A DNA stretch of 39,783 nucleotides from Polyangiaceae bacterium (GTDB lineage: Bacteria; Myxococcota_A; Polyangia; Polyangiales; Polyangiaceae), in the NCBI GenBank assembly GCA_029261965.1, contig JAJDAH010000309.1:1-39783 (forward strand), written 5' to 3'. Position 1 is the first letter of the stretch; each line of letters begins with the position of its first letter. The notes below the pieces were generated by a model that made no database searches, was not told where the DNA came from, and saw only the letters and a list, made by a program, of their open reading frames with translations. The position numbers and the translations under genes were made by a program. This document shows positions 1 through 39,783 of this stretch, piece after piece.

Positions 1-741
1 ATGCTCACCAACGACATCGTGGGGGCCAGCGTCGACGCCCTGGGTGTGGCGGACAAGAAGCGCGTGCGTGTTTTCAGCGACGGGCTACCGGCCGAAGCGA
101 AGGCGAGAGAAACGCACATCAGGGTCGGCGCGCTCGCCGACAGCTCGTCCCGACAGTTGGCACGTTTCGTCGACGAAACGACAACGGCGTACCTCGACGA
201 ATTCGAAGCGCCGCTGGTCTATCGCCTCGACCGGTACCTCCGCGGGGGCGACCACCGACCGTTCCACCTAGCGGGGTTTGCCGCAGTGCGACTCACCGAG
301 GTCAACGAAAACTTTCATCGGCAGCATCAGGATCTGCGGACGGAGAACGGCACCGAGTACGGGGACACGGTCGAGCACGTCGACCCCAGCTACATGGCGA
401 ACGTGGCGAAGGTGAACATTGCGGCACTGGCTTCCTTGGCCCGAGCTCCGGCGCGGCCCGACCTGGTGCGGCTCGACGTTCGCGAGCTCCAGACGCACTC
501 GACTCTTTTATGGCGGCCCATGAACGACGAACGCGTCGTGTACGAGGTCGTGGCGCGCCCGACCGACGAGACACGGTGGCAGAAGGTCTTTCCCGTCGGG
601 CGCTCCGGCGAGGCAACGATCCCGCTCTCGAAGGACCACTGGCTGTTCGGAATTCGGGCCGTAGGACCCCGGGGACACCGAAGCCTGCCGGTGTTCCCCC
701 TTCCGCTTCGCCGTGGTGAGTCCTGGCCGCCGGCACCGTGA
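1..741 (+). CDS. M28-family zinc peptidase, C-terminal part (5' truncated by window edge)
   Basis: The frame is open from the first base, and the ATG at 1 is probably an internal Met, because the peptidase core should lie upstream. Residues 1-150 look like the end of an M28 aminopeptidase domain: NDIVG near the start, then GFAAVRLTE and NFHRQHQD, whose first His fits the last zinc ligand of the family, then YGDTVEHVD and a closing helix. Residues 155-240 resemble the FnIII-like domain often found at the end of this subgroup (LLWRPMNDERVVYEVV, SKDHWLFGIRAVG). M28 enzymes remove N-terminal residues from peptides and are often exported; the signal peptide and the other zinc ligands are outside the window, so location and activity cannot be checked. 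It is followed on the same strand by mutS2 after about 60 bases. Confidence 0.8.
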   Translation: MLTNDIVGASVDALGVADKKRVRVFSDGLPAEAKARETHIRVGALADSSSRQLARFVDETTTAYLDEFEAPLVYRLDRYLRGGDHRPFHLAGFAAVRLTEVNENFHRQHQDLRTENGTEYGDTVEHVDPSYMANVAKVNIAALASLARAPARPDLVRLDVRELQTHSTLLWRPMNDERVVYEVVARPTDETRWQKVFPVGRSGEATIPLSKDHWLFGIRAVGPRGHRSLPVFPLPLRRGESWPPAP

Positions 742-802
742 GCACCCGAGGGGAGTCCTGGGGCTGGCACGAGGGCCCCGCTGCCCCCAAACTGCCCGCC
801 CC

Positions 803-3184
803 GTGGTGACCTCCACGAAAACAGCTTCCGACCTCGAGTGGCCCCAGCTGCTCGAGCGGATCGCCCAGGGCTGCCTTGGGCCTGACGCCCGCGCGCGCAC
901 CCTCGCGCTCGAGCCGGCGGGGTCCCTCGCCGAAGCCTCGGCGTCGATGCAACGCACCACCGAAGCGTGCCAAGCACTCGAGGCAGACGAGCCGATCCCG
1001 GCCGATGCGGTCCCCGAAACCCTCGAGCTGCTCGATCGAATCGCTCTCGGCAGCGCGGCGAGCGCCCTCGAGCTCGGCCGCGTCGCACGGCTTTTGGAAG
1101 TAGCGCGAGAGCTTCGACGCTTCGCGCGCGCACATCGAGCCGAGTACCCCACCCTCGCGGCGGCCCTCGATTCGGACCCGGGGCTCGATGTCCTGCTCGA
1201 CGATCTGCGCATCGCGCTGGACCCTGCGGGCGGGCTGTCCGACGACGCTTCCCCGCTCCTCCGACAAGCACGACGTCGAGCAAGCGACAGCCGAGCCCGG
1301 GTCATCGCTCGCCTCGAGCGCCTCATGTCGCACCATTCCGACGTACTTCGGGACGAATACTACGACGTTCGCGAGGGGCGCTATGTGCTGCCCGTACGCT
1401 CCGATGCTCACATCAAAATCGAGGGCATCGTGCTCGGTTCGAGTGCGTCGGGCGGCACGCTCTACGTCGAGCCGCGTGAGATCACACCTCTCGGGAACGC
1501 GCTCAAGGTCGCCGAGAGCGAAATCTCGCGCGAGGAAGCCAGAATCCTCCTCGAGCTGTCGACCGACGTTCGGGACAAGCTCGACGAAGTGCGCTCGGCC
1601 AAGGAGGCCTCGATTCAGGCCGATCAACTCGCCGCCATCGCCCGATGGGCCCGGGAAATCGACGCCACGCCGATCGCTCCGAGAGAGGCGGCAGGTTCGG
1701 TGCTGCGCCAATTCCGCCATCCTCTTCTCCCGGCAGACAGCGTCGTCGCCAACGACATCACGCTCGAAGCCGGGACCGCGCTTTTGGTGTCCGGCCCGAA
1801 TGCCGGCGGGAAAACCGTCGCTCTCAAGTGTCTAGGTCTCGCCGCATGGATGGTTCGCGCGGGACTGCCGCTCCCCGCGAGCCCCGAATCCGAGGTCGGA
1901 TGGTTCGACCAGGTTCTGACAGACGTGGGGGACGAGCAATCGCTCGCCCGCTCTCTGTCGACGTTCAGCGCCCACGTCTCGAACCTCGCTGCCATCCTCG
2001 GTCAGGCGAACCCGCGCACCCTCGTTCTGCTCGACGAGATCGCCGCAGGGACCGACCCGGAAGAGGGCGCAGCGCTGGCGGCCGCGGTTTTGCAAACACT
2101 GGTGGACCGGGGAGCGGCCGTGGCGACCACGACCCACTACGAGCGGCTGAAGGAGTTCGCCACCGGCCACGACAAGCTCGTCAACGCGTCCGTCGGTTTC
2201 GACTTCGACCGCATGGAGCCGACGTTTTCCCTCGCCATGGGCATTCCTGGACCTTCGAGCGCGCTGGCCGTGGCCGCCCGATACGGCATCGAGCCGGACG
2301 TCATTGCCGCGGCGCAACGGATGCTGCCCAAGGACTCGCTCGAAAGAGAGGATCTCGTCGGCAAGCTGCAGAAAGAACGCCGCGCGCTCGAAGAGGCCCG
2401 CGCCGCGGCGGAAGCCGACGCCCGGGAGCAGGCTAGGCTTCGGGCCGAGCTCGAGACCGAGCGCAAGACCGTGCGCATCAAAGAGCGCGAACGGCTCGCA
2501 CGCGAAGGACGCGAGCTGACGGCGCGGGTGACCGAAGCGCGCGGGGACATCGAGCGGGCCCGCCGAAGCCTGCGGTCGCGGAATCTCACGAAGTCCGAAA
2601 TTCGCGAGATCGAACGCGACGTCGACGCCGCAGCTCGCCACGTGGCCATCGGCAGTCCTCTCACCGAGCTCGCACGATCCTCGACCGATGCGGAAAAAGC
2701 ACGATCCGGGGTCCCGCTCGCGCCCGGCGATCGAGTGCGCGTTCGGCGGCTCGGTCCCGGAATCGCGCAGGTGCTCGAAACGGCAACGAAAGGCCACGTG
2801 CGCGTTCTGGCGGGCGCGCTCAAAGTCAGCGTGCCCGTGGAAGAGGTCGTCCGTGTGGACGGATCGAAGCCGGCCCCGAAAACCAAGGCAGTGCGCATCG
2901 CTCCTTCACCCGAAAGGCAGAGCGACCCGATCCGTACTTCGCTGAACACGCTCGATCTGCGAGGACATCGAGTCGAAGAGGCGCTCGACCGAGTCGACGC
3001 TTTTCTGGACCACATGTTGAGCTCGGGCGAAGCGACGGGATTCGTGCTGCACGGTCACGGGACGGGCGCGCTCAAGGACGCGGTGCGCGTCCATCTCGAC
3101 GAGTCGGCGTACGTCGAGCGTCACGAGGTCGCCGACGACAGCCAAGGCGGCGACGCGCTCACGGTGTTCTGGCTGCGCGGGTAG
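803..3184 (+). CDS. mutS2: Endonuclease MutS2
   Basis: MutS2 is a MutS-fold ATPase with a C-terminal Smr nuclease domain. It is linked to suppression of recombination and, in some bacteria, to ribosome-collision rescue. Visible parts in order: the MutS core/lever region; Walker A SGPNAGGKT (about 1790-1816); the signature region TDVGDEQSLARSLSTFSAH; Walker B TLVLLDEIAAGTDP; the switch His in TTTHYERLKEFA; a charged coiled coil rich in E/R/K (about 2330-2640); and an Smr domain with LDLRGHRVEEAL and HGHGTGALK. The frame is open from ATG 713, but that extension is low-complexity and overlaps the upstream gene. The adjacent GTG codons at 803 and 806 give a 792-793 aa protein whose start fits the family (SDLEWPQLLERIA). 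No clear ribosome-binding site is visible. It is not a mismatch-repair MutS, because the N-terminal mismatch-recognition domain is absent. Confidence 0.95.
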   Translation: MVTSTKTASDLEWPQLLERIAQGCLGPDARARTLALEPAGSLAEASASMQRTTEACQALEADEPIPADAVPETLELLDRIALGSAASALELGRVARLLEVARELRRFARAHRAEYPTLAAALDSDPGLDVLLDDLRIALDPAGGLSDDASPLLRQARRRASDSRARVIARLERLMSHHSDVLRDEYYDVREGRYVLPVRSDAHIKIEGIVLGSSASGGTLYVEPREITPLGNALKVAESEISREEARILLELSTDVRDKLDEVRSAKEASIQADQLAAIARWAREIDATPIAPREAAGSVLRQFRHPLLPADSVVANDITLEAGTALLVSGPNAGGKTVALKCLGLAAWMVRAGLPLPASPESEVGWFDQVLTDVGDEQSLARSLSTFSAHVSNLAAILGQANPRTLVLLDEIAAGTDPEEGAALAAAVLQTLVDRGAAVATTTHYERLKEFATGHDKLVNASVGFDFDRMEPTFSLAMGIPGPSSALAVAARYGIEPDVIAAAQRMLPKDSLEREDLVGKLQKERRALEEARAAAEADAREQARLRAELETERKTVRIKERERLAREGRELTARVTEARGDIERARRSLRSRNLTKSEIREIERDVDAAARHVAIGSPLTELARSSTDAEKARSGVPLAPGDRVRVRRLGPGIAQVLETATKGHVRVLAGALKVSVPVEEVVRVDGSKPAPKTKAVRIAPSPERQSDPIRTSLNTLDLRGHRVEEALDRVDAFLDHMLSSGEATGFVLHGHGTGALKDAVRVHLDESAYVERHEVADDSQGGDALTVFWLRG

Positions 3185-3365
3185 CGGCGTGCCCGCTCGC
3201 GATATCGAGCCGAACGGACTATTCCAGCGATGCTGCGGAGAATCTTCTATCGTCAGCGAAAACCGGTTTGATTCCGGTGGCCTGTCGTTGACCCACGTCG
3301 CCCAGAGGCGCAAAAACGAGAGAGTGGGAGCTCGGACTCCCCGCTCCGGCAAAGGAAGGCTTCAA

Positions 3366-3815
3366 ATGGGCAAGGTCTGCATCCAGTGCAATACGAAGAT
3401 TGGCTTCTTCAAGTCGCCGATCGAGGGCGTTTACTGCACGTACGACTGTCGGAACGACGCCCGTCGCGAGATGGAAGACAACCAGCGCAAGTCGCGAGAG
3501 CTAGAAATTGCCGCGAAACGCCACGCCGAAGAAGAGCGCGCCGAGAGTCGACGGAGCGAACAGCTCTCCCAGGCCGCTCAGGCGAAGAAGTCCGCGTGTC
3601 CCAAGTGCAGCGAGGCCTGGAGCTACGTGCAGGGCGGCGGGGCGATGGGCCTCGATGTCGGTGACTGCATCAAGTGCGGCTTCTCGGCCGAGTTTCTGGG
3701 GATCGAGCGGTGCCCGCATTGCCACTGCGAGTCACTCGTCATGCAGTCGGATGACAGCGCCAAATGCCCGCGGTGTAAATATCGCCACGGCGCATCGCAG
3801 CGACTGAGCGCCTGA
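3366..3815 (+). CDS. Small multi-zinc-ribbon protein of unknown function
   Basis: A 149-residue protein. ATG 3366 was chosen over upstream starts because a strong AAAGGAAGG ribosome-binding site lies just before it. It carries an N-terminal CIQC...CTYDC finger (residues 5-28), then a highly charged Glu/Arg/Lys helix (about 30-75, likely coiled coil), then two more paired knuckles: CPKC with CIKC, and CPHC with CPRC. That is enough Cys for three zinc sites. The layout suggests a nucleic-acid or protein-binding scaffold, but I recognise no characterised family. It probably has its own promoter in the 180 bases after mutS2. Its stop codon lies in the loop of a hairpin shared with the convergent TonB-like gene. 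Confidence 0.8.
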   Translation: MGKVCIQCNTKIGFFKSPIEGVYCTYDCRNDARREMEDNQRKSRELEIAAKRHAEEERAESRRSEQLSQAAQAKKSACPKCSEAWSYVQGGGAMGLDVGDCIKCGFSAEFLGIERCPHCHCESLVMQSDDSAKCPRCKYRHGASQRLSA

Positions 3816-3824
3816 CGCTCAGTC
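3802..3824. terminator. Bidirectional terminator hairpin between convergent genes
   Basis: A perfect 9-bp inverted repeat, GACTGAGCG/CGCTCAGTC, with a 5-base loop CCTGA. The TGA of the zinc-ribbon gene falls in the loop, and the stop of the opposite-strand TonB-like gene (3819-3821) falls in the right stem. There is no T-tract, as is common in GC-rich genomes, so termination is inferred from symmetry and position. Confidence 0.7.
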
Positions 3825-4826
3825 CGCGTCGGACGCTGCGCCGCTCTCGAGCGGCTTCGACGACTCGATCGTCACCTTGGCTTCGAGGTGACGGCCGGAC
3901 GTGAGCGTGAAGTACCCGCTTCCCGGCGTGCCGGGGCGCGGCGACGTGAATCCAATCTGCACTCCCTCAGCGTCTTCGAGCTTTTCGCGATCCGACAGCA
4001 CGACCTCGACGCCGAGCACCTCGGTCCCTGCGCCGGCCACGCCGCGGGCGAGAGCGAAGCGGCCAATCTTGAGGTGAAGGAGCGTCTTGCGCACGAGCTC
4101 GCGGAGCGATCGAGGCGCTTCTTCCGTCGTCTGGGTCGAGGCGATCTTCCCCTCGTCGTCGATCGTGATGGTCACGGTGATGCGACCGACTTCCCCGACC
4201 GGGAGCCGCTTCCAAGTCCTGTCGTGGTACCCGGCGATCGGCAGCGCCCGCGCAAAGGCTTTGGCCAGATTGCGCACACCACCTGGAAGTGCTTTTGACC
4301 CGAACGAGGCGCCGGTCCCATCGCCGCTTGCCGACGGCGCCACCGGAGCCGCCACGGGTTCGGTCGGCGTCGGGGGCTTCGGCGGATCGGCCTTCGGCGC
4401 CGGGTTTCCGCCGGTCGCGGCTTCGTCCGGCGGTGACTTTTTCTCTTCTTCTTCGTCCGCCCCGTCGGCGGGATCGATCGGGTCGGGCAACCACGACTCG
4501 CCGTATTCATCGACCGGCGGCGTGGGCGGCTTCGGTGCTGGCTCGACGCTTTTCTTCGGCTCAGCTTCGTTCGGCTCGACCTCCTTCGGCGTCGGCGCGT
4601 TCGGCTCGGCGCGTTCAGGCTCGGCGGCCTCCGCGGCCGGCTCGGCCTCCGCTTCGAGAAGGTCATCGATGTCGACGGTGTTGCCGACCCAAATGTCCGG
4701 CCTCTCGACGTACGAAACCTCCGAACTGTGGGCCGGCTTCGCGATTCCGACCGAGAGCAGCGCCGCGAAGACGGCGTGAAGCGCCATCGAAAGCGTAAAA
4801 GCCCATCTCGAACGGCGGTCGAACAT
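3819..4826 (-). CDS. TonB-like energy-transducer family protein
   Basis: A 335-residue protein. It has a short basic N-terminus and one membrane segment (about residues 9-28, AFTLSMALHAVFAALLSVG). A long acidic, Pro/Glu/Ala-rich linker follows (about 55-170; many PE, PK and PP pairs), then a C-terminal globular domain (about 190-285) with GRITVTITIDDEGKI and a following helix like TonB or TonB-like domains. The ribosome-binding site GGGGAAGAG sits directly before ATG 4826. The topology fits an inner-membrane anchor whose linker spans the periplasm. An extra 50 residues after the TonB-like domain (GSGYFTLTSGRHLE) are unusual for classical TonB, and no ExbB/ExbD genes are nearby. It may instead be an AgmX/PglI-type or generic TonB-fold protein. 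It is divergent from the VWA gene and may share its promoter region. Confidence 0.65.
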   Translation of the reverse strand: MFDRRSRWAFTLSMALHAVFAALLSVGIAKPAHSSEVSYVERPDIWVGNTVDIDDLLEAEAEPAAEAAEPERAEPNAPTPKEVEPNEAEPKKSVEPAPKPPTPPVDEYGESWLPDPIDPADGADEEEEKKSPPDEAATGGNPAPKADPPKPPTPTEPVAAPVAPSASGDGTGASFGSKALPGGVRNLAKAFARALPIAGYHDRTWKRLPVGEVGRITVTITIDDEGKIASTQTTEEAPRSLRELVRKTLLHLKIGRFALARGVAGAGTEVLGVEVVLSDREKLEDAEGVQIGFTSPRPGTPGSGYFTLTSGRHLEAKVTIESSKPLESGAASDAD

Positions 4827-4929
4827 CTCTCTTCCCCATTGTACGACACCGGGCCATGGGCCGAGTTCCGAGCAAAGTCATCGCCGGATCCCGCAGTATT
4901 GAGCACGTTCAGGCGCGACGGCGACGCAG

Positions 4930-4935
4930 TATAGT
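4930..4935 (+). promoter_or_regulatory. Candidate -10 element for a leaderless transcript of the VWA gene
   Basis: TATAGT ends six bases before the GTG start at 4942, the spacing expected when transcription begins at the start codon itself. There is no ribosome-binding site upstream of the GTG, which fits a leaderless mRNA. No good -35 is visible 17 bases upstream. Confidence 0.4.
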
Positions 4936-4941
4936 GGCCGC

Positions 4942-6075
4942 GTGTCGCGTCGAGCCCCGAGCTTCCTCCGCACGGCCGGAGCCATCGCGTTGGCGGGCGC
5001 GGTGCTCCTGGGGGGCGAGGCATGCGGCGCGAAAACACCGCTTTTGATCGGCACCATAGCGACCTGCACGCCCGCGGCTACCCGAACCTGCGTCGGCCCC
5101 GAGGAATGCCTCGGCGTCGAAGAGTGCGTGACCGACGGTTCGACTTGGGGAGAGTGCGTCTGCGAGGTCGATGTCGCCCCGGTGTGCTTCGACAGCTCGT
5201 TCGGAGCCCAGGGCTCACCCATCAGCTTGCATTTCATCGTCGATCGCTCGGGCTCGATGGTGGATTTTTGGACCCCGACCATCGACGCGCTCTCTACCTT
5301 CTTCTCGGATTCGAGCTCGGCTGGTTTGTCCGTCGCACTCGACTTCTTCCCGCCCATCGACGCGAGCGAAGAGTGTGAGCCCGAAACCTACGCGTCTCCC
5401 GACGTAGGCTTCGGCACGCTCAACGCCCAGAGCGGACCTGGCGACCCTCATGAAGAGGCGCTTCAGCAATTTCTGATCCGCGTCGGCCTGCCCCAGGGCG
5501 GGACGCCGATGTTCCCGGCCTACGAAGGCGCGGTGCAGGTCGCCACCGAACGCTCGGACAATGCCGGAGGCGGCGAGCTCGTCGTCATCGTCTTGGTCAC
5601 CGACGGTGAGCCCAGTGGTTGCGACTCCACGAACTCGAAGATCCTGCTGCTTCAATTCGTCGAAGACGTCGCCGGCGGCCCACCACCGATCCGCACGTTC
5701 ACGATCGGCCTTCAGGGGGTGGACGAAGCGCTCATCGAGGCCCTCGCGGAGCGAGGCAACGGAGACGCTTTTTTTGTTGGCCGAGGCGACGTTTCCCAGC
5801 AATTGATTACTTCCTTCGAGAGCATTCGCCGCCGCCTCTCGTGCGACTTCCAGTTGGTGGGTGTGCCCAACGACTTCGACGAAAGTGTCGACGTCACGTT
5901 CACCCTCGAGGGAAGCGACGAAGCGCTTCCTTTCGATCCCTCGTGCGCGTTCGGCGGGTGGACGCTCGACGACACGACGACGCCTCCGAGTCTGTCTTTG
6001 TGCGAGAGCGCGTGCGAGCGGGTCAAGCTCGCTGAACAGGGAACCCTCAGAATCGTCGTCGGCTGCGACGAATGA
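4942..6075 (+). CDS. Secreted VWA-domain (MIDAS) protein, probable lipoprotein
   Basis: A 377-residue protein starting at GTG 4942. An N-terminal basic and hydrophobic segment ends at Cys28 (GGEACGA), a plausible but non-ideal lipobox because Glu is at -2. A Cys-rich stretch follows (residues 41-82: TCTPAATRTCVGPEEC, CVTDG, ECVCEV), of the kind seen in many myxobacterial surface proteins. A von Willebrand factor A domain follows, with a full MIDAS: DRSGSM at 101-106, GGTPMFP for the threonine ligand, and VTDGEP for the distal Asp. VWA domains bind divalent cations and protein partners. The final 90 residues hold a Cys-containing domain (LSCDFQLVG, FDPSCAFGGW, CESACERV). The partner is unknown. 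It is convergent with the malic enzyme gene across a hairpin. Confidence 0.8.
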   Translation: MSRRAPSFLRTAGAIALAGAVLLGGEACGAKTPLLIGTIATCTPAATRTCVGPEECLGVEECVTDGSTWGECVCEVDVAPVCFDSSFGAQGSPISLHFIVDRSGSMVDFWTPTIDALSTFFSDSSSAGLSVALDFFPPIDASEECEPETYASPDVGFGTLNAQSGPGDPHEEALQQFLIRVGLPQGGTPMFPAYEGAVQVATERSDNAGGGELVVIVLVTDGEPSGCDSTNSKILLLQFVEDVAGGPPPIRTFTIGLQGVDEALIEALAERGNGDAFFVGRGDVSQQLITSFESIRRRLSCDFQLVGVPNDFDESVDVTFTLEGSDEALPFDPSCAFGGWTLDDTTTPPSLSLCESACERVKLAEQGTLRIVVGCDE

Positions 6076-6078
6076 CGA

Positions 6079-6105
6079 GTGTGGTGGAGCAGAGCTTCAC
6101 CACAC
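6079..6105. terminator. Bidirectional terminator hairpin
   Basis: Stem GTGTGGTG (6079-6086) pairs perfectly with CACCACAC (6098-6105). It extends inward by three more pairs (one G-U), leaving a CAGAG loop. It lies in the 40 bases between the convergent VWA and malic enzyme genes and can serve both strands. Confidence 0.7.
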
Positions 6106-6115
6106 ACTGGAAAGA

Positions 6116-7828
6116 CTAACCCGGGACTAGCTCCGGGTATTCGGGCTCCCACATCTCGAGCGCAACGGCCTCGGCCGCCGCCTCGTCGGAGAGATCGCGA
6201 CCGATGCCCAGGCGCCGTGCTTCTTGCACGACGGCCACGGCGATCTTCGCCGAAACGGGACGCAAATCGCTGAGCGGAGGAAACAGCGCACCTTTGGCCA
6301 GATCCCCCTCGGGTACCGCGGCGGCCAGCGCCTGGGCGGCCACCGCGAACATCGAATCCGTCACCTGACTGGCATCCGCAACGAGCGCTCCCAGGCCGAC
6401 ACCGGGAAAAACGTAGACGTTGTTCGATTGGCTCACGGGGATCGTGCGCCCTTCGTATTCCACCGCGTCGAACGGGCTACCCGTCGCCACCAGCGCACGG
6501 CCGTCGGACCAACGAATGACGTCTTCGGGTTTGGCCTCGCTGTTCGCCGTCGGATTCGATAGCGGAAACACCACCGGGCGATCGGTGTGTTCGGACAACG
6601 TGCGGATGACTTGCTCGTCGAACTTGTTCGGTTCCCCCGACGTGCCGATGAGCACCGTCGGCTTCAACGCACGGATGACGTCGATGAGCCCGACCGCGCC
6701 ATTGGCGGGCAGCCCCTCTTTCTCCGCGAGCGCCGCCGGCCATGCCGCCTCGCGTTTGTAGGCATCGTCGATCTCCCGGCCGTCGACGAGCATGCCACGG
6801 CTATCGAGCAGCGCCACGGCGCGTTGGGTCTGCGCATCGGAAACCCCCGCGCGCGACATGGCGTCGCGGATGAGCCTGGCGATGCCGATTCCGGAAGCGC
6901 CAGCGCCTAGGATGACTACCCGCTGGCTCTCGAGCGAGCGCCCTAGCGCCCGGCACGCGGCGAGGATGCCCGCAACGGCGACCGCCGAGGTGCCCTGGAT
7001 GTCGTCGTTGAACGACGACAAACGCTCTCGATAGCGGTCGAGCAGGTCGAACGCGTTCTGCTTCTTGAAGTCCTCCCACTGGAGCACGGCATGCGGGAAC
7101 CTCTTTTTGACCGCGGTCACGAACTCTTCGACGAGTGCATCGTACCGCTCTCCACGCAACCGCTTGCCCTGCCAGCCGATGTACGAGGGATCGTTCAACA
7201 GCTCGGCGTTGTCGGTTCCGACGTCGAGACTGATCGGGAGAGTCTTCGACGGATGAATGCCTGCGGCCATGGTGTAGAGCGCCAGCTTGCCGATCGAAAT
7301 GCCGATGCCTCCGGCCCCCTGGTCACCGAGTCCGAGAATGCGCTCGTTGTCGGTGACGACAATCAGACGAACGTCGTCCGGTCGGGGTGCGTTGCCGAGC
7401 ACTTCCTCGACGCGCCCCTGGTGGTCCGGGGTGATCCACATCCCCCGACCGCGTCGAAATATGGCGCTGTACTGCTTGCACGCCTCGCCGACGACCGGCG
7501 TGTAGACAATCGGAGTCAGCTCGTCGACGTGCTCGAGAAGCACTCTGTAGAACAACGTCTCATTGCGGTCCTGCAGCGCTGCGAGCCCGATGTAGCGCTC
7601 GAGCGGATCCGTCTTCCGGCACACCGAGCGATACGCGCGCTCGACCTGCTGCTCGATCGTCGTGACGACGTTCGGCACGAGACCGTGGAGCCCGAACGCA
7701 TCGCGCTCCTCACCGGTGAAGGCGCTACCCTTGTTGTAAAGGCCCATGCAGAGCAGCTCTTGGCCGCGGTAGGGCACCTTCGCGCGGTAGCGACCGCGCT
7801 CGTCACGTTCGAAAACACTCGGGTCCAT
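6116..7828 (-). CDS. maeA: NAD-dependent malic enzyme (oxaloacetate-decarboxylating)
   Basis: Oxidative decarboxylation of L-malate to pyruvate with NAD(P)+, cytoplasmic. The 570-residue length matches the long (E. coli MaeA/eukaryotic) type, not the roughly 420-residue bacterial type. Visible motifs: NKGSAFTGEERDAFGL near the N-terminus; the signature YTPVVGEACKQYS with catalytic Tyr109; ILGLGDQGAGGIGISIGKLALY; metal-binding FEDF-like WEDFKKQNAF; FNDDIQGTSAVAVAG; the Rossmann loop GAGASGIGIA; and the closing SNPT, ATGSPF and FPGVGLG. Resemblance to MaeA is strong along its whole length. Cofactor preference for NAD over NADP is inferred from the subfamily. It is the last gene of a minus-strand run behind glyQ, with 48 bases separating it from the nitroreductase. 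Confidence 0.93.
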   Translation of the reverse strand: MDPSVFERDERGRYRAKVPYRGQELLCMGLYNKGSAFTGEERDAFGLHGLVPNVVTTIEQQVERAYRSVCRKTDPLERYIGLAALQDRNETLFYRVLLEHVDELTPIVYTPVVGEACKQYSAIFRRGRGMWITPDHQGRVEEVLGNAPRPDDVRLIVVTDNERILGLGDQGAGGIGISIGKLALYTMAAGIHPSKTLPISLDVGTDNAELLNDPSYIGWQGKRLRGERYDALVEEFVTAVKKRFPHAVLQWEDFKKQNAFDLLDRYRERLSSFNDDIQGTSAVAVAGILAACRALGRSLESQRVVILGAGASGIGIARLIRDAMSRAGVSDAQTQRAVALLDSRGMLVDGREIDDAYKREAAWPAALAEKEGLPANGAVGLIDVIRALKPTVLIGTSGEPNKFDEQVIRTLSEHTDRPVVFPLSNPTANSEAKPEDVIRWSDGRALVATGSPFDAVEYEGRTIPVSQSNNVYVFPGVGLGALVADASQVTDSMFAVAAQALAAAVPEGDLAKGALFPPLSDLRPVSAKIAVAVVQEARRLGIGRDLSDEAAAEAVALEMWEPEYPELVPG

Positions 7829-7876
7829 GGGGAGGGACGCTGATAGCAGCTTCGCGAGCGCTCGGGTAGACGCGCT

Positions 7877-8566
7877 TCAGTCGGACCGCGGCGTCGGGTC
7901 CCACTCGGCCACCTCTTCGAGTGGCTTCCGCCGGAGCCTCGGCACGGTGCAGTCCGCCGACGGGTACCCCACCGGAAAGAGAATGTACGGCTTTTCGTTT
8001 TTCGGCCGACCAAGGATTCGCCCGAGAAAGTTCATCGGGCTGGGGGTGTGAGTCAGCGTCGCGAGCCCCATCCGGTGCAGCGACGCGATGAACAGCCCGC
8101 AAGCGATTCCGACGCTCTCCTTGACGTAGTAATTCTTCCGCCGGTCACCGTTGGGCTCGAAACCGTAGAGTTCCTCGAAAACGACTACGAGCCACGGCAC
8201 GGTCTCGAGATAAGGCTTCTGCCAATCGACGCCGAGTGGCTTGACGGCGTCGAGCCACTCCTGAGGCATGCGGCCACCCTCGTAGCTCTCGTGCTCTTCT
8301 TTCTCCGCGGCCACGCGGATCTCACGCTTGATCGCCGGTGCGCTGACCGCGACGAACCGCCAAGGCTGACGATGCGCACCCGATGGGGCGGTCGATGCCG
8401 TGCGAATCGCCAGCTCGATGGCCTCTCGCGGGACAGGGTCGTCGGAAAAGAAACGAACGCTGCGGCGGCCGTCGAGCTCTTCGAAGAGCTCACGACCGCG
8501 GCGGACTCCCTCTTCTTCGGGCACGCGCTCGGGACGATACGGATCGACGGGAAGGGGGTCCGACAT
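7877..8566 (-). CDS. Nitroreductase-fold flavoprotein, iodotyrosine deiodinase (IYD)-like
   Basis: A 229-residue protein. ATG 8566 was chosen because the upstream extension is Arg/Ser-rich and overlaps the next gene. It belongs to the FMN nitroreductase superfamily, and its motif string matches vertebrate and bacterial IYD: RRSVRFFSDDPVP (FMN phosphate), IRTASTAPSGAHRQPWRFV, YYVKESVGIACGLFIASLH, LTHTPSPMNFL, LGRPKNEKPYILFPVGYPS and a VPRLRRKPLEE tail. The three residues IYD uses to close over halotyrosine appear to be kept: E91, Y95 (ExxxY) and K117 (DWQKPYL). By analogy it would remove halide from halogenated tyrosine or a related phenol using reduced FMN. The true substrate is unknown, and a generic nitro- or quinone-reductase role remains possible. 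It lies 25 bases downstream of the ACT-domain gene in a probable operon with glyQ. Confidence 0.82.
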   Translation of the reverse strand: MSDPLPVDPYRPERVPEEEGVRRGRELFEELDGRRSVRFFSDDPVPREAIELAIRTASTAPSGAHRQPWRFVAVSAPAIKREIRVAAEKEEHESYEGGRMPQEWLDAVKPLGVDWQKPYLETVPWLVVVFEELYGFEPNGDRRKNYYVKESVGIACGLFIASLHRMGLATLTHTPSPMNFLGRILGRPKNEKPYILFPVGYPSADCTVPRLRRKPLEEVAEWDPTPRSD

Positions 8567-8591
8567 GTTCGGCTCCAGGCGCACGCGCGCG

Positions 8592-9122
8592 TCAGCAGGT
8601 TTCGAGAACGAAGTCGAGATTCTCGTCGTCGCAAATCTCATTGAGGTGCCGGCGCAGATCGCTGAGCGCCGTCGCCGACGGAACTTGAAGCTCGGCGTCC
8701 AGCACGAACATCGGAGTGCCGCTCTGCGGCGCGTACTGAAGTCGTGACTCGAGCGACGCCAGGTTGATGTCGCGGGTGGCAAGCGTCGCAGAGACTCTCT
8801 GCACGATTCCGGGATGGTCGACCCCAGACACTCGGATCTTGTAGGCGACATAGTCGCGCGTGCCCTTCGGGGCCTCGGTGTCCTTCAGGACGCAGCTCAG
8901 ACCCAGTTTCTTTTCGAGACCCGCGCTGCGTTTTCGGACTTCTTCGATGGCCGTTTTCGGTCCGGACACGAGAAGCAGAACCGCGAATTCTCCACCGAGT
9001 ATCGCCATGCGGCTGTCTTCGAGGTTCGCCCCGGCGCCGTGGATCGTCGCCGCGACCTCGTTGACCAGGCCGGGGCGGTCTTTGCCGACGGCGGTGAGCA
9101 CCAGATAGCTTCGGTCCGACAT
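8592..9122 (-). CDS. Two-ACT-domain protein, GcvR-like
   Basis: A 176-residue protein made of two ACT domains, residues about 5-80 (YLVLTAVGKDRPGLVNEVAATIHGAGANL) and 92-172 (YKIRVSGVDHPGIVQRVSATLATRDINLASLES). This is the architecture and length of GcvR, the E. coli glycine-responsive partner of GcvA. ACT domains bind amino acids, so a sensor role is likely. ATG 9122 has a GGAG site five bases upstream. A GTG at 9128 would overlap the glyQ stop by four bases. Sitting directly behind glyQ, it may tie glycine level to glycyl-tRNA formation, but no gcvA or glycine cleavage genes are in the window, so this is inference. Confidence 0.8.
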   Translation of the reverse strand: MSDRSYLVLTAVGKDRPGLVNEVAATIHGAGANLEDSRMAILGGEFAVLLLVSGPKTAIEEVRKRSAGLEKKLGLSCVLKDTEAPKGTRDYVAYKIRVSGVDHPGIVQRVSATLATRDINLASLESRLQYAPQSGTPMFVLDAELQVPSATALSDLRRHLNEICDDENLDFVLETC

Positions 9123-9124
9123 CC

Positions 9125-10030
9125 TCACTCCGCCGCGCGGCTGTCACCGCGTAGAAGGGGAAACCCGAGAGCTTCCCGCTGGGCCACCCACGCCGCCGCC
9201 ACCTTGCGGGCCAATGCGCGAACTCGGCCGATGAAACGCTGTCGCTCGGTCACGCTGATCGCACCGCGAGCGTCGAGCACGTTGAAGGTGTGCGACGCTT
9301 TGATCACGAAGTCGTACGCCGGCAAGACGAGCTTCCGGAGCGGGTCGTCGTGGCGCCCGAGCAGCCGTCCGACCTCGGCTTCGTAATGGTCGAACGCGCT
9401 CACGTGCGCCGCGACGTCGGCCTCCTCGAAGTTGTAGGTCGACCACTCCCATTCGGCCCGCTTGAAGATCTCTCCGTAGGTCGCGGTGTCGTTGTAGGCG
9501 AGGTCGTAAACGTCATCCACGTCTTGCAGGTACATCGCGATCCGCTCGAGCCCGTAGGTCAATTCTCCGCTGACGGGTTTGCAGTCGATGCCTCCCGCTT
9601 GCTGAAAGTAAGTGAACTGACTGATTTCGAGCCCGTCGAGCCAGACCTGCCACCCGAGCCCCCAGGCGCCGAGGGTCGGGCTCTCCCAATCGTCTTCGAG
9701 AAAGCGGACATCGTGCTCGAGCGGATCGGTGCCGAGCGCCACCAGAGACTCGAGGTACTGGTCCTGGATGTCGGCGGGGTTCGGTTTGAGAATCACCTGA
9801 AACTGCGTGAACTGCTGGAGCCGGTTCGGATTGTCCCCGTAGCGTCCGTCGGTCGGCCTGCGAGAAGGCTCGACGTAGGCCACATTCCATGGCTCCGGCC
9901 CGAGCGACCGCAGAAACGTCGCGGGATTGAAGGTGCCCGCACCGACCTCTGATCCGTAGGGCTGGACGATCAAGCAGCCGCGATCCGCCCAGAACTTTTG
10001 CAGCGTGAGGATCAGATCCTGAAAGTACAT
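9125..10030 (-). CDS. glyQ: Glycyl-tRNA synthetase alpha subunit
   Basis: The catalytic class II subunit of the tetrameric bacterial glycyl-tRNA synthetase, which charges tRNA-Gly. The 301 residues match the usual GlyQ length and carry its landmarks: [23 protein letters not shown] at the start, [68 protein letters not shown], and [13 protein letters not shown] (motif 3-like). The start at ATG 10030 matches the family (MYFQDLI). The beta subunit gene glyS normally follows glyQ but is absent here: the next genes are an ACT-domain protein, a flavoprotein and malic enzyme. glyS must lie elsewhere in the genome, since the alpha subunit is not active alone. Confidence 0.95.
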
Positions 10031-10069
10031 CTCGCTCCGGGGGTAGCGTCCGGCGGCGACGCGCGCAAG

Positions 10070-10837
10070 CTAGTTCGTGCCCGCGAGCGGCTCGTCGTTC
10101 GGCGCTTCTGACTTGGCAATGCCGGGGCCCGGTGCGTCGGCAGCACAAAATCGCTGATTGAACTGGCCCGCGAGCATCGGCCCGAGCTCCTCGTGCTTGA
10201 AGAAAACGTATGCCTCTTTCCAGGGCTGCGCTCGCACTCGGTCCGCCCAGGCGTCGATGTCTGCCTCGGTGTAGTCCTCGCCACGCAGCCTCAGAAACCC
10301 CCAGTCCCCCGTCACGACCAACGGCGGCGCCGCGAGCTTGCCCTCGGCCTCGCCTCCGCAGAAGGCGGCATTGTGTTTGGTGAGCACCGCGTAGACATCG
10401 TCGTCGAACCACGACGGATGCCGAAACTCGAGCGCTGGCTTGCACCTCTCCCCGAGCAATCCGAGAAACGAGTCGAGCCGCTCGACGTCCTTCCGAAACG
10501 TCGGGGGAAGTTGAAACAGCACCGCGCCCAGCTTGTCCCCGAAGCCCGCGGTGACTTTTAAAAAATACGCGACGCTCTCGTCGGCGTCCGCGAGCTTTTG
10601 GCGGTGGGTGATCCGCATCGACGCCTTGACGACAAAACGAAAATCCGTCGGCACCTTCTCGCACCACGCTTCGACGACCGACTGCCGCGGCATTCGGTAG
10701 AAGGTGTTGTTCACCTCCACCGTCGGCAGCTTCGTGCCGTAGTACCCTAGGAAGCCGTCGTTCTTGAGCTCTTCGGGGTAGAAGGTGCCCTTCCACTCCT
10801 TGTAGGACCAACCGCTCGTACCACCGCGGACGATCAC
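10070..10837 (-). CDS. DUF72 (YecE-like) TIM-barrel protein
   Basis: A 255-residue member of the DUF72/YecE family, whose biochemical function is not established. Typical features: GGTSGWSYKEWKGTFYPEEL at the N-terminus, KLPTVEVNNTFYRMPRQSVVEAWCEKVPTDFRFVVKAS, LGAVLFQLPPTF, PALEFRHPSWF, and a late VFFKHEELG. The family fold is a TIM barrel with a conserved polar pocket, which suggests an enzyme. The GTG start at 10837 lies one base after the stop of the upstream gene, so translational coupling is likely. The C-terminal 25 residues are a Pro/Ala-rich tail. glyQ follows after 39 bases. Confidence 0.87.
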   Translation of the reverse strand: MIVRGGTSGWSYKEWKGTFYPEELKNDGFLGYYGTKLPTVEVNNTFYRMPRQSVVEAWCEKVPTDFRFVVKASMRITHRQKLADADESVAYFLKVTAGFGDKLGAVLFQLPPTFRKDVERLDSFLGLLGERCKPALEFRHPSWFDDDVYAVLTKHNAAFCGGEAEGKLAAPPLVVTGDWGFLRLRGEDYTEADIDAWADRVRAQPWKEAYVFFKHEELGPMLAGQFNQRFCAADAPGPGIAKSEAPNDEPLAGTN

Positions 10838-10838
10838 G

Positions 10839-12182
10839 TCAGTACCAGGCGGCGCCGACGGACGCGTTCAAGAACATCGGAAAGTCCGAATCGATCGGCG
10901 GAAGGAAGCTCACGGCGAAACGCATGTGCGGATCGGTACCGAGCTGGCTTCCGACCGTCGAATGCGATCCTGCCCCGGCTTCGGTCTCTTTGAGCCGGAG
11001 CTTGGTGACGTCGAGGCTGATTTCGGCGCCGCCGTAGTTGAAGAGATTGTCGCTGCGCGCTTCGCCACCGATCTCCAGGAAGTAAACGAAGGTGGGCGCG
11101 TAGGTGAGCCCGAGCACGAGGCCGCGCCACTGGTCGGCGGTGCGATAGTTGCCGATGCCAAAGGCGAGCCCCAGTTGAATCGGCACTTGGAGGCTGAAGA
11201 TGCCGTAGTCGGCACGCTCGACTTCCCGGATCAGCGGTTGCCCGATGATGCCCCGATACGTGAAACCAACGGGCTCGCTCACCCAGGCCAGACCCGGGTC
11301 CGCGCCGACCATGAGCTTGAATGCGGTAAAAAAGCCGATCTGCGTGGTCGGATCGGGTAACGGCAGGTACATCAAGCCGAGTCGAAGGCCTGGACCACCG
11401 CCGATGCCCAAGACGTTCGCGGTACCGCTGTCTCGGACACCTGTTTCGCCGGGTCGGTCTTGCGGATCCGTGAAGTCGACGTCGAACAGACCCAACATCG
11501 TAACGTTGATCCGCGCATCGAGCGCAAATTTCGCGCCGCCGCGTTCCTCCCACTTGCGGCGTCGAACCTTGGGGTCGTCCGCTGCGGTCGGCGCGGCCCA
11601 CTTGGGCGAATCCGAGCCCTCGTGCAGCACCGTCCAAGATTGCTCCGGAGCTGCCGCGACGGGCGGCGCCTCTTTCTTGGGTTTCGGCGCCGGAGCCACC
11701 TCGTCGAGAAGCGACGCGAGCATCTCGAGCGTCGGACCCTGGGGGTTTCCCTTGGGAGCCTCCACCACCTGGGACTTGGTGCCCTTGTCGCTGACGACGG
11801 TGACCCGAACGCCGATGACCGCCGGCTTCTCCCACTCGCGCGAGATGCGAACGAGCAGCGTCACGCCGAGCGCGGTCCTCAGCTGCCCGAGTTTCGCCTG
11901 ATCGGTCGTCACCTTGCCGGCTTCGAGCGCGCCGACACCCATGGCCGCAGCGTTGACGTCGAGCTTGCCCTTGGCTTCGAAGCCCCTCGCCCGCACCGCC
12001 TCGTACGCCTTGGCGCGAGCCTTAGCGTTCTCCGTCATATCTGACGCAACGTCACTCACGACGACCGCAGTCCCGGCGGTCGCCGGCTCTTCGGTTTGAG
12101 CCATTGCCGGAACCGTCACGAGCGCGGAGCCAGCGAGGGCTACGGTGAGACAGCCCACTCTTAACGAAGCAACCGGTGTCAC
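10839..12182 (-). CDS. Exported protein of unknown function, probable outer-membrane-type barrel
   Basis: The frame is open from 12572, but GTG 12182 starts a clear signal peptide (VASLRVGCLTVALAGSALVTV, cleavage after AMA), giving about 447 residues. Residues 30-150 form a small alpha/beta domain (VVVSDVASDMTENAKARAKAYEAVRARG..., LLVRISREWEKPAVIGVRVTVV), similar in style to myxobacterial proteins that test for parameter presence. A Pro/Lys-rich linker follows. From about residue 215 to the end, alternating polar/apolar strands with Gly turns and aromatic girdle-like residues (FALDARINVTMLGLFDVDF, LRLGLMYLPLPD, FVYFLEIGGEA) end in AAWY, an aromatic C-terminus typical of barrels. No family name can be given. 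It is the first gene of the run leading to glyQ and is divergent from the ATP-grasp gene. Confidence 0.7.
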   Translation of the reverse strand: MTPVASLRVGCLTVALAGSALVTVPAMAQTEEPATAGTAVVVSDVASDMTENAKARAKAYEAVRARGFEAKGKLDVNAAAMGVGALEAGKVTTDQAKLGQLRTALGVTLLVRISREWEKPAVIGVRVTVVSDKGTKSQVVEAPKGNPQGPTLEMLASLLDEVAPAPKPKKEAPPVAAAPEQSWTVLHEGSDSPKWAAPTAADDPKVRRRKWEERGGAKFALDARINVTMLGLFDVDFTDPQDRPGETGVRDSGTANVLGIGGGPGLRLGLMYLPLPDPTTQIGFFTAFKLMVGADPGLAWVSEPVGFTYRGIIGQPLIREVERADYGIFSLQVPIQLGLAFGIGNYRTADQWRGLVLGLTYAPTFVYFLEIGGEARSDNLFNYGGAEISLDVTKLRLKETEAGAGSHSTVGSQLGTDPHMRFAVSFLPPIDSDFPMFLNASVGAAWY

Positions 12183-12299
12183 GAGCGCATTCTGCCAAAT
12201 GTGGCGTCTGATTCCACAATTACCCGAAACCGCGGACGCATCGCTGTGGGGGAAAACCGAGCCGCTCGACAGATGAGCGCGATACGATGCGCGCGGCGG

Positions 12300-14084
12300 A
12301 TGGCGGCGCGACGGACCAAGACGGCAAAGCGCCCGAAAAAAATCGGTGCACGCTCGAAGAAGGCACCGAAAAAGAAGGTGACGTCCGCTCGCCAGCCGCG
12401 AGCAAAGAAGAAGAATGATCCACGGGCAAACGGCGCTCCGTCGACATCCCCCGAGCCCGGCCCCCGCCGAGTCCCGTCGCTCCCGACCACCTTTCGCCAG
12501 ACGACGTCGTCTCGAATCCGCCATCAGGCGTATCAGATGGCGGCTCCGCGCTCGCCCGACGAAGAGATCCAACGTTTCGGAGAGCTCCAGCTGACCCTCG
12601 TCGATCGGTGGATGAAGCTGCGCGACGACGAAAGCGGGCGGCGGGACGTCGTCATCGTACCTTCGCTTTCCCTCGATGGGTTCCAGCTGGCGTCGATCCC
12701 CGGGATCAACGCGTACGAAGAACGAATGCTATTCACGCTCGGGCTATTGAGAAAGCCACGAGCTCGCGTGGTCTACGTCACCTCCCAGCCCCTGCACCCG
12801 GCGATCGTCGACTACTTTCTCGCGCTCATCGGCGGAATACCAACGGCCCACGCCAGAGCCCGCCTCACGTTGTTGTCTTGCTATGACTCGACCCCCCGGT
12901 CGCTGACCGACAAGATCCTCGAGCGGCCCCGGCTGATTCAGCGCATTCGCGACGCGATCGACACCGAGCGCGCCCACATGACCGTCTTCACGGTCAGCGA
13001 ACGCGAACGCCAGCTCGCCGTCGCGCTCGGCATCCCGCTCTACGGAGTCGATCCCAAGCTCTTGCCGCTCGGCACCAAGAGCGGCTCGCGCGAAGTGTTC
13101 CGCGAAGCCGGCGTCGCGATGTCGCCGGGTGCGGAGAATCTCCGAAGCGCAAGAGACGTGGCAAACGCCACAGCGGACCTCTGGGAGGAGCACCCGGAAA
13201 CGAAACGCGTCGTGGTCAAGCTCAACGAAGGGTTCAGCGGAGAAGGCAACGCCCTGCTTCGGTTATCCGGTGATCTCCGTCGAGTGGCGCCAGGCAAAGC
13301 TTCGCACCGGTCTCGGGTCTCCGCCCTGGGCAAGGGACTCGAGAACCTGCGCTTCCAGAGCGGCAACGAGACCTGGCGGCGATTCGAATCCGCCATAGAA
13401 ACGGTTGGCGCCGTCGTCGAAGCGTTCGTCGAAGGCAAGGAGTCTCGCTCGCCCAGCGCCCAACTTCGAATCAACCCCGGCGGCGAGCTCGAAGCCATGA
13501 GCACCCACGACCAGATCCTCGGCGGCCGAGACGGACAGGTCTATCAGGGTTGCCGCTTCCCAGCGGATCCGGCCTACCACCTGGCGATCCAGCACGACGC
13601 GCTCAAAGTCGGCGAGATCCTCGTTCGAAAGGGCGTGATCGGTCGCGTCGCCGTCGACTTCGTGACCGTTCGGACCAAAGGCGGCTGGAAGTCCTACGCC
13701 ATCGAGATCAACCTCCGAATGACGGGCACGACGCACCCCATCATGATGATGAGGCTGCTCAACGACGGCACCTACGATCCGGAAGAGGGCGTGTACGTGA
13801 CCCGACGCGGCGATCCTCGCTTCTACGTATCTACCGACAATCTGATTCGGCCCCACTATCGAGGCCTGCTCCCTGGGGACGTGCTCGACATCGCCGCGCG
13901 CCATCACTTGCACTACCAACCGTGGGCGGAAACCGGGGTCGCTTTTCACCTGCTCGGTGGACTGAGTGAATTCGGCAAGGTCGGGTTCACGGCGATAGGC
14001 GCCTCTCCGGAAGAAGCCGACGGTTGGTACGAGCGCACGGAGCGAGCTCTCGACGCGGAGACCCAAGGGGACATGAACACATGA
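12300..14084 (+). CDS. ATP-grasp peptide ligase, PGM1-related
   Basis: Its overall pattern matches the PGM1-related ATP-grasp group, named after the pheganomycin peptide ligase, which joins a peptide to a nonproteinogenic N-terminal unit using ATP. From ATG 12300 (594 aa) the order is as follows. First comes a Lys/Arg-rich disordered tail (residues 1-45). A pre-ATP-grasp domain follows (VVIVPSLSLDGFQLASIPGINAYEERMLF; VYVTSQPLHPAIVDYFLALI). The ATP-grasp domain then has VVVKLNEGFSGEGNALL (nucleotide Lys and Gly loop), GAVVEAFVEG, VAVDFVTVR, and metal-binding EINLRMTGTTHPIMM. A PGM1_C-like end closes the protein. ATG 12273 is an alternative start, and ATG 12537 would drop the basic tail. It overlaps the next gene by ATGA, so they are co-translated. 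The substrate is unknown; the group includes many uncharacterised members outside antibiotic clusters. Confidence 0.8.
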   Translation: MAARRTKTAKRPKKIGARSKKAPKKKVTSARQPRAKKKNDPRANGAPSTSPEPGPRRVPSLPTTFRQTTSSRIRHQAYQMAAPRSPDEEIQRFGELQLTLVDRWMKLRDDESGRRDVVIVPSLSLDGFQLASIPGINAYEERMLFTLGLLRKPRARVVYVTSQPLHPAIVDYFLALIGGIPTAHARARLTLLSCYDSTPRSLTDKILERPRLIQRIRDAIDTERAHMTVFTVSERERQLAVALGIPLYGVDPKLLPLGTKSGSREVFREAGVAMSPGAENLRSARDVANATADLWEEHPETKRVVVKLNEGFSGEGNALLRLSGDLRRVAPGKASHRSRVSALGKGLENLRFQSGNETWRRFESAIETVGAVVEAFVEGKESRSPSAQLRINPGGELEAMSTHDQILGGRDGQVYQGCRFPADPAYHLAIQHDALKVGEILVRKGVIGRVAVDFVTVRTKGGWKSYAIEINLRMTGTTHPIMMMRLLNDGTYDPEEGVYVTRRGDPRFYVSTDNLIRPHYRGLLPGDVLDIAARHHLHYQPWAETGVAFHLLGGLSEFGKVGFTAIGASPEEADGWYERTERALDAETQGDMNT

Positions 14085-14821
14085 GCGAATCGAACGACGT
14101 CGACCTGGCACTCGAAGCCTTTCACACCGACAAGAACGAAGCGCGGGCCCTCATCATGAAGTGGGCGGTGGCGACCGTAGCGTTGCAGGACATCGTGAAC
14201 GACCGGAAAGACAGTCGGCCCAGTTGGCCGGACTTGGCGCAGGCCGCCACCAAGTGGCTTGAGGACTACGGCAAGAGCGAAGGCAAGTGGAAGTCCCACC
14301 AGGAAGTCAGTCTGCGGATCTCGACGATGGGCGGGGAGCCGGAACCGGTGCCACAAACGCGCCTCGAGCAGTTCGACGAGAAGCTGTCGTTGTGGATGCA
14401 GCGCTACGGCGTGCTCTCGCTCAGGTGGTCCCTCGGGATCGTGTTCGTGTGGTTCGGCGCCCTGAAGCCGTTCGGACTGAGCCCGGCCGCCGGCCTGGTG
14501 GAAAAGACGGTCACCTGGTTTCCTTTCGACTACTTCTTCCCGATCCTCGGCGTCTGGGAGGTGGCCATCGGACTGTGCTTGATGTTCCGCCCCCTGCTTC
14601 GGGTCGCGCTGGTGCTACTGTTCCTGCAGATGCCGGGCACGGCGCTGCCGCTCCTGCTACTCCCGGACATCTGTTTCACCCACTTCCCCTACGCGCTGAC
14701 CCTCGAAGGTCAGTACATCATCAAGAACCTCACCCTCATCAGCGCCGGCATCATGGTCGGGGGCACGGTTCGCATGGGCAAGAAGCGACGCGATCAAAGA
14801 CGCGTCACCTGGGTGCTCTGA
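14081..14821 (+). CDS. DUF417/DoxX-like integral membrane protein with N-terminal soluble domain
   Basis: A 246-residue protein whose ATG overlaps the stop of the ATP-grasp gene by four bases. Residues 1-105 are a hydrophilic helical region (ALIMKWAVATVALQDIVNDRKDSRPSW; DYGKSEGKWKSHQEVS) not expected in DUF417 proteins. Residues 110-235 hold about four membrane segments with the YkgB/DUF417 pattern: LRWSLGIVFVWFGALKPFGL, FPILGVWEVAIGLCLMF, LLFLQMPGTALPLLLLPD and YALTLEGQYIIKNLTLISAGIMV. DoxX-related proteins are inner-membrane proteins sometimes tied to oxidative or thiol stress; the function here is unknown. Tight coupling to the ligase suggests handling, modification or export of the ligase product, which is inference. 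Confidence 0.72.
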   Translation: MSESNDVDLALEAFHTDKNEARALIMKWAVATVALQDIVNDRKDSRPSWPDLAQAATKWLEDYGKSEGKWKSHQEVSLRISTMGGEPEPVPQTRLEQFDEKLSLWMQRYGVLSLRWSLGIVFVWFGALKPFGLSPAAGLVEKTVTWFPFDYFFPILGVWEVAIGLCLMFRPLLRVALVLLFLQMPGTALPLLLLPDICFTHFPYALTLEGQYIIKNLTLISAGIMVGGTVRMGKKRRDQRRVTWVL

Positions 14822-14837
14822 CGACAGAACCGAGCAG

Positions 14838-15491
14838 ATGACGCGAGTAACCGTCGACTTCTACTTCGACTACTTGTCGCCGTACGCGTACCTCGCCTGG
14901 CACTCGCTCCGGCATCGAGAGGCGCTCGAGCTCCGCCCGATCCCCGTGGTGCTCGGCAAGCTGCTCGAGCATTGGGGGCAGCTCGGACCCGCCGAAATCG
15001 CACCGAAGCGCGACTTCGTGTTCAAACACTGCGCCAGACTCGCCGCCCTCGCTTCACTGCCGTTTTGCCCACCGAAGTTTCACCCGTTCAACCCCCTCAT
15101 TGCGCTCCGCGTCTCATCCACCGAAGTCGCCGGCGAAGCGCAGGACCGGGTCGTGCACGCCCTGTTTCAGGCAGGTTGGGCCCAGGGGGCCGACCTCGGC
15201 TCGAAAGACGAGGTCGCCACGGCGCTCACCGCCAGTGGGCTCGATGGCTCGGGCCTCGTCGAGCGAACGGCAGAGCTAGCCGCCAAAGGGGCGCTTCGCA
15301 CCGCCACCGAATCCGCCGTCGCGCTCGGAGTCTTCGGCGTACCGTCGATGATCGTGCATGGAGAGCTCTTTTGGGGAAACGACCAGACCGATCTCGTCGA
15401 GCGGCGTGCGCGCGGCGAAGACCCGATAGATCCCGAGCAAGCCCAGCGACAGCTCGCCCGGGAAGCAACGGCCGTGCGCCCGCGGGCGTAG
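14838..15491 (+). CDS. DsbA-fold isomerase, 2-hydroxychromene-2-carboxylate isomerase-like
   Basis: A 217-residue member of the DsbA/GST-kappa superfamily. It has VDFYFDYLSPYAYLAW at the N-terminus (the Ser-Pro-Tyr stretch replaces the CxxC of true DsbA), PIPVVLGKLLEHWG, PFNPLIALR, and the cis-Pro region GVFGVPSMIVHGELFWGNDQTDLVE. The best-known relatives are glutathione-dependent isomerases of naphthalene breakdown (NahD). No other aromatic-degradation genes are nearby, so the substrate is likely different. It starts 16 bases after the DUF417-like gene and probably belongs to the same transcript. A strong hairpin follows the stop. Confidence 0.82.
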   Translation: MTRVTVDFYFDYLSPYAYLAWHSLRHREALELRPIPVVLGKLLEHWGQLGPAEIAPKRDFVFKHCARLAALASLPFCPPKFHPFNPLIALRVSSTEVAGEAQDRVVHALFQAGWAQGADLGSKDEVATALTASGLDGSGLVERTAELAAKGALRTATESAVALGVFGVPSMIVHGELFWGNDQTDLVERRARGEDPIDPEQAQRQLAREATAVRPRA

Positions 15492-15498
15492 CGTAGTG

Positions 15499-15527
15499 CG
15501 ACGCGGCCCCGCCGAGGGACCGCGTCG
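15499..15527. terminator. Bidirectional terminator hairpin
   Basis: CGACGCGG (15499-15506) pairs perfectly with CCGCGTCG (15520-15527). Inside, CCC and GGG can add three pairs after one mismatch. It lies in the 43-base gap between the convergent isomerase and DUF2330 genes. Confidence 0.7.
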
Positions 15528-15534
15528 GCCCCTC

Positions 15535-17688
15535 TCATCGCCGACGCCGCCGCGCCCAGAGCCCGGCCCCGACGACCAGTCCGAGCAAACCGAGACCCGT
15601 CGCGCCACCAGCTCGATTCACCGAGCACGCGCCACCGCTGGCGGTGACGCCGTCGCCACTACGGTCACCGTTGGCCCCGTTGCCAGTGCCCGCACCGGTT
15701 CCGCCCTGACCCTCGCCAGGCTTGAAGGGGTTGAAGGGATTGCGAGGATCGAACGGTCCACCTGGCGAACCCGGGCCACCGGGGCCGTAGTAATCCTCGC
15801 AGGTAGGCTTCGGCGGCACCTCGAAACGCCGAGGGTCGTCGGGAATCGACGAGACGCAGACCACGCCCTGCCGGGACTTGTTTTCGTTAGGCACGAGCCA
15901 CCCGAACTCTCCGCAGCTGTTGTCCGGCGCCGGGGCACATGCCCTCACGTCTTCCATCTTCGCCGTGAAATCGCGAGCGCCGCGTATCTCCGAAGCGCGC
16001 TCGATGGCTTCGCAGGTCGGGGCCCGATCGCTCGCTCCGAGCACCGCAGCGCTCGCCCCGCGGCAATTGCAGGTCGGAAAGCCGCCCACGTCGACACAGC
16101 TCCCATTGCCGCAATCGACCCCCTTGCAGGCGTCCGGCAACGTGATTCCCGCCGCGGCGAAGTCCACCGGGGGCGTGGCCGGCACGCAAGTCACCGACGG
16201 CTGACCGTCGAGATCGTTGAAGCGTCGTCCGACGAATCCTGGATTGCAGGCGCAACCCGGCCCGTTGGCGGTCGCCACACACTCACCCTCGCCGCAATAC
16301 ACCGCAGCGCAAGGCTGCAACTCGTTGATCGATTCGTAGAGACCTTCGTCGACGATGTCCGCTTCGCACGCCTGCATCGTCTTCATCGTCGAGCTCAGCG
16401 TCAGTCGCCCGCTGAGCGAAGCGGGATCCGCGCTCGCGCGGAAGGCCGGATCGAAGCTCATCTCCTCCGCGGAAAGACGGGTCGAGAGCCGCGTCATGAA
16501 CGCGTATTTCTGGCTGAGCTCGTCGACGAGCTTGACGCCGTTGACCAGGTCTTCTTCGTCGGCGCAGTCCGCCGCGTCAAAGTCGTCGAGCGGGCACTGA
16601 CAAGCCCCGTCACCACCAATGAAACACGAATCGAACGACGACCCGCAGCACCCGGTGGTGTCGCCGAACGAAGGAGTCGGCGGCAGCCCCGCGTACTCCA
16701 TCACGAAGCCGTCACCGCCGGCGTCGTCCGCCGCACGCGCCATCACCATCGGATAGTTGACACGATTGTCGGCGCCGAGGCTGATCCATCGGGGATCGAG
16801 ACCGACGAGCGGGTGATCCACCGGCTCGTACGCCTGGTCACTGTAGATGTAGGCCGTCACCGTCAGGTGAGGCTCCGCCGCGACCGCCGTCAGCTTCAAC
16901 GGAATCATCGGCTCGGTGCCGGGGTAGCGGATCTTCAGCGGTCGAATCTGATCGACGTCCGCGCCCGGAATGAGCTTCGCCGCGACGAACACCATGCCCG
17001 CATCGACGTACCCCTGCATGAAGGGCGTCATCGTGTCGTTCACGATGAACCCCTCGCCCTGAAGCCAAGCGATGGCCGCGGCTGCGTCCCCCGCGCCGAA
17101 CGTCACGGTATCGTAACCGCCGATCTGCGCCCGATCGATGATCGTGACCGGCGGGGGCGCGTTCGACCCAGAGCCCGCGGAACCTGCTGCGCCATTGAAG
17201 CCTCCCCCACTGCCGCCGGTTCCGGCCCCGGGCGCCCCCGCGTCGACGTTCGACGGATCAGAACATCCCGTCGGCGCCGGATGCTGAGTGCACACGTACT
17301 CGGGAGACGGGCAGAGCGACTCGCGCCCGACGTTGATGACCGGCGCGGTGCTGTCGTCGATCAGCCCAAAAGCCACGGACTCGCTGAGGGCGAGCTCGGT
17401 CGGCGGCACCGGCACCGGAAGAATCCATGCAAACTGCGCCGGATCGCCGGCGTAGCGAATGAGCACGTGAGCGCTTACTTCGCCGTCGGCCACCTCGAAG
17501 ATGATTTGCTCCGCTTGCTGGTTGACCGCGTAGGCCTCCTCGGAAACTGGGTCAGGTACCGGCGGCGAGAGACACCCGCACGCCTCGGCATCTGGCACAT
17601 CCGCGACAAGTACGGCACAAGCCGCAGCCCCGGCCACTACGGCGGTCGCGCCATATCGAAGCCACCCTCTATAAGTTCTTGAAATCAT
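15535..17688 (-). CDS. Secreted DUF2330 protein with EGF-like modules and a MYXO-CTERM-like tail
   Basis: A 717-residue protein starting at ATG 17688 with an AAGGAAAG ribosome-binding site. A signal peptide (about 1-37) ends near DAEACGC. Next is a DUF2330-type domain (about 38-330: YAVNQQAEQIIFEVADGEVSAHVLIRYAGD, FAWILPVPVPPTE), interrupted by a Gly/Ser/Ala-rich insert near residues 150-175. A Cys-rich segment (CCGSSFDSCFIGGDGACQC) follows. Two EGF-like modules are visible (CAAVYCGEGECVATANGPGC; CKGVDCGNGSCVDVGG). Then come a Gly/Pro/Asn-rich spacer and a C-terminus of Cys, a hydrophobic helix (GLGLLGLVVGAGLWA) and an Arg cluster. The last part fits the MYXO-CTERM sorting signal of myxobacteria, which is processed for surface anchoring. 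The function of DUF2330 is not established. It stands alone on this strand. Confidence 0.85.
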   Translation of the reverse strand: MISRTYRGWLRYGATAVVAGAAACAVLVADVPDAEACGCLSPPVPDPVSEEAYAVNQQAEQIIFEVADGEVSAHVLIRYAGDPAQFAWILPVPVPPTELALSESVAFGLIDDSTAPVINVGRESLCPSPEYVCTQHPAPTGCSDPSNVDAGAPGAGTGGSGGGFNGAAGSAGSGSNAPPPVTIIDRAQIGGYDTVTFGAGDAAAAIAWLQGEGFIVNDTMTPFMQGYVDAGMVFVAAKLIPGADVDQIRPLKIRYPGTEPMIPLKLTAVAAEPHLTVTAYIYSDQAYEPVDHPLVGLDPRWISLGADNRVNYPMVMARAADDAGGDGFVMEYAGLPPTPSFGDTTGCCGSSFDSCFIGGDGACQCPLDDFDAADCADEEDLVNGVKLVDELSQKYAFMTRLSTRLSAEEMSFDPAFRASADPASLSGRLTLSSTMKTMQACEADIVDEGLYESINELQPCAAVYCGEGECVATANGPGCACNPGFVGRRFNDLDGQPSVTCVPATPPVDFAAAGITLPDACKGVDCGNGSCVDVGGFPTCNCRGASAAVLGASDRAPTCEAIERASEIRGARDFTAKMEDVRACAPAPDNSCGEFGWLVPNENKSRQGVVCVSSIPDDPRRFEVPPKPTCEDYYGPGGPGSPGGPFDPRNPFNPFKPGEGQGGTGAGTGNGANGDRSGDGVTASGGACSVNRAGGATGLGLLGLVVGAGLWARRRRR

Positions 17689-17722
17689 GTCTTTCCTTCA
17701 CCCGATCTGCCCGCCACAAGTC

Positions 17723-17781
17723 CTGGCACACGCTGGCACAAGTGCCCAGCCTCAGCCCCTACTAGGCACAGGACGTGCCAG
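17723..17781. promoter_or_regulatory. Cluster of CTGGCACA-type sites upstream of the DUF2330 gene
   Basis: CTGGCACA occurs at 17723-17730 and 17733-17740, exactly 10 bp (one helical turn) apart. Inverted relatives follow: GTGCCCAG at 17742-17749 and GTGCCAG at 17775-17781. The cluster lies 35-93 bases before the DUF2330 start. It reads like an operator with phased half-sites, but the arrangement could be chance in GC-rich DNA. Confidence 0.35.
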
Positions 17782-17811
17782 CCCCCCCCACCCCTCCCTG
17801 CCATCTCGACC

Positions 17812-17870
17812 CGATGATCGATTTTCGATGATCGACCTTCGATGATCGATTTTCGATGATCGATGATCGA
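17812..17870. repeat. Short palindromic repeat array, CGATGATCGA with 14-bp period
   Basis: CGATGATCGA occurs at 17812, 17826, 17840 and 17854, always 14 bp apart, with spacers TTTT, CCTT and TTTT. The last copy runs on by 7 bases as an overlapping half-unit, TGATCGA, to 17870, then TTTTTGGGG. Each copy with its flanking T contains TCGAT-N-ATCGA, a perfect inverted repeat around one base. The array is AT-richer than its surroundings and lies between the divergent DUF2330 and AspA-like genes. Confidence 0.85.
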
Positions 17871-17943
17871 TTTTTGGGGTCTGGTGCGCTCTCGCCTGCT
17901 GCCTGACGAAGGCCTCCTGAGGGGGAGGGAATAGAAGCTCCAC

Positions 17944-18816
17944 TTGTTCAAGCCACATCCCTCGGTCAGCTCCGCTTGGGTCCTGTCGACGAGCGGGGAC
18001 ATCGAGCCACCGGTCGTGGGGGTCATGGGTGCGCTTCACGGCAACGAGACAGGTGGCCTCAAAGCGATCGAGCGCGCCATGCAGGAAGCGGAGGCCTTCT
18101 CCGGCAGCCTTCGCGCGGGCACCCTGATTCTGATCCACGGCAACCCACGCGCCACCGAGCAAGGAACCCGGTTCAGCGATGGCGGCTGCGACATCAACCG
18201 TTTGTTTGGCTATGGGTTCGTCACCGACCTGGCCAAAGCGGCGTGGTGCTACGAGCACCATCGCGCTTTCGAGCTCCAGCCCTTGCTCGGCCAGCTCGAC
18301 GCACTCGTCGACCTTCATTCGGCGAGCCGTCCGACTCAACCGTTCGCCGTGTGCGACGGGACCCCCGAGGGCATCGCGCTCGCCCGAAAAACTGGCTGTC
18401 ACGTCACACACGGTTGGGACGGCCCGGGCATGCTGATGGACCACGTGAGCATCGGCAGTCTCGTCGCTCGGGGGAAACCGGCCCTCAGCATCGAGTGCGG
18501 TCAGCACGACGAGGCGGCGACGGCGGAAAACGCCTACCGAGTGATGAAGCGGTTTCTTGGAGCGGTGGGGGTCACGAGCCACGAGGTGGTGACTTCCGAC
18601 GCGCCGACCTACGAGTTGTTCGCGCGAGTGGTGAAGCCGACCGGCGAGTTTCAGCTGAACGGCGACTTCTCGAGCTTCGATCGGCTCGAAGCGGGCAGTG
18701 TGCTCGGTTCCGGCGAGGGTGTTACGATCACGGTCGATCGCGAAGCGTTCCTGCTCTTGCCGACTCCGACAGCAGTGCGCGGCGAGGACATCGTGTACTT
18801 GGCACGTCGGCGCTGA
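17944..18816 (+). CDS. Succinylglutamate desuccinylase/aspartoacylase (AstE/AspA) family zinc hydrolase
   Basis: A 290-residue M14-like zinc deacylase. Motifs: GALHGNET (zinc ligands H32 and E35), IHGNPRA (N66/R69 substrate pocket), CDINRLFG, DLHSAS (third ligand H125), and SIECGQHD with the probable catalytic Glu. Residues after about 215 form the beta-rich C-terminal domain (GSVLGSGEGVTITVD). The family cleaves N-acyl amino acids such as N-succinylglutamate or N-acetylaspartate. No arginine-succinyltransferase genes are nearby, so the substrate is open. The best start is TTG 17944; a GGGGGAGGGA stretch lies upstream at a somewhat long distance, and no closer in-frame ATG or GTG fits. It is transcribed alone. 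Confidence 0.85.
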   Translation: MFKPHPSVSSAWVLSTSGDIEPPVVGVMGALHGNETGGLKAIERAMQEAEAFSGSLRAGTLILIHGNPRATEQGTRFSDGGCDINRLFGYGFVTDLAKAAWCYEHHRAFELQPLLGQLDALVDLHSASRPTQPFAVCDGTPEGIALARKTGCHVTHGWDGPGMLMDHVSIGSLVARGKPALSIECGQHDEAATAENAYRVMKRFLGAVGVTSHEVVTSDAPTYELFARVVKPTGEFQLNGDFSSFDRLEAGSVLGSGEGVTITVDREAFLLLPTPTAVRGEDIVYLARRR

Positions 18817-18829
18817 ACGGTCCGCGACG

Positions 18830-19375
18830 TCATAGCGGCTTTCTCAGAAATGTCGTGATGTCGGCGATGCCGTAGCGCTCGGCGTATCCGGTCACTTCGA
18901 AGCCCAGCTTTTTGTAGTAGGGACGATTGTCTGGCTGCTGAGATCTTGCCGTCGTTTCGATCCACTCGAGACCCAGGCGGCGACCGACGAGCTCGATGTG
19001 CGCTAGCAGGGCCGCACCGATGCCCCGCCGCCGCGCCTCCGGCAGCACTGCCATTCGGGAGAACACGACGGCCCCGCCGGGGGTCGGCCCGACCTTTTTT
19101 CCGGACTCCGCGCGACCGACCAACTCGCGGGTCGCGCCTTCCACTGGCGTCGTCCAGGCGACTCGGAAACGCACGCATCCGACGATGCGTTCAGCTGTGA
19201 GCGCAACGATCGCCCCGCCGTCCTCGATGGCGTGCCGAAACTGCTCGCGGGTTTCGTCGAGCGCGCTCGACGGATTGGGCCACGCTCGGTACTCCTCGAA
19301 GGCGTCGAGCATGACTCGGTGCACTCGTTCGATTTCGTCATCGCGAGCCAGCCGAACCTCCTTCGCGCCGCTCAC
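18830..19375 (-). CDS. GNAT-family N-acetyltransferase
   Basis: A 181-residue protein. GTG 19375 was chosen because the longer frame back to 19780 is the shadow of two upstream genes. The GNAT fold is clear: VRLARDDEIERVHRVMLDAFEEYR at the start, IVGCVRFRVAW (beta strands), the acetyl-CoA loop FSRMAVLPEARRRGIGAALLAHI (pattern RxxGxG), and RPYYKKLGFEVTGYAERYGI at the end. Such enzymes move an acetyl group from acetyl-CoA to an amine; the target is unknown. Its start overlaps the stop of the small membrane protein by GTGA, so it is translationally coupled as the last gene of a five-gene minus-strand run. Confidence 0.85.
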   Translation of the reverse strand: MSGAKEVRLARDDEIERVHRVMLDAFEEYRAWPNPSSALDETREQFRHAIEDGGAIVALTAERIVGCVRFRVAWTTPVEGATRELVGRAESGKKVGPTPGGAVVFSRMAVLPEARRRGIGAALLAHIELVGRRLGLEWIETTARSQQPDNRPYYKKLGFEVTGYAERYGIADITTFLRKPL

Positions 19376-19668
19376 CCCCAAATGGCCTCGTACAGCCCCT
19401 CGAGCAGCACGCTGACGACGACCGCGACCAGGAAAACTCCCACCATCACGACGAGCCCGAGGAGAACACCGAGCAGCGAGCGGCGAGTCTTGGCGAAGTG
19501 GAAGGGAATACAGAGTGGTCCAAACGCCACGATGGCCGACCACAGGCTCGAGTCGGGCCAAGCGCGGTCGAGCTGTTGCCCCGTAAGGCGAGCCATGTCG
19601 AAGCGAACGACCCCCCAGGGAAGCGCGATGCCGAGCACGAACGCGACCGTGGTGAGGAGGACGTCCAC
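19372..19668 (-). CDS. Small integral membrane protein, unknown function
   Basis: A 98-residue protein with a GTG start at 19668, six bases after the pseudokinase stop. Two or three hydrophobic stretches are visible: LLTTVAFVLGIALPWGVV (about 4-21), SAIVAFGPLCIPFHFA (about 44-59), and LLGVLLGLVVMVGVFLVAVVVSVLLEGLYEAIW (about 65-97). Basic residues between the last two (AKTRRS) suggest a cytoplasmic loop. I recognise no family. Its position between a membrane-anchored pseudokinase and an acetyltransferase, with coupled starts, suggests it works with the pseudokinase, but nothing in the sequence shows how. Confidence 0.75.
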   Translation of the reverse strand: MDVLLTTVAFVLGIALPWGVVRFDMARLTGQQLDRAWPDSSLWSAIVAFGPLCIPFHFAKTRRSLLGVLLGLVVMVGVFLVAVVVSVLLEGLYEAIWG

Positions 19669-19674
19669 GGCTGG

Positions 19675-21204
19675 TCAGGGCTTGGCTTTTTCCACCAAAT
19701 CTTTGAAGGCTTCGCCGGACGTGGCGTCGATCTTGGTTGGACGCCGATAGAGTGACGCGCGCGACTTGTCGAGCTCGCACTGGACGACCTTCTCGAACGC
19801 CGACGCGCTCTCGCTGATGTCCGCGCTGTCGGAAACGGCGATCGATAGTTTCACGAGCGCCTCGTCCATTTTGTCACAGCCTTCGGCCGGTGCCGGGAGC
19901 TCGATCTTTTTGGCTTCGGAGCAGCACGCCGTGTACGCCACGGAGAAGACGGCCATGTCGTACCAACCAAGCTTGGCGTAGATGCCGGACGCTTCGGTGA
20001 CGGTGCCGCCAGCGCCTTTCACGACTTCTATTTTCAGCTTCTCACCGCCTACCCGAGGATCGGCTACTTCGCAGACCCACTCGAGATCCTGCTCTTTCTT
20101 GAACGTGCCTTCCGGAAGCTGCGCGCTCACGCAGTTCGTCGTTTCCTTTTGGCCCATCACCGAAACCTCGGAGAGATCGATCTCTTTGGCGGAGGGCTCG
20201 GGAGCGGGCTCCGCATGCCGCTCGATTTCGACGACGTCGGCGTCGGTCGGCACAAAAATATACGCCGCAACGAGCCCGAACACGATACCCCCGACGGCGA
20301 GTCCAATGAGCAACCCCTTGGACGACTTCTGGGGCGGCGGCCGCGTGGAGCTGGCCATCGCCATCGGGTTCGCGCTCGGGGGCGTTGAGCTCGCGCCCGG
20401 CGGGAGCGGCGGCGGCTTGCTCGGCGCCGAAGAACCACCGCCCGCCGGAACGCCTTCGTCTCCGGCGTGGTCGACGAACCAGCGCGCGAGCTCGCGCTTG
20501 AATGGAGTGATGTTGTCGTTTCGCTGAGCGACGTCGGCGCTCAAGCCGTGCAGAAGAATCTGCCGCAAGTGCTCGTCTTCGATGCCCGCTTCTTCGACTT
20601 GTTCGAGCGTCTCGACTCCGCCTGCCGGCGGCAAAGAGCCGACAAGCATTTCGTAAAGAACCACGGAGGCGGCCCAAGCGTCGTCCGCCTCCGACGGTGG
20701 ACCGGCGTCCCCCCGCTCTGGAGAGCGATGCGGCGCCTTCGTGCGACGAGGCGGCCCGTAGGTGAGCACAGGACCCGCGCGGTCCCCGTCGGGCTCCATG
20801 ACAACGCTTCGAAGATGAATCGCGCCGTGCGAACCCCCAGCGCCGTGGAGCGAGGACAGAACGTCGGCGACTCGAAGCGCGAAGCGGACTGCCTCCACCG
20901 GTGTCTTCTTGCCGACGTGCTCGAGGCGATCCGCGAGCGTCTCCCCGGGCACGTGCTCGACGACGAGCACTCCAGTGCCGTCGGCTTCAACAACGAGATC
21001 GAGCACGGTCGCCGCGTGCGCGTGGTCCAAACCCTTGGCCGCCTTGAGCTGGTCGAGCTCGTCGGCGCCGATTTGGTGAAGGACGACCGTCGATTTCGTC
21101 TTTTCGTCGGTGCCGAGAAACGACGCCTCGCCGACGTCCGTCGACAGGGTTTCGTCCGCACGAAACCGCGAATCGACAAGCACACCCTGAGTAAGCTCGG
21201 CCAA
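19675..21204 (-). CDS. Membrane-anchored protein pseudokinase with extracytoplasmic C-terminal domain
   Basis: A 509-residue protein. Residues 10-270 follow the fold order of bacterial Ser/Thr kinases: GVLVVEHVPGETLADRL, a helix ending ADVLSSLHGAG, HRSPE (APE-like motif), DDAWAASVVLYEMLVGSLPP. The catalytic residues are missing. The VAIK lysine position reads VVLHQI, the HRD Asp is lost (SHGAIH, 125-130), and DFG is TYG (148-150). It should therefore not phosphorylate and may bind a partner or nucleotide. A Pro/Ser-rich linker leads to one membrane helix (about 306-326, LLIGLAVGGIVFGLVAAYIF). A 170-residue outer domain follows with paired cysteines (TNCVSAQ, WVCEVAD, YTACCSEAK, EGCDK, VQCELD). 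It lies between an alpha/beta hydrolase and a small membrane protein. Confidence 0.82.
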   Translation of the reverse strand: MAELTQGVLVDSRFRADETLSTDVGEASFLGTDEKTKSTVVLHQIGADELDQLKAAKGLDHAHAATVLDLVVEADGTGVLVVEHVPGETLADRLEHVGKKTPVEAVRFALRVADVLSSLHGAGGSHGAIHLRSVVMEPDGDRAGPVLTYGPPRRTKAPHRSPERGDAGPPSEADDAWAASVVLYEMLVGSLPPAGGVETLEQVEEAGIEDEHLRQILLHGLSADVAQRNDNITPFKRELARWFVDHAGDEGVPAGGGSSAPSKPPPLPPGASSTPPSANPMAMASSTRPPPQKSSKGLLIGLAVGGIVFGLVAAYIFVPTDADVVEIERHAEPAPEPSAKEIDLSEVSVMGQKETTNCVSAQLPEGTFKKEQDLEWVCEVADPRVGGEKLKIEVVKGAGGTVTEASGIYAKLGWYDMAVFSVAYTACCSEAKKIELPAPAEGCDKMDEALVKLSIAVSDSADISESASAFEKVVQCELDKSRASLYRRPTKIDATSGEAFKDLVEKAKP

Positions 21205-21272
21205 CGATGACTCCCGACGTCAAGCGTCGCACTTCCCCGCCGACCCGTCCAGGCTGGATCGCTCGAACGGCA

Positions 21273-22427
21273 TCAAACCTGCCGTTTCGCGAGCTTCGCG
21301 CGGAGTGCCCCCCCACCGGCGATCACCGCCGCAATCCTCATCAGCGTCGCTCCTTCAGCCGCCAAATCGCGGGCACGCGGACGCTCGACGCCGGTGTGTC
21401 CGTACAGTCCGGTGAGGTAGAGCCGCGTCGGCACGCGCGGCTCTAGAACCCGGTGGAGCTTCTCGGCTTCACCCCACGGAATGACGTCGTCATCGCGACC
21501 GTGACAAACGACGACGGGGCAGTTTATCCGGCGCAGCGACAGACCCGGGCTCGCGAACATCCAGGCGTCGCGGCTTCGTTCGAGCGCGTCGTCGACGAGC
21601 GTTCCGGCGCCCTCTCGCACGCCGCAACCGACGAGAAAGAGATCGCGGTGATGGCTCGGCACCTCGGTCGCGACTTCGGCGGCAATGGGCTCGAGGGCGC
21701 CCGGGGCTTTGAGCTCGTTCTTGCCCCAGGTCCGGTAAGTCATCTCTCGCCAAGCTCGTTCGAGCTCGTCGGTCCCCTCGAGACCCAGAAGCGGCAGAAT
21801 GTTCAGGAACAACGCCGGTTGGTTGAGCGGATCTCGCGCGAGCTTCACCGGGCCCTCGCGAGTTTGCATGATGCCGTCGATGCAAAAGCGGACCGCGCTC
21901 TCGAACTCGGCGTAGCCGCCGAAGGTGATGACGGCGTCGATCTCGTCGCCGAGCCGCGTCGCCACTTCGAGCGCGGGCCATGACCCGAACGAGATGCTGA
22001 AAATCGCCAGACGACGACCGGTGGAGAAACGGTCGAGGGTCGCCCTGGCGAAGACTTCGAGGTCGTCCGGCGCACTCGGATGCACGACGAGGTCGACGAA
22101 CGCAGGCACGAAGGGCGCAACCACCAGGAACCCGGCACGCGCCAGCACTCTGCAGAATCGATCGAGCCGCGGGTCCTCCGGTCCCAAGAAATGCAGACCC
22201 GGGGCAACGAGATAGGTACCGATCGCACGACCCGGGGGGCGGTAGACGTAGGCCTCGAGCCGGCTCGGCTCGTCGAAGCTCGGACGGAGCCCTGCGACGC
22301 TGGCGGCGTGTCCGTGCAGACGGCCATCCCGCAATACCCAACTCTCGCGCTCCACACCGGGCGGAATCTCGTCGCCGGACCAGGGGCCAAGCCACCGAAC
22401 GAGCGACAAGAAACCGACGGGGGCCAT
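21273..22427 (-). CDS. Alpha/beta hydrolase
   Basis: A 384-residue protein from ATG 22427, one base after the MFS stop. Signs of an alpha/beta hydrolase: GTYLVAPGLHFLGPEDPRLDRFCRVLARAGFLVVAPFVP (core strand and oxyanion region); nucleophile elbow FSISFGSW (the first Gly of GxSxG is Ser); the acid in CHGRDDDVIPWGEAEKLHRVL; and the base His in GLYGHTGVERP. A long insert (about residues 190-300) forms a cap-like region. The triad looks complete, so the protein should be active; the substrate is unknown. The N-terminal 70 residues (RESWVLRDGRLHGHAASVAG) are not typical of the family. It is co-directional with the transporter and likely acts on an imported or exported ester or amide, which is inference. 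Confidence 0.8.
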   Translation of the reverse strand: MAPVGFLSLVRWLGPWSGDEIPPGVERESWVLRDGRLHGHAASVAGLRPSFDEPSRLEAYVYRPPGRAIGTYLVAPGLHFLGPEDPRLDRFCRVLARAGFLVVAPFVPAFVDLVVHPSAPDDLEVFARATLDRFSTGRRLAIFSISFGSWPALEVATRLGDEIDAVITFGGYAEFESAVRFCIDGIMQTREGPVKLARDPLNQPALFLNILPLLGLEGTDELERAWREMTYRTWGKNELKAPGALEPIAAEVATEVPSHHRDLFLVGCGVREGAGTLVDDALERSRDAWMFASPGLSLRRINCPVVVCHGRDDDVIPWGEAEKLHRVLEPRVPTRLYLTGLYGHTGVERPRARDLAAEGATLMRIAAVIAGGGALRAKLAKRQV

Positions 22428-22428
22428 C

Positions 22429-23805
22429 TCAGCTGATCGATTCGAGCTCTCGCTGGCGCGTCTCCGGGAAGAAGAACAGCACCATGCCGCCGACAGCCAC
22501 CATCGTCGAGAGGTAGGGAGTGAGCCGCGCCAGATCGCCCTCACCTTCGCTCCGCATGTAGAGGAGGAAGAGCCCCGTGGCCGCGCCGGAGGTTTCGAGG
22601 ATGTTGTAGAGGCCCGAAGCCGAGCTACGCGCCGACGTCGGAAACAGCTCGGTGGCCATCGCGCGAAGCACGACGCGCCCGCCTTGGGACGCGAAGAGGA
22701 AGAGCACCCACGCGACAGGGATCATCCACCCCGTCCCTCGATAGAACATCGTCACGAAGACGGGAAAAAGCCCGAGCAAGACCACTCCGACCATGCGGCG
22801 ACCGTAGCGATCGCCCAACCGCCCCGCGACGACGTTGCCTCCGATGCCGATGGCGCCGCCCACGATGACCATCAGCGCGTAGGAGCTGCGCGACCAACCC
22901 TGAACCTCTTGGGTGTAGTAGCCGGTGAATTGGAACGCCGAAATCATTCCGATCGCCGGCACGAACCCGACGACGGCAATGCCGAACGCGCGCCCCGGAT
23001 GGTTTCTTGCGAGGTCCACTAGCGGCGTGATCCACGAAAACAACCCGGCCGGCGCCTGGTCCTCGCGCTCCTTGGCCATCTTCTCGTAGCGGGCGGTTTC
23101 CGGCACCGCTTTGGCGAACAAGGGAAGGGCCAGCACCGGAAGAACCCCGATGAAGTAGAGCCAACGCCAACTGAAATGCAGCACGTCGATCAGTGAAAAG
23201 AGCCCGACGCCCAAACCGTGCCCCGTGGCACCGAGCGCGCCGACCATGCCGATACCGAATCCGCGTCGCGTCGCCGGAAACTCCTCGGTGACCATGACGA
23301 ACGCGAGCGCCGCCCCAGTGACGACAAACGTTCGCGCCACCATCTGCGCCGCCACGAACTGCATCGGGGTCTGCGCAAACCCCGTCGCAAACGTCGCCAG
23401 ACCGGTGAGCGCGAGCGCCCACAGAAACACCCGCCGCCGACCGACGCGGTCCGCCATGGGAATGACGACGAACGCTGGGATCGCACCTAGCCGAATGAGC
23501 CCGAGATAGAGACCGAGCTCGGTTTCCGCCATGCCGAGGGTCTTGGCGATGTCCCTCAGCGCCGCGGTGATCATCGAAAGGTCGTATTCCTCGATGAAGA
23601 GCGCCATCGACACGGCGCCGAGCAGGCCCATGTGCTTGTCGGTCAGCTCCGGCGGCACCTTGCCGAAGATGGGCGGCACCCACCACGGGTTCGTCCCGTA
23701 GAAACGTTTCGGTGGCGTGGGCGCCGTGCCGCCTTGGGGGGGACTTTCAGGGAGCTCCGCGTCCCCGCCACTGCCGCTGTCGTTGCCCTCTTCGTGTTCC
23801 GACAT
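22429..23805 (-). CDS. MFS transporter
   Basis: A 458-residue major facilitator. ATG 23805 was chosen because the upstream part of the frame overlaps the divergent thiolase gene. A Gly/Ser/Pro-rich cytosolic tail (1-60) precedes about 12 membrane segments. The loop motifs are ADRVGRRRVFLWAL between helices 2 and 3 and GRLGDRYGRRMVGVV in the second half. FIEEYDLSMITAALRDIAKTLGMAETELG in helix 1 and its loop resembles the sugar/organic-acid porter branch. MVTEEFPATRRGFGIG and ATELFPTSARSSASGLYNI are the paired helix-5/6 and helix-11 signatures of that branch. The substrate cannot be read. It is the first gene of the minus-strand run and is divergent from the thiolase with a 66-base shared upstream region. 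Confidence 0.88.
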   Translation of the reverse strand: MSEHEEGNDSGSGGDAELPESPPQGGTAPTPPKRFYGTNPWWVPPIFGKVPPELTDKHMGLLGAVSMALFIEEYDLSMITAALRDIAKTLGMAETELGLYLGLIRLGAIPAFVVIPMADRVGRRRVFLWALALTGLATFATGFAQTPMQFVAAQMVARTFVVTGAALAFVMVTEEFPATRRGFGIGMVGALGATGHGLGVGLFSLIDVLHFSWRWLYFIGVLPVLALPLFAKAVPETARYEKMAKEREDQAPAGLFSWITPLVDLARNHPGRAFGIAVVGFVPAIGMISAFQFTGYYTQEVQGWSRSSYALMVIVGGAIGIGGNVVAGRLGDRYGRRMVGVVLLGLFPVFVTMFYRGTGWMIPVAWVLFLFASQGGRVVLRAMATELFPTSARSSASGLYNILETSGAATGLFLLYMRSEGEGDLARLTPYLSTMVAVGGMVLFFFPETRQRELESIS

Positions 23806-23871
23806 CGGCGTCGGCACCCTAGCAGGCGCGCTCCCACGCAGGCACAGCAACACGTGTATCGTGCGGGCTTC

Positions 23872-25062
23872 ATGCCTGCCGACCCCAGTGATCTGCGTGG
23901 AAAAGTCGCCGTCGTCGGGGTGGCCGACATCGCGTCGCCCAGCGGCAGGCTCGACAAAACCATGGCCGAGCTCGAAGCGATGATGGTCAAGGAAGCGCTC
24001 AACGACGCCGGACTCACCTTGCAAGACGTCGACGGGTTATTCACGGCGCGAAGCGAATCGATGGGCACGCTCGATCTCGCCGAACGTCTGGGTGTTCACC
24101 CCACGGTCACCGACACCACGATGACCGGCGGATCGAGCTTCGAGGTACACGTCGAACACGCCGCAGCCGCGCTCGCCCTCGGCCTGTGCGAAGTCGCCGT
24201 GGTCGTCTACGCGTCCACTCCTCGCTCCGGTGGCGCGTACCGGCCGGGCCAAGCGTACCGCGATTGGAACCCGAGCCGGCCGAGCCCGATGCTCGAGTGG
24301 GAACAACCCTACGGCATCTCGCTTCCGATGGGCGCCTACGCGCTCGCTGCCAGCCGCCACATGGCCGAGTTCGGCACCACGCGAGAAGACCTCGCCGAAA
24401 TCGCCGTCTCGACTCGCCAATGGGCCGCGATGAACCCGCGCGCTCGATACCGCGACCCGCTCACGGCCGAAGAAGTGCTCGCCTCCAAGCCGCTGTGTGA
24501 GCCGCTCCACAAGCTCGACTGTTGCGTCGTCACCGACGGCGCAGGAGCGATCGTGCTCACCCGCGCCGACCGCGCGCGCCAGTTGAAACAACCGCCCGCC
24601 TACGTGCTCGGCGCCGGCACGCATCACACCCATTCGATAATCAGCCAGATGCCCGACCTCACAGTCACCGCCGGCAAAGTGAGTGGAGCGCGCGCGATGG
24701 CGATGGCCGGAATCCGCCCGGCCGACGTCGACGTGCTGGAGACCTACGACTCGTTCACGATCACCGCCCTTCTCTCCATCGAAGATCTCGGGTTCTGTAA
24801 GAAAGGCGAGGGCGGCCGCTTCGTCAGAAACGGAACTCTGCGCCCCGGCGGCCGACTGCCGACGAACACCAACGGCGGCGGCCTTTCCTACACGCACCCC
24901 GGCATGTACGGCATCTTTCTCCTCGTTGAAGCCGCCCGCCAAATCCGTGGCACGTCGGGCCAGAACCAAGTCGAAGGCGTCGACATCGCCGTCGCCCACG
25001 GTTCGGGGGGCTTCTTGTCCGCGATGTCCACGGTGGTGCTCGGCTCGGAGGCGACGACATGA
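23872..25062 (+). CDS. Thiolase-fold protein lacking catalytic cysteines (SCP-x/Ltp2-like)
   Basis: A 396-residue protein from ATG 23872. The fold is that of lipid-transfer-type thiolases: VAVVGVADIASPSG, a conserved helix with ALNDAGLTLQDVDGLF, VTDGAGAIVLTRADRAR, YDSFTITALLSIEDLGFCKKGEGG, and NGGGLSYTHPGMYGIFLLVEAARQIRG. The nucleophile Cys expected in the TMTGGSSFEVHVEHAAAAL region is absent. The second Cys near the C-terminus is replaced in VAHGSGGFL, while the His of GLSYTHPG is kept. It is thus unlikely to do classical thiolysis. Related proteins paired with a DUF35 protein, such as Ltp2-ChsH2, act as retro-aldolases on branched acyl-CoA side chains. The start of the DUF35 gene overlaps the stop by ATGA, which supports a two-subunit enzyme. 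Confidence 0.85.
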   Translation: MPADPSDLRGKVAVVGVADIASPSGRLDKTMAELEAMMVKEALNDAGLTLQDVDGLFTARSESMGTLDLAERLGVHPTVTDTTMTGGSSFEVHVEHAAAALALGLCEVAVVVYASTPRSGGAYRPGQAYRDWNPSRPSPMLEWEQPYGISLPMGAYALAASRHMAEFGTTREDLAEIAVSTRQWAAMNPRARYRDPLTAEEVLASKPLCEPLHKLDCCVVTDGAGAIVLTRADRARQLKQPPAYVLGAGTHHTHSIISQMPDLTVTAGKVSGARAMAMAGIRPADVDVLETYDSFTITALLSIEDLGFCKKGEGGRFVRNGTLRPGGRLPTNTNGGGLSYTHPGMYGIFLLVEAARQIRGTSGQNQVEGVDIAVAHGSGGFLSAMSTVVLGSEATT

Positions 25063-25463
25063 GTGACAACAGCCCGCCCGGCCTCGACGTGCCCGAGTCC
25101 GCCGTGGCCAAGCCATTCTGGGACGGCACCCGCGAAAAAAAACTGGTCCTCCAGTGGTGCCCCGAGTGCGATCGCTCCGTGCACTATCCGCGCGAGATGT
25201 GCCCGCGCTGCATGACCACGGATCTCGTGTGGCGCGAGCTCAGCGGCCGCGGCGTGGTCTACGCGTTCACGGTGCAGCACTTCTCCGCCGTAGCCGACGT
25301 GCCAGTACCCTTCGTCATCGCGCTGGTCGACCTCGACGAGGGTGCTCGCCTCATGAGCAACATCGTGGGGTGCGCGCCGACCGGTGTCTCCGTCGGCATG
25401 CCCGTCAGCGTCGCGTGGCATCCCCTCGCCGACGGCCGCGCGCTGCCGATGTTCTCGAAGTGA
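25059..25463 (+). CDS. DUF35 OB-fold/zinc-ribbon acyl-CoA-associated protein
   Basis: A 134-residue protein with the two parts of the DUF35 family. First is an N-terminal helix and rubredoxin-like zinc ribbon (CPEC and CPRC, residues about 34-51: LVLQWCPECDRSVHYPREMCPRC). Then comes an OB fold (GRGVVYAFTVQHFSAVADVPVPFVIALVDLDEGARLMSNIVG). DUF35 partners bind thiolase-fold enzymes and help hold acyl-CoA substrates. The ATG overlaps the stop of the thiolase-fold gene by four bases, so the two products are likely made in equal amounts and form a complex. Confidence 0.9.
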   Translation: MSDNSPPGLDVPESAVAKPFWDGTREKKLVLQWCPECDRSVHYPREMCPRCMTTDLVWRELSGRGVVYAFTVQHFSAVADVPVPFVIALVDLDEGARLMSNIVGCAPTGVSVGMPVSVAWHPLADGRALPMFSK

Positions 25464-25509
25464 AGCCCGACCGTATCGAATCGCCGCGCTATCGTTTCGA
25501 GAGAGGTTT

Positions 25510-25562
25510 TCTCAATTTGAGTGAGCCAACTCTCATTTTGATACGCTAGCCTCTCATTTTGA
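25510..25562. promoter_or_regulatory. Three direct repeats TCTCA(A/T)TTTGA phased at 21 bp
   Basis: TCTCAATTTGA at 25510-25520, TCTCATTTTGA at 25531-25541 and TCTCATTTTGA at 25552-25562 are spaced exactly 21 bp start to start, two DNA turns. The first copy is also an odd palindrome (CTCAA-T-TTGAG). They fill the gap just before the sigma-54 regulator gene and are much AT-richer than the surroundings. They read as same-face binding sites for a regulator, possibly the neighbouring one. Confidence 0.75.
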
Positions 25563-25565
25563 TAG

Positions 25566-27206
25566 GTGCCTGCGCGCACTTTGGGAGGCGGCTTGCGGTA
25601 TCACGATCTGCATCTCGACGAGCTGCTCCGGTTCGAACCGACCGGGGGAATCGTTCGGTATGCGCGAGAACGGGCGCTGATCCTCGACGCGGTAGCGCTG
25701 GGATCGCTGCGCAAGGAATTGATCGACACCGTTGGGCAGGAAGTCGCCCGAGGACTTCTGACCCGATTCGGCTTTGCGCATGGGTGGCGCGTAGCGGAGA
25801 GCTTCGAGCAAGATTTTCCGTGGGACTCGGAACACGAGTGGACTCGCGCAGGAGGCCGCTTGATGCAACTGCTCGGGTTGGTGGTGGTCGAAAACGACGA
25901 GCCGCCGAAGGAACCCGGCGCGCCGCTGGCCGCGTCGTATTGGAAGGATTCCTTCGAGGCGGAGCAGCACCTGTTGCACGTGGGGCGCGCCGAAAAACCG
26001 GTGTGTTGGACGATTTGCGGCATGGCGAGCGGGTACGTCAGTCGATGCACCCGCGAGGAAATCTACTTCTTCGAAGACAAGTGCGAGGCGGCAGGGGACG
26101 CGGTCTGCCACGTCGTGGGACGGCGACGCGAAGACTGGGGTCCCGAACACCACAACCTTTTTCGATACTTCGAGCGAGAGTCGATGGACGCGGTCCTCGC
26201 GCGCGTCGCCGAAAAACTGAAAGAAACCGAACGACGATTGCGCGTCCGTGAGAGGCAAACGCGAGCTCGACCGAAAGCGCCACCGGACATGGTGGTCAAA
26301 AGCGAGGCGATGACCGCAGTGGTCGGCATCGCGCAACGCGTCGCCAAAGTCGACGCGACGGTACTCATCACGGGCGAGAGTGGTGTCGGCAAAGAACGCA
26401 TTGCGCGTCTGGTGCACGACGAGTCGCCACGTGCCGGAGGTCCCTTCATCGCGGTGAACCTGGGGGCAATCACCGGCACGCTGCTCGAGAGTGAGCTATT
26501 CGGCCACGCGAAGGGGGCGTTCACGGGAGCGTCCCGGGAGCGAATCGGACTGTTCGAAGCGGCAAACGGGAGCACGATCTTTCTCGACGAGATCGGAGAT
26601 CTCGGGCCGGAGCTTCAAGTGAAAATGCTTCGCGTACTTCAGGAACGAGAGGTGCGCCGCGTCGGCGACAACCGCGCGCGTCCTATCGACGTGCGGGTCG
26701 TCGCGGCGACGAACAAGGAGCTCGTGGACGCAGTGAAGAATGGCGAGTTTCGAGAAGATCTCTACTACCGTCTGCGCGTCGTCGAAATTGCGTTGCCTCC
26801 ACTACGAGACCGCCGCGACGACATTCTGCCGCTCGCCCGCAAGTTCGCCGACGTCGCCGCAGAACGCGCCGGCGTGAAGGGAGTCAAGTTGACCCCCGAG
26901 GTGGCCGACCAGCTGCTGCGCTACCCCTGGCCCGGCAACGTTCGCGAGCTCGAGAACTCCATCGAGTACGCCGTCGTCGTGCGATCCGGCCCGATCATCA
27001 CGATCAACGACCTTCCCGAGGACGTTCGGCGAGCCGTCGCCCCCCCGATGAGCGGCGGGGAGATCCGCCCCCTCGACGAGGTGGAGCGCGACTACATCGT
27101 GGCCGCGCTGGCCGCGAAGGACGACAACCGACGCGCCGCGGCCGAAGCCCTCGGCATCGGCGTCGCGACGCTCTATCGCAAGCTCCGGAAATGGGGAGTT
27201 TCGTGA
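25566..27206 (+). CDS. Sigma-54-dependent activator with XylR-type N-terminal and V4R sensor domains
   Basis: A 546-residue protein. Residues 12-110 resemble the XylR_N activator domain (LHLDELLRFEPTGGIVRYARERALILDAVALGSLRKELI). Residues 120-190 form a V4R ligand-binding domain (CGMASGYVSRCTREEIYFFEDKCEAAGDAVCHVVG). An AAA+ sigma-54-interaction domain follows: Walker A GESGVGKE at 270-277, KGAFTGAS with the GAFTGA loop at 317-322, Walker B STIFLDEIGD, and the arginine-bearing FREDLYYRLRV. The Fis-type helix-turn-helix is at about 518-543 (RRAAAEALGIGVATLYRKLRK). XylR/DmpR relatives bind aromatic compounds and then activate sigma-54 promoters. GTG 25566 lacks a ribosome-binding site. TTG 25593 has GGGAGG four bases upstream and would leave all sensor motifs intact. 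Confidence 0.9.
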   Translation: MPARTLGGGLRYHDLHLDELLRFEPTGGIVRYARERALILDAVALGSLRKELIDTVGQEVARGLLTRFGFAHGWRVAESFEQDFPWDSEHEWTRAGGRLMQLLGLVVVENDEPPKEPGAPLAASYWKDSFEAEQHLLHVGRAEKPVCWTICGMASGYVSRCTREEIYFFEDKCEAAGDAVCHVVGRRREDWGPEHHNLFRYFERESMDAVLARVAEKLKETERRLRVRERQTRARPKAPPDMVVKSEAMTAVVGIAQRVAKVDATVLITGESGVGKERIARLVHDESPRAGGPFIAVNLGAITGTLLESELFGHAKGAFTGASRERIGLFEAANGSTIFLDEIGDLGPELQVKMLRVLQEREVRRVGDNRARPIDVRVVAATNKELVDAVKNGEFREDLYYRLRVVEIALPPLRDRRDDILPLARKFADVAAERAGVKGVKLTPEVADQLLRYPWPGNVRELENSIEYAVVVRSGPIITINDLPEDVRRAVAPPMSGGEIRPLDEVERDYIVAALAAKDDNRRAAAEALGIGVATLYRKLRKWGVS

Positions 27207-27423
27207 CGCGCAAGTCCGAAGTTTCCACGGCCCACGGACATTTCCGCTCTGAACCGAAGTTCGGCGGGGCAAATCTCTGGGGATCCATGCCTGAGCACCT
27301 GTCGTGGTGTTGCCCCGGCCAGGAGTTTCGCCTAACCTAAGGGTTGGAATCGGAATCATTCTTGGTCGCGCGTTCATCCCGAGAAGCGGGCAGGGTTCGA
27401 AAGCGCGGTCGACGGAGGCCCCA

Positions 27424-28002
27424 GTGAAGCACAGGTCCAAGCCCGGACGTTTAATTGCACTCTCGATCACGTGGGCCACTTGCGGGTGGTTACTTGCCTC
27501 GTGTGCTTCCGGTGACGACGGCCTGTTCCCGGCGGCGTCCGGCGGCGCGACGAGCGCCGGCGGCCTTCCAGGATTCGACGCCTCGACCGACTCCCCCGGA
27601 ACCGGTGGGCTAGGTGGTGGTGGCAACGCACCCCCGACGACCTGCGGAAACGGCGTCGTCGACGTGGGCGAGCTCTGCGATGGAGCCAACCTGAACGGCG
27701 AGTCCTGCGCGAGCGCCACGATGAACGCCGCACCGATGGGGAACCTGGCGTGCGGCCCGACCTGCAACTTCGACACGGCCGGTTGCACCGGCGGTGGAAC
27801 CGGCGGCACTGGTGGCGGCACCGGCGGCATGACCGGGACGGGCGGCGCGACCGGCGGAACCGGTGGAACGACCGGCGGCACCTGCAACCCCGCGTTCTGC
27901 CCGAGCACCTTCGGCACTCCGTGCTGCCAGACCCCGAACGGTCCCTGTGGCTGCGACATGGGCATGGGCTGCATGACCTGCGGCGGCCCCGGCGGCTCCT
28001 GA
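27424..28002 (+). CDS. Cys- and Gly/Thr-rich lipoprotein
   Basis: A 192-residue protein starting at GTG 27424. It has a basic N-terminus, a hydrophobic stretch and a good lipobox (WLLASCASG, Cys at about residue 27). A Gly/Ala/Ser-rich spacer follows. Next is one myxobacterial Cys-rich repeat: CGNGVVDVGELCDGANLNGESC, then GNLACGPTCNFDTAGC, the DUF4215-like pattern with a possible calcium-binding loop. A low-complexity Gly/Thr run (27785-27880, GGTGG-type units) comes after it, and the Cys-rich end (CNPAFCPSTFGTPCCQTPNGPCGC) closes the protein. Many such lipoproteins occur in myxobacteria; the role is unknown. The in-frame GGC/ACC repeats may vary in length between strains. Confidence 0.75.
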   Translation: MKHRSKPGRLIALSITWATCGWLLASCASGDDGLFPAASGGATSAGGLPGFDASTDSPGTGGLGGGGNAPPTTCGNGVVDVGELCDGANLNGESCASATMNAAPMGNLACGPTCNFDTAGCTGGGTGGTGGGTGGMTGTGGATGGTGGTTGGTCNPAFCPSTFGTPCCQTPNGPCGCDMGMGCMTCGGPGGS

Positions 28003-28024
28003 TCCTCGCAACGAATCGAATCGA

Positions 28025-28050
28025 ATCGCCGGCGGTCAGCCGCCGGCGAT
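28025..28050. terminator. Bidirectional terminator hairpin
   Basis: ATCGCCGGCGG (28025-28035) pairs perfectly over 11 bp with CCGCCGGCGAT (28040-28050), leaving a TCAG loop. The stop of the minus-strand metallophosphoesterase gene (28036-28038) lies in the loop. The GAATC triplet repeat just before it (28014-28028) is AT-richer. It can serve the convergent lipoprotein gene as well. Confidence 0.78.
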
Positions 28051-28917
28051 GAGCATTTCTTCTGCCTGGGCGCCCTCGGCCTCGAGGGTCACCAAGACGT
28101 GGTGCCGGTGCACCACCCCGCCTGCGTCTCGGAATCGGCGCGGGACGCGTGCTGCATTGAGGTAAAGCGTCCCGCTCTCCTCCCGCTGCCAGGTTCGTGT
28201 GCCCCCTCCTTTGAGCGCGTGGTGCATGTGACCGGCGATCACCGCGAGCACGCTTTTGCCCGAGCTGCGCGCGTGCGCGACGGCTTGCTCGAGGTCGAGG
28301 TCGCCGAAGTCCCCCTCGGTCTTTCGAAAATCGCACCCCCAAATGTCGTCGCGGCGGGCGCCGAGCCCAGTCGGACCGTTATGCGCGAAGAAAATGAGAT
28401 TCTCGTGCCGCGAGTCGTCGACTAGGCGGCGCAACTTTTCGCTCGATTCTTCCATCTTCGAAACTCCGAACTCGGCTTCGAGGTATTTGCGAAACGCGAC
28501 GTTCGGTCCGCCCATCGAGTGAGGGCGCGCAGCCACGATGGTGAACGACACGCCTCCAAAAGAATAGTCGTGCAAGCTGTAGCCGACCATCTCGACCGCA
28601 CCGAGCTCCCGCCGGATCTCCCGGCACCTTTGTTGCTGCCCACCGCCGAGCGCATTCGCCACGCGACGGCTCCCGACGACCTCGGCAAGCAATTGCCCGG
28701 GGTTCACGCCATCGTGATTCCCAGGCATGAATAGCGCTGGGCTCTTCAGTTTTCCGATCACACGAGCGGTCTCGATGCCTTGAGCGTGAGCGTAGTTCGC
28801 GATGTCGCCAACGAAGAGCGTCAGGTCATTTCCCGCGGCATCGAAGTACGCGACGTCGACCTCGTCGAAGCGCCGGTGCACGTCGCCGACGACCGCGAGT
28901 CGCGCGCTCACCGGCAA
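28036..28917 (-). CDS. Metallophosphoesterase (TIGR04168-like)
   Basis: A 293-residue calcineurin-like phosphoesterase. All metal-binding motifs are present: GDVHRRFDEVD (residues 11-21), LFVGDIANYA, PGNHDG, FFAHNGPTG, and AGHMHHAL. The insert with GYSLHDYSFGGVSFTIVAARPHSMGG and the WGCDFRKTEGDFGD segment resembles the TIGR04168 group known from cyanobacteria, plants and some myxobacteria; the substrate is not established. Two starts are possible: TTG 28917, which directly abuts the SDR stop, or GTG 28911. Co-transcription with the SDR upstream is likely. Its stop codon sits in a terminator loop. Confidence 0.85.
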   Translation of the reverse strand: MPVSARLAVVGDVHRRFDEVDVAYFDAAGNDLTLFVGDIANYAHAQGIETARVIGKLKSPALFMPGNHDGVNPGQLLAEVVGSRRVANALGGGQQQRCREIRRELGAVEMVGYSLHDYSFGGVSFTIVAARPHSMGGPNVAFRKYLEAEFGVSKMEESSEKLRRLVDDSRHENLIFFAHNGPTGLGARRDDIWGCDFRKTEGDFGDLDLEQAVAHARSSGKSVLAVIAGHMHHALKGGGTRTWQREESGTLYLNAARVPRRFRDAGGVVHRHHVLVTLEAEGAQAEEMLIAGG

Positions 28918-29763
28918 TCAACCCAACGGGGCGAATGTGGGATTTCGCTGCTCGACGATTTCGCTGAAACGCTTCTCGAGCGCCTTGTTCCAATGCGGAT
29001 GGGTCAGAATGTAAAACTGCTCCGCCGCGATCGCATCGAAGACCTTCGCGGCGACCTCGTCGGGCTCGAGACCCGAGCGGATTGCGCTGCGCACCATCGC
29101 ATCGATGGCCTTCTCCTGGTCGGTCTGCGCAACCGACGGCTTGCCGGCTTCCGCCGGTCGGTTCCGCTGTGAATCGACGATGCTGGTGTTCACCCACGCA
29201 GGGCAAAGCACGGACGCCTTGACCTTGCTGCCTCGAAGAGCCAGCTCGTGATGTAGCACCTCACTCATCGCGACCACCGCATGCTTGGTCGCGGAATATA
29301 CTCCGGTGAATGGGTTCGACGTGAGCCCCGCGAACGACGCGGTGTTGACCACATGACCCTCGTCGTCCTGCTCGAGCATGATCGGGACGAAGGTGCGAAT
29401 GCCGTGCACGACTCCCCAGAGGTTGACGCCGAACACCCACTGCCAATCCTCCAGCTTCGTCTCCCAGATGACGCCGCCACCGCCGACGCCGGCATTGTTG
29501 CAAACCACGTGCACGCCCCCGAGGTCGGCCACCGCCCTCTTCGCGAGCGCCTCGACCTGCTCGGATTTGGACACGTCGGTCTCGACGGTCAACACCTCGG
29601 CACCGAGCTTCTCGACGTCGGAGCGGGCTTTCCCAAGCGCCTCGACTTCGATATCCGCCAGGACGACCTTCATCTTCGCTCGCGCGAAACGCTTGGCGAG
29701 GGCCAGCCCGATTCCACTCGCCCCCCCCGTCACCACGGCCACTCTTCCTTCGAAATTCTTCAT
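28918..29763 (-). CDS. Short-chain dehydrogenase/reductase
   Basis: A 281-residue classical SDR from ATG 29763; the open frame continues upstream to 30954, but that part is antisense to MoxR. Cofactor loop TGGASGIGLALAKRFA (TGxxxGxG). Asp in VVLADIEVEALG suggests NAD preference. CNNAGVGGG, the active-site Ser in VNTASFAGLTSNPFTGVYSATKHAVVAMSE with YxxxK, and the LCPAWVNTSI segment are all present. The extra C-terminal 50 residues (AIRSGLEPDEVAAKVFDAIAAEQFYILTHPHW) match the subgroup of long-chain or polyol SDRs common in actinobacteria and myxobacteria. The substrate is unknown. It is followed directly by the metallophosphoesterase. Confidence 0.9.
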   Translation of the reverse strand: MKNFEGRVAVVTGGASGIGLALAKRFARAKMKVVLADIEVEALGKARSDVEKLGAEVLTVETDVSKSEQVEALAKRAVADLGGVHVVCNNAGVGGGGVIWETKLEDWQWVFGVNLWGVVHGIRTFVPIMLEQDDEGHVVNTASFAGLTSNPFTGVYSATKHAVVAMSEVLHHELALRGSKVKASVLCPAWVNTSIVDSQRNRPAEAGKPSVAQTDQEKAIDAMVRSAIRSGLEPDEVAAKVFDAIAAEQFYILTHPHWNKALEKRFSEIVEQRNPTFAPLG

Positions 29764-29958
29764 GGCATCACCCGCGTCCGAGACTAGTTCATCGAACTCT
29801 CGGAATCGACGAGCTAGCCCGGAGAAAATGCGACCGGGCCGGAATAGGATCGCCCAACCGAGTGTCCCCGAGTGGCCGAAATCCGAGCTCTGTGCGCCGC
29901 CCGCCGGGCGCGCTATAGGCGCCAGCAGCGTCCCACCCGAACGGAGACCCTGGAAACG

Positions 29959-30945
29959 ATGCAAGACGTCCGCGCACTGAACGAGCTCGTCGCCAAGGAG
30001 AGCGCTTTCGTCGACGACCTCATGAGCGAAGTCGGCAAGGTGATCGTCGGTCAGCAGTACATGATCGAGCGCATCCTCATCGGGCTCTTGACCGGAGGGC
30101 ACGTGCTGCTCGAGGGCGTGCCGGGCCTGGCGAAGACCCTGACGGTACGGACGCTGTGCGACGCCATCGACGCCAAGTTCGCGCGGGTTCAGTTCACTCC
30201 GGATCTCTTGCCGGCCGACTTGATCGGCACCGTCATCTACAACCAGAAAACCGGCGACTTCACGTCGAAGCTCGGCCCGATCTTCGCCAACCTCGTGCTC
30301 GCGGACGAAATCAACCGAGCCCCGGCGAAAGTGCAAAGCGCGCTGCTCGAGGCGATGCAGGAACGCCAGGTGACCGTCGGCGACACGACGCATCCGTTGC
30401 CGCAGCCGTTCATCGTCATGGCAACGCAGAACCCCATCGAGCAGGAGGGCACCTACCCTCTGCCCGAGGCCCAAATCGACCGATTCATGCTCATGGTCAA
30501 AGTCGGTTACCCCTCGAGAGACGAGGAGCGTCAGGTCATGGATCGCATGACCGCGCAGATCCCCGCGAGCGCCAACCCGACCACGAGCCTCGACAAGTTG
30601 GTGGAGGCACGAAAGGTCGTCTTGGACGTGTATACCGACGACCGGGTGAAGGACTACATCGTCGACGTCGTCTTCGCGACCCGAGAGCCCGAGAGGCGGG
30701 GCATGAAGGACCTCGCGCCGCTCATCGAGTACGGGGCGAGCCCGCGCGCGAGCATCGCGCTCAACCTCGCCGCGCGTGGCCACGCGTTCCTGCGACACCG
30801 CGGCTACGTGACTCCAGAGGACGTCAAGGCCGTCGGGCCCGACGTGCTGCGTCACCGAATGGTGTTGAGCTACGAGGCCGAAGCCGAGGAGGTCACGGCC
30901 GAGGACATCGTGCGACGAGTCTTCGAGGTCGTCGAGGTCCCCTGA
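29959..30945 (+). CDS. MoxR-family AAA+ ATPase
   Basis: A 328-residue MoxR ATPase, starting at ATG 29959 inside a longer frame. Motifs: VIVGQQYMIERILIGLLTGGHVLLEGVPGLAKT (Walker A at about 53-60); RVQFTPDLLPADLIGT; LVLADEINRAPAKVQSALLEAMQERQVT (Walker B and following helix); ATQNPIEQEGTYPLPEAQIDRFM (sensor 1 and arginine finger region); SPRASIALNLAARGHAFLRHRGYVTPEDV (sensor 2). MoxR ATPases act as chaperones that mature or insert metal into VWA-protein complexes. DUF58, BatA and BatB genes downstream are its expected partners, but they are separated from it here by about 3.7 kb of other genes. Confidence 0.93.
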   Translation: MQDVRALNELVAKESAFVDDLMSEVGKVIVGQQYMIERILIGLLTGGHVLLEGVPGLAKTLTVRTLCDAIDAKFARVQFTPDLLPADLIGTVIYNQKTGDFTSKLGPIFANLVLADEINRAPAKVQSALLEAMQERQVTVGDTTHPLPQPFIVMATQNPIEQEGTYPLPEAQIDRFMLMVKVGYPSRDEERQVMDRMTAQIPASANPTTSLDKLVEARKVVLDVYTDDRVKDYIVDVVFATREPERRGMKDLAPLIEYGASPRASIALNLAARGHAFLRHRGYVTPEDVKAVGPDVLRHRMVLSYEAEAEEVTAEDIVRRVFEVVEVP

Positions 30946-30952
30946 GCCAGTC

Positions 30953-31564
30953 ATGTCAGGAGGGGAGCCGGCATACGGCGCTTGGCTGGTCGATCTGGAC
31001 GGGACGCTCTACGACAGCAAGTGGATCAAGCTCGCCATGGCCGCCGAGCTCGCCTTTGTCGGGTGGGGGTCGATCCGAACTCTGCGACGATTCCGGCACG
31101 AACACGAGCTGCTCCGCGAGGAGGGCGCGAGCGCCGACAGCCCTTTTCTGCTCCAAGCTCAGCGCACGGCGCAGGCGCTCGGCAGCAGCCCGAGCGATGT
31201 GGAGCACACGGTCAGAGAATGGATGATCGAGCGCCCCGCCAAGTGGCTTCGACGATGCCGGCGCGAGTCGCTCGTGACCGAAATCGAGCAGTTTCGCCGG
31301 GGCGGCGGGAAGACGGCTCTGGTGAGCGACTACCCGGCGGAGGTGAAGCTCCGGGCCCTCGAGCTCGACGCGCTGTTCGACGTCACGGTCGCCAACGGCG
31401 AGCCGGGCGGACCGAACCGCCTCAAGCCGGCCCCGGACGGATACTCGAAGGCCGCGCGTGCCCTCGGGGTCCCCGCCGAGCAATGCCTCGTCATCGGCGA
31501 CCGAGAGGATGCCGACGGCGCCGCGGCGCGCGCCGCTGGAATGCACTTTCGGCTCGTCCGATGA
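30953..31564 (+). CDS. HAD-superfamily phosphatase
   Basis: A 203-residue HAD hydrolase. Motif I is VDLDGTLYD with the nucleophile D14 and acid/base D16; motif II TALVSDYP; motif III Lys in NRLKPAPDGYSKAARALG; motif IV VIGDREDADGAAARAAG. A helical cap lies between motifs I and II (residues about 25-100). The layout is of the phosphoglycolate-phosphatase or pyrimidine-nucleotidase type; the substrate is unknown. It starts seven bases after the MoxR stop and is likely co-transcribed. A HAD protein in a MoxR cluster is unusual. Confidence 0.85.
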   Translation: MSGGEPAYGAWLVDLDGTLYDSKWIKLAMAAELAFVGWGSIRTLRRFRHEHELLREEGASADSPFLLQAQRTAQALGSSPSDVEHTVREWMIERPAKWLRRCRRESLVTEIEQFRRGGGKTALVSDYPAEVKLRALELDALFDVTVANGEPGGPNRLKPAPDGYSKAARALGVPAEQCLVIGDREDADGAAARAAGMHFRLVR

Positions 31565-31591
31565 CAGAGAGCGCGCTCGGCAGCGAGTTGC

Positions 31592-31597
31592 TACCCT
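31592..31597 (+). promoter_or_regulatory. Candidate -10 element for a leaderless transcript
   Basis: TACCCT (TAnnnT form) ends seven bases before ATG 31605, the spacing expected if transcription starts at the ATG. No ribosome-binding site is visible between it and the start. No good -35 is seen, so the call is weak. Confidence 0.28.
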
Positions 31598-31604
31598 CTT
31601 TGGC

Positions 31605-32039
31605 ATGACGAAACGACGAGTCTTCGCGGTGCTCGCGGCCGCCGTCGCGCTAACGGTTTTGATAGCGGGTGAAGCGGGCGCTTGGGAAGCCGAGGCCGAG
31701 TTTCAGGCCACGGTGAATCAACATGTGTTCGACAAGATCAAGGTCAGCACCACTGGTTGCGAAGCCGAGTTCAAGATCTACTTCGACGCGCCCACCCAGA
31801 TGTACTCGGACGACGCGCCGGTCCGGAATCACCACCGCTTTCGAGCCCGGGTGAAGATGAGCGACGGTCGCACCGTTCTTACGAACAATTTCTACAACGA
31901 CACCGCCGGCAAGCGCATGTACGTCTATCGAGTCGACTCGACGAACGACGGCTGCTGGGCCAAGAAGCCGCACCGGCTGCGCAAAGTAGACGTCAACGGA
32001 TGCCGGAACCGCCGCTGTCCGATTCAGCCCTTCCAGTAG
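31605..32039 (+). CDS. Small secreted protein, unknown function
   Basis: A 144-residue protein with a clear signal peptide (MTKRRVFAVLAAAVALTVLIAG, cleavage near EAGA|W). The mature part of about 120 residues is beta-rich and basic towards its end, with Cys residues suited to disulfides: VSTTGCEAEF, NDGCWAKKP, VNGCRNRRCPIQ. FKIYFDAPTQMYSDDAPVRNHHRFRARVKMSDG looks like a small sandwich or jelly-roll domain. No family recognised. It is 40 bases behind the HAD gene and before a thioredoxin-like lipoprotein that could act on its cysteines. Confidence 0.75.
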   Translation: MTKRRVFAVLAAAVALTVLIAGEAGAWEAEAEFQATVNQHVFDKIKVSTTGCEAEFKIYFDAPTQMYSDDAPVRNHHRFRARVKMSDGRTVLTNNFYNDTAGKRMYVYRVDSTNDGCWAKKPHRLRKVDVNGCRNRRCPIQPFQ

Positions 32040-32178
32040 CGAACGCGCCGCTGCAGGGGCCATGGGCCCATCGGGGTCCGGCATAAACCATCGGCAGTGC
32101 TACGCTTTTCGGCAAACCAGAAATTCACCGCCTCGCGCGCGGAACCCGGCTCGTCGCCGCCTCGTAACGCCCTCACCC

Positions 32179-32781
32179 ATGCACCGATCGTTTCGCCTCG
32201 TCGTCATCGTCGCGACCGCCCTCGCGCTCGGCGCTTGCGGTCGTGGACCGGGCCCGAACTCGCCTGCGGCAGAACCCAAAGGCGCCGGGGTCCCCAAGCC
32301 GGTGTTACCGGACCCGAAGCTCCCGGCGATTCACCCCGAACAGGTGGTGCCGCACTTCCGGGTCACGACCCTCGAAGGCGCTGTGCTCGACTCGAAGAAG
32401 ATCCTGAGCGAGCGACCGATGATGCTCGTGTTCTTCAGCTCTTGGTGTCCCATCTGCGAGAAGAAGCTCCCGGTACTTCGGCGCGCCCTCGATGCGGTCG
32501 GAAACAAGGTCCAGACCGTAGGCGTCGTACTCGACGAAGAAGACTCGTGGTCGGCGGTCGCACCGTACATCGAAGCTCACCACCTCGACTTTCCAATGGT
32601 CCGAGGAGAGCAGTACCTGAATTTCTCCGTGGCGTTCAATCCGATCGGTGGCGTCCCGTGGGTCGTGGTGATCGACAAGCGGGGCCGCATCGGCGAAGTG
32701 CAACTCGGGCTCGCCCCGAATCACTACGACCGGCTGGTGGCCGCCGTCGAGCACGCGAGCGAGCCCGAGCTTGCCAAATAG
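32179..32781 (+). CDS. TlpA-type thioredoxin-like lipoprotein
   Basis: A 200-residue protein. ATG 32179 starts a lipoprotein signal peptide with lipobox ALGACG (Cys20), then a Pro-rich spacer. A TlpA/ResA/peroxiredoxin-like thioredoxin fold follows: HFRVTTLEGAVLDSKKI, MMLVFFSSWCPICEKKLPVLRRAL (CxxC active site), TVGVVLDEEDSWSAVAPYIEAHHLDFPMV, and cis-Pro GGVPWVVVIDKRGRIGEVQLGL. These proteins reduce or oxidise disulfides in the periplasm. The next gene starts within its last codons. A second protein of this type lies on the opposite strand 1 kb away. Confidence 0.88.
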   Translation: MHRSFRLVVIVATALALGACGRGPGPNSPAAEPKGAGVPKPVLPDPKLPAIHPEQVVPHFRVTTLEGAVLDSKKILSERPMMLVFFSSWCPICEKKLPVLRRALDAVGNKVQTVGVVLDEEDSWSAVAPYIEAHHLDFPMVRGEQYLNFSVAFNPIGGVPWVVVIDKRGRIGEVQLGLAPNHYDRLVAAVEHASEPELAK

Positions 32782-33682
32782 AGACGGCAGTAGCTTCGTC
32801 GTGTACGCGGCAATCGGTCTTCTCGTTGGCTGCGGAAGCGACACAGTCGGACTGGGCGACGCCGGAACCGACGACGGCAGCGTCGGACGACCGGAGCCTG
32901 GCCTCGACGCCAGCACCAGCGATCCCGCGTGCCAGGGCCCCGGCTACTTCTCGCGTGAAGCGGCGACGGCGATCCACACCTATCGCGGTCGCGTCGTCGA
33001 TCAGGACGGCAACGGCGCCGAAGACATTCCCGCCCAGGCGTGCGGGATAAACGTGTGTCTGTTCGGAGTCACCGACCAAGACGGCAACGTCGAGCTCACC
33101 GTGAGCGAGACGCCGGTCGAGAAACCTCGATTCAAGTACGGAAAAGGAAAGAGCTTCCCCATGTTCGCACTGCCCATGGCGGGCGGCCCGGTGATTGACG
33201 TCGGGGAGCAGCTCTCGTGGCGCCTGCCCGACGTCTCCACCAGCGCCCCGCTCGGCCCGGGCGAGGTGAGCTACGGCGCCGTCACGCTCTCGATCGCGCC
33301 GACGGCTCGGATCCGCATCGATCTCCTCTCGTTCGACGACGAGGACGAACAAGGCTTCCGCGCGGCCCGAATCCCACTCGACAAGGCGCCATCCGCGGTC
33401 GACGCGAGCTTGGGCATCGAAGTCCTGTATTCGCTCAACCCGATAGACTCGATGTTCTGCCCTCGCGCGCAACTCCAGCTACCGAAATCGGAGAGTTGGC
33501 CGCCGGGAACCGAGGTCGACGTCCTACTACACGGCACTCGCATCCAGGAAGAATGGGCACCCTACGGCGGGTGGGCCGAGGTGTCGGCGGCTTCGGTGAG
33601 CTCCGACGGGGCCAGCATCGACACGGTCGCCGACGAAGGCATCCCCATGCTCGGAGTGATTGGCCTTCGACGAGCACGGTGA
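32771..33682 (+). CDS. Lipoprotein of unknown function
   Basis: A 303-residue protein. TTG 32771 overlaps the end of the TlpA-type gene and gives a signal peptide with lipobox LLVGCG (Cys21). An Asp/Gly-rich spacer (SDTVGLGDAGTDDGSVGRPEPGLDAS) follows. Residues 65-150 look like a carboxypeptidase-regulatory-like or Ig-like beta domain (YRGRVVDQDGNGAEDIPAQACGINVCLFGVTDQDGNVELTV). The remainder (ARIRIDLLSFDDEDEQGF; IEVLYSLNPIDSMFCPRAQLQLP; VDVLLHGTRIQEEW) is beta-rich. No family recognised. Overlap with the thioredoxin-like gene suggests a shared role at the cell surface. Confidence 0.75.
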   Translation: MPNRDGSSFVVYAAIGLLVGCGSDTVGLGDAGTDDGSVGRPEPGLDASTSDPACQGPGYFSREAATAIHTYRGRVVDQDGNGAEDIPAQACGINVCLFGVTDQDGNVELTVSETPVEKPRFKYGKGKSFPMFALPMAGGPVIDVGEQLSWRLPDVSTSAPLGPGEVSYGAVTLSIAPTARIRIDLLSFDDEDEQGFRAARIPLDKAPSAVDASLGIEVLYSLNPIDSMFCPRAQLQLPKSESWPPGTEVDVLLHGTRIQEEWAPYGGWAEVSAASVSSDGASIDTVADEGIPMLGVIGLRRAR

Positions 33683-33698
33683 CGATCCGCCGCCGTGC
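33674..33698. terminator. Possible terminator hairpin (weak)
   Basis: GCACGG (33674-33679) pairs with CCGTGC (33693-33698) around a 13-base loop that includes the TGA of the lipoprotein gene. It sits between the convergent lipoprotein and second TlpA-like genes. The stem is only six pairs, so this is tentative. Confidence 0.35.
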
Positions 33699-33719
33699 AC
33701 CACGTGCATCGCTCGAGAC

Positions 33720-34424
33720 TCAGGGGCCGCCGGACGCCACGTCGCGGAGCTCTTGCAGCAGTATCGACTTGTCCGGGATCGCCGCCGAGCGGGCCCACCT
33801 CACCTTGCCGTTCCGGTCGACGATGACGTTGAGCGGGGCGACGGCGGACTCGAAAAAATCGAGCGACTTCTTCAGCGGCTCGATGACCACCGGTAGGCTC
33901 AGCGTGTCGATCGTGGGCCAGTTGTCGGCGACGTCGGCGACCCAGTTCTGACAGAACAACGTCGTCGCGGTGGAAGCCGCGGCGCCCGACTGGTCAGCGC
34001 CGTCGAACAGGATCTGCACGACGGCGATTCGCTCGCCTCTCGTTTCGTCGAACACCTCTTGCAGCGTCGAGGTTTCGGTGATGCACGGCGCGCACCAACC
34101 GGCACCGATCGAGAACAACGTCGCGTCCGCCTGACATCGAAATTCGCCGAGGTTCGTCCTACTTCCGTCGCAGCGAGTGACCTCGAGATCTGGCAAAGCG
34201 ACGTCGAAATCCGGATCTGCTCCGAACGGCGGCGAGGGTGGAAAACACGTCGGCGGGGGCGGGGCACCGTCGCGGAGGCCGCCCTCCTGGGAGCCGGCGT
34301 CCCCAGACCCGCGAATGGGGCCGGAATCCGTCGGCTCGGCCGGTGGCGGGCGGCCGTCCCCGCCGCTGCAGGCGCCGACGGCCGCTGAGAGGGCAAATAG
34401 TCCCCAAGATTCGGCGATCTTCAT
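33720..34424 (-). CDS. Second TlpA-like thioredoxin-fold lipoprotein
   Basis: A 234-residue protein from ATG 34424. A signal peptide with lipobox AAVGACSG (Cys18) precedes a Pro/Gly/Asp-rich spacer (about 20-60). The fold is thioredoxin-like: FDVALPDLEVTRCDGSRTNLGEFR, TLFSIGAGWCAPCITETSTLQEVF (CxxC WCAPC), IAVVQILFDGADQSGA, LPVVIEPLKKSLDFFESAVAPLNVIVDRNGKVRWA. The Ala-Pro pair between the active cysteines differs from the Pro-Ile of the neighbouring TlpA-type protein, so their redox potentials may differ. It is the only minus-strand gene in the MoxR-Bat region. Its upstream region is shared with DUF58. Confidence 0.84.
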   Translation of the reverse strand: MKIAESWGLFALSAAVGACSGGDGRPPPAEPTDSGPIRGSGDAGSQEGGLRDGAPPPPTCFPPSPPFGADPDFDVALPDLEVTRCDGSRTNLGEFRCQADATLFSIGAGWCAPCITETSTLQEVFDETRGERIAVVQILFDGADQSGAAASTATTLFCQNWVADVADNWPTIDTLSLPVVIEPLKKSLDFFESAVAPLNVIVDRNGKVRWARSAAIPDKSILLQELRDVASGGP

Positions 34425-34603
34425 GGCTCTTGAAGCAATGTTCCCCCAGCGCGCAACCAAGGATACGCCTTGATTTTCACCGGGGTTTCCGCAGATTCCG
34501 TTCCTGATGAAACTCGAGCGGAATGCCCTGGTTCCGGCAATTGTTTCCACGGCTTCGGGCGGGCTATGAACCCGCAACTTTTCCCGCCGAATCGGCGCGT
34601 CGA

Positions 34604-34663
34604 CTGAACCCGTGAGGACCGCACTGACCGCTGTGAGGACCGCACTGAACCTGTGAGGACCGC
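34604..34663 (+). repeat. Triplicated 20-bp leader repeat containing the DUF58 ribosome-binding site
   Basis: Three head-to-tail copies of CTGAACC(n)GTGAGGACCGCA: 34604-34623, 34624-34644 (a variant starting CTGACCG) and 34645-34663. The third copy ends one base before GTG 34664 and supplies its GAGG ribosome-binding site. The first two carry the same GTGAGGACC core, so the true site is preceded by two copies of itself. Confidence 0.85.
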
Positions 34664-35545
34664 GTGATCCCCAAGGAGCTGCTCAAAGCACTTCGCAAAA
34701 TCGAGATCACGACCAATCGGTTGGCCACGGCGCAGCTCGCTGGCAACTACACGTCGGTGATCAAGGGTCAGGGACTGGCCTTTCGCGAGGTCCGCCAGTA
34801 CCAGCCCGGGGACGACGTCCGGACGATCGACTGGAACGTGTCGGCTCGCATGAACGACGCCTACGTCAAGGTGTTCGTCGAGGAGCGCGAGATGACCGTG
34901 ATGCTCGTCGCCGACCTTTCGGCGAGCGAGCAGTTCGGGACACGGCGGGCGTCGAAGTCGCGGGTGGCTGCCGAAGTCGCCGCGCTCTGCGCCTTCAGCG
35001 CCATCAAGCACAACGACCGTGTCGGCCTGATCCTCGCCACCGACCAGATCGAAAAGATCGTCCCGCCGAAAAAGGGGCAGAAGCACGTGATGAGGGTCGT
35101 TCGCGAGATCCTCGGAGCGAAACCCGAACGCACCGGCACCGATCTCGGCATCGCTCTCGAGACGCTCTACGGCGTGTCGAAGAGACGCAGCGTCGCGTTC
35201 GTGCTCAGCGACTTTTTCACCGATGGCTACGAGCGCGCGTTGTCGCTGGCTTCGGCTCGCCACGACGTCATCCCCATCGTGCTCGTGGATCCGCGTGACG
35301 AAAAGCTCCCCGACGTCGGGCTCGCCAGCTTCGAGGATTTGGAAACTGGTGACAGCGTCGTCGTCGACACGTCCAGCAAACGGGTCCGGGCGTTCTACGC
35401 ACGGCAGATGCGCAAGCAGCGGGAGCAAACGATTCGGCTTTTCCGAAAGTTCGGCCTCGACCACTGCATCGTACGAACCGATCGACCGTACATCGGGCCA
35501 CTGCGAGATCTGTTCGCCCGGCGCGCGCGGAGGGCGCGCCGATGA
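34664..35545 (+). CDS. DUF58 VWA-like protein
   Basis: A 293-residue member of the DUF58 family, the usual partner of MoxR ATPases. The family signature is YTSVIKGQGLAFREVRQYQPGDDVRTIDWNVSARMNDAYVKVFVEEREMTVMLVADLSASEQFG. It includes a degenerate MIDAS, DLSAS. IKHNDRVGLILATDQIEKIVPPKKGQKHVMRVVREIL and VLSDFFTDGYERAL follow. It is soluble and cytoplasmic, with an Arg-rich C-terminus. The GTG start is fixed by the leader repeat. It overlaps the next gene by ATGA and begins a tight four-gene run. Confidence 0.92.
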   Translation: MIPKELLKALRKIEITTNRLATAQLAGNYTSVIKGQGLAFREVRQYQPGDDVRTIDWNVSARMNDAYVKVFVEEREMTVMLVADLSASEQFGTRRASKSRVAAEVAALCAFSAIKHNDRVGLILATDQIEKIVPPKKGQKHVMRVVREILGAKPERTGTDLGIALETLYGVSKRRSVAFVLSDFFTDGYERALSLASARHDVIPIVLVDPRDEKLPDVGLASFEDLETGDSVVVDTSSKRVRAFYARQMRKQREQTIRLFRKFGLDHCIVRTDRPYIGPLRDLFARRARRARR

Positions 35546-36792
35546 CGAGGTTCGGTGCCGCCGCGCTCGTAGTGACGCTGGCTCCGTGGGCGCTGGCGCA
35601 GGCGCCGTCCGCGGCGCCGCCGCGGGGCGCTGCTGCACCCGCTTCAGCCGCACCCGTACCCGCTTCAGCCGCACCCGTACCCGCTTCAGCCGCGCCCGCG
35701 CCGTTCGTGCCGCCGTCGCCGACACTCAGCCCGGACGCCGATGCCGGAGGCAGGACCGGCGATGGCGGCCCGGTGTTCAACACCTGCGTCGAACAGATCC
35801 CCGATGGGCGCAACGCGCCGACGCTCTCGAGCACGCTTCCAAGCCGCGGCAAGAGCGGCTGGGCCACGCCGCTTCGAATCGTCATCGAGCACGGGCGCGG
35901 CGAGACCGTTCTGCCGAACGGATTCCACGTTCAGCTCGGCGGTGATGCCTACCGCGAAATCGAGCGAGAAGGCTTCGCGCTGCCGGATCCCGACGGCGGC
36001 TCGGGGCCGACGAAGAGCGTCGTCGTGGAGGGAGAAAAAGCCACCACGACGCTGACGATCCCCCTTTTGCCTCTGCCGGAAGAACCCGGTCGACACGAGC
36101 TCACCGTGCCGCCATTGCCCATCGCCATCGCGCGAGCGAGCGGCGACGTGATCACTCTGTGCACGAAGCCGCAAACCCTCGTCGTCGAAGATCCCATCGC
36201 GAACACCCCCAACGCGAAACCCAAATCCAATCCAGCGCCGCTCGATCAGCTCGAAGAGTGGACCGCGGCGAAACAGGCGAGCATCGTCGGGTTGATTGCG
36301 CTCGTCGTCGGCGCTCTCGTTGCGTGGCTGTTCAGTTGGTGGCGGCGTCGGCCGAAGGTCCTGCCCCCACCGCCGCCGCCACGGCCGCCGTGGGAGGTCG
36401 CTCTCGAGGAGCTCGACGCCGTCCGACGGGCAGGGCTCATCGAGAAAAACGAGCTCGACGACCACTTCGCTCGCGTATCGGATGCCGTTCGCAAGTACTT
36501 GGGCGGCCTCTACGGCTTCGACGGCCTGGAGTCCACGACGCGCGAAATCCTCCACACCCTTCATCGCGTCGTTCCTCGCGTCGTCGTGCTCGAAGAGATC
36601 GAACGATTTCTACGTCAGGCAGACCTCGTCAAATTCGCGCGGCTGACGCCAACTGAGCCAGAATGCCGGGAAGCGCTCGACCTCGGCGAGCAGATCGTGC
36701 GTCGCACGATCCCCCCGACGCCGGTTGCGGGACCCGTGGCCGCAACGCGGACCCCCGACCCAGAAGAGCCACCCGCCGAGGATCGAGCATGA
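35542..36792 (+). CDS. BatD/DUF4381-like membrane protein of the Bat locus
   Basis: A 416-residue protein. A signal peptide (APWALAQAP) precedes an Ala/Pro-rich low-complexity region (residues 20-60) with two perfect and one decayed copy of a 7-residue unit. A periplasmic beta-rich domain follows (about 85-215: WATPLRIVIEHGRGETVLPNGFHVQLGG; HELTVPPLPIAIARASGDVITLC). There is one membrane helix (about 250-268, IVGLIALVVGALVAWLFSWW). The cytoplasmic tail has a Pro run and the DUF4381-like domain WEVALEELDAVRRAGLIEKNELDDHFARVSDAVRKYLGGLYGFDGLESTTREILHTL. This matches the protein found between DUF58 and BatA in many bacteria. It overlaps both neighbours by ATGA. Confidence 0.82.
   Translation: MTRFGAAALVVTLAPWALAQAPSAAPPRGAAAPASAAPVPASAAPVPASAAPAPFVPPSPTLSPDADAGGRTGDGGPVFNTCVEQIPDGRNAPTLSSTLPSRGKSGWATPLRIVIEHGRGETVLPNGFHVQLGGDAYREIEREGFALPDPDGGSGPTKSVVVEGEKATTTLTIPLLPLPEEPGRHELTVPPLPIAIARASGDVITLCTKPQTLVVEDPIANTPNAKPKSNPAPLDQLEEWTAAKQASIVGLIALVVGALVAWLFSWWRRRPKVLPPPPPPRPPWEVALEELDAVRRAGLIEKNELDDHFARVSDAVRKYLGGLYGFDGLESTTREILHTLHRVVPRVVVLEEIERFLRQADLVKFARLTPTEPECREALDLGEQIVRRTIPPTPVAGPVAATRTPDPEEPPAEDRA
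35641..35695. repeat. 21-bp in-frame tandem repeat
   Basis: The unit GCTTCAGCCGCACCCGTACCC occurs at 35641-35661 and 35662-35682, followed by a partly matching third copy. It encodes ASAAPVP repeats in the Ala/Pro region of the DUF4381-like protein. Copy number may vary without breaking the frame. Confidence 0.85.
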
Positions 36793-38003
36793 GTCGGTCC
36801 ACGACGAGGCCAGCGGGCCGAAGAGCGCCGATGGGAAAACCGCGCTCCGGCAACGCGCGCCTAGCCGTGCGTCTGTCGATCGTCATCACGACAACCATCG
36901 TCGTCCTCGCGCTGGCCCTCGCCTACCCACTCATCGTCGAGGGCGACCAAATCGGCGCGGCGACTTGGCAGGGCAAGCCGATGCTTATCGGTTTGCTCAT
37001 CGTCCCGTTCCTGTTCTGGCGAGGAACCTTCGGCGAAGATCGCCGCACCCCGCGTCTCAAGATGGGAACCCTCGCTCCCCTGACGAGCGGACCATCGGGG
37101 TGGCGCGTCTGGCTGAGAGACGTGCCGGGGGTGCTGCGCGCTCTCGCCGTCGGCCTGTGCATCGTTGCGATGGCTCGCCCCGTCAGCATGGTCACGCCCG
37201 ACGCCATCGACGAAGAAGGCATCGACGCCGTGCTCGTGCTCGACCTTTCGGGCTCGATGCGAGCCGTCATCGACAACCTGCCGGAAGAGCTCGAGCAATC
37301 GGTGGGTCGCAAGCCACCTGGGGTTCGTGCAACTCGCCTCGATGCCGCCAAAGCCGTGATCCGCGACTTCGTTTCGCGTCGCAAAACCGACCGTATCGGC
37401 GTCGTGGTGTTCGGCAAAGCCGCCTACGTGCTTTCGCCACCGACGCTGGACTACCACCTGCTCGACGCACTCGTCGCCGGAATGGATCTCCGCCTCATAG
37501 ACGGCTCCGCGACCGCGATTGGGGATGCCCTCGGGGTCGCGGTCGCACGTCTGCGACGAAGCCTGGCGAGCAGCAAAGCGGTGATATTGCTCACCGACGG
37601 TGACAACAACGCCGGGAAGATCTCGCCCGAGTATTCCGCGCACCTCGCCAACGTGGTCGGCGCCAACATTTTCACGATCCAGATTGGTGACGGTGAGATC
37701 GCGCAGGTGCAGGACGGCACCGATCTTTTCGGGAACCCCCGTTACATCACCGTGCCCTTCCCGACGAATCCGGCGCTCCTGAAGGAGATCGCCGACAAGA
37801 CCGGAGGAGCAACCTACGTCGCGTCGGACGCGAAGGCGCTGCAAGCGAGCCTGCACGACGTGCTCGACAAGCTGGAGAAAACGAAGTTCGAGGCGAGCAT
37901 CGCCACTTTTCGCGATCTCTACCGATTCTTTCTCCTCCCTGGTGTTCTTCTGCTCGCGCTCGACGCGCTCTTGAGAGCGCTCTTCCTCCGGAGGTTCCCG
38001 TGA
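36789..38003 (+). CDS. batA: BatA-like VWA membrane protein
   Basis: A 404-residue protein from ATG 36789 (ATGA overlap with the previous stop). An Arg-rich N-terminus (RSTTRPAGRRAP) precedes two membrane segments (about 28-48 and 58-72) and a third before the VWA domain (VLRALAVGLCIVAMARPV). The VWA domain has a complete MIDAS: DLSGSM, the Thr/Ser region GSATAIGDALG and LLTDGDNNAG. The C-terminus ends with a membrane helix (FFLLPGVLLLALDALLRALF) and a basic tail. BatA/BatB proteins form inner-membrane VWA complexes served by MoxR and linked to envelope-stress or oxygen tolerance. Unlike most BatA proteins, it has an insert after MIDAS (VIDNLPEELEQSVGRKPPGVR). Confidence 0.9.
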   Translation: MSRSTTRPAGRRAPMGKPRSGNARLAVRLSIVITTTIVVLALALAYPLIVEGDQIGAATWQGKPMLIGLLIVPFLFWRGTFGEDRRTPRLKMGTLAPLTSGPSGWRVWLRDVPGVLRALAVGLCIVAMARPVSMVTPDAIDEEGIDAVLVLDLSGSMRAVIDNLPEELEQSVGRKPPGVRATRLDAAKAVIRDFVSRRKTDRIGVVVFGKAAYVLSPPTLDYHLLDALVAGMDLRLIDGSATAIGDALGVAVARLRRSLASSKAVILLTDGDNNAGKISPEYSAHLANVVGANIFTIQIGDGEIAQVQDGTDLFGNPRYITVPFPTNPALLKEIADKTGGATYVASDAKALQASLHDVLDKLEKTKFEASIATFRDLYRFFLLPGVLLLALDALLRALFLRRFP

Positions 38004-39783
38004 AGTTCGCCCACCCCTGGTGGCTGTTCGGCACGGGCCTCGCCGTGATTGTCGCCGGTCTACTCGTCTTGGGCGGCGTGCTGCTGCTCCGATCGGTGAA
38101 GAGATTCGGCGAAGAGGAGCGCGTGACCGGATTGATCACCGGAACAGCCGGTACGCGTCGCGCTACGAAAGGTGTTCTCCTCGTGCTCGCCGTCGCGCTC
38201 GGCTTCGTCGCGCTCGCGCAACCTCAGTACGGAAAAGGGACTCGGCTCATCCCCGCCACCAACCTCGATGTGGTCGTCGTGCTCGACTATTCGAAAAGCA
38301 TGTTCGCGCGCGACGTGGCGCCATCTCGCATCTCTCGAGCGAAGACCGAGGTGGGGCAACTCATCCGCCAGCTTCCCGGAGCAAGGTTCGGCGCGGTCGC
38401 CTTTGCGGGCGAGCCCATCTCATTTCCGTTGACGAGCGACGGCGGCGCGATCGCCCAGTTCTTTCGACAACTCACGCCCAACGACATGCCCATCGGAGGC
38501 ACAGCGATAGGCCGTGCCCTCGAGGCGGGCCGAGAGCTGCTCGAACGCGACCCGAAGAGTAAGAAGCACAAGAAGGTCATCCTGCTGGTCACCGACGGCG
38601 AAGACCTCGAAGGCGATCCCGTTGCCGTGGCGCGGGCCGCCTCGACGGACAAGATCACGATTCACGTCGTGCAAATCGGCGGCCGCACTCCCGAGCCTAT
38701 TCCCGACGTCAACGAAGCTGGCGATGTCGTGGGATGGCGCACGACCGAAGACGGAAACCCCATCACCACTTCGCTGTCTGCGAGCGGAGAAGAACAACTC
38801 GGCACCATCGCCACGACGACCGGCGGCACCGTGGTGCGAAGTGAGCGCGGATCCACCGGATTGAAAGAGATCACCCAACGTCTCGAAAAGATGATGACCG
38901 AGGAGCTCAGTGAAACGGTCGAAACCGTCTATTCCGACGTCTATGCGTACCCGCTTGGCGCCGCGATATTGCTCTTGGTGCTCGAAACGTTCGTGTCACA
39001 GACACAAAAGCGCCCGAAACCCACCGTGGTGGCTCCACCCGCGCGCCGTCGGCGAAAGCGCAAGAAGCGACCGCGCGCCGCGCAAGCCGTTCTCACTAGT
39101 CTGCTCGCGTTGGGCCTTTGGACCATCGGATGCGAAAGCGGTCCGAACGAGCTCTTCATCCGGAGCTCGCCCGTCGTGAAGGAAGCCATCGTCGCCTACG
39201 ACGCTGGGGACGCCTCGGCGGCGGCCCACTTGCTGCAAGGCTATTTGTCCACGGGCAAGTGCGAGAGCGGGGTCATCGGCACTCCGGACGAGCTGCACGA
39301 GCTCCCGAATGCTGGCTTCGACCTCGGGTTGGCACTGTTCCAACTCGGCGAACGATTCGGACGTCGCTTCGGCGACGAAGAGGCCCTGGCCGACGCCGGG
39401 ATGACGCCGGAGGAAGAAGAGCTGTGGCTCGAGCGCGGCGACCAAATCGATTGCGCTCTCAGAATCGTCGAGCGCCTCGCCGCCGAACGGGAAGTACCGA
39501 TCGAATTGCGGGCAAAAGCCAGCTACCTCGCTGGCAACTTGGAGTTTCTGCGTCGCGAGTACGAAAACGCGGTGCAGCACTACGATCGCGCGCTGCGGTT
39601 GATTCCGGGTCTGCCCGAGGATGCCTCGGTGGACCGTGTCGGACGTGACGCCGCCTGGAATCGTGCGATCGCTCTTCGCCGAATCGAAGACCAGAAACCC
39701 CCGGATGCGGGCCCGGATGCCGAGCCTGACGGTGGTGACGGTGGCGACGATGGCGGCGCCGACGGTGGCGACAGCGGCGAGCC
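38000..39783 (+). CDS. batB: BatB-like VWA protein fused to a BatC-like TPR domain (runs off window)
   Basis: GTG 38000 overlaps the BatA stop as GTGA and has GGAGG just upstream. The frame is open to the window edge, giving at least 594 residues. Two membrane helices near the N-terminus (LFGTGLAVIVAGLLVLGGVLLL; GVLLVLAVALGFVALAQP) come first. A VWA domain follows with MIDAS DYSKSM, MPIGGTAIGRALEAGREL and LLVTDGEDLEGD, then a membrane helix (GAAILLLVLETFV) and a basic stretch (RRRKRKKRPR). Where BatB normally ends, the frame continues with another hydrophobic segment (VLTSLLALGLWTIGC). Then comes a helical TPR-like domain, clearest in RAKASYLAGNLEFLRREYENAVQHYDRALRLIPG, and an Asp/Gly-rich repeat tail (about 39700-39783). 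In other bacteria BatB and the TPR protein BatC are separate. Confidence 0.88.
   Translation, partial: MKFAHPWWLFGTGLAVIVAGLLVLGGVLLLRSVKRFGEEERVTGLITGTAGTRRATKGVLLVLAVALGFVALAQPQYGKGTRLIPATNLDVVVVLDYSKSMFARDVAPSRISRAKTEVGQLIRQLPGARFGAVAFAGEPISFPLTSDGGAIAQFFRQLTPNDMPIGGTAIGRALEAGRELLERDPKSKKHKKVILLVTDGEDLEGDPVAVARAASTDKITIHVVQIGGRTPEPIPDVNEAGDVVGWRTTEDGNPITTSLSASGEEQLGTIATTTGGTVVRSERGSTGLKEITQRLEKMMTEELSETVETVYSDVYAYPLGAAILLLVLETFVSQTQKRPKPTVVAPPARRRRKRKKRPRAAQAVLTSLLALGLWTIGCESGPNELFIRSSPVVKEAIVAYDAGDASAAAHLLQGYLSTGKCESGVIGTPDELHELPNAGFDLGLALFQLGERFGRRFGDEEALADAGMTPEEEELWLERGDQIDCALRIVERLAAEREVPIELRAKASYLAGNLEFLRREYENAVQHYDRALRLIPGLPEDASVDRVGRDAAWNRAIALRRIEDQKPPDAGPDAEPDGGDGGDDGGADGGDSGE

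Follow-up and report, generated by a model that had tools for sequence, protein, structure and literature searches.

The window is the whole 39,783-nucleotide stretch of contig JAJDAH010000309.1 from a Polyangiaceae bacterium, in which 37 genes were called. The original prediction joined three consecutive genes of this window into one system. We describe these together with the genes on either side:

10839-12158, minus strand: called divergent gene upstream of the ligase
12300-14084, plus strand: ATP-grasp protein, predicted amide/peptide ligase of the BesA/PGM1 family (Pfam, NCBIfam, PDB sequence and fold matches)
14081-14821, plus strand: membrane protein assigned by homology to the DoxX family, with an extra N-terminal part of ~90 residues (tblastn)
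14838-15491, plus strand: relative of 2-hydroxychromene-2-carboxylate isomerase and kappa-class GST (PF01323 and PDB matches; SPY motif)
15535-17688, minus strand: DUF2330 protein, separating the ligase group from the deacylase gene (PF10092, E 1.6e-26)
17944-18816, plus strand: AstE/AspA-type zinc deacylase (PF24827, PDB matches, neighbourhoods in relatives)

Translation of the window gave open frames for the ATP-grasp, membrane and isomerase-like proteins at exactly the positions first reported. A codon-usage gene caller also picked these three genes but began the ATP-grasp protein at 12537 and not 12300. Third-position GC is 0.78, 0.87 and 0.79, respectively. The ATP-grasp stop (TGA, 14082-14084) overlaps the membrane-protein ATG (14081) as ATGA, and the ATG of the isomerase-like gene (14838) lies 16 bases past the membrane-protein stop (14821), both as originally described. 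The DoxX and isomerase-like genes are probably co-transcribed with the ligase gene. About 140 bases separate the divergent upstream gene from the ATG at 12300. The family-conserved part of the ligase begins at about 12537; the Lys/Arg-rich stretch that precedes it may be a tail of the protein, the start codon being 12300 or 12537. Residues 1-77 are modelled with pLDDT under 50.

We assessed the family membership of the ligase by sequence and by fold. It scored above the Pfam cut-offs for PGM1_C (PF18105, 50.2 bits versus 22.5), ATP-grasp_IQCH (84.6 versus 27) and ATP-grasp_3 (27.8 versus 23.2), and matched BesA, the L-propargylglycine-L-glutamate ligase of Streptomyces (Streptantibioticus) cattleyicolor (PDB 8yi6), with an E-value of 4.7e-38 over 457 residues. 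BesA was also the best fold match of the ligase model (Z 41.3, 446 aligned residues, 30% identity). The next matches were 3wvq (Z 31.1) and 3wvr (Z 30.9), entries titled 'Structure of ATP grasp protein' that we take to be the pheganomycin peptide ligase PGM1, followed by another Streptomyces peptide ligase (8ynd, Z 29.4; 8ynq, Z 27.3). The first match outside this group had a Z of 21.9, and a glutathione-type ligase as closest fold was not among the fold-match rows listed. The ATP-grasp protein is thus a member of the BesA/PGM1 ligase family by both sequence and fold, and its original placement in the pheganomycin ligase group, including the proposed structural comparison with PGM1, held up. 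Characterised members of this family, BesA and PGM1, come from natural-product pathways.

The resemblance to the characterised enzymes has limits. The window ligase aligns the lysines, the glutamate and the HDQ, VDFV and EINLR motifs of BesA, but it falls below the BesA equivalog cut-off (NCBIfam NF042917, 144.4 bits versus 750) and the substrate of BesA is not transferable to it. With PGM1 it shares the fold and the PGM1_C domain, but the identity is 19% and no pheganomycin-type genes were detected among the window genes scanned with Pfam. Of the two domain features originally read from the sequence, the C-terminal one was recovered, whereas PreAtp-grasp (PF18604) stayed below its cut-off (16.8 bits versus 27.5). 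The model suggests that the pre-ATP-grasp region is present but divergent, because the 446 residues aligned with BesA span model positions 114-588. ATP-dependent amide bond formation is predicted from family membership.

The membrane protein had been described as DUF417-like. This assignment was replaced: the protein scored 16.1 bits against a gathering score of 27 for DUF417 (PF04224), and its residues 94-238 are 56.6% identical to a Natronorubrum DoxX protein (tblastn). The DoxX model itself (PF07681) gave 11.3 bits against a gathering score of 23.6, and the assignment to the DoxX family therefore relies on homology to annotated DoxX proteins. In a plasmid collection, 24 records matched the protein; 19 of the best 20 are annotated as DoxX family and one is unannotated. 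The unexpected extra domain of the original prediction is a real N-terminal extension, because the listed DoxX relatives match only from residues 66-98 onward; the DoxX matches put its length at ~90 residues. This extension distinguishes the protein from other DoxX proteins. The single-sequence model (pLDDT 45.7) was unusable for fold, N-terminal part included.

The third protein had been called a DsbA-fold isomerase. The domain match (PF01323, 109 bits) and the isomerase resemblance stood, but the whole translation contains no CXXC active site and in the PDB the protein comes closest to isomerases and kappa GST (3fz5, 4.6e-16; 2imd, 1.5e-14; 1r4w, 3.2e-10), the families that it resembles. The redox or thiol aspect proposed for the system had rested on DsbA and was dropped. 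The protein has nine matches in its own genome, itself included.

We searched for the three-gene arrangement in 20 stretches that hold other copies of the ligase (19 from other genomes, one with the second copy of the window's own genome), at 80 named ligase loci and in samples of the order and the phylum. No DoxX-like neighbour was found at the 80 named loci or in the 20 stretches, some of them truncated by contig ends; L042 and L048 stop too soon past the ligase to show a downstream gene. Among the other genomes sampled, the membrane protein had one weak match in the order (114 genomes) and one marginal match (E 0.0098) in the phylum (281 genomes). Relatives of the isomerase-like gene occur in three of the 20 stretches, 4.8-7.0 kb downstream of the ligase on the opposite strand, surrounded by what we take, judging from the sequences, to be a sulfur-metabolism block. 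Neither 15 further loci around isomerase relatives nor two loci around weak DoxX matches contained a ligase or a recurrent DoxX partner. A conserved three-gene operon was rejected for the genomes searched. The DoxX and isomerase-like genes are not conserved beside the ligase in these genomes and look like lineage-specific arrivals.

A deacylase gene lies 3.9 kb downstream of the ligase on the same strand, beyond the DoxX, isomerase-like and DUF2330 genes. Relatives point to the TTG at 17944 as its start; the gene caller took 18016. The protein carries the AstE/AspA catalytic domain (PF24827, 55.5 bits versus a cut-off of 25), and its PDB matches are 1yw6 and aspartoacylases (best E 4.5e-5). 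H32, E35, R86, H125 and E184 are invariant in all 26 aligned sequences and correspond to the HxxE...H zinc site with its catalytic arginine and glutamate. The protein shares these residues with the succinylglutamate desuccinylase and aspartoacylase family but differs from it in its weak overall similarity and in adjoining, in relatives, an ATP-grasp ligase. The original prediction had missed this recurrent partner.

We quantified the linkage between ligase and deacylase genes. A deacylase gene lies directly downstream of the ligase on the same strand in eight of the 20 stretches and at 11 of the 14 non-cyanobacterial named loci (12 of these 14 were already among the earlier contigs; L055 and L058 are the additions), and at none of the 66 cyanobacterial loci. 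In the order sample (115 genomes), 22 of 40 ligase matches are followed on the same strand by a deacylase less than 5 kb away; in 20 of these the match ends are 12-63 bases apart, and a single genus accounts for 17 of the 22. The remaining 18 matches have no linked deacylase, and a few of these are cut by contig ends. The 40 matches were left after dropping 11 weaker than E 1e-20 and include fragments (G008:C65 and G008:C251 are maybe one gene). For the deacylase we set the limit at about E 3e-40; beyond it, the first whole-gene match from a different genome has 5.9e-15. Two deacylase fragments above this limit, G013:C17 and G106:C298, were retained; each sits immediately after a ligase where the contig stops. 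Without them, 20 of the 40 are linked and 18 adjacent. L051 and L052 have AstE-like genes 6.8-7.4 kb from the ligase; these weak matches (3.5e-6 and 1.5e-4) lie beyond 5 kb and were not accepted as links.

The two genes also co-occur. Of the 115 genomes, 24 have both, 11 the ligase only, five the deacylase only and 75 neither, a count that ignores relatedness; the 'without g27' variant of the test leaves out the 19 g27 genomes listed with ligase matches. In the window's family, the deacylase is present in five of 40 genomes (the 40 counted by hand), and all five are among the seven with the ligase. Outside the order, G264 of another class has the deacylase without the ligase.

In a tree of 45 ligases, every adjacent case included falls in one clade of 19 (SH-aLRT 100), and the window ligase is in a sub-clade of six (SH-aLRT 99) with three adjacent cases. 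Three of the 19 have no deacylase in the genome and four have it elsewhere. The 45 rows were chosen (they include 13 of the 22 loci at which ligase neighbours in other classes of the phylum were surveyed, seven of the 80 homologue loci and two of 19 of another set), and the tree was built by a quick method with SH-aLRT support only; very long outgroup branches make its root unreliable. The row L048, labelled 'otherclass', is G013, in which the deacylase begins 48 bases downstream. The divergent gene at 10839-12158 has a counterpart upstream of the ligase in L035 and L036, so the window represents the same locus as these two. L036 has the deacylase immediately after the ligase.

On balance we favour the reading that the ligase once had the deacylase at 17944-18816 as its direct neighbour and that the two, an ancestral pair since displaced, act on one small amide metabolite. 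The ligase would use ATP to activate a small carboxylic acid or amino acid as its acyl phosphate, and an amine (an amino acid or short peptide) would attack it to form an amide or peptide bond. The zinc deacylase would hydrolyse an amide (N-acyl or aminoacyl) of that compound or of a related one, and between them the two enzymes would build and take apart, or trim, a single metabolite. In the lineage of the window, the DoxX, isomerase/GST-like and DUF2330 genes would have come to lie between them, the first two standing outside the conserved function of the ligase. The history may also have run in reverse, with the intervening genes lost elsewhere and not gained here. That the ligase, membrane protein and isomerase instead cooperate in making a peptide-like compound and placing or exporting it is improbable. 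The ATGA overlap and the 16-base gap suggest a single transcript in the window genome, but the arrangement recurs in neither the 20 stretches nor the 80 named loci, and other parts of the genome carry paralogues of the isomerase. Moreover, the closest relatives of the DoxX part among the plasmid-collection matches listed are haloarchaeal and Deinococcus proteins, and at four such loci no ligase or isomerase is annotated nearby, in gene tables that are incomplete. We know of no DoxX proteins that are exporters. We conclude that the three genes probably do not form a system.

A more serious competitor to the make-and-break pair, although still a rather unlikely one, is a general cellular role of the ligase, such as tagging a widespread metabolite or protein independently of its neighbours, the deacylase link being an accident of one clade. 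Homologues at ~50% identity occur in many cyanobacteria and in other classes of the phylum with changing neighbours; in the latter the ligase is often near an FtsH-like gene instead of the deacylase. However, the link is found in several sub-branches of the clade, with frames overlapping or nearly so, and co-occurrence extends to unlinked copies. Membership in the BesA/PGM1 family could also point to a specialised-metabolite ligase in an unrecognised antibiotic pathway. We regard this as very improbable: in agreement with the original observation that no antibiotic cluster is visible, no NRPS, PKS or similar biosynthetic core family was detected in the 36 of 37 called window genes scanned against Pfam, the BesA equivalog score was not reached, and the ligase is widely distributed.

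Both the ligase and the deacylase belong to known enzyme families, and the make-and-break pair that they suggest may be real. An unlikely three-gene system is thereby replaced by a testable gene pair, in which a ligase outside any visible cluster adjoins, in relatives, an enzyme for cleaving the type of bond that the ligase makes. More speculatively, the Myxococcota clade with its own AstE-type deacylase could be the writer and eraser of a reversible amide on a small metabolite, the wider family, cyanobacterial copies included, making the same compound; we hold this extension only tentatively. Given the presence of the ligase in many cyanobacteria, its product would explain a widespread uncharacterised enzyme. 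We found no open-access description of the three genes together or of the ligase-deacylase pair, although ATP-grasp/AstE neighbourhoods may have been mentioned earlier (2009 amidoligase survey, Iyer and colleagues). One table row in PMC4000134 names an ATP-grasp ligase in a polysaccharide gene region.

The original prediction joined three genes of the window into a peptide-making system. Its placement of three closely packed plus-strand genes was correct: the overlap and the gap are as stated, and a gene caller that had learned the window's codon usage picked the same three genes. The features concerned are:

10839-12158, minus strand: upstream neighbour of the ligase
12300 or 12537 (ATG) to 14084, plus strand: ATP-grasp protein (ligase), open frame
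14081-14821, plus strand: membrane protein, its start overlapping the ATP-grasp stop as ATGA
14838-15491, plus strand: isomerase/GST-like third gene, 16 bases after the membrane protein gene
ahead of 17944, minus strand: DUF2330 gene, among those between ligase and deacylase
17944-18816, plus strand: AstE/AspA-type zinc deacylase, past the DoxX, isomerase and DUF2330 genes

The three genes do not form a conserved set in the genomes searched. We inspected 20 stretches with other copies of the ligase, 19 from other genomes and one holding the second copy of the window's genome; none had a DoxX-like gene, and in none did an isomerase adjoin the ligase. The best 80 named ligase loci (14 non-cyanobacterial and 66 cyanobacterial, judged by title) contained no DoxX-like gene and one isomerase relative, 4.8 kb off on the other strand. 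The original prediction had itself named a lack of conserved order as grounds for giving up the three-gene idea, and the idea falls because no such order is kept in these sets.

The recurrent neighbour is an AstE/AspA-type zinc deacylase, which lies immediately downstream of the ligase in 8 of the 20 stretches and in 11 of the 14 non-cyanobacterial loci among the best 80 named; 12 of these 14 are apparently contigs already within the order sample (115 genomes). With script-called starts, the two frames overlap by up to ~19 bases or the deacylase starts within ~70. The upstream gene at 10839-12158 keeps its position in two related loci, L035 and L036. L036 has the order upstream gene, ligase, deacylase, and L035 has the deacylase on a different contig from the ligase. 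The conserved upstream gene and the L036 order support the view that the intervening genes entered the window's lineage; the opposite history, in which they were lost elsewhere, may hold instead.

In the order sample, the ligase was detected in 35 genomes (E ≤ 1e-50) and the deacylase in 29 (E ≤ 3e-40), with both in 24 and neither in 75 (Fisher p = 7.6e-12, a test that ignores relatedness). Without the 19 genomes of g27, a heavily sampled genus, the counts were 9 with both, 9 with the ligase only, 5 with the deacylase only and 73 with neither (p = 4.6e-5, relatedness again ignored). For 22 of 40 ligase matches, a same-strand deacylase lay ≤ 5 kb downstream; 20 were adjacent, and the remaining two were the window (3.9 kb) and genome G008 (3.4 kb, one gene in between). 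Seventeen of these 22 belong to g27, and the genera g1 (window), g6, g11, g31 and g46 contribute one each; two are based on fragments at contig ends. In a tree of 45 chosen ligases, every adjacent case fell within one 19-row clade. In 10 of its rows the two genes are adjacent, in 2 a distance of < 4 kb separates them, in 4 the genome has the deacylase at another place and in 3 it has none. Rows outside that clade showed no deacylase within 5 kb.

The ligase was rightly predicted to be of the PGM1 type, as Pfam, NCBIfam, sequence and fold matches agree, and BesA is nearer than PGM1. In Pfam its scores exceeded the thresholds of PGM1_C, ATP-grasp_IQCH and ATP-grasp_3, but fell under that of PreAtp-grasp. 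PGM1 is cited in a passage of PMC8939145 as a distantly related ligase of pheganomycin-like clusters. BesA was the top NCBIfam match, with a score far under the BesA equivalog cut-off, and by sequence it was the single strong match among solved structures (8yi6, over 457 residues). An AlphaFold2 model (15 sequences; mean pLDDT 79.7; residues 1-77 < 50) was compared with known structures. This predicted model matched BesA at Z 41.3, 3wvq/3wvr, which we take to be PGM1, at 31.1/30.9 and the Streptomyces peptide ligase 8ynd/8ynq at 29.4/27.3, with the next ATP-grasp enzyme only at 21.9; Foldseek also ranked these on top. The BesA-aligned motifs are retained, and many are invariant over the 15 sequences.

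ATP-grasp ligases convert a carboxylate to an acyl phosphate that is then joined to an amine, and AstE/AspA enzymes use zinc to hydrolyse N-acyl amino acids. Both window proteins retain the characteristic residues. The ligase would activate a carboxylate and couple it to an amine, and the deacylase would hydrolyse or trim the resulting small amide. We lean towards such a pair, making and unmaking, or making and trimming, one small amide, as the most economical interpretation of both enzymes. Against the link, the deacylase occurs without the ligase in six genomes, and 11 cyanobacterial genomes give weak superfamily matches to it at best. We consider a ligase role independent of its neighbours less likely, given the co-occurrence and adjacency. 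Both families are already known; the open-access literature searched, mainly titles and abstract openings, yielded no description of the pair.

The membrane part belongs to the DoxX family. Of 72,556 plasmid records searched, 24 matched it; a protein of Natronorubrum is 56.6% identical, and Haloterrigena, Halorubrum, Deinococcus, Rubrobacter and Streptomyces also gave matches. Four of these plasmid loci had no ligase, isomerase or deacylase annotated nearby in an incomplete gene table. DoxX-like proteins are rare near the window lineage, with one weak match in 114 other order-sample genomes and one marginal match in 281 other phylum-sample genomes. The third protein, predicted as a DsbA-fold isomerase, is nearest to 2-hydroxychromene-2-carboxylate isomerase/kappa-GST and has nine matches in its own genome, counting itself. 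A DsbA-like redox role is unlikely because CXXC is absent. Relatives of this third protein function in aromatic breakdown. About 8 kb past this gene, 23854-27206 encodes a thiolase, a ChsH2-like OB-fold protein and a sigma-54 activator with an XylR_N domain ('activator of aromatic catabolism').

A Lys/Arg-rich stretch at 12300-12536, ahead of the ligase frame, may be a tail of the protein. A comparable stretch lies upstream of 6001 in L055, the nearest named relative, and none appeared in six other relatives inspected; codon-position GC at 12300-12536 is not clearly coding-like.

The second ligase copy of the window's genome (L054, G000:C63:5922-7403; 45% identity over the core) has no deacylase neighbour, and when its alignment is extended it crosses two TGA codons. 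Cyanobacterial ligases are common (66 of the best 80 named loci, L069-L134; ~50% identity), and their neighbours are not fixed; we recognised the upstream gene as presumably phosphoribulokinase-like in 14 of the 66. In other classes of the phylum (L196-L215), 11 of 20 stretches have an FtsH-like gene behind the ligase, either immediately or after one other gene, and the one member checked matches Peptidase_M41. In one other family (f30), the AstE-like matches of ten genomes fall within open frames that are 981-1142 codons long; in the five loci fetched (L217-L220, L223), these frames lie beside what we take to be a topoisomerase-like gene. A Robbsia andropogonis plasmid (L176) may carry a natural-product cluster: there a PGM1-related ligase has an inosamine-phosphate amidinotransferase, an aldehyde dehydrogenase and an SDR gene next to it.
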